A stretch of DNA of 64,000 nt from Skeletonema tropicum (Eukaryota; Bacillariophyta; Thalassiosirophyceae; Thalassiosirales; Thalassiosiraceae): contig CM074131.1 of NCBI GenBank assembly GCA_037178625.1, positions 4,464,001 to 4,528,000 on the forward strand. Reading direction: 5' to 3'. Numbering within the stretch: position 1 is the first letter of the stretch; each line of letters begins with the position of its first letter. Positions 1-64,000 of this stretch are shown piece after piece. The notes below the pieces were generated by a model that was not told the origin of the DNA, ran no database searches, and saw nothing but the letters and a program-made list of their open reading frames with translations. Position numbers and translations under genes: made by a program.

Positions 1-59
1 GGCTACGCTGCACACGCGTATTTCACACACATCACTGCACACACCACTCGAATTGGAAG
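1..59 (+). repeat. Left TIR of MULE 1
   Basis: Outer end GGCTACGCTGCACACG; it matches the reverse complement of 4018-4076 with a few substitutions (for example GCGTATTT against GCATATTT). The TIR could begin upstream of base 1, because the right copy continues outward as CTCTC with nothing on the left to compare. Confidence 0.85.
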
Positions 60-60
60 T

Positions 61-82
61 GCCACGTCATAAATGACGTGGC
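61..82. repeat. Subterminal hairpin with TGACGT cores
   Basis: A 10-bp perfect inverted repeat (GCCACGTCAT / ATGACGTGGC) with a 2-nt spacer lies just inside the left TIR. Both arms carry the ACGTCA/TGACGT core bound by bZIP proteins. The equivalent position near the right TIR has GCCACGTCA only once (around 4006-4014). Confidence 0.6.
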
Positions 83-383
83 AATATATAGCTTTTGTTT
101 TTGGAGGGCAAAGCAAGGGCAGATTTTTTCTTGGGGCAAGACCCCTTTCTTGCCCCAAGGACCAAGCTAGTCACAGAACTCTCTTTTCGCACATATAACT
201 TTTGAATTTTGATCAAAGCCTTCGTCATTTTTTTTCTCTTCCTTATTACTTTGTTTCACGTGAAGGTGAAGATGTCGAAACGGGAGCGAGCGAAGCGAGC
301 GACCTTACTTCTCTCTATAATCAATATATGAACCAATATCAGATAAAGTGGTATTACTATATTTTCCAGGGTATGATTATAGG

Positions 384-2582
384 ATGACTACAGACTCAGA
401 GAACCGGTTCTCGGGCACAGCTTGGCAAACAGGCCGAATGAGGAGGCGCCTGCGCGATTATGGAAAGTTAATCTTCGTTGATGATAGCAGAAGTGGAATC
501 AATAAGAAAGGTTTCTGTTTTTGGAACGTAGTTGTCATTGATTGTAATGGAAAGGTTCAAACTGTATTGGGTGCAATGACAATGAGCCCCACCAATGAAG
601 CCGTATATTGGGTTCTATCAAGTATGGTACAAATGACACCAGAGGCAGCTGATGTTGTGAAGTGCTTGATGTCCGATCTTGGTAAGAAGTGATGTTTTTG
701 GTTTGAAATTGATATTCACTTTTCCTCCCGACTCACATGTCCCTATATCATTGATCACCAGGTGTTGGAGAAGAGCCTGTTCGAAGAGCCCTAAGCAGCA
801 TTCAATTTATTGGTGCTTGCGTATGGCATATAATGGTAATTGACTTTCCGAAGAACCTGGGACATTTACCTGACTATGAGTCGTGTAAATCTTTTGTTTA
901 CAACAAACTTGTTCGCAACACAGTTGACAAAAAAGTGTGGGAGGACTTGTTGTTGGAGGCATGCCAAAAATGGCCTGATGCAGCTACATATTTGCATGCA
1001 TGAACTCGCCACGGCAAAGCAGCGCTGGGGTGCCCCATGGCGTTTAGAACATTTCACCTGTGGTTACGAGTCCAGCTCACCAGTTGAGGGGTCGTTCTCT
1101 GCATTCCAGAGATCTATTGGGCCAGAACCACTAACATTTGTAGGTGTTGTGCAACAGCATGTGCGCAAAGACCGAGAGAAACTTCAACAAGAGAAAGTCC
1201 GTACAATGCGTGAAGGCATCAATTGTTTGGATCCAAGAACTGTTGCGGGGCGCACAATTGCTGCAAATGAGTGTGCGAACCTCTTTTCTTCTAAGGCCAC
1301 AGAATACTTTGCGCAAACCAATCAGGATAGCCAAAACTACATCTGTACACCTATTTCTGTTTCTCCGTCACAGTCTGAACAGGGTGCTACTGAAGCCTTT
1401 GAAGTGACTAGGCGCAGCATCGCGGATACGAGCAACCCACCAAGTCCAAGAACTGTGGTGAAAATCAATGGAGTAATGCGCTGTGACTGTAAGAAGGACC
1501 TTAATTGGGGCATGCCTTGTGACCATATTCAATGCACTCTCCAAGGGGGGTTTGTGGAGCAGCAGTTCGACAACCATTGGCGTATTCGTGATGATATAGT
1601 GGAAGATCCTATCGTGCGTCACGGTCATACCACAGCCTCAAGTGAAGAAATTGTGTACGATTCTCCAGGAGATGTGACGTTCCCTACTCAAAGCAGTCAA
1701 GGTAGTGTTGAAAAAACTGTCGTCGGGAATGTTGACATTGGAGAAGAGAACATTTGTAATGGTGCTCGTGATGGAGTTGGAGTGTTTGTGACTGACTATG
1801 CACCTACCGGCAGTCAGAGTATTGTGAAAGGCAGTGCTCGTGCTGTCCAAAGCAAACGTCGAAAGAAGAAACTTGATCACACGCAGAAGTATAACATGAT
1901 CGTAGAAGAGGGGAAACTAATTGCTGCCATTGTATCGAGTGATAATGAAGATCTATTATACAAGGCACTGGGAGTAATGAAGTGGTTGAGAAGTAACATC
2001 CAAAACAAATCCAAAAAGGAGATAATCACTGCTTCTGCAGACTACGTGGGAATCGAGTTGTCTTCTTCCTCGAACTTGAGTGATGATGTGAACGCTGATG
2101 GTCCGGAAATCTTACCTCCACTCACGAAACGTCGTGCTGGTTCAACATCAACCAAACGTTTTCGATCTGGTACGGAAGTAGCAGCGACGAAAAATACCAA
2201 ATCAACTTGCAATTTCTGCTTACTCATTGGACATAAAATCAACAAATGTCAAAGAGCAAATGAAATCGGATGCAGACTAACAAAATCCAATTGGGTAGCT
2301 GAGATGGGAACTGTCCAAATATTACCAAAGAAGAATTTGCCACAGCAGTTTGACACTGCTGTGCCTCGTGATGCATTAGGTTTACAGCTTGTTGGATGTG
2401 TCTATGATGGTCTCAGGTCTCAAGCTAACGACCCTTCAAAACGTATTTACTGCGCAAATGTTGTGATGAGAGGAATGGTTCTAAAAGACTGTCGTGAGTT
2501 GTGGTTTACTCGTGCAGTAATTGATGAGTGGGCAGGAAAAGGGAAGAGTTCAAGTCACTACGTTTTTGTGAAGAAGAATTGA
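384..2582 (+). pseudogene. MULE transposase, spliced, frameshifted
   Basis: Exon 1 (first ATG at 384, ending 681) encodes the start of the MULE DDE domain: a hydrophobic strand followed by Val-Asp-Asp, then a loop and a second strand. A phase-1 intron runs 682-761 (GTAAG...CAG). Exon 2 starts at 762 and contains the Cys-Val-Trp-His segment typical of the next catalytic region. Its frame hits TGA at 1001-1003, and the protein resumes one frame over with a Trp-x-Leu-Glu-His-Phe segment and the conserved Ser-rich VEGSF block, so a 1-base frameshift lies near 1000. Downstream are a SWIM zinc finger (C-x-C-x9-C-x-H, about 1486-1535) and a zinc knuckle C-x2-C-x4-H-x4-C (about 2208-2250). The order DDE-SWIM-knuckle fits Mutator-like transposases. 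A further intron hiding the shift is possible but no good splice pair is visible. Confidence 0.8.
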
Positions 2583-4017
2583 TTGGAGTCATAAATGTAT
2601 TCTGTGGAAGTGAAAGGATATTTATAACGTAAAAAAGTTAGTTAGATGTGAGACTGATTGCATTCAGAGATGTCATCAACTTATGTACTAAGTTTGTACT
2701 CACTTTAATAAGGTCACTTTCTATTTCTGCAACTGAAAAACACGATGTCCTCGTGAATGGGAAACTTCCTCTCTCCCATCTTCAGATGAAATCGATCAAT
2801 AGTGCCGGCAGACTCCCACCGCAGTTGTTGCTTCTGCATCTCCCTCCAACGATGTAAATATAAGAGACACATCAAATCTCCCTCCAACTTGTCAAAGGCC
2901 TTAGCCCCTTCTCCTCGTCCTATGCCAGAGGAGGGGATTGGATCCGTCGCGAAAGGATAGGGTAACTTTGAATATGTCGACGAAGACATTCCTTGGGCGA
3001 AGTCCCAGGAAAAGGGCAAGTGCAGACCAACTAAGAAGTAATTGATTTTGAGTAGGAATGAAAAGAAATATTGCTTCGACCATATTCATTTGGCTTCTCC
3101 CCTTCCAATCGGAAAAGTAGTGCCAGACATCACAATGGGAGGCTTCAATTCAAATCTTCTCTCCGTCAATCATTCGACGTCGATCTGCGTCTTCCGTCCA
3201 TTGCTTGACCATGACGAACATCGCCGTTGTACGGTGGCTATCTATTGTTGCGTAGAAAAGAGATAATTTCTCCAGATTTCCAGCAAGTCGAAGAGGGCAG
3301 CAACGACCCCTTCGATGTAATTGATTCCCAATCAGTAACGCTGGTCAGTAATTCTTGAGAATGTGATGAGCATGAGGAGCAGCCGAGATGATACGAAGTT
3401 AGAGGAAGCCACTCATTACAGAAAGAAAAGCAGTCAAACAGGATTAAGCCATGGAATAGCTTGCCCCCAGGACTGCCACCCCTTCCTCCTGAATACTGTC
3501 CACTATCGCCCCCCGGAAATCTTAAATAATATCAATAATTTCTTCAGAGAACCTCATCTTTTGCCGCTGTCATCAATAACGCCTGACAGCACAATGATAA
3601 ATTGACGCTGATAATTAATTAGAAAACGCTGATGCCATAGGAGGAGATCGGGATAAGAGTAGTAGGCCTGTGTGCGGAGTTGTTTTTCGGAAATTATTCA
3701 GTAAGTAACAACATTTTTTGTGTAGAGCAGATAAAATAATAGACACTGAATATATACCTGGATTTTTTTTCTCGTAACGAGACAGTGTGCTGATAGGATC
3801 AATGATGATATGGTAGTAGCATGAAATAATTTTCGTATGAAGTTGGATGGCGTCGTGGCTGTAGGAGATATCTGCCATCATGATTTTGTTGTTATGTGGC
3901 GGATCAATGGTGGCGGTTTGCGGTGGTGGCGGTTGCGGTGGCTCACATTGAGATGCCTGTCCCACCTGGCCACGCCAGGAAGTCGGAAGTACGTAAGGCA
4001 GATGTGCCACGTCACCA
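2583..4017. other. Interior of MULE 1 without a clear gene
   Basis: This 1.4-kb stretch lies between the transposase stop and the right TIR. Short frames exist on both strands, but none shows a domain or convincing splice structure. I see no RNA gene here. Confidence 0.5.
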
Positions 4018-4076
4018 CTTACAATTTGAGTGGTGTGTGCAGTGATGTGTGTGAAATATGCGTGTGCAGCGTAGCC
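4018..4076 (-). repeat. Right TIR of MULE 1
   Basis: Reverse complement of bases 1-59 with few mismatches. Flanking sequence beyond 4076 begins TCTCTCACATACC. A 9-bp target duplication would be expected but cannot be tested because the left flank is outside the window. Confidence 0.85.
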
Positions 4077-4318
4077 TCTCTCACATACCGCCGCATCACT
4101 GACTTGGCCATGAAATTGAAATGATGATCCTACATCTACATCTGCTTTACTTTGACTTTGGGTTCTACAGCCATTACCATTACTGCAACTACCTATGATA
4201 CTACTTAGGCTGATCAGACGTACTTTGAAATTTCTGTTATAGTTTTACTTAAGTAGCGAATTCTACTATCAAAGAAGAGATAAGTACTTGCCGCTGTCCT
4301 ACTTGTATACAACATTCC
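4077..4318. other. Short intergenic gap with dispersed CTGTTAT motif
   Basis: No gene seen. At 4219-4240 lies a motif reading CGTACTTTGAAATTTCTGTTAT. Near-copies occur at 15636-15656, at the 3' end of the SINE at 51624-51644 and, inverted, in the hairpin loop at 14991-15005, so it is probably a dispersed element end. Confidence 0.4.
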
Positions 4319-4792
4319 CTACGGCAATATCTTCGAGTAACCAGCTGCAAGCTTCTGTGCTCTCTCCCTTGATTGCGATGAATGACTCACCGCATATGCC
4401 GCCAGTTGCTCTTCACTCAGGCAATACTGCATCTCCACTATCGAACGGGCGTGATACTGTTTCTTTTCATTCAAGAATCTCGCGACTTTGCTCGACACGA
4501 GAGCTTCCAGTCCAACACACCCGTAGAGAGCCTCCTTTTCGATATCTTCCATCGGTGTGATAGACAGTAGACAACGAAGGCTTCGGACGTCGCGTGCCAG
4601 TTCTTGGTTGAAGAAGTACTTGTCTCTCTTGGAGTTCCAGCGCACAGACACCTCTTCCCTTGACGGATATTGAAAGCAATGCACAATGATGTCTTCAGAG
4701 AAGCTCACTTGCTTATCAGCATTTGTCGGTGACCTCCGATGGCCGAAGTTGACTATCAGATCGTTGCCGTGGTTGACTCCAACTTTTGTCAT
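4319..4792 (-). CDS. Uncharacterised diatom family protein (~157 aa)
   Basis: The frame is open further upstream to an ATG at 4942, but the ATG at 4792 (Met-Thr-Lys-Val-Gly) is preferred because the upstream part looks non-coding; an intron there is possible. The protein has a Val-x-Phe-Ser strand, a Tyr-Pro...Val-x-Trp segment, an Arg-Asp-Val-Arg-x-Leu helix, a Gly-Cys-Val-Gly-Leu-Glu motif and a C-terminal helix ending with Ser-Gln-Ser-Arg-Glu-Arg-Ala. This pattern (Tyr...Trp...Arg...CGxGxE...Gln...Ser-Arg) resembles an abundant diatom family of roughly 150-250 residues with no known function. It sits between two MULEs and could be passenger cargo, but it lies outside both TIR pairs. Confidence 0.55.
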   Translation of the reverse strand: MTKVGVNHGNDLIVNFGHRRSPTNADKQVSFSEDIIVHCFQYPSREEVSVRWNSKRDKYFFNQELARDVRSLRCLLSITPMEDIEKEALYGCVGLEALVSSKVARFLNEKKQYHARSIVEMQYCLSEEQLAAYAVSHSSQSRERAQKLAAGYSKILP

Positions 4793-5067
4793 GATACTTC
4801 GATTGGAGATGTGATTCCCAGTCCTTATTGTAAGTAGAATGTGCTCAAAGATAAGTATATACGGCAGAGGCAGCTGGCAGCGCTGGAGGCATAATAAAAT
4901 GTCTTTGAGTTTGGTTATAGGCCTATTATAGTGGATCACCATGCTACTTACACAGGAATAATAAGAAGTATTGACTCACAAATGCCTTTTTGATCTTCAA
5001 CGAACGATGTGCAAAAAGGGTTCGCATCACACAATGTGCTCAAAGAGGTAAAAAATATATAATTGTG

Positions 5068-5101
5068 GTCCACTCGTTGATCCATTTGATCCATGATCCA
5101 G
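5068..5101 (+). repeat. TIR of MULE 2 (3' side of the transposase)
   Basis: 34 bases whose reverse complement equals 7134-7168 except for one inserted C. The internal GGATCAAATGGATCAACG stretch is a short direct repeat of GGATCA. Confidence 0.8.
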
Positions 5102-5422
5102 CATTTTTTTAAGAAAACGGGACAGGATTGCAAGAAACTGTGCCAAAAAATTTTCATAACCCTAAATAACTGGATGAAAAATGTCCTCAAAATGACTCTA
5201 GGCTAGACTCGATTTTTGCGAGATGGCGCGGGAGAATCCTCGTACAATGTAATGTGGCGCGGAAGGAAACAGTGACAAAGTGTTAGTTCTTCTTAGTACG
5301 GCATCAGGCAGTGAGGGCATAAGTTGTTGTTGTTGTGCAGCAGTTTAGGTGGAAAAAGCAGTATGTAGCGGCAAGTCGTTGTTATAATAAAATGTTTACC
5401 CCCCTACATTATTTGTGTTACT

Positions 5423-6859
5423 CTACTGATTAAGTTGGCGTCTTCTTAACACCTTTCCAGTGAGGCTAACGAATGCTTCAGGGGCTTCGAAGGTAGCGTA
5501 TGCATCTGGAATTGCAGGAAAGTCAATATCATCATAGGTGGGAGGAATATCTTTATTCTCCATGACATTCTTCAACCTAGTGACTTGTTCATCCGTCTCC
5601 ATATTAACTCCGTTTGCGAAAGCCACAAGACCTGGGTGACGACGAGAAAAAACGTTGTTAAAACGGAAGTTGTAGCGTTCGAGGCCGCAATTGCTACGGG
5701 AGCACAGTCGATAATTAGCTTCGTTGGAGACATATTCATGAAGATTCCATAAATCAAGAACCCCCTTTTTCAACAGCCACTGCCTGTTGAATTGTGTGGG
5801 TTGTTAAGAAATTGTGTGAGGTTGTGGTATTCAATCTGAAGCAATGAACAATCAAACAAGACAACTCACTTTTCGATGTACGTCAAAAATTCAACCATAA
5901 GCTTTCTGCCGACATCCGAAGCGATCCATTGCTGCACTGGTACGTTTGGACCATTCTCCACGGCAATATCAGTAGCGCCATTTGCACTCTAAACAATCTC
6001 AGCAACAAACCACACCGCCTTGCCGTTGATAGTCTTCATGTCATCTTTCGGGAGGACTGTAAGAAGATCAAGCTTAACCGGAAGCATAAAATACGACACG
6101 ACTTCCTTACGGAATCCCATCGAGATCATCTTCTTACGAATTGCCTGCTTCCAATGAAACAAGCAACCGATGAGACGAGCGTTAGGGAAGCAAAACTTGA
6201 TAGCGTTGTAGAGTCCACTTTCGAAATCAACTCCAATTGTCTTTGGATCAAACTTATGATTGAGATCTTCCTCCATCATTCGAAACACCGTGCGATAACA
6301 GCTCGGTGTCTTTCCAGTCATCAACGCGTAGTAGCATGGAAGATAGATATCATAAGTTTGGTCGAAGATCATGACGATGAGGCACTGGTAGAATGGGCTT
6401 GGTGTTGAGGAGAAAGTGCCGTCAATGAACTACTTAAGAAGAAAATGTTATGTGAGGCGAATATTATTCATATCAATAATAGCAAAAATAAATAAAGAGG
6501 AATGCACTCACAACTTGCGATTGGTTCACTTTCAGTCGATCCATCAATGCCTTCTTCGTAAATGTGGTTCGATCAAAAGTAGACGCCCATTCTGGAGGAT
6601 TCTTCAGTCCAGCAGCAACGGGAGGAGCAGCAGCAGCACCAGCTGAAGGAGCAGCGGCCCATTCAGGCGGATTTTTCAACCCCACGACAGCTGCTCCTCC
6701 TTCGGGCGGATTCTTCAACCCCCCAGCAACAGCGGCATCTTCAGGCAAAGACTCCGACCCTGCAACAGATGGTGCAACATGAAGTGAAATTGGTGAGTGT
6801 TCGACAAAATTGGTGACCAAACAAGCAAAACAGCACGCAAACGGGCATAGGCGGAGCAA
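5423..6859 (-). pseudogene. MULE transposase 2, spliced, one in-frame stop
   Basis: Reading minus strand: an N-terminal region (to 6512) carries three copies of a Gly-Leu-Lys-Asn-Pro-Pro-Glu unit. An intron follows (6511-6430, GTGAGT...TAG). The next exon opens with Phe-Ile-Asp-Gly-Thr-Phe, the first catalytic Asp of MULE transposases, and goes on to Gly-Val-Asp-Phe-Glu with Gly-Cys-Leu-Phe-His-Trp-Lys-Gln-Ala, the second catalytic block. The frame then meets TAG at 5989-5991 and continues in the same frame as coding sequence to 5870. An intron (5869-5784) leads to a last exon with an Asn-Cys-Gly-Leu-Glu-Arg-Tyr-Asn block and a stop at 5423. The 5' end is not defined: no ATG fits at 6859. The single stop could be a point mutation. 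Confidence 0.78.
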
Positions 6860-7133
6860 ATCTCATCATCTCTAACACGTTCTCAATCATCGCACCATTC
6901 TGTGATAAGTAGCAAGAAGTATGTAAAACACTGGAGGATGGCGTCTCTACTGTGAACACTGTGTGTTTTATGAGCAATTCGAACAATGCGGCCAACAAAA
7001 ACGAGCGCTGGATCAATCTGGACCAACCGAACAGACAGGGACACCTAATGCCACTCCAATGACCTGGAACAAAAACCGGCACTCATGACACTTTCTCGAC
7101 CCCTTTTCCACCGGGACCCTCTTTCTTGTGCGC

Positions 7134-7168
7134 CTGGATCACTGGATCAAATGGATCAACGAGTGGAC
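7134..7168 (-). repeat. TIR of MULE 2 (5' side of the transposase)
   Basis: Reverse complement of 5068-5101 with a one-base indel. It ends only about 20 bp from a separate dispersed repeat that starts near 7190. Confidence 0.8.
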
Positions 7169-7189
7169 AATAATACAATTAACCCTATG

Positions 7190-7357
7190 TTTTGTGAGCT
7201 GGTGGTGACGCCTTGGGGCATTCCCATTTTTTGAACTGACGTCAGCGTTCCATGGAGTTCGCGAACCTGCCTCGATCACAGATAAAAGGATTATCCTTAT
7301 GTATTTTCATTTTGGTATGTACCGATTTGTGACACTTCGTTCTGGAATTACGAGAAC
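7190..7357 (+). repeat. Dispersed repeat shared with the LRR gene promoter
   Basis: About 165 bp nearly identical to 37425-37607, the sequence immediately upstream of the LRR gene ATG at 37618. It includes a palindromic TGACGTCA at 7237-7244. No LRR coding sequence follows here; similarity stops just before the position of the start codon. It looks like a duplicated promoter/5' UTR. Confidence 0.75.
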
Positions 7358-8438
7358 TGCTTTACCTCCATTACCCACCTGAATGATGTGGATAGGTCCA
7401 TGAGGATTACATACGTTTCGATTATGCCATGATCGGACAAGTACGCATGTAGGGAACGTGGATATGTCCACAGCATGACAAAATTACAGAATACTAGACA
7501 AACAAAACGGCTCAAGAGTAGTTGTGCTTCTGTGATGAAGATTTCACGACGATGAGTGTTTTGAAGGTTGTGTAGAGGTAGAGTGAACAGAGAAGTGTGA
7601 CAATCAGCCAAGGAGTGATAGATATAGATCGTATCATATCACTTAGGAAATTAGGTAAATGTTGCATTATCGTCTAGGAGATATAGATCGATCGACTGAT
7701 TTCAAATCAGAGGGTAGAAACTCGTACTGGAGTAGTGATCCTTCACGAAAGGAAGAGAAGGAACTCAAAACGATATGTTTCGAAGGTCCAAAAGTGAAAG
7801 AATAGTATGCATTGCCATATTCATAAGGAATGAGGTCTCTCGGCTGGTCTTCTGCTGTAAATCCGTTCAAGCTTGCAAGTTCTCTCTAATGGGGTGGACG
7901 GATTCGTGGTCGTGGCATTGATTTGAAATCGATGCTCATACGCTAGAGAGCAAACTCTACTGATTCATTGATGTCATAACCCTAACCCTAAATCAATTTC
8001 AAGTCATCTAGATTTACATGTGTGAAGTCAGACATGAGATGTGTTGTTCTTAAAATAATGGTGTTTTCATGTATTTACACCCTTTTCACTTTCCCATTTC
8101 GTTTTGCTTTTCCCTGCGGCTTTTCCCAAGCTTTGTTTGCAGGACGAAATACTTACCGTCATTGTTATCAAGCCGTGTTGCCCCTGTCCTTGGGCGAAGA
8201 TTGCTGTCATGTGTCTGTGTCGTCGTTCAATGATATTATATGTACAACAGTAGCATAGATTTCGTCCAAGCAATGTTTACCATCGAGTTTATTGCATCCT
8301 TCCTCCTTGTTAGCTTTCAACAGTTGGTTGAAATAAATAACAGTCTTTTGTTCAACCCTTGCTGCCCAAACGTATATTGTCCCGCAGATTCAAGACACTT
8401 GTTTAGTGCATGCATCAAGTAGTTGATCTCATCCTCTA
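7358..8438. other. Intergenic region, no gene recognised
   Basis: Only short frames without domains. A two-unit telomere-like tract (AACCCTAACCCTAA, about 7977-7991) is present. Confidence 0.4.
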
Positions 8439-8955
8439 CTAGCCTTTACCAAAGCTGCTCGTACATTGTGAACAAGAAACACCGCCGCCGGCATCTCCAT
8501 CTCCAGTAATCGCGGTCACTTTGAAACCGTACAGTCCAGAGAACTCCTCAAGCGACTTCTTGACTGCGTCCAGTGCATAACCATTAGCGCCATAAGCACT
8601 TGAGTCCACACCAAGACAATGTAATTTAGTTGTCTTCTTTAGTCTTTTTCTCACCTCCCAACCAGCTCAAACTAAAATATTGACGAGCGTTCAAGCCCTG
8701 CTCGTTTGCCATAACCAGTGATTAGGTTAAAATGCTTTGCCCCCTCATCCATGATTTCTTACAAGACAATAATCATGCAATCAGCCGCAAGACTAGCTAA
8801 ATTTCGATTATAAGTCCTCCTAGATGGGCATCCCTTGACAATATTAGATACATCAATATCTTTAATGTCAAGCTCATGCAACAGCGCTTTCGTCCAGCCA
8901 ACAATAATCATCTCAGTTGCTCGTCCGATGCACCGTATCGTGAGTTGATCACAGC
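8439..8955 (-). pseudogene. Decayed DDE-like transposase remnant
   Basis: Minus-strand coding traces appear in at least two frames. From about 8955 comes a segment with an Arg-Arg-Thr-Tyr...Leu-Ala-Ala-Asp-Cys motif, then a stop, then a Thr-Gly-Tyr-Gly-Lys-Arg-Ala-Gly segment. A 71-residue frame at 8654-8439 follows with a Val-Asp-Ser-Ser...Thr-Gly-Asp-Gly-Asp-Ala-Gly-Gly-Gly pattern. This order resembles a protist family of presumed DDE transposases with a glycine-rich TGDxGGG motif. Recognition is from the pattern alone and the copy is clearly broken. Confidence 0.45.
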
Positions 8956-10069
8956 CGCAATGTGGAGTGCACCCTAACCGAACGTTGATTCTTCTGCACC
9001 AAACAGTGCTTGAAGGTTGTGATTATTGTCATGTGAACAACTTTCCTTTCTCAATTGATGTTTTTTTGCTACGGAAGTTGCTCCCTAGGGTAGAAGGAAC
9101 TGGGTCACACCATAATTATGTCTCTCGGAAACCCTGCCTCGGCGTGTCTCGCTGCAATCGTACCCATCACCGCAGTCCATAAGAAGTAACCCATCCTGAA
9201 TGTCATTATCCAACACACATGCCACCTACCCGCTCTTCCATCCAACATGTAATAAAGACGTCCATTTCGGTCAAAGGGTTGCCTACCCGCTCATCATTCG
9301 ATTCGAACTGTCCGGCAGAAGTAATACATGGTGGTTTTGGAGGCCTGCGCCCTTCATAACGAAGTAGGTGTTTGTGTCGCTGTCCACATCCCCTCATAGG
9401 GGTGGTAGGGTGGTGGTGTCGTTTGATTTTTTGGAGGCATTACATAATTCTCCTGTTGTCAAATGAATCCCCTCATCATCCAGACCTGCTGCTACATTGC
9501 ACATCACGGCGAGCTTGTCGATGGTAAATAATATGCTTAGGGCGTCATTATGATCCAGCATATGGACGATTGCTGCTCGGAGTGGTGCGTGGACTTTAGA
9601 TAAACGCCATGGCACGATGTTGTGAGAGATGTATCAATTTAGATGGCGATTTAATCACACAAAAACAAGGAAACCAGTCCGCAGCCAATAATACAAAATC
9701 TAAGGCTTCCCAACTTGCGCACGAGGCAGTTTCTGAACTAGTAGGGATAGTAGGGCATGGCGGAACACCATTTTTCGGAATTGCACCATGGTGTGGTGGT
9801 GGGGCACCTCAACGCACATGTGTGTCAAATAGTTAGCGATTACCTAGCTATGAAAAAGGGGGCGGCGGGGGGCAAACAAAGGACGCAGGCCCGTTAGATC
9901 ATAAACACGCGAGGATGCCCGACGGTAAACTTCTTGTGCACTTTTACAATACATACTTACTTTGAACAATGACGCACTCTTTCACATTGTATATATAGGC
10001 ACTTCGGATCGACACCATAAGTAGCTCTGCCAAAGCAAGATATTGAGACGACAAAGTGCAGCCACTGAG
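8956..10069. other. Intergenic region with no confident gene
   Basis: A minus-strand frame at 9394-9615 has protein-like composition (it lacks an ATG) and may be a remnant of an unidentified gene. The rest shows nothing I can support. Confidence 0.35.
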
Positions 10070-11383
10070 ATGATCGTTAGTAGGCGGCACATGATGTTGC
10101 GACGTAGCTCAGCAACCAGCAATGACGCCTGTGTTTTGTGGACCACTGTAGCTCGCAGTCTCGGCTGCAAAAACTACTTTTCCACCGCTGCAGACAAACC
10201 AACCAATCCGACTCCATTGCCAGCACCCATCAACACAAACCATAACAGCAACACCACCAACAGCAGATTCGACCAGTGGCTAGACGCATGGAACGAACAC
10301 TCCGGCACTCACGAAATTTCCAAACTCAAGGAACTAGTCCACAACTCCTCCCTCAAATTCGACAGGCAACAACGTCTCGTCGCCGATGCCCGCAGGACCG
10401 TAGACCACGCATTATCCGCCTGGGAGGAATCGCAAATCAAACATGCTCAACTCATGCAAACACGTGACAAATGGACTCCAGCCCAAGCACTCGAATTCGC
10501 CAAACTATTGGAAAAAGAGGTGCAAGTTCGGACCAATCTAGAACAAGCCAAGAAGGATCTAGCCGAGAAGGAAACACACCAATCCAAATTACAAATAGAT
10601 TACATGAACAACCTCCGAAAACGATACCACGAAGAACAAATATGGACAGATAAATGGCGCATATTAAGCACCTATGGAACATGGGGACTCATTGCACTCA
10701 ACTCGGTGGTATTTCTAATATCGCAATATTTATTCCGGGTGAGGGAGCGTAGTCGGATGAAGGACTTTGAGGCATTGTTGAAGGAGACACTGTCGAGTAA
10801 TACTTCGACTATGGAGGCTATTCGGGAGCAGAGGAATGATATTATTGTTGAACAGCGGAGTGAGGATCAAAATATTATTAATAATGATGATGATGATAGT
10901 TCTCGAGACAGTACAGAAGGATCATCGAATGAGCAGTCAACAATAATTAGTATCGAGAAAGAAGAGGGGGAAACGTTGTTATTGAGCAATAGTAGAGGGG
11001 AGGAAAGCATACAGCAGCATGATGATATTCAAAAAGAGCAATCACTTCACATCGATGGCGGTGACAAACAAACTCCAGCAGACTCCAATTCGGGAAATGA
11101 AAGTAAGCAAGAACACTCCCAGTCTCAAAGCAGGCAACCAGCGCTGCTATCCACCCTTGAGAGTAAACTCGCAAATCTTGACAGAGATGAAAAGTTTTCG
11201 AGAACAATAAAACAAGCATCTGGTGCATTGGTGTCGTCTTGGGCTAGTATACAATCACGTGCGACAGCTGCCAAAATTGTCTATGTTGACAAAGTAGATT
11301 TGCCCTCTGCAGCGTTAGGTGCATGTGTGACGAGTATGGTGTGGCTTGTAGCCATATCATTCTCAAGGAAGGGTGGCCAATGA
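10070..11383 (+). CDS. She9/Mdm33-family mitochondrial inner membrane protein
   Basis: The open frame extends to a TTG at 10043; the first ATG is at 10070, giving 437 residues. The N-terminus is rich in Arg, Ser and Met with almost no acidic residues, as expected of a mitochondrial presequence. Residues ~60-200 form a long charged coiled coil. The family signature follows: Ile-Trp-Thr-Asp-Lys-Trp-Arg-Ile, then Tyr-Gly-Thr-Trp-Gly and a hydrophobic segment (about residues 207-230) that would span the inner membrane. A low-complexity acidic/Gln/Ser stretch follows, then a second hydrophobic segment close to the C-terminus. In yeast She9/Mdm33 shapes the inner membrane and affects fission; that role is inferred here from the family. 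No intron is needed. Family call fairly sure, function less so. Confidence 0.75.
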   Translation: MIVSRRHMMLRRSSATSNDACVLWTTVARSLGCKNYFSTAADKPTNPTPLPAPINTNHNSNTTNSRFDQWLDAWNEHSGTHEISKLKELVHNSSLKFDRQQRLVADARRTVDHALSAWEESQIKHAQLMQTRDKWTPAQALEFAKLLEKEVQVRTNLEQAKKDLAEKETHQSKLQIDYMNNLRKRYHEEQIWTDKWRILSTYGTWGLIALNSVVFLISQYLFRVRERSRMKDFEALLKETLSSNTSTMEAIREQRNDIIVEQRSEDQNIINNDDDDSSRDSTEGSSNEQSTIISIEKEEGETLLLSNSRGEESIQQHDDIQKEQSLHIDGGDKQTPADSNSGNESKQEHSQSQSRQPALLSTLESKLANLDRDEKFSRTIKQASGALVSSWASIQSRATAAKIVYVDKVDLPSAALGACVTSMVWLVAISFSRKGGQ

Positions 11384-11739
11384 TAAATTCTGAATATGTA
11401 AAAGAGATGCTGATAGATTAATACTGGAGGGGCCAATAATGTGATGCATTGGAAATTGTACTCCGCACACATCAACGAGCTTGCATTAAGAGTTGAGACA
11501 GATAGCACTGCTTAAGATCTCATATGTATGGAAGGCAATTAACTTGATGATACGAAGAGTAAACATATAGATGCTAATATAACTAAATAGGTAATTAGGA
11601 GTATATTGCATGCAGGCACCTATGTCGAAGGAAATTGAAGAAAAGGAAGGACCCCCTTGATTACGATGCCTGCACCACTTGTCACACATCGCTCTTTCCT
11701 TGCGCTTTCGACGTTGAGGTTTGACAAGTTTGATTCGAG
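11384..11739. other. Intergenic region between She9-like gene and LRR pseudogene
   Basis: About 350 bp, probably holding the 3' UTRs of the convergent flanking genes. No feature seen. Confidence 0.4.
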
Positions 11740-12660
11740 CTAACCGTCTTCATGTTCTTCGTCATCAAGATTGGCTTTCCACAGCACAAGTTCAAGTTCA
11801 AGCAAGCGCCGCAGCCTCTTTCAATAAAAGATGATGCTCGTAATTGTACTCCTCCAATCGGTGTAGCACCGACTCCATCCATTGCACGATCGCTGCAGTT
11901 TTCTCCACGGCGGGAATGTAGGGAAGAATCTCATTGATTCGATCCAATTCTTCCCTCATTCCGACTTTCCATCGGTCCAGGCTCAAATAAGTAGGACACG
12001 GATTGATGAATTCCACCAACAAGCTCAACAGTGGATAAACGATTGCACCAAGCAAACACATCCCTCAGGGGAAGGATGTGAGAGACAGCATCCGGAGGAA
12101 ACAGATCAATCTTCAACGGGATGGCAATCGTCTCAAATTGATACACCCAGAGAGAAAGCCTCTCGTCTCACTACCTCAATCCCTTTTCCGGCAGAATTAC
12201 ATCAGTCAAACGTCCACAATTCACAAATGCATGCTCTTCAATCTGTACAATAACGGAAGTGAGGACAAGGCGCCTCAACGAGTTGCAGTTATCAAATGCC
12301 ATGTACCCAATTGTTCGTAGATCATTACTGAATTCGACATCCACCAGACGTGTACAAGAATCGAATGCCTGTAATTCAATGTGCTTGACACCTGTCAATT
12401 TTGCTGCACGCGGAGAAGAGTGCAGCCGACAAATGCCCGTTTTATTTATTCTTATAACTCCTTGATGGCATTCGAAACAGCTTAAGCGAGTGCAGTTGGA
12501 GAATGCATACTCTTCCACGATGGTGATATGGATGGTTCAACGATGACAACATGAGTGATGTGTGTCCTGAGATGTTGTGGAACTCGTCCACCCGTGCAGA
12601 TGCAGAATCTCGACGACATCGTCGAGGTTGTTGGGCTCGACTGCGTGGTCCATGATGATA
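11740..12660 (-). pseudogene. BspA-like (LRR_5) leucine-rich repeat gene, frameshifted
   Basis: Read on the minus strand, the parts of a typical diatom BspA-like protein appear in order but in changing frames: a Thr-His-Val-Val-Ile beta strand near 12540; repeats of the form Ala-Phe-x-Asn-Cys-x-x-Leu (about 12515-12180); the Ile-Pro-Leu-Lys...Cys-Asn segment; the Trp-Met-Glu-Ser-Val-Leu-His-Arg-Leu block; and a C-terminal Leu-Glu-Leu-x-Leu-Trp-Lys-Ala helix ending at 11740. Frame changes are needed near 12525, 12175, 11985 and 11815, so at least four small indels separate coding pieces. No intron explains them. Such genes form very large families in diatoms; this copy is dead. Confidence 0.75.
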
Positions 12661-13224
12661 TATAAGTGCACCGCTCTGCCCGCCCCCTGAGCTGTGCAAT
12701 AATCAAGGATCTGTGAGAGTAGATACGCAATAATGAAATTTACATACATGCATTCTGAAGAATCATTACTTTACTGTCGTTCGAGGAGGCCGAACATCTT
12801 GAATCCAAGATCGGTGGTGGTGAGTTGCAGAAGATCTCGGAGGTGACCCTGATGAGGGACGAAAATGTCTGTCCAACAACAACTTACCGTCTTATTTGAC
12901 TCGACGCAGAGTGACACTGACATCACCCACTTTTCTCCGAAAAAGTGACGCCGAAGTGACGCAAAATGCCGTGCAAAATGCTTGAAAAACACGACTAGCT
13001 GAGTGCCACTGATTCTGAATCCACCACTCAAATGCAGTGTGGCAAAATACAAGAGTTTTGCATTGGGTTGCATCAAAATGCATCAAAAATGGCGTCGAAG
13101 AGTTGCCGAGCGAGAAAGTGCATGAAAGCAGCCACGAATGAAGACATGTTGCCGTTGCTGGTTGCTTGTGCGCTTGCTGCTTGATACATCATAGTTGATA
13201 GAAAGACGAAAGAGAATTTCAAGG
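12661..13224. other. Intergenic region with a dispersed repeat
   Basis: The region upstream of the ankyrin pseudogene. It contains a dispersed repeat at about 12893-12990 and nothing else I can name. Confidence 0.4.
12893..12990 (+). repeat. Dispersed repeat shared with 22911-23002
   Basis: The two copies share about 90 bp, including TTTGACTCGAC, AGAGTGACACTGACATCACC and TGCCGTGCAAAATGCT, with small indels. Each copy lies 100-350 bp upstream of a gene start (13225 and 23120). Confidence 0.7.
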
Positions 13225-14698
13225 ATGAGCGAGAGCGGCAATAATGGCAGACAATCATCTCAATCGTTGTTGAGAGATTTGGATAGTTATTGTTCATCGA
13301 CTTGCTTTCAGAGGAAGGCCTGCGCGAATTGATTGAGCGACATGATCCAACATCAAATAATGATATCGGCAATTTCAATTATGAATTCTTCTTTCGGGCA
13401 TATCGCAATGAAAGGGTCAACGAAGGAATAATTCGATGTCTCATCGAATATTTTCCTGATGCTGCTAGGGCTACTGATGAACGTGGGTGCACACCGCTCC
13501 ATTACGCATGCAACAAAAGTATGACACGGGGGATAATTGAACTCCTCATCGATGCAGCTCCCAACTCTGTTGGCAGTGTCACCAATTTCGGTGCGATGCC
13601 TCTCCACTGCTTATATGCTAACAAACGCATGAACGAAACAGCCTCGATGCAATTATTGAAGTTGTTTATCGAGAAGTGCCCTGCAGCAGCCCGGCATGCT
13701 GATAGTTCAGGCAGTCTTCCAATTCACTATGCGGCTGTGTATAGATGTCCTGAGTTTGCAGCCTATTAATTGAAGCGCATCCTGGATCTGAGCGAATAGC
13801 CGATTCCGCGGGCTGGCTCCCTCTCCACTTTGCATGTGAAAATAACCATGTCGGCAAAGTAGAATATTTGTACAACCTTTACCCCGATGCCATCAATCAC
13901 GCTGACACAAAGGGATATTATCCGATTCACTACGCCATTATGGGCATGCGAGGAAACCCAGAAACTGCCATTGATACCGTGCAATACCTGTTGGATTGCG
14001 ATCCCAATGTGAAATTTCACAAGCGGCGAGGAAAATCTCTTTTTCATTATGCTTGCAAGTGGAATTATAATGATTCAAATATCGATGCTGCTTTTGAAAT
14101 TATCAAGGCAATTTACGATGCACACCCAGAAGCTATTGAAGACAATAGACTTGCGTCCAATATCCACCGCTATCACCAACAAGTGCAAGCATTCATCAAC
14201 ATTGAGACAGTCTACGCTCGCCAAGCCAAAGATCACCGTCTAATGATGACACCTGATGCCAATGGACAACTCCCGCTGCACAAAGCGCTTCAGGGCAACG
14301 TCAGGCTTGGCTCCATCAAGTTGTTGGTAGAAGGCAATCCTTCTGCGATAAGAAGTGTCGATGATAGCGGTGCATTTCCCCTGCATATCGCATGTCAACA
14401 TCATAAATCCACTAGCGTCGTGAAGTACCTGATTAGCCTTGCAGATATCACACTTGATGCAATTGATAGGCAAGGGAATACCGCCCTTCATTATGCTTGC
14501 CGAGGTGCTAGACGTGGAACCATTGCGATGTTGCTGACAACATATGATGCTGTAACTGTATCGAAACGAAATGCGCAAAAGAAGCTTCCAATCGATTTGC
14601 TTTGGGAGAGCGATGCAGTGGAAGAGAGGGAGAGCGTCGAATACATCGAGAGTGTCTTCAGGCTCTTGAAGGCTCATCCTGAGACGATTATGAACTGA
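13225..14698 (+). pseudogene. Ankyrin-repeat gene copy 1, two 1-bp deletions
   Basis: It aligns along its length with the intact copy at 16346-17824. The matching ATG is at 13225 (Met-Ser-Glu-Ser-Gly-Asn). Relative to copy 2, one base is missing near 13299, just before the Leu-Leu-Ser-Glu-Glu-Gly-Leu-Arg block, and one near 13757 in the Pro-Glu-Phe region, so the reading frame changes twice. Ankyrin units (Pro-Leu-His-Tyr-Ala-Cys, Leu-Pro-Ile-His-Tyr-Ala and so on) are otherwise well kept, and the stop at 14696-14698 matches that of copy 2. The damage is recent. Confidence 0.85.
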
Positions 14699-14900
14699 AA
14701 TGCAACACAGCAACACAACAAGCCAAGACGGGTGGCTGTTCGTTTTAGAATCAATAGGAGGAGGAGTTGGGTGCAGTATGAGAGAATGGTTCATGCTGCA
14801 GGTAAACTTCTTATTTCTGATAGCAAGCGTATTATGATATCTTTTTCTTGTGTAAATGTATTTAGTGATTGATTACCCTCTATGGCACCAGACTTCACTC

Positions 14901-15093
14901 GTTCCTTCCACAGTCTTCGGGGAAGGGAAGATGCAATCTACACTCTTTACAGCTCCCTGCTGCTGACTCCTCGCCTACATAATAATAATATAACAGAAAT
15001 TTTAATTATTATTATGTAGGCGAGGAGTCAGCAGCAGGGAGCTGTAAAGAGTGTAGATTGCATCTTCCCTTCCCCGAAGACTGTGGAAGGAAC
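14901..15093. repeat. Perfect 89-bp-arm palindrome (hairpin)
   Basis: 14901-14989 is the exact reverse complement of 15005-15093, with a 15-nt loop. Copy 2 of the ankyrin duplication has only the single-arm sequence, continuing from CCTACAT directly into ATTTGGGT. In copy 1 the same continuation appears after the second arm, so the inverted arm was added after duplication. The loop contains an inverted copy of the dispersed CTGTTAT motif. Confidence 0.9.
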
Positions 15094-16345
15094 ATATTTG
15101 GGTGAATGTTTAATCACCGATAGCAAGCAGGGACTCGAGGCCAACCAGTTTGGGTTCAACTGCCTTCGTGGTCTCATTCCAGGATAATCTTCAGTTTGCA
15201 AGTGCAAGGGAACAGAAGACTTACATGAACATCTTCAGGTTATTTGGTACGCACGTTAGAAAGGAGAGACAAACGAAACGGCTCAAACTGGCGATGTCGG
15301 TCATGACAGCCAGATGAAAGCGAGAGATAGAGAGAGAGAGAGAGAGAGAGTTGAAGAAGTAGCGAGATAGGCAACTGTATACTAATCGACATATATTCAT
15401 GAACCGTGGAGGGGCGCTGCAAGATCATGTGTTATTTATTACGAAATTTAACCGGCACTCAAACTCTCCATCCGGCACTTGATTCTTGATCATCAAGATT
15501 GAACTGTAAAGTCAAAGGCGGCTCCGCCGTCGGTTCTTGCTCGTCATCGCCTCTGCCCTTCTCTGCACTAAATGGATACAATGAGGAGTTCTGATAACAT
15601 ACCGAAACACAACAGAGAGACTGCGGGTGTGGTGCCGTACTTTAAAATTTCTGTTATATTATCAATGCTGTGTGGGTGAAATCTATGACGAAGATACAAA
15701 AACCGCACCCTGCCCAGTTGCTGACTGAAACATATCTTGGATGTTTTCGAGAGCCCGTTTGGCCAAAGGGTTGTGAGTGGAATGCTTCAAAACTTTGTAA
15801 CAACCAATGTGAAAACCCCACACATACAATGAGTGCATGGTTGGATGAACAACCAAGAAAAATGGCAGGGCAACAAATCACTGACCAAAATGAAGAGTGA
15901 AGACATCCTCTTGCCTACCTGTCCATCACCACAAGATTTGTCCTTCTACTTCGAACAACTTACGAGAACTTGTATGTTGATGTTCTCCAGAAGTTCTAGA
16001 AATCGCTCTCGTGTCTACTACAACTTCATGAGAGGCCGACCGAGCGAGTGGCTTATCTGCAGTTGATGAGAAATTATTGAATAGACCACGCACGGGAACC
16101 AGAGAAAAAGTATGAGTGCCTCCGTCGTGAAAGGATAAGTACTTAAATATTTGTTGATTGAATCGCAAGCCCCGCTGTGACAAGAAATGACTATGAAACG
16201 GGATTCAGAAAATGAGAAGAGCAAGGAGCAGGAAAAAGAGCAAAGAGCTCTGCTCTACCTATTGTACTCCCAAAAGAATCAGACAGAAGACAACTTGCCG
16301 CTTGCCACGGCTTGCCAATGTTGCTTGTTAGAAAGAATTTCAATG
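15094..16345. other. Spacer between the ankyrin copies
   Basis: Contains the 3' flank of copy 1, a GA microsatellite (about 15321-15350) and a dispersed motif at 15636-15656. Upstream in-frame codons reach an ATG at 16187, but homology with the other paralogues starts at 16343/16346. No other gene seen. Confidence 0.45.
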
Positions 16346-17824
16346 ATGAGCGAGAACGGCAATATTCGCAGACAATCAGCTGAAATGCTGTTGAGAGAAT
16401 TGGATAATTATTGTTCATCAGACTTGCTTTCCGAAGAAGGCCTGCGCGAATTGATTGAGCGACGTGAATTGACATCCATCAATAATATTGGCAATTTCAA
16501 TTATCAATTCTTCTTCGATGCATGCCGCAATGAAAGGGTGGACGAGGGAATAATACGATGCCTTCTCGAATATTTTCCTCATGCTGCCAGGGCTACTGAG
16601 GGTGGGTGGTCGCCGCTCCATTACGCATGCAACAAAAGTGCGACACGGGGGATAATTGAACTCCTCATCGATGCTGCTCCCGACTCTGTTCGCAGTGTAA
16701 GCAATAAGGGTTGGATGCCTCTCCATTATTTATGTGATAACAAACGCATGAACGAAAAAGACTCGATACAATCATTGAAGTTGCTTATCGAGAAGCACCC
16801 TGAAGCAGTCCGGCATGCTGATAATTACGGCACTCTTCCAATTCACGTAGCGAGTGCGATGAAATCTCCTGACTTTTGCCGTGTGTTGATCGAAGCATAT
16901 CCTGGATCTGAGCGAATAGCCAATGCCGCAGGCTGGCTCCCTCTCCATCGTGCATGCGCAAACATCACAGTTGCCAAAGTAGAATTTTTGCACACACTCT
17001 ACCCCGATGCCATCAATCACGCATCAACGCAGGGAGATTATCCAATCCACTGCGCAATTCTAGGCCTGCGCATGCTAGGAAACCCAGAGAGTGCCATTGA
17101 TACCGTGCAATACCTGTTGGATTGCGATCCCAATGTGAAATTTCAGAAGTGTGAAGGACAGTCTCTTTTCCATTATGCTTGCCGTTTGAATTATAATAAA
17201 TCAAACATCGACGTTGCTCTTGAAATCATCAAAGCAATTTACGATGCACACCCAGAAGCGATCGAACACAATAGAATCGCGTCCAATATCCAACACTATC
17301 ACCAACAAGTGCAAGCATTTATCAACTCACAGTTAGTCTATGCTCGTCAAGCTAAAGACCTCCGCCTAATGACAACACCTAATGGCAATGGACGACTCCC
17401 GCTGCACAAAGCACTTCAGAACAATGCTAGGCTTGGATCAATCAAGTTGTTGGTGAAAGGCAATCCTTCTGCGAGTAGATATATCGATGATAGCGGTGCA
17501 TTACCCCTGCATATTGCGTGTCAGCATCACAAATCTGCTAATGTTGTTAAGTACTTGGTTGGCCTTGCAGATATCACACTTAATGCAATTGATAGGCAAG
17601 GGAGCACCGCCCTTCATTATGCTTGCCGTGGTGCTAGATTTGGAACCATTGCGATGTTGCTGAAAACATATGATGCTGTTTCAGTATCGAAACGAAATGT
17701 TCACAAAAAGCTTCCCATCGACCTTCTTTGGGAGAGCGATGCGGTGGAGGAGAGGGAGAGCGTCGAATACATCGAGAGTGTCTTCAGGCTCCTGAAGGCT
17801 TATCCCGAGACGATTATGAACTGA
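16346..17824 (+). CDS. Ankyrin-repeat protein (intact tandem copy)
   Basis: 492 residues from the second Met of a Met-Met pair; this start matches the starts of the other two paralogues in the window, although the frame is open to an ATG at 16187. The conserved N-terminal block Leu-Ser-Glu-Glu-Gly-Leu-Arg-Glu-Leu-Ile-Glu-Arg is followed by about ten degenerate ankyrin units spaced 33-40 residues apart, each with a Pro-Leu-His or Pro-Ile-His helix start (for example around residues 77, 112, 150, 185, 219). No signal peptide, membrane segment or catalytic domain is visible. It is a lineage-specific scaffold-type family; the ligand is unknown. Confidence 0.8.
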   Translation: MSENGNIRRQSAEMLLRELDNYCSSDLLSEEGLRELIERRELTSINNIGNFNYQFFFDACRNERVDEGIIRCLLEYFPHAARATEGGWSPLHYACNKSATRGIIELLIDAAPDSVRSVSNKGWMPLHYLCDNKRMNEKDSIQSLKLLIEKHPEAVRHADNYGTLPIHVASAMKSPDFCRVLIEAYPGSERIANAAGWLPLHRACANITVAKVEFLHTLYPDAINHASTQGDYPIHCAILGLRMLGNPESAIDTVQYLLDCDPNVKFQKCEGQSLFHYACRLNYNKSNIDVALEIIKAIYDAHPEAIEHNRIASNIQHYHQQVQAFINSQLVYARQAKDLRLMTTPNGNGRLPLHKALQNNARLGSIKLLVKGNPSASRYIDDSGALPLHIACQHHKSANVVKYLVGLADITLNAIDRQGSTALHYACRGARFGTIAMLLKTYDAVSVSKRNVHKKLPIDLLWESDAVEERESVEYIESVFRLLKAYPETIMN

Positions 17825-18430
17825 AATGCAACAAAGCAACACAACAGCCAGGACGGGTGGCTGTTCGTTTTAGAATCAATAGAAGAGGAAGAGGAGTAGG
17901 GTGCAGTATGAGAGAATCGTTCATGCTGCGCAGGTACACTTCTCATTTCTGATAAGTAGCAAGCGTATTATGATATTGATATCTTTTTCTTGTGTAAATG
18001 TATTCAGTGATTTGATTACCCTCTATGGCACCAGACTTCACTCGTTTCTTCAATCTCAGTCCATCGTCAATTTTCAGGGAAGGTCTGAACGACACTTTTT
18101 ACAGCCTCCACTTGCTGCAATTGCTGACTCCTCGCCTACATATTTGGGTTTCTGTTAAATCGCCGATACTCAGCAGGGATATGAGGCCAACTAGTTTGAT
18201 CGTTGGTGCATTCCAGCAGATAATGCAATGTTCTAGAGAAGGCTTGATCTTCTAAATGAGACAGACAAACTAACAAGTTGCGAGAAAGGAGTTGCTGTTC
18301 TGAAAAATACATAATAACGACTCAAACTGGCGATGTCGTCCGTCATGGCAGCCAGATGAAAGCGAGAGAGAGAGTTGAAGAAGTAGTGAGAAATGCAACT
18401 GTACACTAATCGACATATATTTCTACTATA

Positions 18431-18496
18431 TATGAGTGTTAGTATGAATAGCTCTCCATATGATGATGATGGTTGTACGATTCTTCAGAGCATAAT
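18431..18496. other. Short gap before the minus-strand secreted gene
   Basis: The end of the ankyrin duplication is followed directly by the 3' end of the minus-strand gene. Nothing else is seen. Confidence 0.3.
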
Positions 18497-21400
18497 CTAC
18501 AAAAACTTAAAGCCACACAATATTGGTATGGCTATCGTTGTTGTCAGCAATAATGATCGTTGTGTACCACCAACTCTATCTCCACCAGATTTGGCTGCTT
18601 CCTGCTGATTCTGCCACTTCTTCTGAGCCCAGTATTTCATCTTGTTGTACTCTTCAATTGACATTTCTTCAGATTTGCCATTTGACTTTGGTGGTGGCTT
18701 GATATTTTGACGCTTTGTGCCTTTGGATGATTTGGTACTTTTGGTTGATTCTCTTGAAGAATACTTATCAGATGCTGAGTCGCCAACCTTTCCTGAGCTG
18801 CTCTTCTTATTGCCATGTCCTTTTCCACTGCTCGATTGTGAGATCCACCAGACGATTTAGAACTTGATCCACCGGGAGAAACAGAAGAGCTGCTTGATGG
18901 GTCTGAGCCCTTGCTAACTTGCCATTGCCATGCTGGATCTACTTGCCAAGCTGGGTCTACCCACACTCCTCCTGGAGGAGAAGTAGTGGACTTCCACCAG
19001 TCATCGGATTCTTCTGGCTTGTACGACTTCGCTGACACTGATACTGACACCGGTCTCTTCTCATTGCCAGCACTCCAACCAACATCGCTACTACTGTACG
19101 ACATGGACATAGACATGGACGCATCGCCACCCAAGCTGCCTCCTTTCTTCTTCTTTGATGATTTTGACTTGGAAGCTTTGCTCTTACCATTCTTACCATG
19201 AACATACATTGGTCTATCCCATTTGAATCTATCATTCGACGATGAACTATCCCATCTCCCCCACTTGCCACCCCAGCTAAAGTTATCTGACTGGTCATCA
19301 CTTCCCCAGCCGGAACTGCCCTATCCATTATTTGAGAATGATAGCCAATCGCCACCCGCGATTGAGGAATCCACCTCATGGGTCGCAAATAAGATTTGGA
19401 TGTTTTGGATTTGAAAGCTTTGGTAGCATGGGTATAGATATTATCTTCTGATGATGATGCCCATATTCCTGAGGGAGGGCGACCATCAGGCTTACTTGGA
19501 CCTGAGGGAGGGCGATCAGGATTACTTGGAGGTGGAGGAGCTGCTGGATCCGCGGTAGTTGTTGGTGTTGGAGCTAAAGTAGGTTCAATAGATGGTTCTA
19601 CGTTGGGTGATGGAGTGGTGGGCAAATCTTCGACTTCCGACGGACTGAGTGTAGGTTCAGCCGTCGGGTTAGCAGTTGGTTCCTCAGTCGTCGGATTGAA
19701 TGTAGGTTCCTCTTCCTCTTCCTTTCCCTTTCTCGTCGGATCAAGAATTGGAGTCTTGGTGAGGAAATCCGTCGGATTATCAGTTGGTCTAGGAGTCGTT
19801 GGGGACATGGTTGGAGATATTGTAGGAGTCTCCTGAAGGACCAAAGAAACCCAATATTCGTTAGCCTGAGCTATTAATGTGTGCATGACGAGAACAAATC
19901 AACTCCATTGTCACATATACTACTTACCGTAGGTCTCCCAGTCGTTGGGGTCATGGTTGGACTCAATGTAGGATTGTCCTGAATGACGAAAGAAACAAGA
20001 TTAGTTAGCCTAAACTTATGTGTGGGTTAAGAAAATAAATCATCAACTCCAGTGTCAAGTAACATAAGTACTACTCACAGTGGGACTCCTTATAGGGCTC
20101 TGCGTTGGGCTCAGTGTAGGGCCCAGCGTTGGTGACTCCTATATGAATGAGGAAAAGTTTCGTTAGCCAATGTGTGCGTTAGGAAAAAAAATCACCAATT
20201 CGATTGTCAAGCAGCAGAACCAGAACTACTACTTACCGTAGGTTTCAGTGTAGGGCTCAGCGTTGGTGAAAGCTGAAGAAGAAAAGAGGGCAGTACCATA
20301 AATGCATTAGCACTGAATATCTTCAACTCAACAAGAAAATCGTCATCTTCCCCTTGTCAACATACTAATACTACTTACCGTAGGGCTCAGTGTAGGGTTC
20401 GTCGTTGGTGAAAGCTGAAGAAGAAAGAAAGGGCAGAAAAAGTTTCATTAGCACTGAACGTTTAAACTCGACAAAATGTCAACTCCAATGTTAACATACT
20501 ACTTACCGTAGATCGGCAAAAAGTGGCTAGGCTGACCATACACTTAGCCGGCTTCTTGAAGGGCTCTTTGATGGTGAGCTCTAAATAAAGAACGAAGGCG
20601 AAGGGGGAAACAAATCTCATTAGCCACAATACAGAATGATCATCTTCAACAACTCAACAAATCATATCAACTCCATTTTGTGTTGACGACATAATACACA
20701 CTACTTACAGAAGGGCTCGCCAAAGGTTTCGATGAAGGGGATCCCGAAGGGGAACTTGTAGGTTTCGAGGAAGGCAAATCCGTGGGACTAAATGTAGGAA
20801 ATACCGGATTCAAATACGGCAATTCCACATAAAAGATTTTTACAACTCCATCTGTATTCGGCAGGCCAGTCAGTTTGGGTGTCCATGTGTAGACAAAATC
20901 CACCCAATGGTTGCCAGGAGTTAATGGAATGACCAAATTCTTCGTGGTTGTTTGCGGAGTGGTGATACTGCCACCTGTAGCTGCCACTCCATCTATCAAT
21001 ATCTGAAAAAGTTGTCCATTGGTTTCTCTAACGTTGGCAGTAGGCGATCTGTAGTGTTACCCTATCCAATATATTGCCAATTGTTGCTTCTCAGCCGCCA
21101 CAGGGGTATACTACCCTGTAAAGGTGCTTAAAATGCTGCTCTCGGTGAGCTGAGTTCGAATCCGTGCTGTATCTCATTTTTTATAAAACAAAATTGTTAG
21201 CCCCACTTCTAGCTGGGCTGGAGGGTTAACCCCAAAAAAACTCGCCTTATCCAGTTTCCTTGGGTCTTTGGCTCCATACCACACATTCATCGCACCATGA
21301 TTCGAAACTAACTAAGATACACCCCGGATTTGAACTCAGCTCACTGAGAGGATTTCAGAACTGTGCTCACCTTTATCATAGCACCAATATTCGCTTAGAA

Positions 21401-22361
21401 GCAATCTGCTGGATAGGCTAACACTACAGATCGCCAGTAAAGGAGACTATCACTATCATATCTCCACCTGCAAATACATCACCTTTATTGCTGCCACCAC
21501 AGACATGTAACGTTGATTTGGACCACCGTTCATCCGGGCGCTTCGACTTGATTGTTCAGTTTGCTTACCTCCCTCCCTCATATTTTGAGCAAAATCCAAA
21601 AAATTGTAGAACTACTAGCTTTTACTGCATATTTTGTGCATGAAGAAGGTTTGTTGAGGGAGCCAATTTCTGTGTTGGAGGTCGACGTTTAGGGGGGCGC
21701 CCCTGGATTTTGATATTCTTATGAAGGAGCTGCTTTAGTTCCACATATTTAGCGTTCGAAACTCCCTCCCTCCCTCACTTTTTGGAATTAGGCGTGAGCA
21801 AACTGAAAAATCAAGTCAAAGCGCCCTCCTACCTGAGCGCCGTTGAAATTGGGACTTTGCAGAAAGTAAGTCTCTTGATTCGATCGCTTTACCGACCAGG
21901 GCACACCATTTTCACTCGCATAGGAGGTCCAAAATGAATAATCTTGTGGCCATTCGTTGTCAAGATTGGCGCTAGGAGGAGGAGGACCAAAGATGAATGG
22001 ATTGAGTTCCATATAATATACGCAGTCTACACTAGGTCTATTCGATGGCAGCATTGAAGGAGATTGTGATGGTTTGAGGGAAGGTTTGTGCGATTCAGAT
22101 GGTGATAGTGAAGGTTTGAGCGATTCAGATGGATTGCCTGAGGTGACTAAGATGGTTTGAGTGAAGGTACCACTGAGGGAGACTGAGATGGTACGGCCGA
22201 CGGAGACTGAGATTGAGATGGCTGTGACTGTGACGAAGGTTCGAGTGTTCGAGCGATGGCACCGCTGACGGTACAACAGAAGGCGTGGGTGATGGTTCAG
22301 GTGTCTGAGCATATGCTCCAGTGCAAATAGCGGCGAGACAGAAAGCTTGATATTTCACCAT
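18497..22361 (-). CDS. Secreted PT/SP-rich protein with W- and K-rich tail, silica-protein-like
   Basis: Starts at ATG 22361 with a clear signal peptide ending Gly-Ala-Tyr-Ala before Gln-Thr-Pro-Glu-Pro-Ser. Ser-Pro-Ser repeats follow, then a Tyr/Trp/Pro-rich region and a beta-rich domain (exons about 22361-21833, 21546-21428 and 21048-20709) ending in Lys-Pro-x-Ser-Ser-Pro repeats. Next come microexons of 36-60 nt (about 20415-20379, 20272-20237, 20140-20079, 19980-19930), each encoding Leu-Ser-Pro-Thr units, then a long Pro-Thr exon from about 19835. The tail has Trp/Gly/Ser stretches and lysine clusters such as KSKASKSKSSKKKK, with stop at 18497-18499. Lysine KxxK clusters alternating with aromatic-rich stretches recall silaffin/cingulin-type biosilica proteins. 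Apparent frame changes near 22235, 22150, 19385 and 18845 and a TAG near 19322 suggest decay or unrecognised splicing. Exon limits in the middle are tentative. Confidence 0.5.
21043..21435. mobile_element. 393-bp TIR element A inside an exon (introner-like)
   Basis: TIRs of about 25 bp (GGCGATCTGTAGTGTTA / TAACACTACAGATCGCC) are flanked by a 4-bp duplication AGTA (21039-21042 and 21436-21439). It interrupts the beta-rich exon of the secreted gene. In gene orientation the left TIR offers the donor GATCT|GTAGTG and the right TIR the acceptor CTACAG|ATCGCC. Splicing there would leave 14 nt of TIR plus the 4-nt duplication, 18 nt in all, in frame and without stops. Both halves carry a GAGTTCRAATCC-like tRNA B-box in opposite orientation. 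Confidence 0.85.
21536..21826. mobile_element. 291-bp TIR element C forming an intron
   Basis: Inverted repeats of about 33 bp (GGGCGCTTYGACTTGATT...) lie at 21536-21568 and 21794-21826, flanked by a 3-bp TCC duplication (21533-21535, 21827-21829). In the minus-strand gene the donor CAG|GTAGGA lies just outside the left end and an AG acceptor lies inside the right TIR (intron 21832-21547). The join is phase 0 and restores a continuous frame into the beta-rich exon. Confidence 0.75.
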
Positions 22362-22380
22362 GGTTATCTACCTTGTTGTT

Positions 22381-22780
22381 GGCGATCTGTAGTGTTACCC
22401 TATCCAATAAATCGCCAATTGTTAGTTCTCTTCTGTCATGGGGGTAACCTACCCTTTAAAGGTGCTTAAAATGCTGCTCTCGGTGAGCTGAGTTTGAATC
22501 CGTGGTGTACCAAAATTTTTATAAAAAATTTTTGTTAGGCCCACTTCTAGCTTGACTTTAGGGTTATCCCCAAAAAGGGTCCCCTCGTCCAGTTTCCTTG
22601 GGTCTTTGGCTCCTTATCACACATTCATTCACCATGATGCCAAATCTAAAATCTACCTCTGGTACAGAGCGGATTTGAACTCAGCTCACTGAGAGGATTT
22701 CAAAACTGTGCTCACATTTATCATAGCACCAATATTCGAAGAGAACTAACCTGCTGGATAGGCTAACACTACAGATCGCC
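22381..22780. mobile_element. 400-bp TIR element B, second copy of element A
   Basis: Same TIRs and internal tRNA-like B-box arms as 21043-21435, flanked by the 4-bp duplication TGTT (22377-22380 and 22781-22784). It lies 19 bp upstream of the secreted gene ATG, thus in its 5' UTR or promoter. The two copies differ by scattered substitutions and small indels, so they are not very recent. Confidence 0.85.
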
Positions 22781-23119
22781 TGTTGCGTTCGTATAGTATT
22801 GCTTCCCCCCTCTTTTCTGACCCATGTAGATGTGCTCGCTGCTCGCAGAGTTAGGTATGTAGGCAAACGTACTTATGCTCACTTAACAGTAGTAATATTG
22901 ACCCTTACCCTATCGTTTATTTGACTCGACTACAGAGTGACACTGACATCACCCACTTTTCTCCGAAGTGACGCAGTTAGTGAAAATGCCGTGCAAAATG
23001 CTCAGAGCATTCCACCAATGCCATCACCAATGCCATCAATGCATGAACACATCAGCATAGTACATACTTTATGACCACAAAATGCATTGTTTCGATCAAG
23101 AATATCAATATATAAATGA
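22781..23119. other. Divergent promoter region
   Basis: Lies between the minus-strand secreted gene and the plus-strand RING gene. It contains the dispersed repeat copy at 22911-23002 and a short duplicated CCAATGCCATCA tract around 23013-23038. Confidence 0.5.
22911..23002 (+). repeat. Dispersed repeat, second copy
   Basis: Partner of 12893-12990. It ends about 110 bp upstream of the RING gene start. Confidence 0.7.
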
Positions 23120-23924
23120 ATGATGAGCAATCAAGATCAAATCGAAATGAGCAGCAGCAGCAATGCTGACGACCCACCGCCTCTGTGGACACTGGCCAAT
23201 CTCTTCTCTACGAAACAAGATGACTACTGCAGCTGCAGTGACAGTGACGTCAAAGCCAAAGCACAACTCCTGCCCGGTCCATTCGTCGTATTGCAAGGCA
23301 GTCCGGGTGATGGCATGGCAAATACTTTGGACAGTATGCCCATGCTGCCCATCGAGTCAATGTCAATGAACAATCACAACAATAATCACACCAATAATCA
23401 CACTAATGCGAACGAGTGTGAGTGTGAGGAGAGTAGTAATTATTTGGAAGGGAGGAGACAATCACGATCATCGGTAATGAATAGTAATATGAATAGTTCG
23501 TTGCATCCGCTGGAGGAGATGGCAGAAGAGGAGGACGATGAACATGAACAGCAGCACGACGAACAGCACGACGAACATGAACAGCACGACGGCGAAGGTC
23601 ACTGCAGAAATTTAAATGACGAGGAGACGGTTGCAATTATTGCACGACCGCATACTCCACTACTGGAGGATGATGCTACTACTACTACTTCGACAACAAC
23701 AATGGTTGGCCGAGAGCGAGAGAGGAGCGATAGTTTCACTACCGGAGGGGGGCTGCATTATCCTCTGGGCGAAAAATCACCAATTATGCAGCGAAGGGTG
23801 AGATCTCTTTCGTTTAATTTTAATAGTACTCTCATGCAGCCGCAGCCGTCGACGACAAGGATAACGACGACATCGTCATTGCAGCATCATCATCATCAGC
23901 GACAGAATCAGAATGAGGGGCCTT

Positions 23925-23965
<41 letters not shown>

Positions 23966-26381
23966 GTGCACTGTATCAAAAAATCAACAACAGCCGAAGA
24001 AATTGCATCCATCCACAAATGGCAAAAGGAAGTATCACAACAAGAACTATCTCACTTGGAAGAACGGAATCAAAATGTCAAATTGTTATTAGATCGACGA
24101 AAGAGGATTCAAGAAGAACGAATGAGGAGGAGGTCATCTCATCATCATCATCGTCGCTTAGTAGCGGATGATGCTGCTGCTGCTGATGCTGCTGCTCAAA
24201 ATCATCATCATGATGATAGGAATGAAGAGCATGATAATGGTCATCATCATCATCCTAGGAGTGGATCTCCAGTGGCACTTGCCACAGCCACCAGTGCAAG
24301 TAGTAGCAATAGTAGTTATGAAGAAGGGAGTCATGATGATGAGGGGAGTGGTAGTGGTAGTGCTATTATTTCAAGATCGACATCACCACCACCGGCAGCA
24401 GTATCAACTACAACGACACCACGAACCATTACTGTTTCTCCCCCCATCATCGAACAAGAAGAAGAGGAGGAGGAGAATAATCCCATCAATCAATACATGA
24501 ATTCGTTAGAGTTGGAAATGTCACATCGATCTTGGTATCAGAAGGATGGACGGTTGGTGGTATTTCAAACGCTACCGTATAGGAGGGATTATTCGAGTAG
24601 TGGAGAGGTGGTGGTGCATCCACTTGTGTTTGAGAAGGAGGAGGAGGGGAGGATGCAGCAGCAGCAGCAGCAGCAGCATGAGCGACAACATTGGGAAGAA
24701 GATGATATTGTTACACTTGCACCAGGAACTACAGTCATGGCAGAGGAAGCTATCACACTTGACTCTCGCTCATTGAAACTACTACACTCGACTGCTGCTG
24801 GTATTAATAATAATGACGACGAACAAGGAAAGCAACAACATCATCATCATCGTCGTCGTCGTCATGAAAGAAGCACCACCACCACCAACAACAACACACT
24901 CATCTTTCTCCACATCACTTCACCCTACCCCGGCTACATCCTCTCCCACATTCACAACTATCCCTACCTCGCACCCGGTCTTCCCACCACCTATACCAAC
25001 TCGACATGGTTATGGAGAGTCACATGTCAACCGGACGGAGCCTTCATCCGTTCTGGACTTGATTTGGTCACGGATCATATTGGTACGTTGCCATATGGGA
25101 CATTGTGTTGTGTGAAGAAGAAGGTTGTGAATTATATGGGGTTGAATCGGCTGGAGATTGATGCGTTTGTGAGCAACAATGATGGGGGCAGCAGTGGTAA
25201 TAATGATCCTAGCAGCGACGATGATGATACAGAAGATGATGACAAGGGAATTTCTTCTGCTGCTGCTGATGCAATCACAATGAAGAAATTGTCTGGATAC
25301 ATTTCCGAATTCCTCAATCCGCTAAGTGGTCAAAGGGGCAATATTGTAGAGCAGGTATCCTTCCCTATCCCTGCCTTGTACAAAGTGATTCATGCCGAGG
25401 GTGCCATCATACGTTCCGGTGTGGAACTTTCCACCGGTAAAATTGGCTTTGCTCCCATGGGATCCATCCTCTCCATCGTTGGTCGATCGTACTCGTCCAA
25501 CCCGAGTAACAATTGTATTGAACGGTTGCGTCTCGCTGGTGGTGGGGGATGGATATCGGTCACTTTGAATCGAGAGGACAATGAACAGCTGGTTGAGATG
25601 ATTGGTGCGGATGAATCATTTGATCCAGAAGATCCGGCAAGCTTTCATTTTGGACAACAAAAGAAGGTGATGGCAGAGTTGAAGGCTGACGACAATAATG
25701 GTGGATCATCAAGTCCCAGCGGAGGGGGAGGAGGGGGAGGCAGCAATCCTTATTTTCCACGCCGACGTTCTACTGCCAATTTATCAGAGATTGCTGACGA
25801 TGATCAAATGTCTATTCCAGACAGTGATGGAAATTATGTAATGTCGATGAATGATGCAAAAGCAAGTAGTATTCTCTCATCACCGCCTCGGCAAAGTTCA
25901 ACAGCAGCTGTACCTACACTATTTCAACGGAGCGGAGTTGTGGGTACATTAGGGGGACTTGTTGCGATGGATGCTGTTCGTGAATCTTCTTCCGACAATC
26001 ACCAAAATGAGAATGCCAATCGATGCTTGATCTGTTTGTCAGAGTAAGTGTGCAACAGAGTGAAACATTATTGTTAATTGTCGTCTTTGTAATACACCAA
26101 TCTTATCAACCTCTTTTCCTCCTTTCCTTTCAGTGAACGAACAGCTACAATTGTTCACGGCGAGACAGGTCATATTGCTTGTTGTCTAACCTGTGCAAGA
26201 ATACTTAAGGCAAGAGGTGATAATGTGAGTTGAAATGATTTGTGACACGCACGTTGTACTCTATTGTTGGAAGCATATCTGATTCTAATCTCTCTCTCTC
26301 TCTCGATATCTGTTGCACATCGAGCAGTGCCCTGTATGCAGACTTCCCATAGACCTCGTCATACAACAATTTTGGGCATAG
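23120..26381 (+). CDS. Large protein with C-terminal MDM2-type RING (E3 ligase candidate)
   Basis: Three exons, 23120-26043, 26134-26224 and 26328-26381 (GTAAGT...CAG; GTGAGT...CAG), give 1022 residues. The N-terminal two thirds is low complexity: His, Asn, Gln, Ser and acidic runs, a Pro-Leu repeat from a TTGCCG tract (23930-23965) and polyGln (24655-24675). Two related SH3-like modules follow (about residues 632-690 and 754-825), each with Gly-Ala-x-Ile-Arg-Ser-Gly...Ile-Gly...Pro-x-Gly. The last exons complete a RING: Cys-Leu-Ile-Cys, Ile-Val-His-Gly-Glu-Thr-Gly-His, Cys-Leu-Thr-Cys, Cys-Pro-Val-Cys. The HGxTGH spacing and the short hydrophobic C-terminal tail are those of MDM2/MDMX-type RINGs. 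It probably acts as a ubiquitin ligase through RING dimers; its substrate is unknown. Confidence 0.82.
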
Positions 26382-27341
26382 GAATGATGTTGAATTCTAC
26401 ATAGGCTACATTCCCGATATCTCCAGACGAAGAAGATGTATACATGTTGTTGTTAAATGAGTCCTATCGAGTTTTGTACATCCAGAAGAGAATCAATTGC
26501 GTCAGTCCCAACCCCAAGCAGCGAGTAAAAACTTCAAGTTGTGTTGCTGCGTTCCTACAGAGAGATGCATTGAACAGGGTCGAAATGGTTCCGGCTTCGC
26601 ATGAGAGATACGTGTTAGATGTTAATGTGTCTCATGCTATGGCTATAAATATAAACTTGTTAATCTAGAATTGCATCGAAAGTGCCTACTTCATTCCAAG
26701 CGACCTTCGCTTGCTCCATTGAAGGAGCAGCACTCGAGCAGAACCACTTTGCTGGTATCGACTATTGGAATACATTATGACCGATTACATATCCTGGTAG
26801 AGAGAGCAAGTGCAAATAGTAAATAAGGAGGTATTGTATCTAAGTCAACTGCAATGACCCTGGAGCTAGCGGTATCTGCCTGGAGAATAAAGTGCCATTC
26901 CGACAGTCTAATTGCATTGATCCACGTGTCAAGTAAAGTCCAGTTCTAGGATATAAATTGATGGCGTAGTACTTACTTATGAACTGCTTCGTGTTATCTG
27001 CGATCTCGTCTTCTCTTGATGCTAGAATTCCAATACCAAGAAGTTAGGGTTAGGACCCGTCCTAACTTTCTCTTTCTCTTTCTCGGGTCGATGATCGATG
27101 TCGTTCTCCTACGATCCACCCACGGCCTGACTTGTGGACGTTTCTCCCCTCTTACGGGTAGTTAGTAAGTCAAGTACGTCCGCCCACTTTCTCTCTTCGT
27201 TGGCAAGTAAAGCGTTTCATGGCTAAATTTGTTCCAACGAAGTTAACAGAACTTACACAGATGTCATAGAAGCTTATAATGACGAAGGTCGCCGCATTCA
27301 TATGTCTACACTACGGCTAAAAATCATTCTTCTATCTCTTA
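26382..27341. other. Intergenic region, no gene recognised
   Basis: About 960 bp between the RING gene and the minus-strand ankyrin gene. It includes a telomere-like TTAGGGTTAGG at about 27045 and CT-rich tracts near 27068-27085. A 75-codon frame at 26444 shows no domain. Confidence 0.4.
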
Positions 27342-28907
27342 TCATACGTCACCCCACTTTCTCTTCTTGTAATTATCACTTGGACAAGCAGCCAGAGTGG
27401 ATTGCACCTGCACTTTTGTGCCCATGCTCATTATCATCTCGGGGTATGACCTCATAAGCCGATACACGCTCTCTGTATACTTAATACTCTTCCGATCAGA
27501 CACCAAATCGCTTTCCCGGAGTAGATCAATAGGGAGGTTCTTGTGAGCGTTTTGTTTCGATACGGATACTGCATCATATTTCTCCAGTAACATCGCTATG
27601 ATCTCATGCCTGGCGCTGCGACAAGCAAGATGGAGGGCTGTGTTCCCACCCCGATCCACATCGTCAAGAGTAGATGTATCAAGATTAACCAAGTACTTAA
27701 CAACGCTAGCAGAATTATGCTGACATGCTATGTGCAAGGGTAGCGCGCCGCTGTTGTCGGAAAATTGTACAGCATTGGGATTGCCTTTTACCAACAACTT
27801 GATTGAACCAAGTCTCACATTATTTTGAAGCGCTGCATGCAATGAGAGTTGACCATTGTCATCAGGTGTTGTCATGAGACTTCGATCGTTGGCTTGACGA
27901 GCATAGGTTGTCTCGCTGTTGATAAATGCTTGTACTTGTTCATGATAACGCCACGTGCCTCGCACAATTCTTTCATCTTCAATAGCTTCTGGGTGTGCGT
28001 CATACAATGCCTTGATAATTTCTAGTGCAGCATTGATAGTGTTTGGATCGTTATAATACTGTTCCCCTGTCAGAAGACATGCAAAATGAAGCAGAGATAA
28101 TCCTTCAACCTTTTGCAGCTTAACATTGGGATCACAATCCAGCAGGTATTGCACAATTTCCACAGCACCAGTTAAATGGTTTGTCTTGCTGGTACGAGTC
28201 GTTGCGAAGTGAATTGGATACAATCCATCTGTTGCATGATTGATGGCATCGGGGTAGAGTTTGTGCAAAAATTCGACTGTGGCAACTGTGTTTTGTGCGC
28301 ATGCATGATGAAGAAGCAGCTCGCCCTCAGCACTGGCTCTTCGCTCAGATCCAGTATAAGCTTCGATCAGTACGCGACAAAATTCAGGAGATCTATGTCC
28401 AGCCGCATAGTGAATTGGAAGATCACCTTCGTCATCGGCATGGCGGACTGCTTCGGGGCACTTCTCGATCAGCGGCTTCAAAATTTGGATTGCTGTTGCT
28501 TCATTCATGCTGCCAAAGCATAAATAATAGATAGGCACCCAACCGCGATTGGTTACACTGCGAACAGAGGCGGGAGCTGCATCGATGAGGAGCTGTGTTA
28601 TGTTGAGCGTCATGTTTTTGTTGCCGCATGCAAAATGGAGCGGTGTCATTCCATCCTCATCAGTAACACCGGCAGCATCAGGAAAATATTCGAGAAGCAG
28701 TCGAATTATTTCCTCGTTGACTCGTTTATTGCTGCATGCAGTGAGGAAAAATCGGTAATCCTCCACACAGTTATTAGTGGGCGTCAATCCATGTCGCTCA
28801 ATTATGTCACGTAGGCCTTCCTCAGAAAGCGAGTCGGATTGGCAAAAGTCAAACAACTCTTCTGCGAGCACTTCTGCGATATCATTATTATCGTCGCTAT
28901 CGCTCAT
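27342..28907 (-). CDS. Ankyrin-repeat protein, third paralogue
   Basis: 521 residues from ATG 28907 (Met-Ser-Asp-Ser-Asp-Asp); the frame is open to an ATG at 28988, but the shorter start matches the paralogues at 13225 and 16346. The same Leu-Ser-Glu-Glu-Gly-Leu-Arg block and array of ankyrin units is present, with the conserved Thr-Thr-Pro-Asp-Asp-Asn-Gly-Gln-Leu block around residue 338 and a Lys-Asn-Leu-Pro-Ile-Asp-Leu-Leu near the C-terminus. It adds a 26-residue C-terminal extension beyond the point where the other two stop. Uninterrupted, single exon, unknown partner. Confidence 0.8.
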   Translation of the reverse strand: MSDSDDNNDIAEVLAEELFDFCQSDSLSEEGLRDIIERHGLTPTNNCVEDYRFFLTACSNKRVNEEIIRLLLEYFPDAAGVTDEDGMTPLHFACGNKNMTLNITQLLIDAAPASVRSVTNRGWVPIYYLCFGSMNEATAIQILKPLIEKCPEAVRHADDEGDLPIHYAAGHRSPEFCRVLIEAYTGSERRASAEGELLLHHACAQNTVATVEFLHKLYPDAINHATDGLYPIHFATTRTSKTNHLTGAVEIVQYLLDCDPNVKLQKVEGLSLLHFACLLTGEQYYNDPNTINAALEIIKALYDAHPEAIEDERIVRGTWRYHEQVQAFINSETTYARQANDRSLMTTPDDNGQLSLHAALQNNVRLGSIKLLVKGNPNAVQFSDNSGALPLHIACQHNSASVVKYLVNLDTSTLDDVDRGGNTALHLACRSARHEIIAMLLEKYDAVSVSKQNAHKNLPIDLLRESDLVSDRKSIKYTESVYRLMRSYPEMIMSMGTKVQVQSTLAACPSDNYKKRKWGDV

Positions 28908-29652
28908 GATAAATAGAGAAGTAAGTATTGAAGAGACACAGAGAGAGATCGATAGAAGAGAATCAAAAGGGCGATTGTACGAGTGCATACACGAGCAAGG
29001 TGAGAGGTAGATAAAGGCAAATCCAACAATGAGATCAACATAGTAAGTAGGAAATAGCGGGGGGGAGCTGGCGTTTTAAACGCCAGTAGACTCACCGTCG
29101 CACTTTGAAAGATTTGCCGAGCACAAGATAAATTCGCATAACGCTAGTAAACATCTCAATCATTCCGACCTCTGTCCGATGTCAACCAAAACTCAACCGA
29201 CCGATCAATCCAATGATTGTAATGAACTCTCCATCCAAAACGGTAGGGACACCACCCCTATTGCAGAGTTGGGGGCGGTCAGCTCATCGAGCACTGGACG
29301 TCCCGAACTGGTCGAGTGTTGAAGCCGTCGGCGAAGCAGCAAGCTGCGAATAATGCGTCAGCCGCATCACGGGCAATGATAGTCTGGCTGATAGGATTGC
29401 ACGTTGTGACTTCAGTTCTAACAGCTCGATCAATGAGGTATTCCCTTGCCATATGCCATAAAGGAAAGGGGACGCATGATATCCCTCCCGAGGTGCTTTC
29501 TTTGAGGAGAACTTCTACAGGGAAGGCGAATGCAGTCCGAGAATGGCGCCTGCTCACAGACAGGCAGCAATTGTCCACAAAATTAACCGTATTTTGCAAT
29601 CTCAGCAGCGCGAGGAACAAGCTGTGCAGCGAGGGCTCTTGCAGAGATTGAC

Positions 29653-30364
29653 ATGGGAGGAGGCAGAGGAAAGAGAAAGCGAACTAGTACGGAGAAGGCG
29701 CAGCAACAGAAATCGACGGAAGTTGTCCCTCCTCCAAAGAAGAAGAAGAAGAAGCGAGCGCCCAAGGAAAAGACACAGGCACAGAAAGATGAGTCTGCTA
29801 AATTGAAGAGGGCTCGTGACGACCGTCGTAATGCCGTTAGGAGGGAGAATGCGGCCAAGGAGAGAAAGAGTCGTTTACAAAACCATAGTTGTTGTTCGGT
29901 CATTGCCCATGCTATTCTCCGTCATGATGTCACCCTAATGCTGCTCTGTTATCTATTAGAACATCACTGGGTCTCTTGTTCAGCCCGAAGCTGCCGCTGC
30001 TACTTCGGCGTCTGCCAAGGCTCTATCATTTATCAAGAACAAACGGCGCAAAGTGGATACTAAGCCTGCTATTGTTCGCCAATTGATGGACAAGACAGCC
30101 TGTAAGTTAGAAGAATCGGCGTTCAAGAGTCTTATGAAGTTTTCTGAGTGCAACACTCTTACTCCTGCAGCTGTTGCTGAGGCTGGTGTGGATGCAAAGA
30201 ATTCACAAGTTGTTATCAGTCTAAACACTGTTGCGTACCAACGAATCGGTAGACTTTGTGGACAAACCAAGAATAATACTATGAATACTAATGATGCGCC
30301 ATCGCCCGACATTAAAGTTGAGATTATTGGATTAAAGAGTGAATGGGATGATTTCACCGTATAA
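29653..30364 (+). CDS. Lysine-rich hypothetical protein in the TIR element
   Basis: Coding traces start near 29653 with Met-Gly-Gly-Gly-Arg-Gly-Lys-Arg and a polylysine nuclear-localisation-like stretch (about 29740-29760), followed by an Arg/Lys/Glu-rich helix to about 29880. A second segment in another frame (about 29965-30364) carries Pro-Glu-Ala-Ala-Ala..., Lys-Asn-Lys-Arg-Arg-Lys and a helical C-terminal part ending at 30364. An intron between them (within about 29881-29960) is likely, but the exact sites are not certain. An upstream frame at 29316-29651 may belong to the same transcript. It is likely a nuclear, nucleic-acid-binding protein of the element; no family recognised. Confidence 0.4.
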
Positions 30365-31189
30365 TTATAATGTTCCATGCAGGTGCCGTTGAAAGTCTTC
30401 GTAGTCTCTTTGAGCAGCATCAGGAGCCAGTTCGACCCAGTACAAAAGCAGCGTTTAAGAGACTGACGAGTACTATGCGGCGGAGAAGAAGTCTAGAGGG
30501 TGAGAGTACCGAAAGCACAAACACAAACAACGGAGCAAATTCTAACCAAGCTTGGTTCAGCTGCTACAACTCAGACTCGGCCTTTACGTCCTAGGAACTA
30601 ATTAACTATTATAGATTGCTATCATGAGTATGTGTCTCCCTTTTCGCGTAGATGCTTGCCTAGAGAGAAGAACTCCGACTCCATAAGCTCCTTTCTGGAT
30701 GCATGTGTCACACGATTAGATTCACTCTGCCTCGTCAAAATTCCATCCTTCAGCTCTTGTGCTAGCTTTGGATAAGCTTTGAACTCTTTTGACGCCAATT
30801 AATGAGGAACTCAATAATAGTATCTTTCTTTGTGTTCAAGTCCATCTTATGTACTGGAATCTTCACTTTCTTCTTCGTCCTCAATTTATCTCGCTTGGTC
30901 ATGCGATCTATCTCTACCAGAAGCAAAACTTTTTTGCACTCTCTTGGCTTTAGATCTTGTGCTTCTTGTACTTGTAGTTGCAAGTTTCGTATCCAATTCC
31001 ACTGCTGCCTTTAGCTCTTTCATCGCAGTCTTTGCCTTCGCAAGTCCTTTCTCAGATCTTTCAACAGCATTATAATTGTCAATGTAGTACGTGATAAAGT
31101 ATTCTTCCAGCCTCTCATCCCATGATTGAAGACAGAGTCATCGCTGGAAGATTGACTCCTCCGCCTCCGGGCAGACTGCCTCTTCATGT

Positions 31190-31464
31190 TCATTGGACGA
31201 CAGCATCATAATGATGCTCGCATGGCGTAATATAGACATGATCATCGGTATTTGAGATTGCCTCGTTACAGCAGGCGCACTCCAAGCCATCATTGGGAGC
31301 AGCAACTTGTTCAGATTCATTTGGAGGTGGTACACTACTTCTCTCCTCCGCTGCAGCCGACCTAGCACGAAGATGTGCCTCACGATCAGTCAATTCCTGA
31401 TCATTGCGAGACATCTTACTTCGAGAGCCTCTACCGCCCGAATTACGCCCTCCCCTCATGGTTG
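31190..31464 (-). CDS. Cys-rich RING-like fragment in the TIR element
   Basis: Minus-strand frame, open from 31564, with a Met near 31462 followed by a Gly/Arg/Ser-rich start (Arg-Gly-Gly-Arg-Asn), a charged helix, and a C-terminal Cys-Ala-Cys-Cys...Pro-Cys-Glu-His-His ending at 31190. The Cys-x2-Cys...Cys-x-His pattern is the first half of a RING-like zinc site; the second half is missing or in another frame. It may be truncated or spliced. Function unknown. Confidence 0.35.
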
Positions 31465-31650
31465 ATAGGGGTGGTGTCCCTACCGTTTTGGATGGAGAAT
31501 AGATTCCTACCGCTACTTTTCTCCATGGGGTTCCGATGGATGATTTCCAGAGGTCTAAAGTCAAGCTTGTTTACTAGCTTTTAGCGATTTTTATTAGCGT
31601 TCATCAAAAAAAAGGCGACGGTGAGTCTACTGGCGTTTAAAACGCCAGCT

Positions 31651-33147
31651 GTCGCATGAACATAGGAATCAGTAGCATGCACTCTGAAAGATACAGCACA
31701 GTCTCCCGCCCTTTACTTGATTCTATCAAACTTTGTTCACTGTTCGCTTTGTGGGTCATGATAAAATATATCATAAGTAGCAACCTTGCCTTCTTTTACA
31801 TTGGCAGCGTATTGCAGAATCTGGCATCAAGGGAATTTTCTTTTGCACCCTCGTAAATTTGTCCGTAGGAGACGGTGCAATAACTACTAAACTCTCTATC
31901 CACCATTATATCGTGCCTTTTCTGCATCTCCTTCAGCTTGTCTTGGTGAACTTAGGCCTTGTTGTGCATCGGTCTTGATTGGTTCACCGTGACGATTGGT
32001 GCGAAGCGTAGTCCTAGGGCTTCGTTCGGTAAGTTGGGGCAGCCCCTTCCAGTCATTTGTCTGAAGAACTACAATATATGTTATGGTAACGTGTTGGGAT
32101 GCTCCAAATAGGGAGCCGAAGAAGGTATCTTGCCAAAGGTGGGTAAGATCACATCATCATCGGAGATCATCGGCTTGATGCACGTGGGAGGCAAAAAGGT
32201 TACTATTGCTCTGGCAGCACGTGTGATCCTCATCTGTTCCCGGTTTTGCAGAACTTAACTACTACAGATAGTTGCGGTGGAGTTTGCACCAAAACCGGAG
32301 GCATATCCAATGTATTGTTGTTGTTATTTAACGTCGCCGCTGGTATGCCTCGGTATGTTTCATCAATGAAATTGGAAGTTGCATGATGAACGCGTGTTGT
32401 GCGATCAGTCGAGTCAAAATAAGTTTTGAGAATTTTGAGAATATGTAATAGTCTTCAATTTTGTGTTTCACAAATCATCTTGACCGGCACTACCTGGTAT
32501 GGTCTACGATAGGAATATAATTTTGTACGACGAAATCTCCTCCTGCCAGTAGTGGGAAGGACTCTAGCGGTGTTGTAACTTGTCGTTGTGCAGATAAATA
32601 CATAGAGATTAAGTACGGGTTCGCATACTTTACCCGGTGAGGAAGGTTTGCGGTACTCTACTATTGTTGTTTGCTTGCGGTACAATATCTTGTCATTGTG
32701 GATTGTATGTTGTTCGCAACTTTCTGTCTCTGAGCGTCTTTGGCTGCCTCTCTGCAATACATAGGAGTACTTATCTATTGTAAACGGTATTCTAATTCTA
32801 TTTGAATCAAACCTTGCTTGACGAGCATCGGCATCGGTCACGTTTGAGCGGACAAGTGCAAGTGGGTACTGAGCACCCTACACAGGATCTTCAGACACCT
32901 GTCTGAGTCACTTGGGAGGACTCGTGATATTAGCAAGGGGGACTCCCAGATATGACAGAAGATCCTATGTAGGGTGGGTACTGAGTGTGCAAGTGTAAGT
33001 TTATGAAGTTTATGTCACAAGGAGCCACAGGTACAATCTTACAAGCATTTTAAATTAAATTTCAGCTTTGGAAGCATCAGACGAAGAGGAGACACACTGA
33101 CACACCTCGATCAGTTCCGTGCAGCTTTATTCGGTTAGGGCTAGGAA
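31651..33147. other. Intergenic region with a small foldback
   Basis: No supported gene in 1.5 kb. A minus-strand frame at 32455-32841 has no recognisable domain. A foldback sits at 32874-32976. Confidence 0.4.
32874..32976. repeat. Small foldback repeat
   Basis: CACCCTACACAGGATCTTC at the left and the near-perfect reverse complement at the right (GAAGATCCTATGTAGGGTG, one mismatch) enclose about 65 bp. GTGGGTACTGAG occurs directly on both sides, which may be a flanking duplication. Confidence 0.6.
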
Positions 33148-33346
33148 CTTAGGGTTAGGGCCCAAAAACCAATCAGACTCAGACTCGTCGGTAAGGATAA
33201 GGAATCCAAGCCCAAACTCATTGTCAGGTCCTTTTGCCCGATTAGGGTGCTAACTTAGGGTTAAGGTCAGAGCCCAAAAACCAATCATCTTCAGACTCGT
33301 CAAGAAAAGTAAGGAATCCAAGCCCAGTCTCTTTGTCAGCTCCTTT
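33148..33346. repeat. Tandem duplication of the subtilase 3' end
   Basis: 33148-33240 and 33254-33346 are about 85% alike over about 93 bp (offset about 106). The right copy includes the last codons of the subtilase exon; the left copy is a decayed extra copy downstream of the stop. Each begins with CTTAGGGTTA, a telomere-like unit. Confidence 0.7.
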
Positions 33347-34639
33347 CACACCGATATCTCTCACAAAATTTTTATTGAGCAACTTACGGAGGCTTTTATC
33401 ATCTTTAATTTTTTTGCTGTACTTTCCATCCTTGGTCATTAGAGCCGCAACCAATCCACAAACGTGGGGAGTAGCCATGGAAGTTCCTGTAGAAAAGAGA
33501 GGGGATCATTGATGATTGTGAGATAATGTGGCAGGTGTTGCTGTTGCAATAAGGATTGATTGCTTTTACTCTATCTATCCTTATCACCAGACATTCAAAA
33601 TGCATACAAACAGTATCTAACATAAGATTTCTAGAAAGGCTTACCACTCATTTGTTGAAGTCCTCCGCCTGGCTTAAAGCTGTGGACGTCCTCCCCGATA
33701 CCTGAATAGTCGACTTGAGCATTGCTGTTAGAAAACCATGCAACTGGAAGACCCTCGTACTTGCCTACTGCTGCGATGCTGAGGACCTCTTTCCTCATCG
33801 CAGGCCAGCTATTCATGGGAGCAAAAAAGGGCATCCAAAGGAAAAGTGTCAGAAATGAGAATGTGAAGAAATGAAGGACAAATAAATCATGTTGCTTGAA
33901 TCTTGTCAACTTCTTACCTCCGTTCGTTTGTGAGAATATTGTCATCTCCTTCGTTTCCAGCTGCGACAATCATATGAACTTTGTTCTTTTTAGCATATTT
34001 GATAGCTTTTCCGATTTCCCAGCTTGCAACTGGACCTCCAAGAGACATGTTGATGACATCACATCCATCGTCCACAGCCTGGTAGATTGATCTTGCAATA
34101 CTGGTATCTATCCCATTCCCTTCCGCACCAAACACACGAAAGTCGTAGAGCTCTGCCTCAGGTGCCATCATGTGGATAGTGCCTGCTACATGAGTACCAT
34201 GGTCATCCTCAGATAGAGGAGTGCCATAGCGATGCCAAATTTGCTCCTTCACTTGGCCATGAAAGCCGGTATGATCAGCGTCGACTCCACTATCAATAAC
34301 AGCCACTTTTACACCTTTGCCGGTCAGGCCAGCGGCGCGAAGCTTATTGGCGCCAGTCATTACGACACCAAGAGGGAGGTTGTCAAAGAAAGCCTCGTCA
34401 TCGACGTCCACCTGCTCAGCGCTCGCCGGCTTCCTGATGACTTTGGGTCTCACAATCGCGTCTTCCTTGTTGTCAACAGCCATGATGAGAGGCTGCGCTC
34501 CAATGCTGACGCCTGTTGGAGTGGCAACGCTGAGAGCAGATGAGCGAGAGCGATGAGTCCTCGCTAGGCCAGGTCCGAAGGCGAGGACAGTGGGTGCTGC
34601 TACTGCAGCAAGAGAGAGGGCGATGGGAGAGATCTTCAT
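33242..34639 (-). CDS. Subtilisin-like serine protease, plastid-type presequence
   Basis: Exons 34639-33918, 33808-33645 and 33486-33242 (GTAAGA...TAG; GTAAGC...CAG) join in frame to 376 residues. The ORF also runs to a TTG at 34663, but the first ATG is 34639. The presequence is a hydrophobic signal (Met-Lys-Ile-Ser...Val-Leu-Ala) followed by Phe-Gly-Pro and a basic Ser/Arg stretch, matching the diatom A-F cleavage motif for plastid import. The catalytic triad of family S8 is complete: Val-Ile-Asp-Ser-Gly (Asp), Asp-His-Gly-Thr-His-Val-Ala-Gly (His), the oxyanion Asn in Ala-Ala-Gly-Asn, and Gly-Thr-Ser-Met-Ala-Thr-Pro-His (Ser). The catalytic Gly|Thr-Ser is split exactly by intron 2. Probably a plastid stroma or thylakoid protease; targeting is inferred. 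Confidence 0.88.
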
Positions 34640-34663
34640 GTTCTTATTCTTCTTGGCAATCAA

Positions 34664-36176
34664 CTACTTAAGTAGAATGATTTTGTTTTATGGGATGGCT
34701 GTTGGATTTTGTTTTGATGAATTTGAGAACACCACAGTAGCAAGCAACAATTTGAGAACACCACAGCAAGCAACAGATGGATCCAAATCCAAATCCAACA
34801 CAACGGTTCACCCTCCCAAATTTAACGTCTTTCGTCATTTTTCCTCTTTTTTGTCACATTATAGTATTACGACACATATAAAGACACTTAATCAGCAAGT
34901 TCAATCTTAGTTAAAATGTGTCACATCGTGAGACTTATTCAAAAAGTCTCAGAGACGCTAAACCGAAAACGGTCGCCGTGAACCGTCGTGTCAAGATCCA
35001 AGATCCAAGATCCAAGATCCAAAGAATGTTGCATGCAGTTTCTCAGACGTGGACGGGGCTGCCAGCCGCGCAAGGACCTCAACTCTAGAGAGCGGGGAAC
35101 AGGGCACATAAAGCAGCGGGGAATGCGGCAAGGATTGGGGTTGGTTAGCCACGTCTGTTGACGCGTAGCGGCCTTCTTGTTGAGGTCGTGGGTGCGTCGT
35201 ACATCACTCAATCAAGTCAAGTTTAAGTGGGAAACATTAACAGATAGAAGTAAGAAATATCCAAATAACCTTAGTGAACTAAAGAAGAACGTGAAACCGA
35301 GAGAAGAACCACAATCTGTATTATTTCACCGTTTCCACCAACACACGCAACATCCATGATATCCCTGTTCATATCCCATCTAAACCCCCTTCAAAGCTCC
35401 CGTCACCCGTACCAAGACGGTTGCGTGTGGACACTGCGAGACAACGGAGGTCATGTCGAGAGACACGGCGGTAGCAAATCTCCTGGACGTTATTACATGT
35501 CATCACGTCATTACGTCAAGCAGACACAAAGGAAATAAAGACAAAATGGAACTCAGTGACAAACTTTAGTAAGCAGCGCATAAAAAATTCGAGTCTCTGC
35601 CAACAGCAATGCTATTGATGATCAACTTCGACAGTGATTGCTTTGACAGTAGATTGATAAATTTGCTGACAAACAAATGTTGTAAGCTTGCTGGATCATT
35701 GCTTTCTTCCAGCCAAATCTTGTACGTATGTAAGTACATATGTATACTTAGTGGATCTGTAAGTGATCGAGATGCGTTGGCGGTACTGGATCCTAATACC
35801 TGATCACGGATGGCTTCAACCCACACTCTCTTCGCGCCTACATATGTATTGTACCTGTCGCCGCAAAAACACATCCTCATGTTGCATGCTGTCCTCTGTT
35901 ACTTATTATTTGCATGTGTTGTCGATGTTGTATCATTGGCGAAACCTTTTTATTATTTCATGATGGCGTCTAAACGCAGCGAAGAAGATAAAAATACTGT
36001 GGCTGATGCTGATGCTGTGGATGACTCTAATGATGATTGTGACGATGTAAATGTAAAGAAATGTTCGATCATGTTTTATACGCACATGTCTTTCTTTACA
36101 CTTCTTTATCTCTATCTATTAAGTTTGATTTTTTGTTGAAAATTGAAATCATATCAGCATTGATCATACTGTCAAC
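34664..36176. other. Intergenic region, no gene recognised
   Basis: 1.5 kb with only short domain-free frames. Contains a fourfold AAGATCC tandem repeat at about 34995-35020. Confidence 0.4.
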
Positions 36177-37172
36177 TCACGCCATATCAACAGCATCTCC
36201 ATCCTTTTTTGCATCCTCTTCCCGAGTGGCACCAGTAACAACGAAGCCTTCGTCTACATCATGAGAAAGAGCCTTCGTCTCGCTCTCATGTGTGGCACTA
36301 TCGCTATCACCAGCAGCTCTGTATGGATTGAACTGAGGCTTGACAAGCATAGCCATACGAAGTACAAGTTGAACCGGAATAATGATTGCACCTACTGCAA
36401 AAGCAGCATAGCGAACACCATTGATTGTTTGTTGAGTGAATGTCTCAACGATTAGATCATTCGGAGATGCCAACTCAACGTAAATGTAGCCGAATGCCCA
36501 TGCCAAGACACATGCGATGGTCCAGTTGGGTCTCTGAGGATAAAACAAAACCCACACAGAAATTGCATGAAGCACTGCCAGGCACACAATGGCTAATGCC
36601 AGTTGCATATCTGCGGGAGCGCTCGAGGCAACCGCTTGGACATTCACATTTAGTGCACTTGCAGCAGTGATCCAGCCCCCGTGGAGTGCAAATGGGAATC
36701 GCAAGAGCCAAAACTCCACAAAGCTATTGTCTGATTCGGTGTAGTATTGTGAATACAATAGTGCCATCAAGGATGCATAGAGAGCCAACATGAATGCCAA
36801 AGAAGCAGGAATGATTTCGTAGGCAAATGAAAATGTCCACCCGATTTGCATAGCTGTTACAATGCAATACCAATAGGAGACTCCCTCTTGAACCATAGGT
36901 GTTGCACGAAACTTGGGAAATAGCTGCACAATTGTGAATAGCAGTTGAAACAAGAAAATAACGATCCAGATCCTGAATGCACCTGAATCGGGTGTGACGA
37001 TGGTTTGGTACTTGTCGGATAGATCTCCGTTCGTCGGTGTTCCTAGAAGTCCTGCCGTTCCTACGCCATATGTAAAGAAGGTGTTGAGGATGTAGGCTGC
37101 GACGTTGGCCCAGTTTTTGAGGTTGAGACGTTTAGTCTCTGTTGATGATGATGATTTGCAAGATGAAAGCAT
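36177..37172 (-). CDS. Multi-pass membrane protein, uncharacterised algal family
   Basis: 331 residues, ATG at 37172, single exon. Hydropathy by eye gives about eight or nine membrane segments between residues 20 and 290. Conserved-looking motifs include Asn-Trp-Ala-Asn-Val-Ala-Ala-Tyr, Thr-Tyr-Gly-Val-Gly, Lys-Tyr-Gln-Thr-Ile-Val-Thr-Pro, Arg-Ile-Trp and Tyr-Trp-Tyr, with Trp/Phe-rich helices. The arrangement recalls TspO-like or other Trp-rich membrane proteins, but no substrate can be assigned. The soluble C-terminal tail (~50 residues) is acidic. It diverges from the LRR gene: the two ATGs are 446 bp apart. Confidence 0.7.
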   Translation of the reverse strand: MLSSCKSSSSTETKRLNLKNWANVAAYILNTFFTYGVGTAGLLGTPTNGDLSDKYQTIVTPDSGAFRIWIVIFLFQLLFTIVQLFPKFRATPMVQEGVSYWYCIVTAMQIGWTFSFAYEIIPASLAFMLALYASLMALLYSQYYTESDNSFVEFWLLRFPFALHGGWITAASALNVNVQAVASSAPADMQLALAIVCLAVLHAISVWVLFYPQRPNWTIACVLAWAFGYIYVELASPNDLIVETFTQQTINGVRYAAFAVGAIIIPVQLVLRMAMLVKPQFNPYRAAGDSDSATHESETKALSHDVDEGFVVTGATREEDAKKDGDAVDMA

Positions 37173-37617
37173 TTGTTCTTTGGTGAGCGAGTTGATCTTA
37201 TTTGTTGTTGTTTGCTCTTGTGAGTTGTTTTCGTTTGTTGTGATTTAATTTTATGAGCACTTTTTACTGGGTGAAATCAAACGTGCACGCGTTGAATTAT
37301 TTCTCAGCCGGCGAGGTCATAACTGTCTTGTAATAAGATCAAGTGATAGTGTCAGAGTAAAGTGATGGCAAAGTTGTTAGTCCCCTTTGGCGGTGGTCGT
37401 GCTTTCAGGATGAGGGCGTATCTTTTGTGAGCTGGTGGTGACGCCTTGGGGCATTCCCATTTTTTGAACTGACGTCAGCGTTCCATGGAGTTCGCGAACC
37501 TGCCTCGAGCACAGATAAAAGGATTATCCTTATGTATTTTCATTTTGGTCATACGTCATACATACTTATCGATTTGTAACACTTCGTTCTGGAATTACGA
37601 GAAGTTGTTACAACGGG
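37173..37617. promoter_or_regulatory. Divergent promoter between membrane protein and LRR genes
   Basis: Holds the 5' regions of both genes. 37425-37607 is a near-copy of 7190-7357 and carries a palindromic TGACGTCA at 37470-37477, about 145 bp upstream of the LRR ATG, a good candidate bZIP site. Confidence 0.5.
37425..37607 (+). repeat. Dispersed promoter repeat, copy at LRR gene
   Basis: Partner of 7190-7357, with one ~10-bp insertion relative to it. It ends 10 bp before the start codon. Confidence 0.75.
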
Positions 37618-40449
37618 ATGTTACCGTCTGAATTTGAAGCACAAGACGCTGAAGGCAATAGCGACACCGGCAGCGGCAACAACTTGGAAGAGAGGGAGAA
37701 AACGGAAGGACATCTCTTAGCGGATCATCCGTTAAGAGATAACATGGTAGGCGACACCGATAGTAGCGGTATAGGCAGCGGTCAGCTCAAGACTCCTGAG
37801 GACCAACGTGACTACATGAAGGACACAACATCATCTGATGTGATGCAGGAAGAAAAGACACATGATGCGCTCCAAAATAATGATATTGAGGACGCCGCAG
37901 ACGAAGAAATTGCACCTCATGTGCGCGAAGATGGGCAGCAAGAAAATCAGGAGACTACGACATTACCTCAAAATGGAACTATTGCCGAGATCCCCGATCA
38001 AGGAAATAATAATAACATCAATGCCAATGCGGCTCGCGGCCAGAATGTTCGAGAAGTCATTCCTAACGACGACGATAGTGTTGAGTCAATCGTCGCACCA
38101 GGATTCTGTTTCATCCCCGGCCCTGACTACACTGGCGTGGGAATTTTCGCGGGCTACGAATCCGCTGATGCCGAAGATGAAACCAACATTGATGAGGGGC
38201 GCGCCGTGCTGCACGGATTTCTACCCGACGATGATCCGTCACGTCGGAGAAGATCGAATAATGTTGAGAGTTTAGAGGAGCGTGTGCAGAGACTTATTGA
38301 TAATGCTGTCACTTTGGATGATGCGGCAGTAAGGGCAATCCCTATTGAGGAAGGTGGTGATGAGGAAAACAATAGTTTGGAAGCTGCACAAAGTAATGGG
38401 TCAGGGGATGAAGATGAAGCAGAGAAGAGTGACAGTTCTTCTTTGCTTTGGTATCTCCCGCTTTTGATGATAGTGATAGCTGGCTGTATTATTTTGGCAA
38501 TTGCTCTTCCACTAAGTTTGCGGGGGGATGCAGAAAACGCATCAACCGATGCAGAAGCTTCGTTAAGCGATGCTGTTTGTCTGCCGGGTGGAGTGGATGC
38601 ACGGTTCGAGCTGGCGAAATCAATCCTCTCCAGTATTACGTCACCAGATTTGCTAGAGGACATTTCAACTCCCCAGGGTAAAGCAATTCGATGGGTAGTC
38701 TGTGAAGATTCCATTTCTGTCCAACTTCTCGGGAATCAAGATGCCTCTACCGGGGATCTCCCAAAGCAGAAGCATGGTTTCCGACTCAGTGGGGATGCAG
38801 GGGAAGAGCAAGTAACTAGGCGGTATATTCTGGCAACAGTGATGTATTCCACCTCCCAAGTTAGTCCTTGGGCAGATTCGCTGAATTTTTTGTCTCCAGA
38901 TCTGCATGAATGTAATTGGCACAAGAATTACACGAGAGGAAATTTTCCTTTTGGGGGTAAGTCATTATTGATATCGTATAGCATTCATGTGTTTGCAGTC
39001 AATTGCTTACGCTTACGCGCTTTCACTTCACCTTTTCTACACAGACTTTGATCCAGTTGGGGTAATTTGTATCATAGACAAAGGAGAGCTTTCCTCGCCA
39101 ATACAAATTCACGACGAGTTCCTCTTGAATGATGAGAATTATCCCCTGAGATATTTGGAATTCAATTTTCGAAGTAAGTCTCAATAGCTATTCTCTCCCC
39201 TTATACTTATATTTATGGCCAGAGTTTTCTAATTAAATGTCATTCATTTGCGTAGTTGATAATAACCTGAATGGGCCACTACCTCCAGAGTTTGGATACT
39301 TGATCGATCTCAAGACCATAGGGCTTGAAAATAACATCCAGTTGACTGGTCAGCTTCCTCAAACAATGGGGAACATGACTAGCCTACATAGTTTATCCCT
39401 CATCTTGAATGGACCGACATTCGGCGGAGAGCTCCCAAGTTCTTTGTTTCGATTGCCGAATCTCAAATACATTCATGTGGAGGCTAACTTGTGGGACAAG
39501 TGGAGTCTTCCCTCAAACGTTGAGATTGATGACGATGCGCAGCTTGAGCAACTTGTCTTGACAAGAAACAATTTCGCTGGCACTATTCCGACTTGGATTG
39601 CACAGCTCAATCATCTGCAGACGTTGGATCTGTCAATGAACAATTTTCATGGATCAATCCCGGCAGGAATCGGTAACCTCTCTTCCCTCAACTATCTCAA
39701 CCTGATGGAAAACAATCTCACTGAAACAATTCCATCTACTCTTGGAAAGTTGGCTGAGATTGAATTTCTCATATTTAGTAATAACAAGCTACAAGGAGAG
39801 CTACCGACTGCGATTGGAAATCTCCAAACGCTACAGCTTCTTGATGTGGGGTCTAATGAGATGACGTCAACGATACCTTCTTCTTTTGGAAACCTTGAGA
39901 GCTTGAGTAAGTATATCATTGATGAAACTTCTTGTACCCAAAGCTTCCTACGAAACAGTATCTTACATCATTTCTCTTTGCCTCGCAGAGTACCTCGTGC
40001 TAGAATCAAACAGATTTAATGGTGCCGTCGATGTTTTAGAATCAATGAAGAACTTGACCATTCTACTGATCAGATCGAATTTATTTAGTGGAACTCTTCC
40101 TGAAGGATTGTTTTCTGAAACATCTGACAGTGTTGCCGTAGACATTGGGCACAATAACTTTACAGGTTCCCTTCCTTCTAGCTTTGTAAATATGAGCAAC
40201 CTAGTCTCGATCATCGGTGCAAAGAATTCATTTGCCGATGGAGCTACACAGACAGCCGTTTGTGACAACACTTCGTTGTTGGTTATGGATTGTGATGCTT
40301 GCGAATGTTGCGAGGTTTGCTGCGACAGAGAAAATGATTTGTGTGACTTTCAATTGGATGCGGGAAGGCTCCTAGGATATCATTGTGGAACGTGGATTGC
40401 ATTTTGTCTAAAGCAGGCTGAATATTATGCTGGATTTGGTTTGTATTAG
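37618..40449 (+). CDS. Single-pass membrane leucine-rich repeat protein
   Basis: Four exons, 37618-38956, 39045-39173, 39256-39906 and 39989-40449, all joined in phase 1, give 859 residues. The first ~270 residues are acidic, Asn/Glu/Asp-rich and lack a signal peptide. A single hydrophobic segment (Leu-Leu-Trp-Tyr-Leu-Pro-Leu-Leu... about residues 278-303) follows, so the protein is probably type II with its C-terminus outside. The external part has a receptor-like N-terminal cap and plant-type LRRs (Leu-x-x-Leu-x-Leu-x-x-Asn-x-Phe/Leu-x-Gly-x-Ile/Leu-Pro) over about residues 495-765, closed by a Cys-rich cap (Cys-Asp-Ala-Cys-Glu-Cys-Cys...). No kinase domain. Similar LRR membrane proteins occur in several diatoms; a role in surface recognition or adhesion is inferred. 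More 3' exons cannot be excluded. Confidence 0.8.
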
Positions 40450-41540
40450 GTGTTTAATTCCAAAAGGGCCGAGAAATGATATAGAATTATGAATATCACG
40501 AAAGAGGGGCATTCGTGGAGAATCACGTCTTTGCTTTTGTGAGCGACTATTGGAGCTTAAAGCGGATTCAATATATGGAAGGTAACAAGGTGGAGAAAGA
40601 GGAGGAGGATCTACAAGAGCAGCCGTCGCTGCCAAGGACATGGAAGATTTTGCATCTCGAAGTGAGACAGCAAAGTGAGGAAATAGCATGTTAGAGAGAT
40701 TGATATTGAGCGATAGAAGTGACGTCAGATAGCGATAGATATCAGGTTCACGAGTGAACAGTTAGTCCACGACAACAGTCCACGACACAAGATCCATCAC
40801 ACAAAATGATAAGACGAGTCGATGAGCTCATCAATTCCAACAATCCATCAATTCCAAATCCAGATCGATAATACTGAATAAGTAATAGATTGTTACATCT
40901 CAAGAACTGCATAGGATAGTATCACTTTCGTCTCCTATAGTTCTGTACTCTATTTGCAGTACTGCTGTGCTCAGAGTATTTCAACAATTTAACGTTTGCT
41001 GTATTCGAGTAACTTCGAAGTTCAGAACTGAGAGTGAGGTAAGAGCTCTGTGCTAAGGTAGAGAGTAACTGAGAAAGGAAGAGTGGGGAATTGTCCGGTG
41101 AAGATCGTGAAGACTTGAAGAAAGAAGGGTGCACATACCAAGAGGGTATAGAGCAGGTAGTGTCTAGGAAGGGCATTGCATCGTGAAGAAATCTTCGTTA
41201 CCACTTGATAGCTTGAAGTGGAAAAGCATCGATTGGGAAGGGAGTGTGTTAATTTATCGTTCAGTGGAACAGTAGAGAACGGCGACGGTTCAAACAATAG
41301 CTTGAGGAGATAGCATCGACGGAAGCTGAAGGAAAAGCATTGGCTCTGTAGTATCAAAGGGAAGCATCGACGGATAGCTTCAAAGGGAGGCACAGAGGCA
41401 GAACATCGGAGGAGAGACTCACTGGAGGTTTAAACACGAACTGAATTGACATTGGAAATAGGAAGAGACACTGAGTGGACGTGGTGTGCAACATTTCGTG
41501 GCTCAGTTAGAAGAGTGGAATAGGACAGAAGGAATTAATC
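40450..41540. other. Region upstream of a Copia gag fragment
   Basis: Purine-rich on the plus strand from about 41040, like the untranslated leader of a Copia element, but I cannot define an LTR here. No gene supported. Confidence 0.4.
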
Positions 41541-42089
41541 ATGCCATCGCAGACTGATAGATATTCAGTCGGTCAAATGACAACAAGACGACTGGTAATA
41601 TTTGATGCACAGAATGCAGCATCATTTGAACCATGGTCACAACAATTTCATGCCCTGAATGATAAGTCGAGAGGATGGAAGGGTATCATGCTAGGAAAGG
41701 TGGATGTACCAACCAAGGATGAAGTTGATAAGGCGATGGCTACAGCTGAGAAAGATAGAACGGTCGATGACATCGACACAATAGCAAGGCACAAGGCCAA
41801 CATTGATTGCTATGACAACATGATTCTCTCAATGGACGTGAGTACAACTGCGGGAAGACTGGCGTATCATTTGGTCAGGACATGCAAGAAGCCAGAGTAT
41901 CCAGATGGCAACTGCTACATGGCATACGAGAAGCTTGTATCGTACACGGCAACGTTTTCAGGCTGTGGGGTGCAAGTCAGGTCACATGAGGTCACGAAAA
42001 GCGCAAGTCAGAACCACGGAGGAATGGTACATTGGCAGTACATTGGCGATGGTCTCCACGCAATATTTGTCGCCAAGAGCGTGATATGA
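41541..42089 (+). pseudogene. Truncated Copia-type Gag fragment
   Basis: 182 codons from ATG 41541. After a short leader the protein has the Copia Gag pattern: Phe-Glu-Pro-Trp-Ser-Gln-Gln-Phe...Gly-Trp-Lys-Gly-Ile-Met-Leu-Gly, a long acidic/basic helix, Asn-x-x-Ala/Cys-Tyr-Asp-Asn-Met-Ile-Leu-Ser, and Gly-Asn-Cys-Tyr-Met-Ala-Tyr-Glu-Lys-Leu. The zinc knuckle, protease, integrase and reverse transcriptase are all absent, and the homology ends near 41960. It is a decayed fragment of a CoDi-like retrotransposon, about 900 bp upstream of the CMPK2-like gene. Confidence 0.65.
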
Positions 42090-42993
42090 CAGATCACGGT
42101 ACATTGTAAAAGCTGTCACATGTGACGGTCGCAAAGACAATATGATAGTGATAGCACATCGGCAACTTGCTTTGTATCGGACGCTGCACTGCTATCCACT
42201 GCAAGCCAAAACGTAAATATATTCATAACAGCATGCTGAATCTGTCTCTGAAGTGGTGTGGATGGATTCGCCGTCTGGAAGCGTGAGGAGCATGGAGCGC
42301 ACATCATGTGATGAACGACATAATGATCGTCGCTCGACATCAATGAGAACATACACGGCGAACGACGTTGCCGTCTCTACCACCGAGAAAAGGCACAAGC
42401 AATGAAACATATTCATTTATTCATCAATGGATGCGTCGAGACTGTTGTGTCTTGTGCATCCAACACACTTGTTAGATGTTACGGAAGCGGGCACATCTCA
42501 TAGCAAAATGCATCCACACGCAACAAGCAGCATCTTCTATGAACACCAACACCAACAATATATGAGAATCGTATATTTATGCTATTTGGAGTCTTGGTGG
42601 CGACGGGGAAGGTTCAAGAGCGTACTATATCGATGCATAATATTTGAGCGACGAAAGCAATACACATACTATCCAACTCTCCTTGACGGGCAGCAGTGTA
42701 CAACTCATTGAAGATTCAACAGTAGCAAACAGAGTCTCCATTCGCGGCAATAGATTAGAGGATCATACAAGCCAATTGCAGGCGATGCTGATAGAAATGT
42801 AACAAAGTTCAAGCCTTACTACAATAGTTTGAGTCTCTGTTGGATGCGAAATACTACGCAAACTCCTCTTTTATCGACTCTTGCTTTGGGTTTAAATCTA
42901 GTCGTAGACTCTAGTTGAATTAGATGATACTTCAGTCACCTATTCGAGAAGAGTGGTGACGATTCATTGCATTCTGTGATAGAATTGTTGCAG
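42090..42993. promoter_or_regulatory. Upstream region of the CMPK2-like gene
   Basis: 900 bp with no supported gene; must contain the promoter of the kinase gene. No TATA box or recognised stress element could be assigned. Confidence 0.35.
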
Positions 42994-45456
42994 ATGAGCT
43001 GCGACCACGAACTTTCCTCCTCTTTTTCTCTCCTCTTTCCTCTTTCTCGCCCCCAACTCAGGCGAAGCCCACAGCCTGAGAAAAATGCCACGTACACGTA
43101 CACGCCGTTGCAAATGAAATCCATCATGACGGAACCACCAGAGACGAATTACAATGACGAAAGATGCTATAACGATTTGGCGTCATCATTATCCATGCCA
43201 GGACTGTTCAGCGACTTCGCTCTGCCAGCAAGATTGTTAAGATTGGCGAGGGAGAGAAATGATTTTCCTGCTGACGTCGTATTTGGTTGCGCTGCTGATG
43301 GCAATACTGTGATCGATACCTTCTACGAACTCTTGGACAAGGTGGAAGCTGCGCTGACTGATGCAACGTCTCAACAGCGACTGAATATTATTCAACAGGA
43401 GAAATTCATAATTGAAGTTGAAGGTCTCGATGGCAGTGGAAAGACCACTTTAGTCAGAAGGCTGCAGGAGACTCTACCGCATGCAATTGCGACAAAAACT
43501 CCATCAGCATCGTTGCATGATATTCGGCCGCTATGGGACAAGCGCGGTGGGATACTAGCACGTGCATTTTATATGGTCTCGAATTATGTGTTGGAATATG
43601 AGATTGCAAATTTCTACAAAGAGGATATCATTATTATCGATCGATGGTTTGCGTCGACATGTGGCTATACTGTGGCTCGCCCACCAAGCGAAAACAGCTA
43701 TTTTGGTAATGGTAACGAGTCAGATCAGCGATCGCAACCCGTCATTGCGGATATGCCCGATAAGATATTTGATTGGCCAAAAGATCTTCGGCTCAGACCA
43801 AACATTTTGCTTGTGTTGCAAATAGATCAATCTGAGAGGCAAAAACGAGTGGAGATTCGCGCAACGAGTACTGGTGAAGGAGGAGCATCACGATTTAATC
43901 CATGGGACGAGAGATTAGCTAAAGATACTGCATTGGGAGAACGAATTTTGGTGGCGCTGCATCGAATTTCAGGTCCGGTTGAAACGTTTTCTATCAATGC
44001 CAATTGTTCCATTGAGGACGTAACAAAGCAGGCTTTGGATAGTATCAAACTACCCCTGGAACGGCACATCAGTCCTCAAATTCACTTTGCATCCAACCCC
44101 CTGCAATGGTGGATATATATGGCTCAGCAGCTTGATTGCTGCGATAAATATGGGAAACGAGCGCATCATGCTCTATGGAATCTACAAGTAGCATACAACA
44201 ACGAAAATAGTGGACCAATTCCAGTACTCAAAACGGTTGGATTGGATAGGATTGAAAACGCATTTGTTTATTACTGGACTGCAAGTACTGCATTTCCATC
44301 CAATGAGAGTCTTTGGGGATCCATAATTTGGGAGGGGGGGACATATCCCACTGAATTCCAGTGGCGAGCAGAAGGATATCTCAGACGAGTTACAGAAGAA
44401 GAGTGTACTTTGCGACGATATCATGCTCCTCGATCACTGGTTGCACATGTACATGCTTGCACCAAACTCTCTAATGATGGGCACGGAAGGCGTCGCACCT
44501 CTCGACCTGACTCATATGATGATGCTGTACGTGATGCTCGACAAAATGTCGATACTGTCACTAACGATTGTGTCTGCATGGTACGATTTGTCCCTATTCG
44601 TATAGAAGTATTGCGTGGAGGGCCAAGCACCCGTTTTCATGGATATCCTCAACGCTTTGAGTGGTTAAGAAGAAGTGGTGATGTTGGTGCTTGGAGCATG
44701 AGGTCTGTATTGCCATTCGGGCCAACGCCCATAATGACTGCGATGGGATTTCGTGACTTGACAGTTTGCATCATTGGCACGCACACGTCAGGCAAATCTA
44801 CCATCGGAAGGAAATTGGCCACACTCCTGGGCTGTCAGTTTGACGAGGAGCTTGGTGAAATTGAACGAGATTCAGAATCTCTCGTAGAAGGGGGGCATCT
44901 TCACGGAGATGGAAGCTCTGCTACAACATCTTCTGGGAAAGAAGACTGGGATGACTTTCTTCTCACGAAAGAGTGCGAGCGTGATACACAGTTTCAAGAT
45001 TCCAACAGCTCAATCAGAGTTGTGGAGACATGGCACGTAGGCAATGCAGCTTGGTATAATTTACGCCATCAGCAGAACAGTACTGACTTGGATAGATACA
45101 AAATCGCAATCGCAAAGCATCAAGAGTCTTCATTGGTTATTGCGATACAGTTGATGCTGTCATCACCCTCCACGATGGTGCGGCGACGTGAAGCGGACGC
45201 CGATAACAGCAAACGTTTGCCAATGCAAGACGACGAACAAGAATGCAACCAGCTATTTATTGCCCTGCAAGATAATAATTTGAAGGAGACTCTATTAGAC
45301 CCACTCGGAATACCACTTTTTCAGATCGACAATAATGCAGATGGAGGCGAGGTAATGGAAAAGGTATTGTGTGCTTGTCTCTCATTTGTACAAACACACC
45401 TACATAATCAAGTTCTGGTACCACCATCGTCAGCGACTGTGGACAACAATGGTTAA
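42994..45456 (+). CDS. CMPK2-like nucleotide kinase with second P-loop domain
   Basis: The frame is open from a TTG at 42967; the first ATG (42994) gives 820 residues, and a Met at 43114 is an alternative start. Domain 1 (about residues 137-355) is a thymidylate-kinase-fold NMP kinase: Walker A Gly-Leu-Asp-Gly-Ser-Gly-Lys-Thr-Thr (144-152), Arg-Ala-Phe-Tyr...Asn-Tyr-Val-Leu, and Ile-Ile-Asp-Arg-Trp-Phe-Ala-Ser-Thr...Tyr, then Asp-Trp-Pro-Lys-Asp-Leu. These details match mitochondrial UMP-CMP kinase 2 rather than ordinary TMP kinase. A middle region (~360-585) is unassigned. Domain 2 has another Walker A, Gly-Thr-His-Thr-Ser-Gly-Lys-Ser-Thr (595-603), and a Val-Val-Glu-Thr-Trp-His block, like NadR/AAA_28-type kinases. 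It probably phosphorylates CMP/UMP to supply CTP. Its stop is 82 bp from the stop of a convergent viperin gene. Intact, no intron. Confidence 0.88.
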   Translation: MSCDHELSSSFSLLFPLSRPQLRRSPQPEKNATYTYTPLQMKSIMTEPPETNYNDERCYNDLASSLSMPGLFSDFALPARLLRLARERNDFPADVVFGCAADGNTVIDTFYELLDKVEAALTDATSQQRLNIIQQEKFIIEVEGLDGSGKTTLVRRLQETLPHAIATKTPSASLHDIRPLWDKRGGILARAFYMVSNYVLEYEIANFYKEDIIIIDRWFASTCGYTVARPPSENSYFGNGNESDQRSQPVIADMPDKIFDWPKDLRLRPNILLVLQIDQSERQKRVEIRATSTGEGGASRFNPWDERLAKDTALGERILVALHRISGPVETFSINANCSIEDVTKQALDSIKLPLERHISPQIHFASNPLQWWIYMAQQLDCCDKYGKRAHHALWNLQVAYNNENSGPIPVLKTVGLDRIENAFVYYWTASTAFPSNESLWGSIIWEGGTYPTEFQWRAEGYLRRVTEEECTLRRYHAPRSLVAHVHACTKLSNDGHGRRRTSRPDSYDDAVRDARQNVDTVTNDCVCMVRFVPIRIEVLRGGPSTRFHGYPQRFEWLRRSGDVGAWSMRSVLPFGPTPIMTAMGFRDLTVCIIGTHTSGKSTIGRKLATLLGCQFDEELGEIERDSESLVEGGHLHGDGSSATTSSGKEDWDDFLLTKECERDTQFQDSNSSIRVVETWHVGNAAWYNLRHQQNSTDLDRYKIAIAKHQESSLVIAIQLMLSSPSTMVRRREADADNSKRLPMQDDEQECNQLFIALQDNNLKETLLDPLGIPLFQIDNNADGGEVMEKVLCACLSFVQTHLHNQVLVPPSSATVDNNG

Positions 45457-45538
45457 TTGTAATGCGTGGCGCAGTTACTTTAGATTATTATGATGTTTGT
45501 TTTGATGTTCGTAATGATCTAAGCAAAAACGTCATTTA

Positions 45539-46546
45539 CTACTTCGACTTATCAACATTACCTCCATCCCGGGTCCGAGTCCACTCAAAAATACCTCCCC
45601 GCTTCTGGAACATTTCCTCATCAAATCCTGCCTGTGCAAGAGCTCGGTCAACACCAACTTCCAATATGGACTGACTAGGAATCTTGCCATTATCACTACA
45701 GTCCAAAAATCGCAACTCCTCATCGAGTAGGAGATAACTATTTTGCATCACAGTGTTTGGCTCCGGGATAAGTGCATTCTGTTCCGAATGACGCTGAATA
45801 AAGGCATCAAACTGATCCCGCGTCACCTGCAACTCGCGAGCATCATTGATGTCATTTCCTTCCCCCGAATTCTCCCCCTTCAATATCAAGCACTGAAACG
45901 CTTTCCACCTATACGGATCCAAACTTGTCACGTACTTATTCATATCTTCTTCGTGATTGAGGCTACAAACAACCGTGTTCATTTTGAACAAGATTCCATG
46001 CTTGCTACACATCTCCCTCACTTTCAAGACCCGAGTGACATGTTGATTCTTGGTAGTATCCCCCGTCCCCCGTCCAATCAATGCATTCGTCTCAGGATCA
46101 AAGCTGTCCACACTGACACCTAATATATCCACATATCGTCCATACCGCTCCATCCAGTCCGGTCGAATCAACGATCCATTGGATATAATGGACACAGCCA
46201 TACCACATTCCTCCTGAGCATACTGACAAAGCTCTCCCAATAATGTCGGATTGAGAAACGGTTCTCCTCCCGCAAAGTTGATCTTCTCCGTGCCGGAATG
46301 CTGAAGCAGTTGTAATCCGAGCTTCGCCCTGCCGGTGGATAATTTGTGGGTGTTGGTTTGGGTGTGAAAGCAAAATTTGCAGTTGTAGTTGCATTCACGA
46401 GAGATGAAGTAATTTACAGATTTGACTCGGCTTGCTACCGAGGAGGGATTATTGTAGGCTGATGTCAGCGTCAGCGTGGACGGTGGCATCGTCGCCATTA
46501 CAATCATGGCCGTGGCCCCAATTAGCTGCTGGAGGTGGCCAATCAT
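45539..46546 (-). CDS. RSAD2-like: Viperin (RSAD2) homologue, ddhCTP synthase
   Basis: The open frame begins at a TTG (46672); the first ATG is 46546, giving 335 residues, and a TATA-like box 145-152 bp upstream supports it. Residues ~1-20 are hydrophobic, in the place of viperin's membrane-binding helix. The radical SAM motif Cys-x3-Cys-x2-Cys is Cys-Asn-Tyr-Asn-Cys-Lys-Phe-Cys (52-59), followed by Phe-His-Thr, Gly-Gly-Glu-Pro (93-96), Ser-Asn-Gly-Ser-Leu-Ile-Arg, Ser-Val-Asp-Ser-Phe-Asp, Gly-Arg-Gly, a Trp-Lys-Ala-Phe-Gln-Cys-Leu block and the Lys-Arg-Gly-Gly-x-Phe-x-Trp C-terminus. All are viperin hallmarks, including the C-terminal motif required for activity, so it should convert CTP to 3'-deoxy-3',4'-didehydro-CTP. 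Convergent with the CMPK2-like gene. No frameshift or missing key residue. Identity is very sure; antiviral role in diatoms is inferred. Confidence 0.95.
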   Translation of the reverse strand: MIGHLQQLIGATAMIVMATMPPSTLTLTSAYNNPSSVASRVKSVNYFISRECNYNCKFCFHTQTNTHKLSTGRAKLGLQLLQHSGTEKINFAGGEPFLNPTLLGELCQYAQEECGMAVSIISNGSLIRPDWMERYGRYVDILGVSVDSFDPETNALIGRGTGDTTKNQHVTRVLKVREMCSKHGILFKMNTVVCSLNHEEDMNKYVTSLDPYRWKAFQCLILKGENSGEGNDINDARELQVTRDQFDAFIQRHSEQNALIPEPNTVMQNSYLLLDEELRFLDCSDNGKIPSQSILEVGVDRALAQAGFDEEMFQKRGGIFEWTRTRDGGNVDKSK

Positions 46547-46690
46547 TTCTTTCCTTTTTCCTGATGAAGAAGTTAAGGCAGAGGGACCTACGTACAGAAG
46601 ATCGAAAATTGAAAAACAATCAAACGAGATGTGGTCAAGCCGTCTGAGACGAGTAGAAAGAATCACAGACAAACATAATTAATATCCAAC

Positions 46691-46700
46691 CTATTTATGC
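46691..46700 (-). promoter_or_regulatory. TATA-like box of the viperin gene
   Basis: GCATAAATAG on the minus strand, about 145 bp upstream of ATG 46546. A transcription start near 46665 would leave a ~120-nt 5' UTR and excludes any longer N-terminus. Confidence 0.45.
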
Positions 46701-46826
46701 TTCTTTCCTTTGGCTCACCGCTCACCGTAGCTCACCGTGCCCCCAAATAACGGGGATTCGGTGACAACTGCAGAGGTGAATAAGCATTAGCGCAGCACCC
46801 AACAACTTACCTTCTTCCCTTTGCGA

Positions 46827-47205
46827 CGGTTAAGGTTTTGGGTATTCGGCAGTCAAAATCCGAGATTCGGCAGTCATTCGGCAGTGAGGTGTAAAAAGGC
46901 CCATTTGATAGTCATTCCCAGTTGGAGACGGTCCCATTTGATAGCCATTCCCAGTTGGAAATGGTGAGCCGAAAAATATTTTCTTCTCTAGAGATCACAA
47001 AATCATCCTTTTTATTGCAGTTTTGGATAAGTAGATCTAGTAGAGTATTTAGAGTAGTATGTAAAAATTTTTAATTATGAAAAAATACCCAATATTGACC
47101 AAGATATAAGGAAAACAGCTGAGTGCCGACGAGTGCCCGGAGTGCCGAATATGGCCACCGAAAAACGGCAAATCCGGCAGTGCCGAATACCCAAAACCTT
47201 AGCCG
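46827..47205. mobile_element. 379-bp MITE-like TIR element
   Basis: CGGTTAAGGTTTTGGGTATT at the left and its near-perfect inverse (one mismatch) at the right end, 47180-47205. Several ATTCGGCAGT units sit inside the left end. No clear target duplication. It lies a few hundred bp upstream of the viperin gene. Confidence 0.7.
46900..46965. repeat. 33-bp direct repeat, two copies
   Basis: CCCATTTGATAGTCATTCCC and CCCATTTGATAGCCATTCCC start two adjacent 33-bp units inside the MITE-like element. Confidence 0.7.
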
Positions 47206-47600
47206 GGATGACATCATCATTGGATGGTTGTTTTGCGTTAGTTTGGGAAGAGAGTTCAAACTCTAGAGTGAAAAGGAAAAGGTGAACTTCGAACAGGGTG
47301 AAAACGTGCCCCCTGACTCTGTAACAGATTATTGTGACATCAGATCCAAAACTGTAACTCTCTCTGCAGGCTGAAGACCATGATGAGGTATTATGTAACG
47401 AGAGACAAACGCTGTAGCTAACGTGCATTCTCTTCATAATAATACTGAAGATAAGGGTTAATGAGTGAAGAAATGGCAGGTTTACGTTGTACATTGGAGG
47501 CTCACATGTAGCAAAGAGTATACCTTATGTTTCATAAAGTCTCAGCACACTCACACACCCTTGTGGGATCACACCTCTCTAGAAGAGAAGTATTATTTGA

Positions 47601-47690
47601 AATTAACGGAAATCTTATAGTACGTCATGGTTGGTCTGCCAGGGGAAAAATTATCTACAATTATCTAGAGCAATGTCACAAGTTACTACC
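47601..47690 (-). mobile_element. 3' fragment of the SINE family
   Basis: About 90 bp that is the reverse complement of the 3' part of the full SINE at 51558-51645, from the TTAACGGAAATCTTA end to GTTACTACC. No tRNA-like head follows, so it is a 5'-truncated copy, in opposite orientation to the full copy. Confidence 0.75.
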
Positions 47691-48149
47691 GCTGGTTAAA
47701 TGGCTTTCTCTGTCCCATTGTACAATGTGACAACACCAACACGAATATCTTGGCCGGCGTGACGGACCGGGCTTGTGATGATTGCAGAGATTGAGCTACA
47801 GCTACATACAGGCGCAACTCTTCATCTTCACCTTCACTCCTCCACTTCCACGCTTCCACAGATTCTCGAGAAAGTAGGTAGAGCAAGATGAGGATGAGGA
47901 CACGTCGCAGTCTTAAAATCTTCAAGCCCAAGAATCATAGCGATGAGTACGTCGATGGCTATGGAGCGATGGAAAGGAACGGAACAAGATATTGTGAGTA
48001 GGACGTCGTAGAGGCAGAGCACAAGAGCACGAGAGCAAACACCACCAAAAGCAAAAGCAAAAGGAACTCAAGTGAATATGAACATGATCGGGTGAAGGTG
48101 AAGATAAGAGTGAGATAGTGGTGGCTTAGTCAACGATGACGAGGGATGT

Positions 48150-48395
48150 TCAGCACGATCGAATGATGGCCCGTCGAAAGAAATGACGACAGTGATCAAA
48201 TGCAAGTCTTTCAATCTTTTCAAATTTATCGTGATAGATGACTTCAATGATTTTTGGACACCATTCGAATGCTCTACGCCGAACGATTGTGACGTCTTCA
48301 CGCACGATTATATGAGTTGCATCACGAGGAACATGCTCGCCCGCTGCGCCGGTGTAAATGTATCTATTGAAATTATTATCGCCTTCGTCCGACAT
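48150..48395 (-). pseudogene. BspA-like (LRR_5) gene fragment
   Basis: 81 codons from ATG 48395: Tyr-Ile-Tyr-Thr-Gly...Val-Pro-Arg-Asp-Ala-Thr-His-Ile-Ile-Val, then Arg-Ala-Phe-Glu-Trp-Cys-Pro-Lys-Ile-Ile-Glu-Val-Ile-Tyr-His and Leu-Ala-Phe-Asp-His-Cys. This is the standard N-terminus of diatom BspA-like LRR proteins. The frame ends after two repeats, and no further repeats are found downstream in other frames. Confidence 0.65.
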
Positions 48396-50319
48396 GATTG
48401 AGTAGGAAGATATTACGATTACAACGATGCGTTAGAACGAAATCAAGCTTCCGACTGCAACCCAACTGCAACCAAGAACACAAGGCATGATGCCCATCAC
48501 TTGCCCTCACTCCGTCGAATGCAGAACAAGAGTTGGCATGGAAATCTTGACCGCTCGGTGTTCCTCGGGTCACAAATGTGCTACCAATTAGTACCGAACA
48601 ATTAGTCTGCCAAAATCGTTGGGGTTGGACTTTTGGACGCCCGCCCTGCTGAGTTGTACGTACGTGAGCTGGATTTGGAGGTAAAAGTACGGTATCGTAG
48701 GGGGATGGGGGGCAAAGCGCGTTCTGTATTTCACTCAGATTGCTCTATTTACAGCGGATTCGGGCTTAGCCCCCGTTTGAGAAGAATATCTAGCCCCGTG
48801 GACGACAAATCTTTTGCTCTCTCCTCTCTCCGAATTCTCAACTCTCACTCTCACCATGAGACGTAATGGCAATAAAATGGCTATGACGAGGTGTTCCTAA
48901 TTAATATCAAAAGCAACAAGCAGGCGGTGGTGACGACAACAGGACGAGCAAGAGGCGGCAGCACCAAAGGTTAGTTCTTTGAATTTTATGATATTCACTT
49001 TGGCAAATCGATAAGAGGAAGAGGAAGGGAAGAACATGGTATCGTGATTTGTTTGGAAAAGTTAATGGCCGAATGGAAGGTCGCCCTCTACTTTGGTGGT
49101 TGTAGAGTGCTCGTCTGCCTCAAAGTCTTACATTCAGTGTAATATTGTGGTCTTCATGGTGCGTGTAGAGGATCGGGCGAGCTGGCGTTCGAGTTGTTCA
49201 ACCCTCCGTGGGCTGTGTATCAGCTGGCGCGTCACCCCTGGATGTATCGACACTCTCCATGAATGTATCATCCTTTGATCACGAGATAACGTCCCCCTTC
49301 AAACATTTTATGCATCATGTGATTCTCTTTTGACGGCGGTTGTGGTCATATATTTTTGTGTCTATCACATAATATTATCTAACCATCCATGATTCATTTT
49401 TTGTCCTTCCCATGGCAGCCAAGACAAATCGATACCTCTCTTATTATTATCATTATTGATCGAAAGCTATAGTTTCAGCGGGGGGAGATGAAAATCGATT
49501 GGTAGCTTTTACACTTCACCAATCAGAATATCTTTAATGATCGTCTCAACTGGCACAGGCAGGGGGGGTCCCCCCTCCCTCCTCCTCCACGTCCACGTGA
49601 GGATGGTGATCATAGCATGGGGAACATGAAGAGCAGCAAATCCCAAGGATCCCTGTTGATTGGGACTTCTCCCACCTCTAGATCATATTATCGAGATGTT
49701 ATTCCAACGAAAGCCTGATCACGATATGTATATGGCAGCGTTGCGAGTGCATACGATTCTTTCCGCCCTGGAGCGGATGTTGCGGATCAAGCTCCAATTA
49801 TTGTTGCTATTACCCTGCCGACCGACAGAGTCCCTACTCGTTTATATACTTATACTTATAGGATGACAGCATTCAATAGCCAATGTAGTACTATATCTTT
49901 ATTGATAAGAGAGAAGGTTAACCTTCGTGTGGTTCAATGATTTTGGTATTTTTGTTCATTGTACCGTTTTACAAATTCTGTCTTTCCTTTTTACTTACAA
50001 GTTTTTTTTTCAACCTTCAACTTCACACCAGTGATGAGAACGGGAAACTTGTACTTGAAGACAAAACTCATTCGGGCTCCCGTGATCAGCCTGTTCAAGA
50101 TGATGATGAACCGGATTTGTCCGAGAAAGGTGCTGTCACGAAAAAGTCTAAACCGGTACCTGTCGGAGAGAAGGCCTCTCCTGATTCAACTATCATGTGA
50201 GTTTATTTTGTGTGCATGTGCACTGCCGCACTAAGTATCGCTTGCTTATTGAATCATTTTAGTATAATCGATCACTGAACAATTTTACCTAATAAACAAA
50301 TGCAACTGCCTACGTAGAC
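48396..50319. other. Intergenic region, no gene recognised
   Basis: 1.9 kb without a domain-bearing frame. A frame at 49937-50200 is Lys/Asp/Pro-rich and could be a 5' exon of the helicase remnant, but there is no homology to support that. Confidence 0.35.
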
Positions 50320-51320
50320 ATGCTGATCAAAACACACGAACGACTGAAAGTACCAATAGCTAGGCTCAGGTGTCAATTCAGCAGCAGGATGGCGGGCAAT
50401 AACACAGCATACCAGTCGCACTTTTACGGCAGGAGGCTATTCTACACCTTTGATGTGTGCGTAGGTGCACATGTTTGCTTGGAGTCAGCCAACATCGATC
50501 CCAACTCAGGATTGTACGTCTCAGCTATTGGGGTAGTAGTCGAGATCGTTTACGATAAGGATCGCTCCGTTGGACCAAACGGTAAAGGTGAGGTTAGCCT
50601 ACCGAAGTACATTGTTGTGGATTTCCCTACATACAAACCACCACCAGGCGAGGACCCATGGGACAAGAACAACCCAACGGTGAGTAAAAGTTGACACACG
50701 AAAGACACAAGACAATTGCCACTCTCTGCGAAAACACTACTAACTCATTTCATACTGATACAAATGCATCCTACCCCAACTTATTGCGCACAGCACGTGC
50801 CAATCCCACCCTACGAGCAGATTTGCAACAGGGGATGCTGCACCGCATTATTCATGCCATTGCAAATTGCCTACGCCATCACCATCCACCGCTGTCAAGG
50901 ACTCGAAGCTGGATTCGACAAAGGAGACCGCTGGAACCGCATGATAATAGATCCAGCAGATGAGTTGTGGGAGATTAGCAAGTTTCTTGGAACAATGTAC
51001 GTGGCTACCAGCAGAGGCAAAACACTTGGCTCCAAAGATCAAGCATACCCGTCGGACAGTGCCATATACTGGACCGGAAGCAACATTTCAACGAACCGAT
51101 TAAAAAATTGCAAGAGAAAGCAAAATGGCCAGTTCTGCGAATCGTACAAGAAGCGAGCAAATTGGGTGAAATACTTGGAGGGGAAGGCAGAAGAGTCGAA
51201 GACGAGGTATAGCAAGAGAAAGTTAGAGGAAATCACAAAAACATCGTACGCAGCAGCAATCAAGGGCGATTTCATCAAAGACAGGGAAGACCTGACAACC
51301 AGGATTACTGACATCATAAC

Positions 51321-51336
51321 CAATCCGAACAAGAAG
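51321..51336 (+). repeat. SINE target-site duplication, left copy
   Basis: CAATCCGAACAAGAAG, identical to 51663-51678. Before the insertion it encoded Asn-Pro-Asn-Lys-Lys of the helicase. Confidence 0.95.
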
Positions 51337-51662
51337 GAGAGGTGGTGTGGTGTAGTGGTATCACCGCCTCTCTTCTGGTTCGGGGTCTTGGGTTCGAGTC
51401 TCCCCCGTGCCAAATCCTGGCTGTTTGAGGTGTCGCAGCTCGGAGTGCGATCTGGGAAAAAAGACCATTACTTGGTTTGGAATTTCATATCACTGCCTCT
51501 TTGCTAATTCCGGGGTGATGGAAAAACTGTTGGTTATTTGCTTAATTACACTCGAAGGGTAGTAACTTGTGACATTGCTCTAGATAATTGTAGATAATTT
51601 CGCCCCTGGAGGGCCAACCATGACGTACTTTAAGATTTCCGTTAATTTTTTTTTTTTTTTTT
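51337..51662 (+). mobile_element. tRNA-derived SINE with poly-T tail
   Basis: 326 bp flanked by a perfect 16-bp target-site duplication. The 5' head is tRNA-like: A box TGGTGTAGTGG (51348-51358), a D-arm that can pair (GTG/CAC), and B box GGTTCGAGTCT (51391-51401), followed by CCCCCGTGCCA. The acceptor and T stems are degenerate, so it is not a working tRNA gene. A ~230-bp body ends in CGTACTTTAAGATTTCCGTTAA and a run of 17 T. The body's 3' part is shared with 47601-47690. Confidence 0.9.
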
Positions 51663-51678
51663 CAATCCGAACAAGAAG
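51663..51678 (+). repeat. SINE target-site duplication, right copy
   Basis: Identical 16 bases to 51321-51336; the helicase frame resumes directly after it. Confidence 0.95.
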
Positions 51679-51750
51679 TGGAAAGAAGCGAAGAAGGATC
51701 ACGAAATCCCAAATGATTACTTCGCAGGATCTGCATCTGGTGACGAGTAA

Positions 51751-52252
51751 AATTGATCACTGCACAATTTTACTAAAAGGACAATTTCTCACAACGAAGA
51801 ATACGAAAACTAAATCCAGCGTCTGCATCTGGTGATTAGTAAAATTAATCGCTGCACAGTTTTCCAAAAAAGTCAATTTCTCGCGACAAAGAAATAAGAC
51901 AACTAAATCGACTAACACCAGTGCAAAACCTGTATTTCTTTCTCGTACAGACCGATTTAGATGCTCAAAAAGCGGCTTTAGTACAGTAAATTTCTCGCTT
52001 TCAACAGGTACTTCTCGCTTTCTACGTAGGAACACATACAGATCCTACGCCGGTAGGCTCTACTGAGGACTCTACGTGTCATCCAGGTAAACCTTCTCAC
52101 TAAAAAGCACATATACTGATTCCTCAATTAAACCCTGTAGAAAATTTTTGCTGAATAATTCTGAATTTCCTACCTGTAATAGAAGGGCACCTGCGGCCCC
52201 CTATTACGCTGCTCTGCGCTCCATGAACAGGGGCCCCGAGGGCCGATCAACT
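51751..52252. other. Intergenic region upstream of the secreted gene
   Basis: Contains two related tracts of about 40 bp around 51735-51775 and 51823-51865 (CTGCATCTGGTGA...AGTAAAATTGATC / ATTAATC...CTGCACA). These are a short tandem duplication that begins in the helicase 3' end. No gene seen. Confidence 0.45.
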
Positions 52253-53255
52253 ATGAAGGTCATCAAGATCGCCTCTCTCTCGCTCCTTGCGCTTGCTGGC
52301 AATTCCGTCGATGGTAAGCGTCTGAAATAATTTTGGGAGTGTATCATCGTATTCATTTTGTGAGGTGATTTATTGCTGCTCTGCTGACCTGACCCTCTGA
52401 CACTTCTCATTCACTCACACACTCATGTTGTGTTTTACTTTTCTTCCAGCTGCTTCTTATTTCCCCCAATTCAACAGCATGTGCAACGAAGTCTTGGCCT
52501 ATCTCCAAGTGTGTCTCAGTATTGTTGACAGCAACGACAGCTTAGGATTGACCAAAGCTGTTGGGAAAGCCGACGAGTGCCTCAAAGCTGCTGCGGATGA
52601 CGCCGCTAAAACAGCATGTCTTAAGCCTTTGTTCGACATCGCTGAAAAAGGATCTTGTGTCCCTGGAAGAATTGATTTTGGCAAATGGGTATGTGGTTTC
52701 AAGGATATTTCTGCCAATCTCGAGGACGCAGCTGCCCTCTTGGAAGACAAAGAGGAGGACAAATTCATCGCCGTCGACGGTAAGTGTATGCGTCTGAGAT
52801 GTTTGGGGGGTGTATCATCATTTATCCTTTTGTGGGGTGCACAAGCACAATTGCCTCTTCTTCTTCTCCTCTACCTCTACATCCTCGTCACATTATGTTT
52901 TATTGCTGCTTCGCTGACCCGACCCTTCTCATTCACTCACTTACTCATGTTGTTATCTTTTACTTTTCTTCCAGCTGCTTTGCCTGAAGTCAGCAAGTTT
53001 GGAGATCTCGCCTTTGACGTTTTCGAGGATATTTCTGCCGATCTTAAGGATGGTGAGTTCTTTGTATGTTTGCTTTTTGTCTGATAGCGGATATTGAATA
53101 ATGTGACTTCCTCGTAATATGATGATGATGTTTTCGGGTGCATGTCTCTCTTCCACTCTAACATTCGTGCATTACTGCTCTTAAATTCTCTTCTGTTCGA
53201 AGAGCTTGAGCTCGATACTAAAGCTTATGCGTCCAAACTCCGTGGCCGCCAGTAG
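52253..53255 (+). CDS. Small secreted cysteine-containing protein, four exons
   Basis: Exons 52253-52313, 52450-52779, 52975-53052 and 53203-53255 join in phase 1 at every junction to 173 residues. The first exon is almost exactly a signal peptide (Met-Lys-Val-Ile-Lys-Ile-Ala-Ser-Leu...Gly-Asn-Ser-Val-Asp). The mature part is helical with six cysteines in exon 2 (Met-Cys-Asn-Glu, Val-Cys-Leu-Ser, Glu-Cys-Leu-Lys, Ala-Cys-Leu-Lys, Ser-Cys-Val-Pro, Val-Cys-Gly-Phe), suggesting three disulfides, and an acidic C-terminal helix. The first two introns are homologous to each other, so exon 2 or 3 arose by duplication with its intron. A truncated copy lies at 61502-61829. No family recognised. Confidence 0.75.
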
Positions 53256-53446
53256 AGAGATTACTGCTGCAATGAGAATGAGCATGTTGGAGGACAGATA
53301 TAATAAACGACACTACTACCGTGTGAAGACTTTGGCATTTTGGCTACTCAGTTGTTTCCATTTTCACTGCTTTGGCTATAGTATTTGAAGTATTCTACGA
53401 ACTAAATATTAGCGTCGCCATCTATTAGGTACCACTGTCTTTAGAG

Positions 53447-53675
53447 TCATTTCTTTCTACAGCCGTCACAGATAAATTTGCTGCAGCATTCCATATGGAT
53501 ATGGGCGTTTTTCTCCGGATGGATGGGTAGCGGCAACAAACAGATCGGACAGTCACCAAAGCTGTTGCTCTCAGGCTGCTTGAATAAAATTTCGTCATGT
53601 ACTGCCGTCAACTTCTTTGATGTCGCCGGATGCGGATGCACAATGCACCGTATCACTTTCTACTTCTGTGTTCAT
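53447..53675 (-). pseudogene. RING-like gene fragment
   Basis: From ATG 53675 one frame gives an acidic leader, then coding continues in another frame with Asp-Glu-Ile-Leu-Phe-Lys-Gln-Pro and Asp-Cys-Pro-Ile-Cys-Leu-Leu-Pro-Leu-Pro...Cys-Cys-Ser-Lys-Phe-Ile-Cys-Asp-Gly-Cys, the start of a RING-like motif seen in an expanded diatom family. It stops at 53447 right after the fourth cysteine pair and shows a frameshift near 53600, so it is a fragment. Confidence 0.6.
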
Positions 53676-53728
53676 CTTTGCTGTCGTAGCACGGCATGAA
53701 GAGATGATACGCAATAGCAATACGCAAG

Positions 53729-53729
53729 C

Positions 53730-53778
<49 letters not shown>

Positions 53779-53802
53779 TAGAAAGGCGGTCGGTCGGTCG
53801 GT
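53729..53802. repeat. GA microsatellite plus CGGT repeat
   Basis: About 45 bp of (AG)n, then GGAGAGAGATAG and four CGGT units near 53787-53801. A shorter (GA)n lies at 15321-15350. Confidence 0.9.
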
Positions 53803-53857
53803 ACATAGCGGTAAGTTGTTGTCAACAGAAGTTGAAGTTCAAGTTGCTGATGTAATA

Positions 53858-54238
53858 GAGCGTCCTTAATAGTCTTACTTACGCAAATTTGGATTTCCTT
53901 TAATTTTTACTTACGCAAATTTGGGTTCGCAAGATTTGTTACGCTTTTGTGACTTGAGGAGCGCAGTACCGTACCGCCCACCGGCCCACCGCCCGAAGGG
54001 AACCCTAATTCAGGGAGCACCCCCGGCGCCCCCCTCTTTACTTGCGTAAAAAAACAGGGATATTAGTTCCTACGCCCAAGAGTTGTCTTACTTACTTACG
54101 CAAAAGTTCGATTTTGCGTAAGTAAGTTTGCAATTTCTTTTATCTTACTTACGCAAAACGTCATCAAAAAATTCCACAACTCACAACTGACGTCATTTCG
54201 TTCAATTTTTTGCGTAAGTAAGACTGTTAAGGACGCTC
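53858..54238. mobile_element. 381-bp foldback MITE
   Basis: Ends GAGCGTCCTTAATAGTCTTA and its inverse, one mismatch over about 29 bp. Inside are at least six CTTACTTACGCAAA or inverse units, so the whole element can fold on itself. GC-rich spacer near 53965-54035. No coding capacity. Confidence 0.8.
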
Positions 54239-54306
54239 CTAGGGATGACCTAAACTGCTTTGTTGCTATTTTTCAACTAGAGATTTTATCAGCACAAATA
54301 TATTGG

Positions 54307-54645
54307 TGTAATAGTCAAGTAGCATACTACCTTTAGGTACGTATGTATCTGTGACCATACGGATACGTGCTCGCTAAGCTATCGCTTATCGAGATCTCTC
54401 TGCCTGACGCATGCCGCTCTGGATTCTGACTACGTGGAAGTAGTCAGCCTCGTGAATCGTTACTAAGGTTCTACGTCTTGGAATTAGTACGATTCTGTCC
54501 TGTAGCTCTGAGTCACTCATCTTCCATGAGCAAGCTCAACCGCTAGCAGCAGCTCTCTCCTTCGAAGAGCACACAACTACTCCAAATACGTAAATTAATA
54601 CTGTATTCATCGTCGTTGTCATTACACATCTATTAGCCTGTGTCA
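54307..54645 (+). repeat. 5' LTR of the Gypsy element
   Basis: 339 bp, TG...CA ends, preceded by ATTGG. Contains the palindromic GACTACGTGGAAGTAGTC. Confidence 0.95.
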
Positions 54646-54759
54646 TTATTTTAAAATAACAAGTGCTCTCGTCGACAAGCACCGCAGAAAGCTACCAGAT
54701 ACCTCGAAACGAGAAGAATTTTCCATCCTGGTGAAATATCAGAAGGACTGATCATTATC

Positions 54760-56412
54760 ATGTCGCAAAATGAATTAGCTTCGATTTACTTGGCCTACAA
54801 CACTCTCACCGAGGACAAACGGCCAAAAGAATCTCAGGTAACTCGTGGATACATCGAGGATAAAGACAAAGTCGTCTTTCCCATCTTTCCAGTTGCCAAG
54901 ATTGCCAATGGTCGGAAATGGACTATCGATGGCGGATCAACTAATCATGCCAAGACTACGGTAACGTACTATTCCCTTCCACATAATGTTGGACAACACA
55001 CCTACATGGTACTCAAACTCATCGAATATGAAAGTCTAATCTTCGAGCTTGGTTGGGACGACCACGAGAAGAAGCTCATGACTCAACTCATCTTCAATCA
55101 ACAAAAAGCGTCCGAGCTAGAAGCCGACATCGCAAACAAATTCAACGGTATCACCGGTGATCCTCTCGCTAAGAAGGACATCGACGAATTGAAAAAGACA
55201 CTATCGCAGCATAAAAAGCAAATCACCCATCATGTGAACTCTCTGAACGATAATGCAGATCGTGCAGGAGGTATGCTTGGAAAGCTCATGGGTCATTTCG
55301 ATAAGAAATTCGCTGTCATCATGGACAACTACTTCAATCAGGGTACGCCGTACCAAGTGACGAAGTGGAGGGCAGTCAACCATGCATTTTGCAAGGACGC
55401 CATGGACTCTTCCAAAATAATGATCCCTCTGATGTCTTACACAGGGACGGTCTTCGATGACAAAGACGAAACATCAGACTACTTGATGTGTCATAAAGCG
55501 ATGCTCTGCACTCAAACAGAAACAGGGCCTCGTTTGAAAACTCTTAAGGATATTCTCAAGTGCGCTAATTTATTGTTAGTCCAGCAACATGGTTACGGCC
55601 TCGCGGAAGCAACCAGAAGCTACTTGGAATCCAACATTAAATTCCATCGTGCATTCACATGCAAGCAGTGGGTAGGGATGATCACAGCAATCAATCAATA
55701 TCTACGTCTCCTTACCACCTACAAAGATGATGAACAGTACGCGGACAACCCTAGTATTCCACGTGCCAACGTTCCCTACAACGAAGTGGAGCTGTGCAAG
55801 ATTGTCTTGGCCAGCATGCCCAGAGAGGTTAGGGATTCTCTTCGAGTGACGTCCCCAACTCGTCTACTTGAAACAGAGCTGGAGCCTTTGGTCGCTCGCA
55901 TTGACGCCATCTTGGTTCAGCAGAAGACCCAACGCGCTTCAAATGAAAAGGATAAGTCTACCAAGAACGGAGCTTCCAACCCCAACCCTAGAAACCAGAA
56001 GAAGAATGGTGGAGGTGGCGGTGGAGGTGGTGGTGGTGGCAATCCAAGTACTAAACCTACGCCTGAAAATCCCAAAGACGGTGGGTGTGGCAACTGTCAG
56101 AAGAATGGAGTCAAAGCTTGGTTTACCCATCCTACGGTTCAATGCCGCAACTACGAAGTCAATGGTCAAAAGAAGAGGCGTGATGGTGAAAACCGTCAAC
56201 TACGCGATCACGAAAAAGAAGAAGGATCTGTGAAGGACCTCATCAAAAGCGAAATTGCAGCCGCACTCAGAGACATGCGTTCTGGTGGTGGGGGTCGTGA
56301 TCATTACAGGCATGACCGACGTGAGCGCTCTCGTTCTCGCTCTAGGTCTCGCTCTCGTAGTCCTGAATACCATCGACGCAGCCGTAGCTATCGCCGTCGA
56401 GATGACTATTGA
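54760..56412 (+). CDS. gag: Gypsy Gag with zinc finger and RS-rich tail
   Basis: 550 residues from ATG 54760. A helical capsid-like region is followed by a Gly-rich linker (polyGly near residues 415-425), an unusual zinc finger Cys-x2-Cys-x10-His-x4-Cys (about 446-465), and a C-terminal Arg/Ser-dipeptide tail (about 520-540) like those of SR splicing factors. The TGA at 56410-56412 is in the same frame as pol, which starts at ATG 56434. Confidence 0.88.
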   Translation: MSQNELASIYLAYNTLTEDKRPKESQVTRGYIEDKDKVVFPIFPVAKIANGRKWTIDGGSTNHAKTTVTYYSLPHNVGQHTYMVLKLIEYESLIFELGWDDHEKKLMTQLIFNQQKASELEADIANKFNGITGDPLAKKDIDELKKTLSQHKKQITHHVNSLNDNADRAGGMLGKLMGHFDKKFAVIMDNYFNQGTPYQVTKWRAVNHAFCKDAMDSSKIMIPLMSYTGTVFDDKDETSDYLMCHKAMLCTQTETGPRLKTLKDILKCANLLLVQQHGYGLAEATRSYLESNIKFHRAFTCKQWVGMITAINQYLRLLTTYKDDEQYADNPSIPRANVPYNEVELCKIVLASMPREVRDSLRVTSPTRLLETELEPLVARIDAILVQQKTQRASNEKDKSTKNGASNPNPRNQKKNGGGGGGGGGGGNPSTKPTPENPKDGGCGNCQKNGVKAWFTHPTVQCRNYEVNGQKKRRDGENRQLRDHEKEEGSVKDLIKSEIAAALRDMRSGGGGRDHYRHDRRERSRSRSRSRSRSPEYHRRSRSYRRRDDY

Positions 56413-56433
56413 ATCATTGGGTCCGACACTCGA

Positions 56434-59400
56434 ATGGAAAATAGTAACTTAAAAGTAAATAATGAATCTGATTCTTATGAACATTCAGTTAAACGAAGGA
56501 AACCTAATACTATCGATTTCGATGTGTATAACCTTGACCATTCGCCGATTAAAGGTGTCATACCCGATTGGAGCGGTGTAAAAGACATGCACGCATCGCT
56601 TCGTCAAAAAGTAATCAGGGGAAATGGACTTAAGACTGTTGTTGTCGCAGCGTCCCTGACCAAGAAGGGAAACCGTAACTCACGCCCCTTGGTTTTATTA
56701 CTTGACTCCGGTGCAGATGATGACATCATCTTTCTGCCCGATGAAGAAGTAAAGGCTTTTGACCCTATACCTCTAGCTCATCCAAATGTGTGGACTACGT
56801 CCAATGGCCAGTTCAACACAGGTGAAGTCGCAGAACTATCTTTCTTGCTTCCGGAGTATTCTCAAAGTAAGATTATGTCTTGTACTGCTGACATCAGACG
56901 CATCCACAACAGGAGGAGCGTTCAATACGACGCCATTATTGGTGTTAAAACCCTTCATGCTTGGGGAGTTACTATGCATTTCAAAGAGAAAGTCCTTGAA
57001 ATTGATGGCATCTCCCGTCCTATGAAAAACAAGGACGAATTCAAAGATGAAAACGTCTTGATGAACATCTATAATGAAGCCCTAGAGCCTCAGTCAACCA
57101 AAGAGGAGACTGACAGAGCCGTCAAGATTTTGGATGCCAAGTATGAAGCCGCCGATCTAGAAAAGATCGTCGATGAAAATTGCTCTCATCTCTCCCGAAT
57201 GCAGAGACTTCAACTACTCAACTTACTCAAGAAACATGAGAAGATGTTTAGCGGATCTCTCGGTGAATGGAAGGGTGAGGAAGTCCATTTTGAGCTTAAG
57301 CCAGATGTGAAACCGTTCCGTGGTAGACCGTTTGATGTCCCACAGATACACAAAGCAACAATTATGAAAGAACTTCAACGCTTAATTGATATAGGAGTTC
57401 TGGAGCAGGTGCAACAAGCAGACTGGCTCAGTCCATCTTTTATTATTCCTAAGTCAGACGGCACAGTCCGCTTCCTCTCCGACTTCCGCCAGCTTAACAA
57501 AGCGCTAGTGCGACGCCCCTTCCCGCTTCCTAAGGTATCGGGTATGTTGCAACAGATGGAAGGCTTTACTTTTGCCTCAGCGATTGATCTCAATATGGGA
57601 TATTACCATTTGAAGCTTGATCTCGAGACGATGAAGATTTGCGCCATTGTATTCCCTTGGGGAATTTACAGGTACAAAAGACTTCCAATGGGAGTTGCTT
57701 GTAGCCCGGACATCTTCCAAAGTAAAATGAGTTCACTCTTTGCTGAGTTGGACTACGTGCAGGCTTACATTGATGATTTGCTCTGCCTATCCAAAGGAAC
57801 CTTTGAAGACCACCTGGAGAAACTCGACGTGGTATTACAAAAGTTAAGCGACGCTGGTCTGCAAGTCAACGCAGCCAAAAGTAAATTCGCAGCCGTAGAG
57901 ATTGATTACCTTGGGTATCATCTCACCAAACAAGGAATTGCACCACAACATTCCAAAGTCGCCGCTATCCTTGCTCTCAAACCACCTCGCAACGTGAAAG
58001 ATCTTCGACGTTGCCTCGGTATTATTCAGTATTACCGTGACCTGTGGGTGTCAAGAACACAGCTCCTCGCTCCACTCACTGATCTAGTTGGAGAATGTGG
58101 AACCACTAAACGCTCTACCAAAAAGAAGCCGCCGTGGCGGTGGGAGCAGGTTCATCAGGATGCTTTTGATGAGATCAAGAAGGTAATCGCCTGAGATGTT
58201 ATCCTGGCCTACCCGAACTTCGGTGAAGAGTTCACTATCTTTACTGATGCTTCAACTCGCCAGCTTGGGGGAGTGATTACGCAAAATAACCGTCCCATTG
58301 CCTTTTTCAGCCGGAAGTTAACTGCCGCGCAAATGAAGTACACTGTGACGGAACTTGAATTGCTTTCTATCGTCGAACTCTTGAAAGAATTCAAAGGTAT
58401 GCTGCTTGGACAGAAGCTGGTGATTTATACAGATCATCAGAATCTCGTTCGAGATAGCTTAGGCAGCACCTCTGACAGAGTGCAGAGATGGAATCTACTC
58501 CTCAATGAGTATGGAGCCGACATTAGGTACATCAAGGGTGTTGATAATACCGTTGCTGATGCCATTAGTCGATTAGATTATTGCCCAAAAATCAACCCTC
58601 ATCCAGAAGACGAACTCGACAGCAAAGGGAACTTCAGGTCAGAATATTCTCACCGCAAGTGGAATAAGCTGGTCTCTCTCTTCTCTCATTATCAAAACGA
58701 TGATGAGTGTGTTCTGGATAGAGAAGATGTGATAGAGCCAAAGGATTGCATGTCACATGTGTTTGCAAATTCAGCAGCCGATGACGAGGAAATTTACCCA
58801 GTCACCGTCAAGGAGATAGCAGATGCCCAACGGGAAGATCCAAAGATGAAGCACATTTTCGAACGGCCTGGTGCCGACAGTCGTAATCAGAAGATGATCA
58901 TAGACGACACTGTTGTCTTGGTTCGAAAGGACAGACCTTCGGCTCGTCCGAAGCTCATCATCCCTGAGAAGCTGCAATCTAAAGTTCTTATGTGGTATCA
59001 CCACTACCTGCAACATCCTGGTACTGACCGTATGGAAGGTACTATCGGCGCCGTCATGTATTGGCGTGGCATGAGTGCACAAATCCGTAGATTGTGTAAA
59101 TATTGTCCCAGGTGTCAGAAATCTAAGGCACGCAAGCGTAAGTACGGTCAACTTCCTCCTAAGGATGCGATCGTTGTTCCATGGCAGACGCTCCATTGCG
59201 ATTTAATTGGTCCAACAACAATTAAATCAAAGGATGGAACTGAAATGGATTTCATGTGTTTAACCATGATTGACGCTGCTACTGGATGGTTCGAAATAGT
59301 CGAACTCCCTAATAGGATGATCGAGAAGAAATGTCCTCGGACAGGAAAAACTGTCGAAGTAGAAATCATTGATAAAACTTCCGCTACAGTTTCCCACCTC

Positions 59401-60051
59401 TTGAATAAGTGCTGGTTAAGTCGTTATCCGCGCCCGAAGTATTTGGTGTGTGATAATGGTTCTGAATTCGAACTGCATCTGAAGGATCTGTGTGAACAGT
59501 ATCAGATTGGACGTAAGCCGACTACCAGTAAGAATCCGCAAGCTAATGCGATTTTAGAACGAGTTCACGGAGTCTTTAACGACATGCTCCGCACCTCGGG
59601 CCTCGACGACGATGATACCGTCGATGGCCACCGAATTGACCAATTTATCACAAATGCTGCATGGGCAATTCGATCTACTTACCACACCGTGCTCAAGGCT
59701 ACTCCTGGTGAAGCAATTTTTGGACGTGATATGTTATTTGACATTCCGTTCGTCGCTGACTGGAGTGAGATAGGTCGCCGCCGACAAGAGCTCGTGGACA
59801 GGAACAACGCCAGAGAAAACAAAAGGCGTCTCCCATATGACTATGTTCCAGGGAGTAAGTGCTTAATCATCAGTGAGATCAATGGTGAAAAGCAGCGCAA
59901 AGCTTTAGACAAGAATGAGGGACCGTATGTGGTCACAAATGTCTTTACTAATGGTACTGTCCGTATTCAACGTGGTTCCGTCAATGAACGAATCAATATC
60001 CGACGACTTACCCCCTTCTTTGAGGCAGAAGAAGCCAACGATGCAAGTTAA
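56434..60051 (+). CDS. pol: Gypsy Pol: protease, RT, RNase H, integrase; one in-frame TGA
   Basis: Same frame as gag. The aspartic protease has Leu-Asp-Ser-Gly-Ala (about 56703-56717). Reverse transcriptase shows Leu-Ser-Asp-Phe-Arg-Gln-Leu-Asn and Tyr-Ile-Asp-Asp-Leu (about 57766-57780). RNase H shows Phe-Thr-Asp-Ala-Ser and Tyr-Thr-Asp-His-Gln. Integrase has a His-x3-His...Cys-x2-Cys finger (about 58997-59120) and a D,D-x-E core: His-Cys-Asp-Leu-Ile-Gly, Cys-Asp-Asn-Gly-Ser-Glu-Phe, and Ala-Ile-Leu-Glu-Arg. The only interruption is TGA at 58192-58194, between RT and RNase H, with clear homology on both sides. It may be a single C-to-T change or a recoded stop. The protein ends at TAA 60049-60051 without an evident chromodomain. 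Confidence 0.9.
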
Positions 60052-60351
60052 AATGAATAACTTGGGGGAGTGTACAGCTTTCATAACCTAGAAATTAGAA
60101 GAATTATTCCAACACATCAACATTATTTCATACTAGACAACAGTTGATTTGATCAAACCCTATCATAAGCTTACACACACGTCAGCCTTGGCTTCTCGTG
60201 TCTTTTGTCGCAAACCAGTCTTACGGTCTTACACGTACACGTCACCGGTATTCAAGAAAATACCGTACGCACTCCTCTATGAGAGTAATTTTTCCCACAG
60301 GGTTTTTCTCTCACTGAGCCCACTGTTAAATCCGAACAGCACGGGGGAGAG
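60052..60351. other. Element 3' untranslated region and polypurine tract
   Basis: Non-coding stretch between pol and the 3' LTR, ending in CACGGGGGAGAG, a polypurine tract for plus-strand priming. Confidence 0.7.
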
Positions 60352-61034
60352 TGTAATAGTCAAGTAGCATACTACCTTTAGGTACGTATGTATCTGTGAC
60401 CATACGGATACGTGCTCGCTAAGCTATCGCTTATCGAGATCTCTCTGCCTGACGCATGCCGCTCTGGATTCTGACTACGTGGAAGTAGTCAGCCTCGTGA
60501 ATCGTTACTAAGGTTCTACGTCTTGGAATTAGTACGATTCTGTCCTGTAGCTCTGAGTCACTCATCTTCCATTGACACAGGCTAATAGATGTGTAATGAC
60601 AACGACGATGAATACAGTATTAATTTACGTATTTGGAGTAGTTGTGAGCTCTTCGAAGGAGAGAGCTGCTGCTAGCGGTTGAGCTTGCTCATGGAAGATG
60701 AGGGGCTCAGAGCTACAGGACAGAATCGTACTAATTCCAAGACGTAGAACCTTAGTAACGATTCACGAGGCTGACTACTTCCACGTAGTCAGAATCCAGA
60801 GCGGCATGCGTCAGGCAGAGAGATCTCGATAAGCGATAGCTTAGCGAGCACGTATCCGTATGGTCACAGATACATACGTACCTAAAGGTAGTATGCTACT
60901 TGACTATTACATCCATGAGCAAGCTCAACCGCTAGCAGCAGCTCTCTCCTTCGAAGAGCACACAACTACTCCAAATACGTAAATTAATACTGTATTCATC
61001 GTCGTTGTCATTACACATCTATTAGCCTGTGTCA
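60352..61034 (+). repeat. 3' LTR of the Gypsy element, interrupted
   Basis: 60352-60572 plus 60917-61034 equal one 339-bp LTR. Between them sits an inverted solo LTR and a duplicated TCCAT. Confidence 0.95.
60573..60911 (-). mobile_element. Nested solo LTR, inverted, with TCCAT duplication
   Basis: A complete 339-bp LTR of the same family in the opposite orientation (TGACACAGG...GACTATTACA) inserted in the 3' LTR, flanked by TCCAT at 60568-60572 and 60912-60916. It differs at a few positions from the host LTR (CAGAGCTAC context near 60705), so it comes from another copy. Confidence 0.95.
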
Positions 61035-61501
61035 ATTGGGGATAACCTAATCAAATCGTCACCAGCCCATTCTTTTATGTGCCCTGTTGACACCCACGTG
61101 ACACTGGCATCAAAATTCTGACATTCTTGACTAGTCCGTTCTCACGCACAAAGAAAAACACAAGCTGGAACCGTTCTCACAAAGAAAAACGACACAAGCT
61201 GGAACCGTTCTCACAAAGAAAAACACAAGCTGGAACCGTTCTCACAAAGAAAAACACAAGCTGGAACCATTCTCACAAAGAAAAACACAAGCTGGAACCG
61301 TTCTCACAAAGAAAAACACAAGCTGGAACCGTTCTCACAAAGAAAAACACAAGCTGGAACCATTCTCACCAAACTAAAACACAGGTGTGAACCAGAAACA
61401 CGGTTAAGGTTTCTGTTATGTACTCCGAGGATTCGTTTTATTTGACGCATAAATTTGAATCCGCTTCAGATCAAACACCTCTCTTAACACACATATCAAC
61501 T
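61035..61501. other. Intergenic region with a minisatellite
   Basis: Between the Gypsy element and the truncated secreted-gene copy. Holds a 31-bp minisatellite (61136-61380). A frame across the minisatellite is an artefact of the repeat. Confidence 0.6.
61136..61380. repeat. 31-bp minisatellite, about eight units
   Basis: Unit CCGTTCTCACAAAGAAAAAC + ACAAGCTGGAA repeated head to tail with single-base variants (CCATTCTC, CGACACAAG). Spacerless, so not a CRISPR array. Confidence 0.95.
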
Positions 61502-61829
61502 ATGAAGGTCATCAAGATCGCCTCTCTCTCGCTCCTTGCGCTTGCTGGCAATTCCGTCGATGGTAAGCGTCTGAAATAATTTTGGGAGTGTATCATCGTA
61601 TTCATTTTGTGAGGTGATTTATTGCTGCTCTGCTGACCTGACCCGCCGACACTTCTCATTCACTCACACACTCATGTTGTGTTTTACTTTTCTTCCAGCT
61701 GCTTCTTATTTCACTCAATTCAGCAGCATTTGCAACGAAGTCTTGTACAAACTCCTATTGTGTGTTGACAGCAACGACAGCTTAGGATTGACCAAAGCTG
61801 TTTGGAATGTTACGCTGTGGCGAAAATGA
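61502..61829 (+). pseudogene. Truncated copy of the secreted protein gene
   Basis: ATG 61502 and the first exon are identical in sense to those of 52253, with the same donor, intron and acceptor. Exon 2 follows with several changes and then homology ends abruptly after Gly-Leu-Thr-Lys-Ala-Val (about 61800). The frame ends at 61829. Exons 3 and 4 are absent. It could still encode a short secreted peptide of about 60 residues. Confidence 0.75.
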
Positions 61830-62637
61830 TATTTGGAACGCATCTGCATTCGCACCATATTTGGGAGTTATCGTATCTTGGATCGGAAAGATGGGGGCAT
61901 CGGTACTTCTGTACTTTACGAAATGGCATCAAATGAAACTATTGAGGTATGCACGTTACTATTGGCAACAAACAGTAAGGATATCCTTAAATGGAGGGAA
62001 CTAGGATTTTGGAGGAAAACAAAACTCACCACGCACGCACTCATCATCACTCATCAAACTTCAGCCATCACCATCGGTCATCACCATGACGGCTCACAAG
62101 TCGAGAATGAAAAATTAGTTAAGTTGAATACTTAAAACCCTTTGTTGGAACCGTTGGCTGATGCCACACTGTCTACAAATGAAAAATACTTCGTTAGTCG
62201 AGTAGTACGCCCAACAGTGATCTTGAGTGATCCGTGTACACCTTAGTTCCTTCTATCTCCCGATCATACGTAAATCCGCCGCGGTTGTGATGCTCCAAAT
62301 CGACCGAAGACCTCCACAACATCGAAGTCCTCCTAGATCTACGCTACACTTCACGTTTGTCGTATCCGTATGCAATAGAAACGATCATAAGGCAAAAGAT
62401 TAACAGTCTCGCGTCTGATCTACTAAAGCTTATCGGAGTTCGACACAATAATCAACTTTACGGAAGTGTTTTGGAGTTGTGAGTATTGTTCCCTGAAGGC
62501 TAGACATTCGTCTGAGAAAGCTTTGACTTATTTGAAGAGGTAATCCTTATTGGAGATCCGAGACAGGCTTTAGTGTCGCCGGCCCAGTGAGTTCGTTCTT
62601 TTGAGTTTAGAAAGTTACCCGTGAATACCAATCAGAA
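61830..62637. other. Intergenic region, no gene recognised
   Basis: 800 bp with short frames only. Confidence 0.4.
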
Positions 62638-64000
62638 ATGGAATCCATTCCGTCAAAAGAAGCGGACGGTAATGTGCAGAGGATTAATTTTGGCATGTCA
62701 GATTTATATCTAGATATCGACCGGGTTGATACGTGTGCAGAGGAGATTTCTCCATGCAGGCCTGAAATCATTTATGGTTTTAGGGATTTCAAGGAAGAAT
62801 TTGACTTCAAGGTTTGTTCGAGGTGGCGGAGACCCTCATTTATTGCCGGATTATTCGGAGATTATGTTCCTACTGCCAACAGGATTGATTCTATGGCAAT
62901 TGCGGAAGATGGGAATTTCTTCGAATTTTATAATGGACTCTCCAAGGCTGCTGCAATATCCACTAATACGTCTGGATTAATTGATGGAGGAGCTAATGGT
63001 GGACTTGCTAATCCAATGGAGATGAAATTAATTTTTTATGCGGAACAAACAACACTTGTGACTCCACAAGCGCCTGCTGCTGCTGCTGCTTCTACCAAGA
63101 CTGGTACCTACACATCGCAGGTACAACTTCGACAAGGTCGTTGTGTTCTGATGATTTTTCATGAGTACGGGGAGTTTCCGAGCGCTCTTGTTGCAGATTT
63201 ATTCGGTGATAACATTCCATCAACCAAGAGGATTGTTTCTATGGTCATGCTTGACAATAATATCGAAGGGGAACTCGATCATGGTTTCTCTATGGATCAT
63301 TCTATCTCTTATCAAGCGTCTACAGGACTCTCTGTGAACATTGCTGAAATTATTGGTGTCGGACTTATTACGGATGAACATGGGGAGCCCGGATGTATCA
63401 AATGGGGAGATCGCGAAGATTTCATGTTCTCTAGTCTTGTCAGAGTCAAGGATATTGGCAAGGTAGTTGTTCTGCCTCTCCCTGGTACATCATTTATGCT
63501 CAGTTGTGGTGTTCCTCTTCTTGCCGCATGCGTCTCTGGATTCCATCCGTCGGTGATTCTTTTTGGCACGCGTATTAATGCTGATTCTTCTGGTGATAGG
63601 AATCATTCTGCCCTCCAGTTATGTCTACGAAGCCATGACATGAATGATCTTCTCATGACTATGTTGTCATGGAATCCATGTGTTCAGTTGCTGCGCACAA
63701 GTTCTATTCGCAAGCTGCATGCTCTTGATTTTGGGGAGAATCGTCACTTCGCACATTCACGTCACCCGTATTCATCTTTGGTATTCCAACTATTATCCAA
63801 TGATACTCGTGTCATCCATGCCATGAACAGGGGAGTGATAGTGTTTCATCGCGGTGGTCTAATCCGTTCACATCGTTGCTGGCATATTTTTGCACAACAA
63901 CTCAGATTCATTCATCAACTCATTGTTGCGTGGGGAGATATTCTGCCGTCAACGATTGCACTACTCAAGCCAACTCGATATCACAAGATAAATGGGGAGT
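62638..64000 (+). CDS. Large unknown protein, open to window edge (partial)
   Basis: From ATG 62638 the frame stays open for 454 codons to the last base, so the 3' end is outside the window. Two related segments are visible: Ala-Gly-Leu-Phe-Gly-Asp-Tyr-Val-Pro-Thr-Ala-Asn-Arg-Ile (about residues 70-83) and Ala-Asp-Leu-Phe-Gly-Asp-Asn-Ile-Pro-Ser-Thr-Lys-Arg-Ile (about 186-199), separated by an Ala-rich linker. A Leu-Ile-Asp-Gly-Gly-Ala-Asn-Gly-Gly stretch (about 116-124) resembles the aspartic protease motif of Copia-like polyproteins, but the surroundings do not match a protease convincingly. No membrane segment or signal peptide. A mobile-element polyprotein is possible; no function assigned. 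Confidence 0.6.
   Translation, partial: MESIPSKEADGNVQRINFGMSDLYLDIDRVDTCAEEISPCRPEIIYGFRDFKEEFDFKVCSRWRRPSFIAGLFGDYVPTANRIDSMAIAEDGNFFEFYNGLSKAAAISTNTSGLIDGGANGGLANPMEMKLIFYAEQTTLVTPQAPAAAAASTKTGTYTSQVQLRQGRCVLMIFHEYGEFPSALVADLFGDNIPSTKRIVSMVMLDNNIEGELDHGFSMDHSISYQASTGLSVNIAEIIGVGLITDEHGEPGCIKWGDREDFMFSSLVRVKDIGKVVVLPLPGTSFMLSCGVPLLAACVSGFHPSVILFGTRINADSSGDRNHSALQLCLRSHDMNDLLMTMLSWNPCVQLLRTSSIRKLHALDFGENRHFAHSRHPYSSLVFQLLSNDTRVIHAMNRGVIVFHRGGLIRSHRCWHIFAQQLRFIHQLIVAWGDILPSTIALLKPTRYHKINGE

Follow-up and report, generated by a model that had tools for sequence, protein, structure and literature searches.

A viperin gene and a CMPK2-related, multi-part kinase gene lie tail to tail in the diatom Skeletonema tropicum: a candidate antiviral pair

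Introduction

Does a diatom carry viperin next to the type of nucleotide kinase that accompanies it in vertebrates and bacteria, and, if so, how did the two genes come to be neighbours and what might they do together? Diatoms account for much of the carbon fixed in the ocean and succumb to both RNA and DNA viruses, yet to our knowledge their antiviral enzymes have been little explored. Shomar et al. reportedly described eukaryotic viperins as genetically linked with nucleotide kinases, and the principle of viperin-kinase linkage is therefore already known.

In two papers, animal viperin is described as the maker of ddhCTP and viperins as antiviral (PMC11249213, PMC10732462), and the first of these states that viperin activity depends on CMPK2 and that a CMPK2-like kinase adjoins 15% of bacterial viperin genes. 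Culbertson and Levin list 194 viperin-like proteins in 158 species of eukaryotes and place viperin, by inference, already in the last eukaryotic common ancestor (PMC10732462), so that a viperin in a diatom is unsurprising. A literature search with subscription journals mostly outside its reach showed no study of diatom viperin among the papers listed and nothing on CMPK2 with choanoflagellates; in PMC7168155, viperin is named only in the reference list.

Results and Discussion

The window, the whole 64,000-nucleotide stretch analysed, is C5:4464001-4528000 of a 78.4-Mb assembly. The genome is that of a diatom, as the initial annotation had supposed, because it encodes silicon transporters: PF03842 gives nine matches, of which six, scoring 784-819 bits, are almost full-length, and it exceeds its cut-off in none of 14 control genomes (the named controls being prokaryotes). 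Two ORFs, each running uninterrupted from its ATG to its stop codon, are convergent, with 82 bp separating the two stops, and their coordinates agree with the intact viperin and intact kinase, tail to tail, that had been annotated.

41947..43089, + strand: dispersed repeat of ~1.14 kb, its right end overlapping the initial ~32 codons of the kinase ORF
42994..45456, + strand: multi-domain nucleotide kinase ORF, 820 codons; real start probably 43114 or 43126
45457..45538, no strand: convergent intergenic stretch, 82 bp
45539..46546, - strand: viperin gene, 335 aa, recognised by motifs, profiles, solved-structure matches and tree
46370-46393, - strand: radical SAM CxxxCxxC motif of viperin, CNYNCKFC
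46259-46270, - strand: GGEP motif of viperin
45698-45742, - strand: NSYLLLDEELRFLDC motif of viperin
45581-45604, - strand: KRGGIFEW motif of viperin
46830..47202, no strand: MITE-like element of ~370 bp with ~21-bp terminal inverted repeats

The viperin homologue is intact, as proposed: the CxxxCxxC and GGEP motifs are present, and the alignment to solved viperins runs to the conserved C-terminal end. The protein scores 64.9 bits with Radical_SAM PF04055 (cut-off 29.5) and 258.5 bits with the viperin profile NF038283 (cut-off 180), and its top PADLOC matches are pVip profiles (248.2, 211.1 and 161.5 bits). With TIGR04278, named 'viperin', it reaches 334.5 bits, below the cut-off of 450; we read this profile, of NCBIfam type 'exception', as narrower than the family and hence not defining for viperin. 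Nine distinct sequences of solved structures match at E 1e-50 or better, with 314 bits for 7n7h and 309 for 5vsl. Identity is 51.8% to 7n7h, 50.4% to 5vsl, which we take to be mouse viperin, and 49.5% to 9dfw; 7n7h and 9dfw are presumably also eukaryotic viperins. Across the diatom protein and these three, 106 of 276 gap-free columns are invariant. A quick tree of 80 rows (L087, L089 and L090, being short or weak, and one locus lacking a match were left out) unites the four in one branch with SH-aLRT 100, and all 76 prokaryotic viperins fall outside it. The radical SAM protein thus lies inside the viperin clade, and the tree supports its placement in the eukaryotic group, as represented by three solved proteins whose organisms are assumed.

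The kinase required closer dissection.

43381..44073, + strand: domain 1, residues 130-360, TMPK-like, placed by profiles and tree in the viperin-associated/CMPK2 group
43423-43449, + strand: P-loop 1 of domain 1, GLDGSGKTT
43639-43659, + strand: DRW motif of domain 1
44056..44721, + strand: middle region, residues ~355-576, with no family match over cut-off
44722..45453, + strand: domain 2, residues ~577-820, with the second P-loop, weakly shikimate-kinase/AAA_18-like
44776-44802, + strand: second P-loop, GTHTSGKST

Domain 1 is very divergent. Thymidylate_kin PF02223 recognises it at 30.7 bits (cut-off 27) when residues 130-360 are scanned alone and falls to 25.3 bits, under the cut-off, on the whole protein; in a plain phmmer comparison of the whole kinase with solved structures, TMPKs match only at E 0.024 or worse. 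The top PADLOC matches are two profiles of viperin-associated kinases, PDC-M51B (51.5 bits) and VakA (36.8 bits). Against the rows of our kinase alignment A2, which include a housekeeping tmk (L036, which is also L101) and a sequence that lacks a P-loop (L070), identity is only 17-24%, and between DR and the conserved P, domain 1 carries 18-21 residues more than the other ten rows do; all the invariant columns (D87, R88, P140, R156, R160) are present in it.

When domain 1 was searched against 80 prokaryotic viperin loci, kept from 84 found in a genome scan, 13 out of 3429 ORFs (minimum length 80 aa) matched, and 12 of these lay within 400 bp of viperin. With the A2 profile, 11 of 79 loci had a kinase no more than 400 bp away, every one (11/11) on the strand of its viperin; further matches lay 829 and 1103 bp away, the more distant being the housekeeping tmk L036.

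A kinase tree of 24 rows places domain 1 with nine viperin-associated kinases, of the kind that PADLOC lists beside pVip (VakA, PDC-M51), and sets 13 prokaryotic tmk or tmk-like rows together with the diatom's own TMPK on the other side (99/98). Left out were L017, a near-copy of L018, L044, whose frame is broken, and L114, L116 and L117, which match PF02223 weakly. The diatom's TMPK is a separate gene on contig C4, read in several pieces and so probably containing introns. Although both kinases belong to the PF02223 superfamily, the tree rules out a housekeeping TMPK as the identity of the viperin neighbour. The nearest bacterial kinases are those of L047, L055 and L070 (85/83); the diatom end branch is flagged as long (2.35), and the exact place of the kinase is therefore unsure. 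A presumed human CMPK2 domain sequence joined the diatom side with the split kept (99/97), and the two formed a pair at only 63/67. Profiles and tree together support placing domain 1 with the viperin-associated/CMPK2 kinases within the TMPK family, and to this extent the earlier description of a CMPK2-like kinase holds.

That description does not extend to overall architecture. CMPK2, a mitochondrial UMP/CMP kinase, has 449 aa, with an N-terminal extension and the kinase at its C-terminus. The diatom ORF is nearly twice as long, its kinase domain being followed by ~460 residues that contain a second P-loop; the prokaryotic kinase ORFs in the tree have ~160-220 codons, against 820 here. AAA_18 scores 35.5 bits on the whole kinase (cut-off 29.4) in two stretches and 22.1 bits, below the cut-off, on the second P-loop region alone. 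For the ~220-residue middle region, Pfam, NCBIfam and solved structures gave nothing over cut-off, and no pyridoxamine-phosphate-oxidase match appeared among them. The sole Pfam row for this region was another family, PF19163, below cut-off. In a direct test of pyridoxamine-phosphate-oxidase likeness, which had first been noticed by eye, the region scored under several of 1000 shuffles with a profile of 10 bacterial sequences. With a 16-sequence profile (14 prokaryotic, two diatom), it scored above all 1000 shuffles (E 0.18; hhalign p 0.0035) and ranked second among 1066 sequences, behind one strong match; once the two diatom sequences were removed from the profile, it ranked third, under a viperin-associated kinase. 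The likeness to these split-barrel proteins is weak and non-significant, and we regard it as suggestive only. Single-sequence structure predictions gave no usable model (mean pLDDT 30.9 and 29.2).

The start of the kinase is a separate matter. Its listed ATG at 42994 sits in the last ~96 bp of the dispersed repeat. A query of 42000-43200 has at least 49 matches in the genome, two of them being two copies of the viperin-kinase locus, and 26 of the 47 non-locus matches listed stop within 2 bp of 43089. These repeat copies are undercounted, with 39 of 110 candidates scored; an array on contig C19 holds 28 units, mostly at 1142-bp spacing. The Met codons that follow are Met41 (43114) and Met45 (43126), and because the listed ATG lies in the repeat, the kinase probably starts at one of these two, although the ATG of the repeat may be in genuine use.

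The second copy of the pair is on the same contig, at C5:4698702-4702254, 191.7 kb away and near the contig end (4720718). The two copies are 99.2% identical over 4489 bases (0.8% diverged), and the second could represent either a haplotype that was retained or a genuine duplication. The published Skeletonema tropicum genome is given as 78.78 Mb with 0.73% heterozygosity (PMC11032307), a value that the divergence between the copies resembles. Between the viperin copies there are one nonsynonymous and six synonymous changes (pN/pS 0.05), and between the kinase copies 10 and eight (pN/pS 0.37), both ratios resting on few changes; six of nine amino-acid differences between the kinases fall in domain 1. 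The MITE-like element, which lies upstream of viperin at ~290 bp from its start, is missing from the second copy.

How, then, did the two genes come to be neighbours? The initial annotation had suggested very old linkage or joint transfer, and our results speak against one joint bacterial transfer and against one unbroken ancestral arrangement, although the diatom pair may still be old. Viperin and its kinase are arranged head to head in vertebrates and tail to tail in the diatom, although in both the kinase is of the CMPK2 type and adjoins viperin on the opposite strand. This opposite orientation of vertebrate viperin and cmpk2 is described in PMC6414715. Prokaryotic pairs, in contrast, share one strand. 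With the order convergent here, opposite-facing in vertebrates and co-directional in prokaryotes, an unbroken ancestral arrangement is disfavoured. As for a single horizontal transfer of both genes from a bacterium, bacterial viperin-kinase pairs do exist, some paired bacteria (for example L014, L018, L019 and L031) have viperins that fall in the half of the tree holding the diatom viperin, and both diatom ORFs lack introns. The last point is ordinary, however, since Skeletonema tropicum genes average 1.74 exons (PMC11032307). Moreover, the viperin branches together with the three solved ones (SH-aLRT 100) and the kinase sits closest to L047, L055 and L070 (85/83), whose genomes carry viperins in the half of the tree without the diatom viperin. 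Viperin and kinase thus share no common nearest prokaryotic relatives, and we consider one joint transfer very improbable. The differing nearest relatives and the convergent order favour separate ancestry and later pairing over joint transfer. Scans of viral contigs with patterns of both proteins, made with a viral origin in mind, gave no confirmed relative.

The adjacency could also be accidental, or stem from a recent rearrangement peculiar to this species, the two genes being real but having no functional partnership. The orientation is unlike the vertebrate and prokaryotic orders, repeats flank both sides (41947-43089 and 46830-47202), and a single eukaryotic genome, the sole one examined, shows the linkage. 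Still, the neighbour is the very type of kinase that accompanies viperins in 11 of 79 prokaryotic loci and in vertebrates. By our estimate, random adjacency of the two genes would be of order 2 in ~10^4 genes, and a random match of order 1 in thousands. We regard such an accident or rearrangement as unlikely. The convergent order offers the pair no common promoter.

Instead of accidental neighbours, we suggest, with moderate confidence, that the locus is a eukaryotic viperin paired with a CMPK2-related kinase and working in a ddh-nucleotide antiviral pathway. The kinase would phosphorylate pyrimidine nucleotides, taking UMP/CMP towards CDP/CTP; viperin would turn CTP (or UTP) into its 3'-deoxy-3',4'-didehydro form; and this product would end the RNA chains of viruses infecting the diatom. 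The activities, substrates, putative co-regulation and antiviral role in this scheme are predicted from homology and gene neighbourhood. The pair might instead make a ddh-nucleotide other than ddhCTP, or serve a non-defence purpose, such as a plastid or ER-associated metabolic role. The first ~20 residues of viperin are hydrophobic and signal- or anchor-like, and with the ...LTSAYNNPSS that follows they appear, by eye, compatible with a signal peptide. A C-terminal stretch that presumably belongs to the substrate site differs from that of 5vsl, yet it has the 5vsl length, without the two-residue gap of 9dgw. Eukaryotic viperins are described as limited to CTP or UTP derivatives in PMC11249213, while the published animal enzyme makes ddhCTP and viperins are antiviral according to the two papers introduced above (PMC11249213, PMC10732462). 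We consider such a different product or role rather improbable.

A more elaborate form of the ddh-nucleotide pathway deserves mention as a tentative possibility: the kinase may be a composite supply enzyme, in which a CMPK2-type NMP kinase, a second P-loop kinase and the middle domain, with its faint likeness to flavin-binding pyridoxamine-phosphate oxidases, together feed viperin, the pairing having arisen in the diatom lineage independently of vertebrates and the kinase promoter possibly having come from the mobile repeat. If so, the diatom pair would add a third gene order to those in which this partnership occurs.

Conclusions

The surprise of this locus is limited, given that viperins across eukaryotes and viperin-kinase linkage have already been published. 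Distinctive here is a diatom pair in convergent order, with an unusually long, multi-part kinase. The linked viperin and kinase offer two concrete diatom genes for antiviral study, and the differences in gene order and in kinase composition raise the question of whether selection repeatedly re-forms the viperin-kinase partnership.

Other ORFs and repeats in the window

Four further ORFs in the window were assigned as follows:

13940-14698, ankyrin-repeat-like ORF (read by eye)
16187-17824, ankyrin-repeat-like ORF (read by eye)
27342-28988, ankyrin-repeat-like ORF (read by eye)
33914-34639, subtilase (PF00082, 83.1 bits)

By eye, the three ankyrin-repeat-like ORFs form a single family, and the VLAF/GP N-terminus of the subtilase resembles a diatom plastid-targeting signal. 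Three ORFs at 54760-60051 are likewise similar by eye to a Ty3/gypsy-type gag-pol retroelement; the one ORF of these given a Pfam scan, 54760-56409, returned no match.

The ~1.14-kb repeat at 41947-43089 is found in two forms: single copies dispersed through the genome, and an array with at least 28 units, among the matches listed, at 1537-1569 kb of another contig of the assembly (C19). A MITE-like element with terminal inverted repeats of ~21 bp lies at 46830-47202 and has at least 41 matches in the genome (among those listed, its own copy counted).

Recurrence along the contig

Several stretches of the window's contig (C5) at ~4.41-4.53 Mb are repeated at ~4.61-4.72 Mb with 96-100% identity, including window 30-34 kb, window 40.5-43.2 kb and the viperin-kinase gene pair itself. 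The offset is ~180-195 kb, with the second copies lying near the contig end. The MITE-like element is present in one copy of the viperin-kinase locus and absent from the other. We suggest that the repeated stretches stem either from duplication on a large scale or from a haplotype that was retained.
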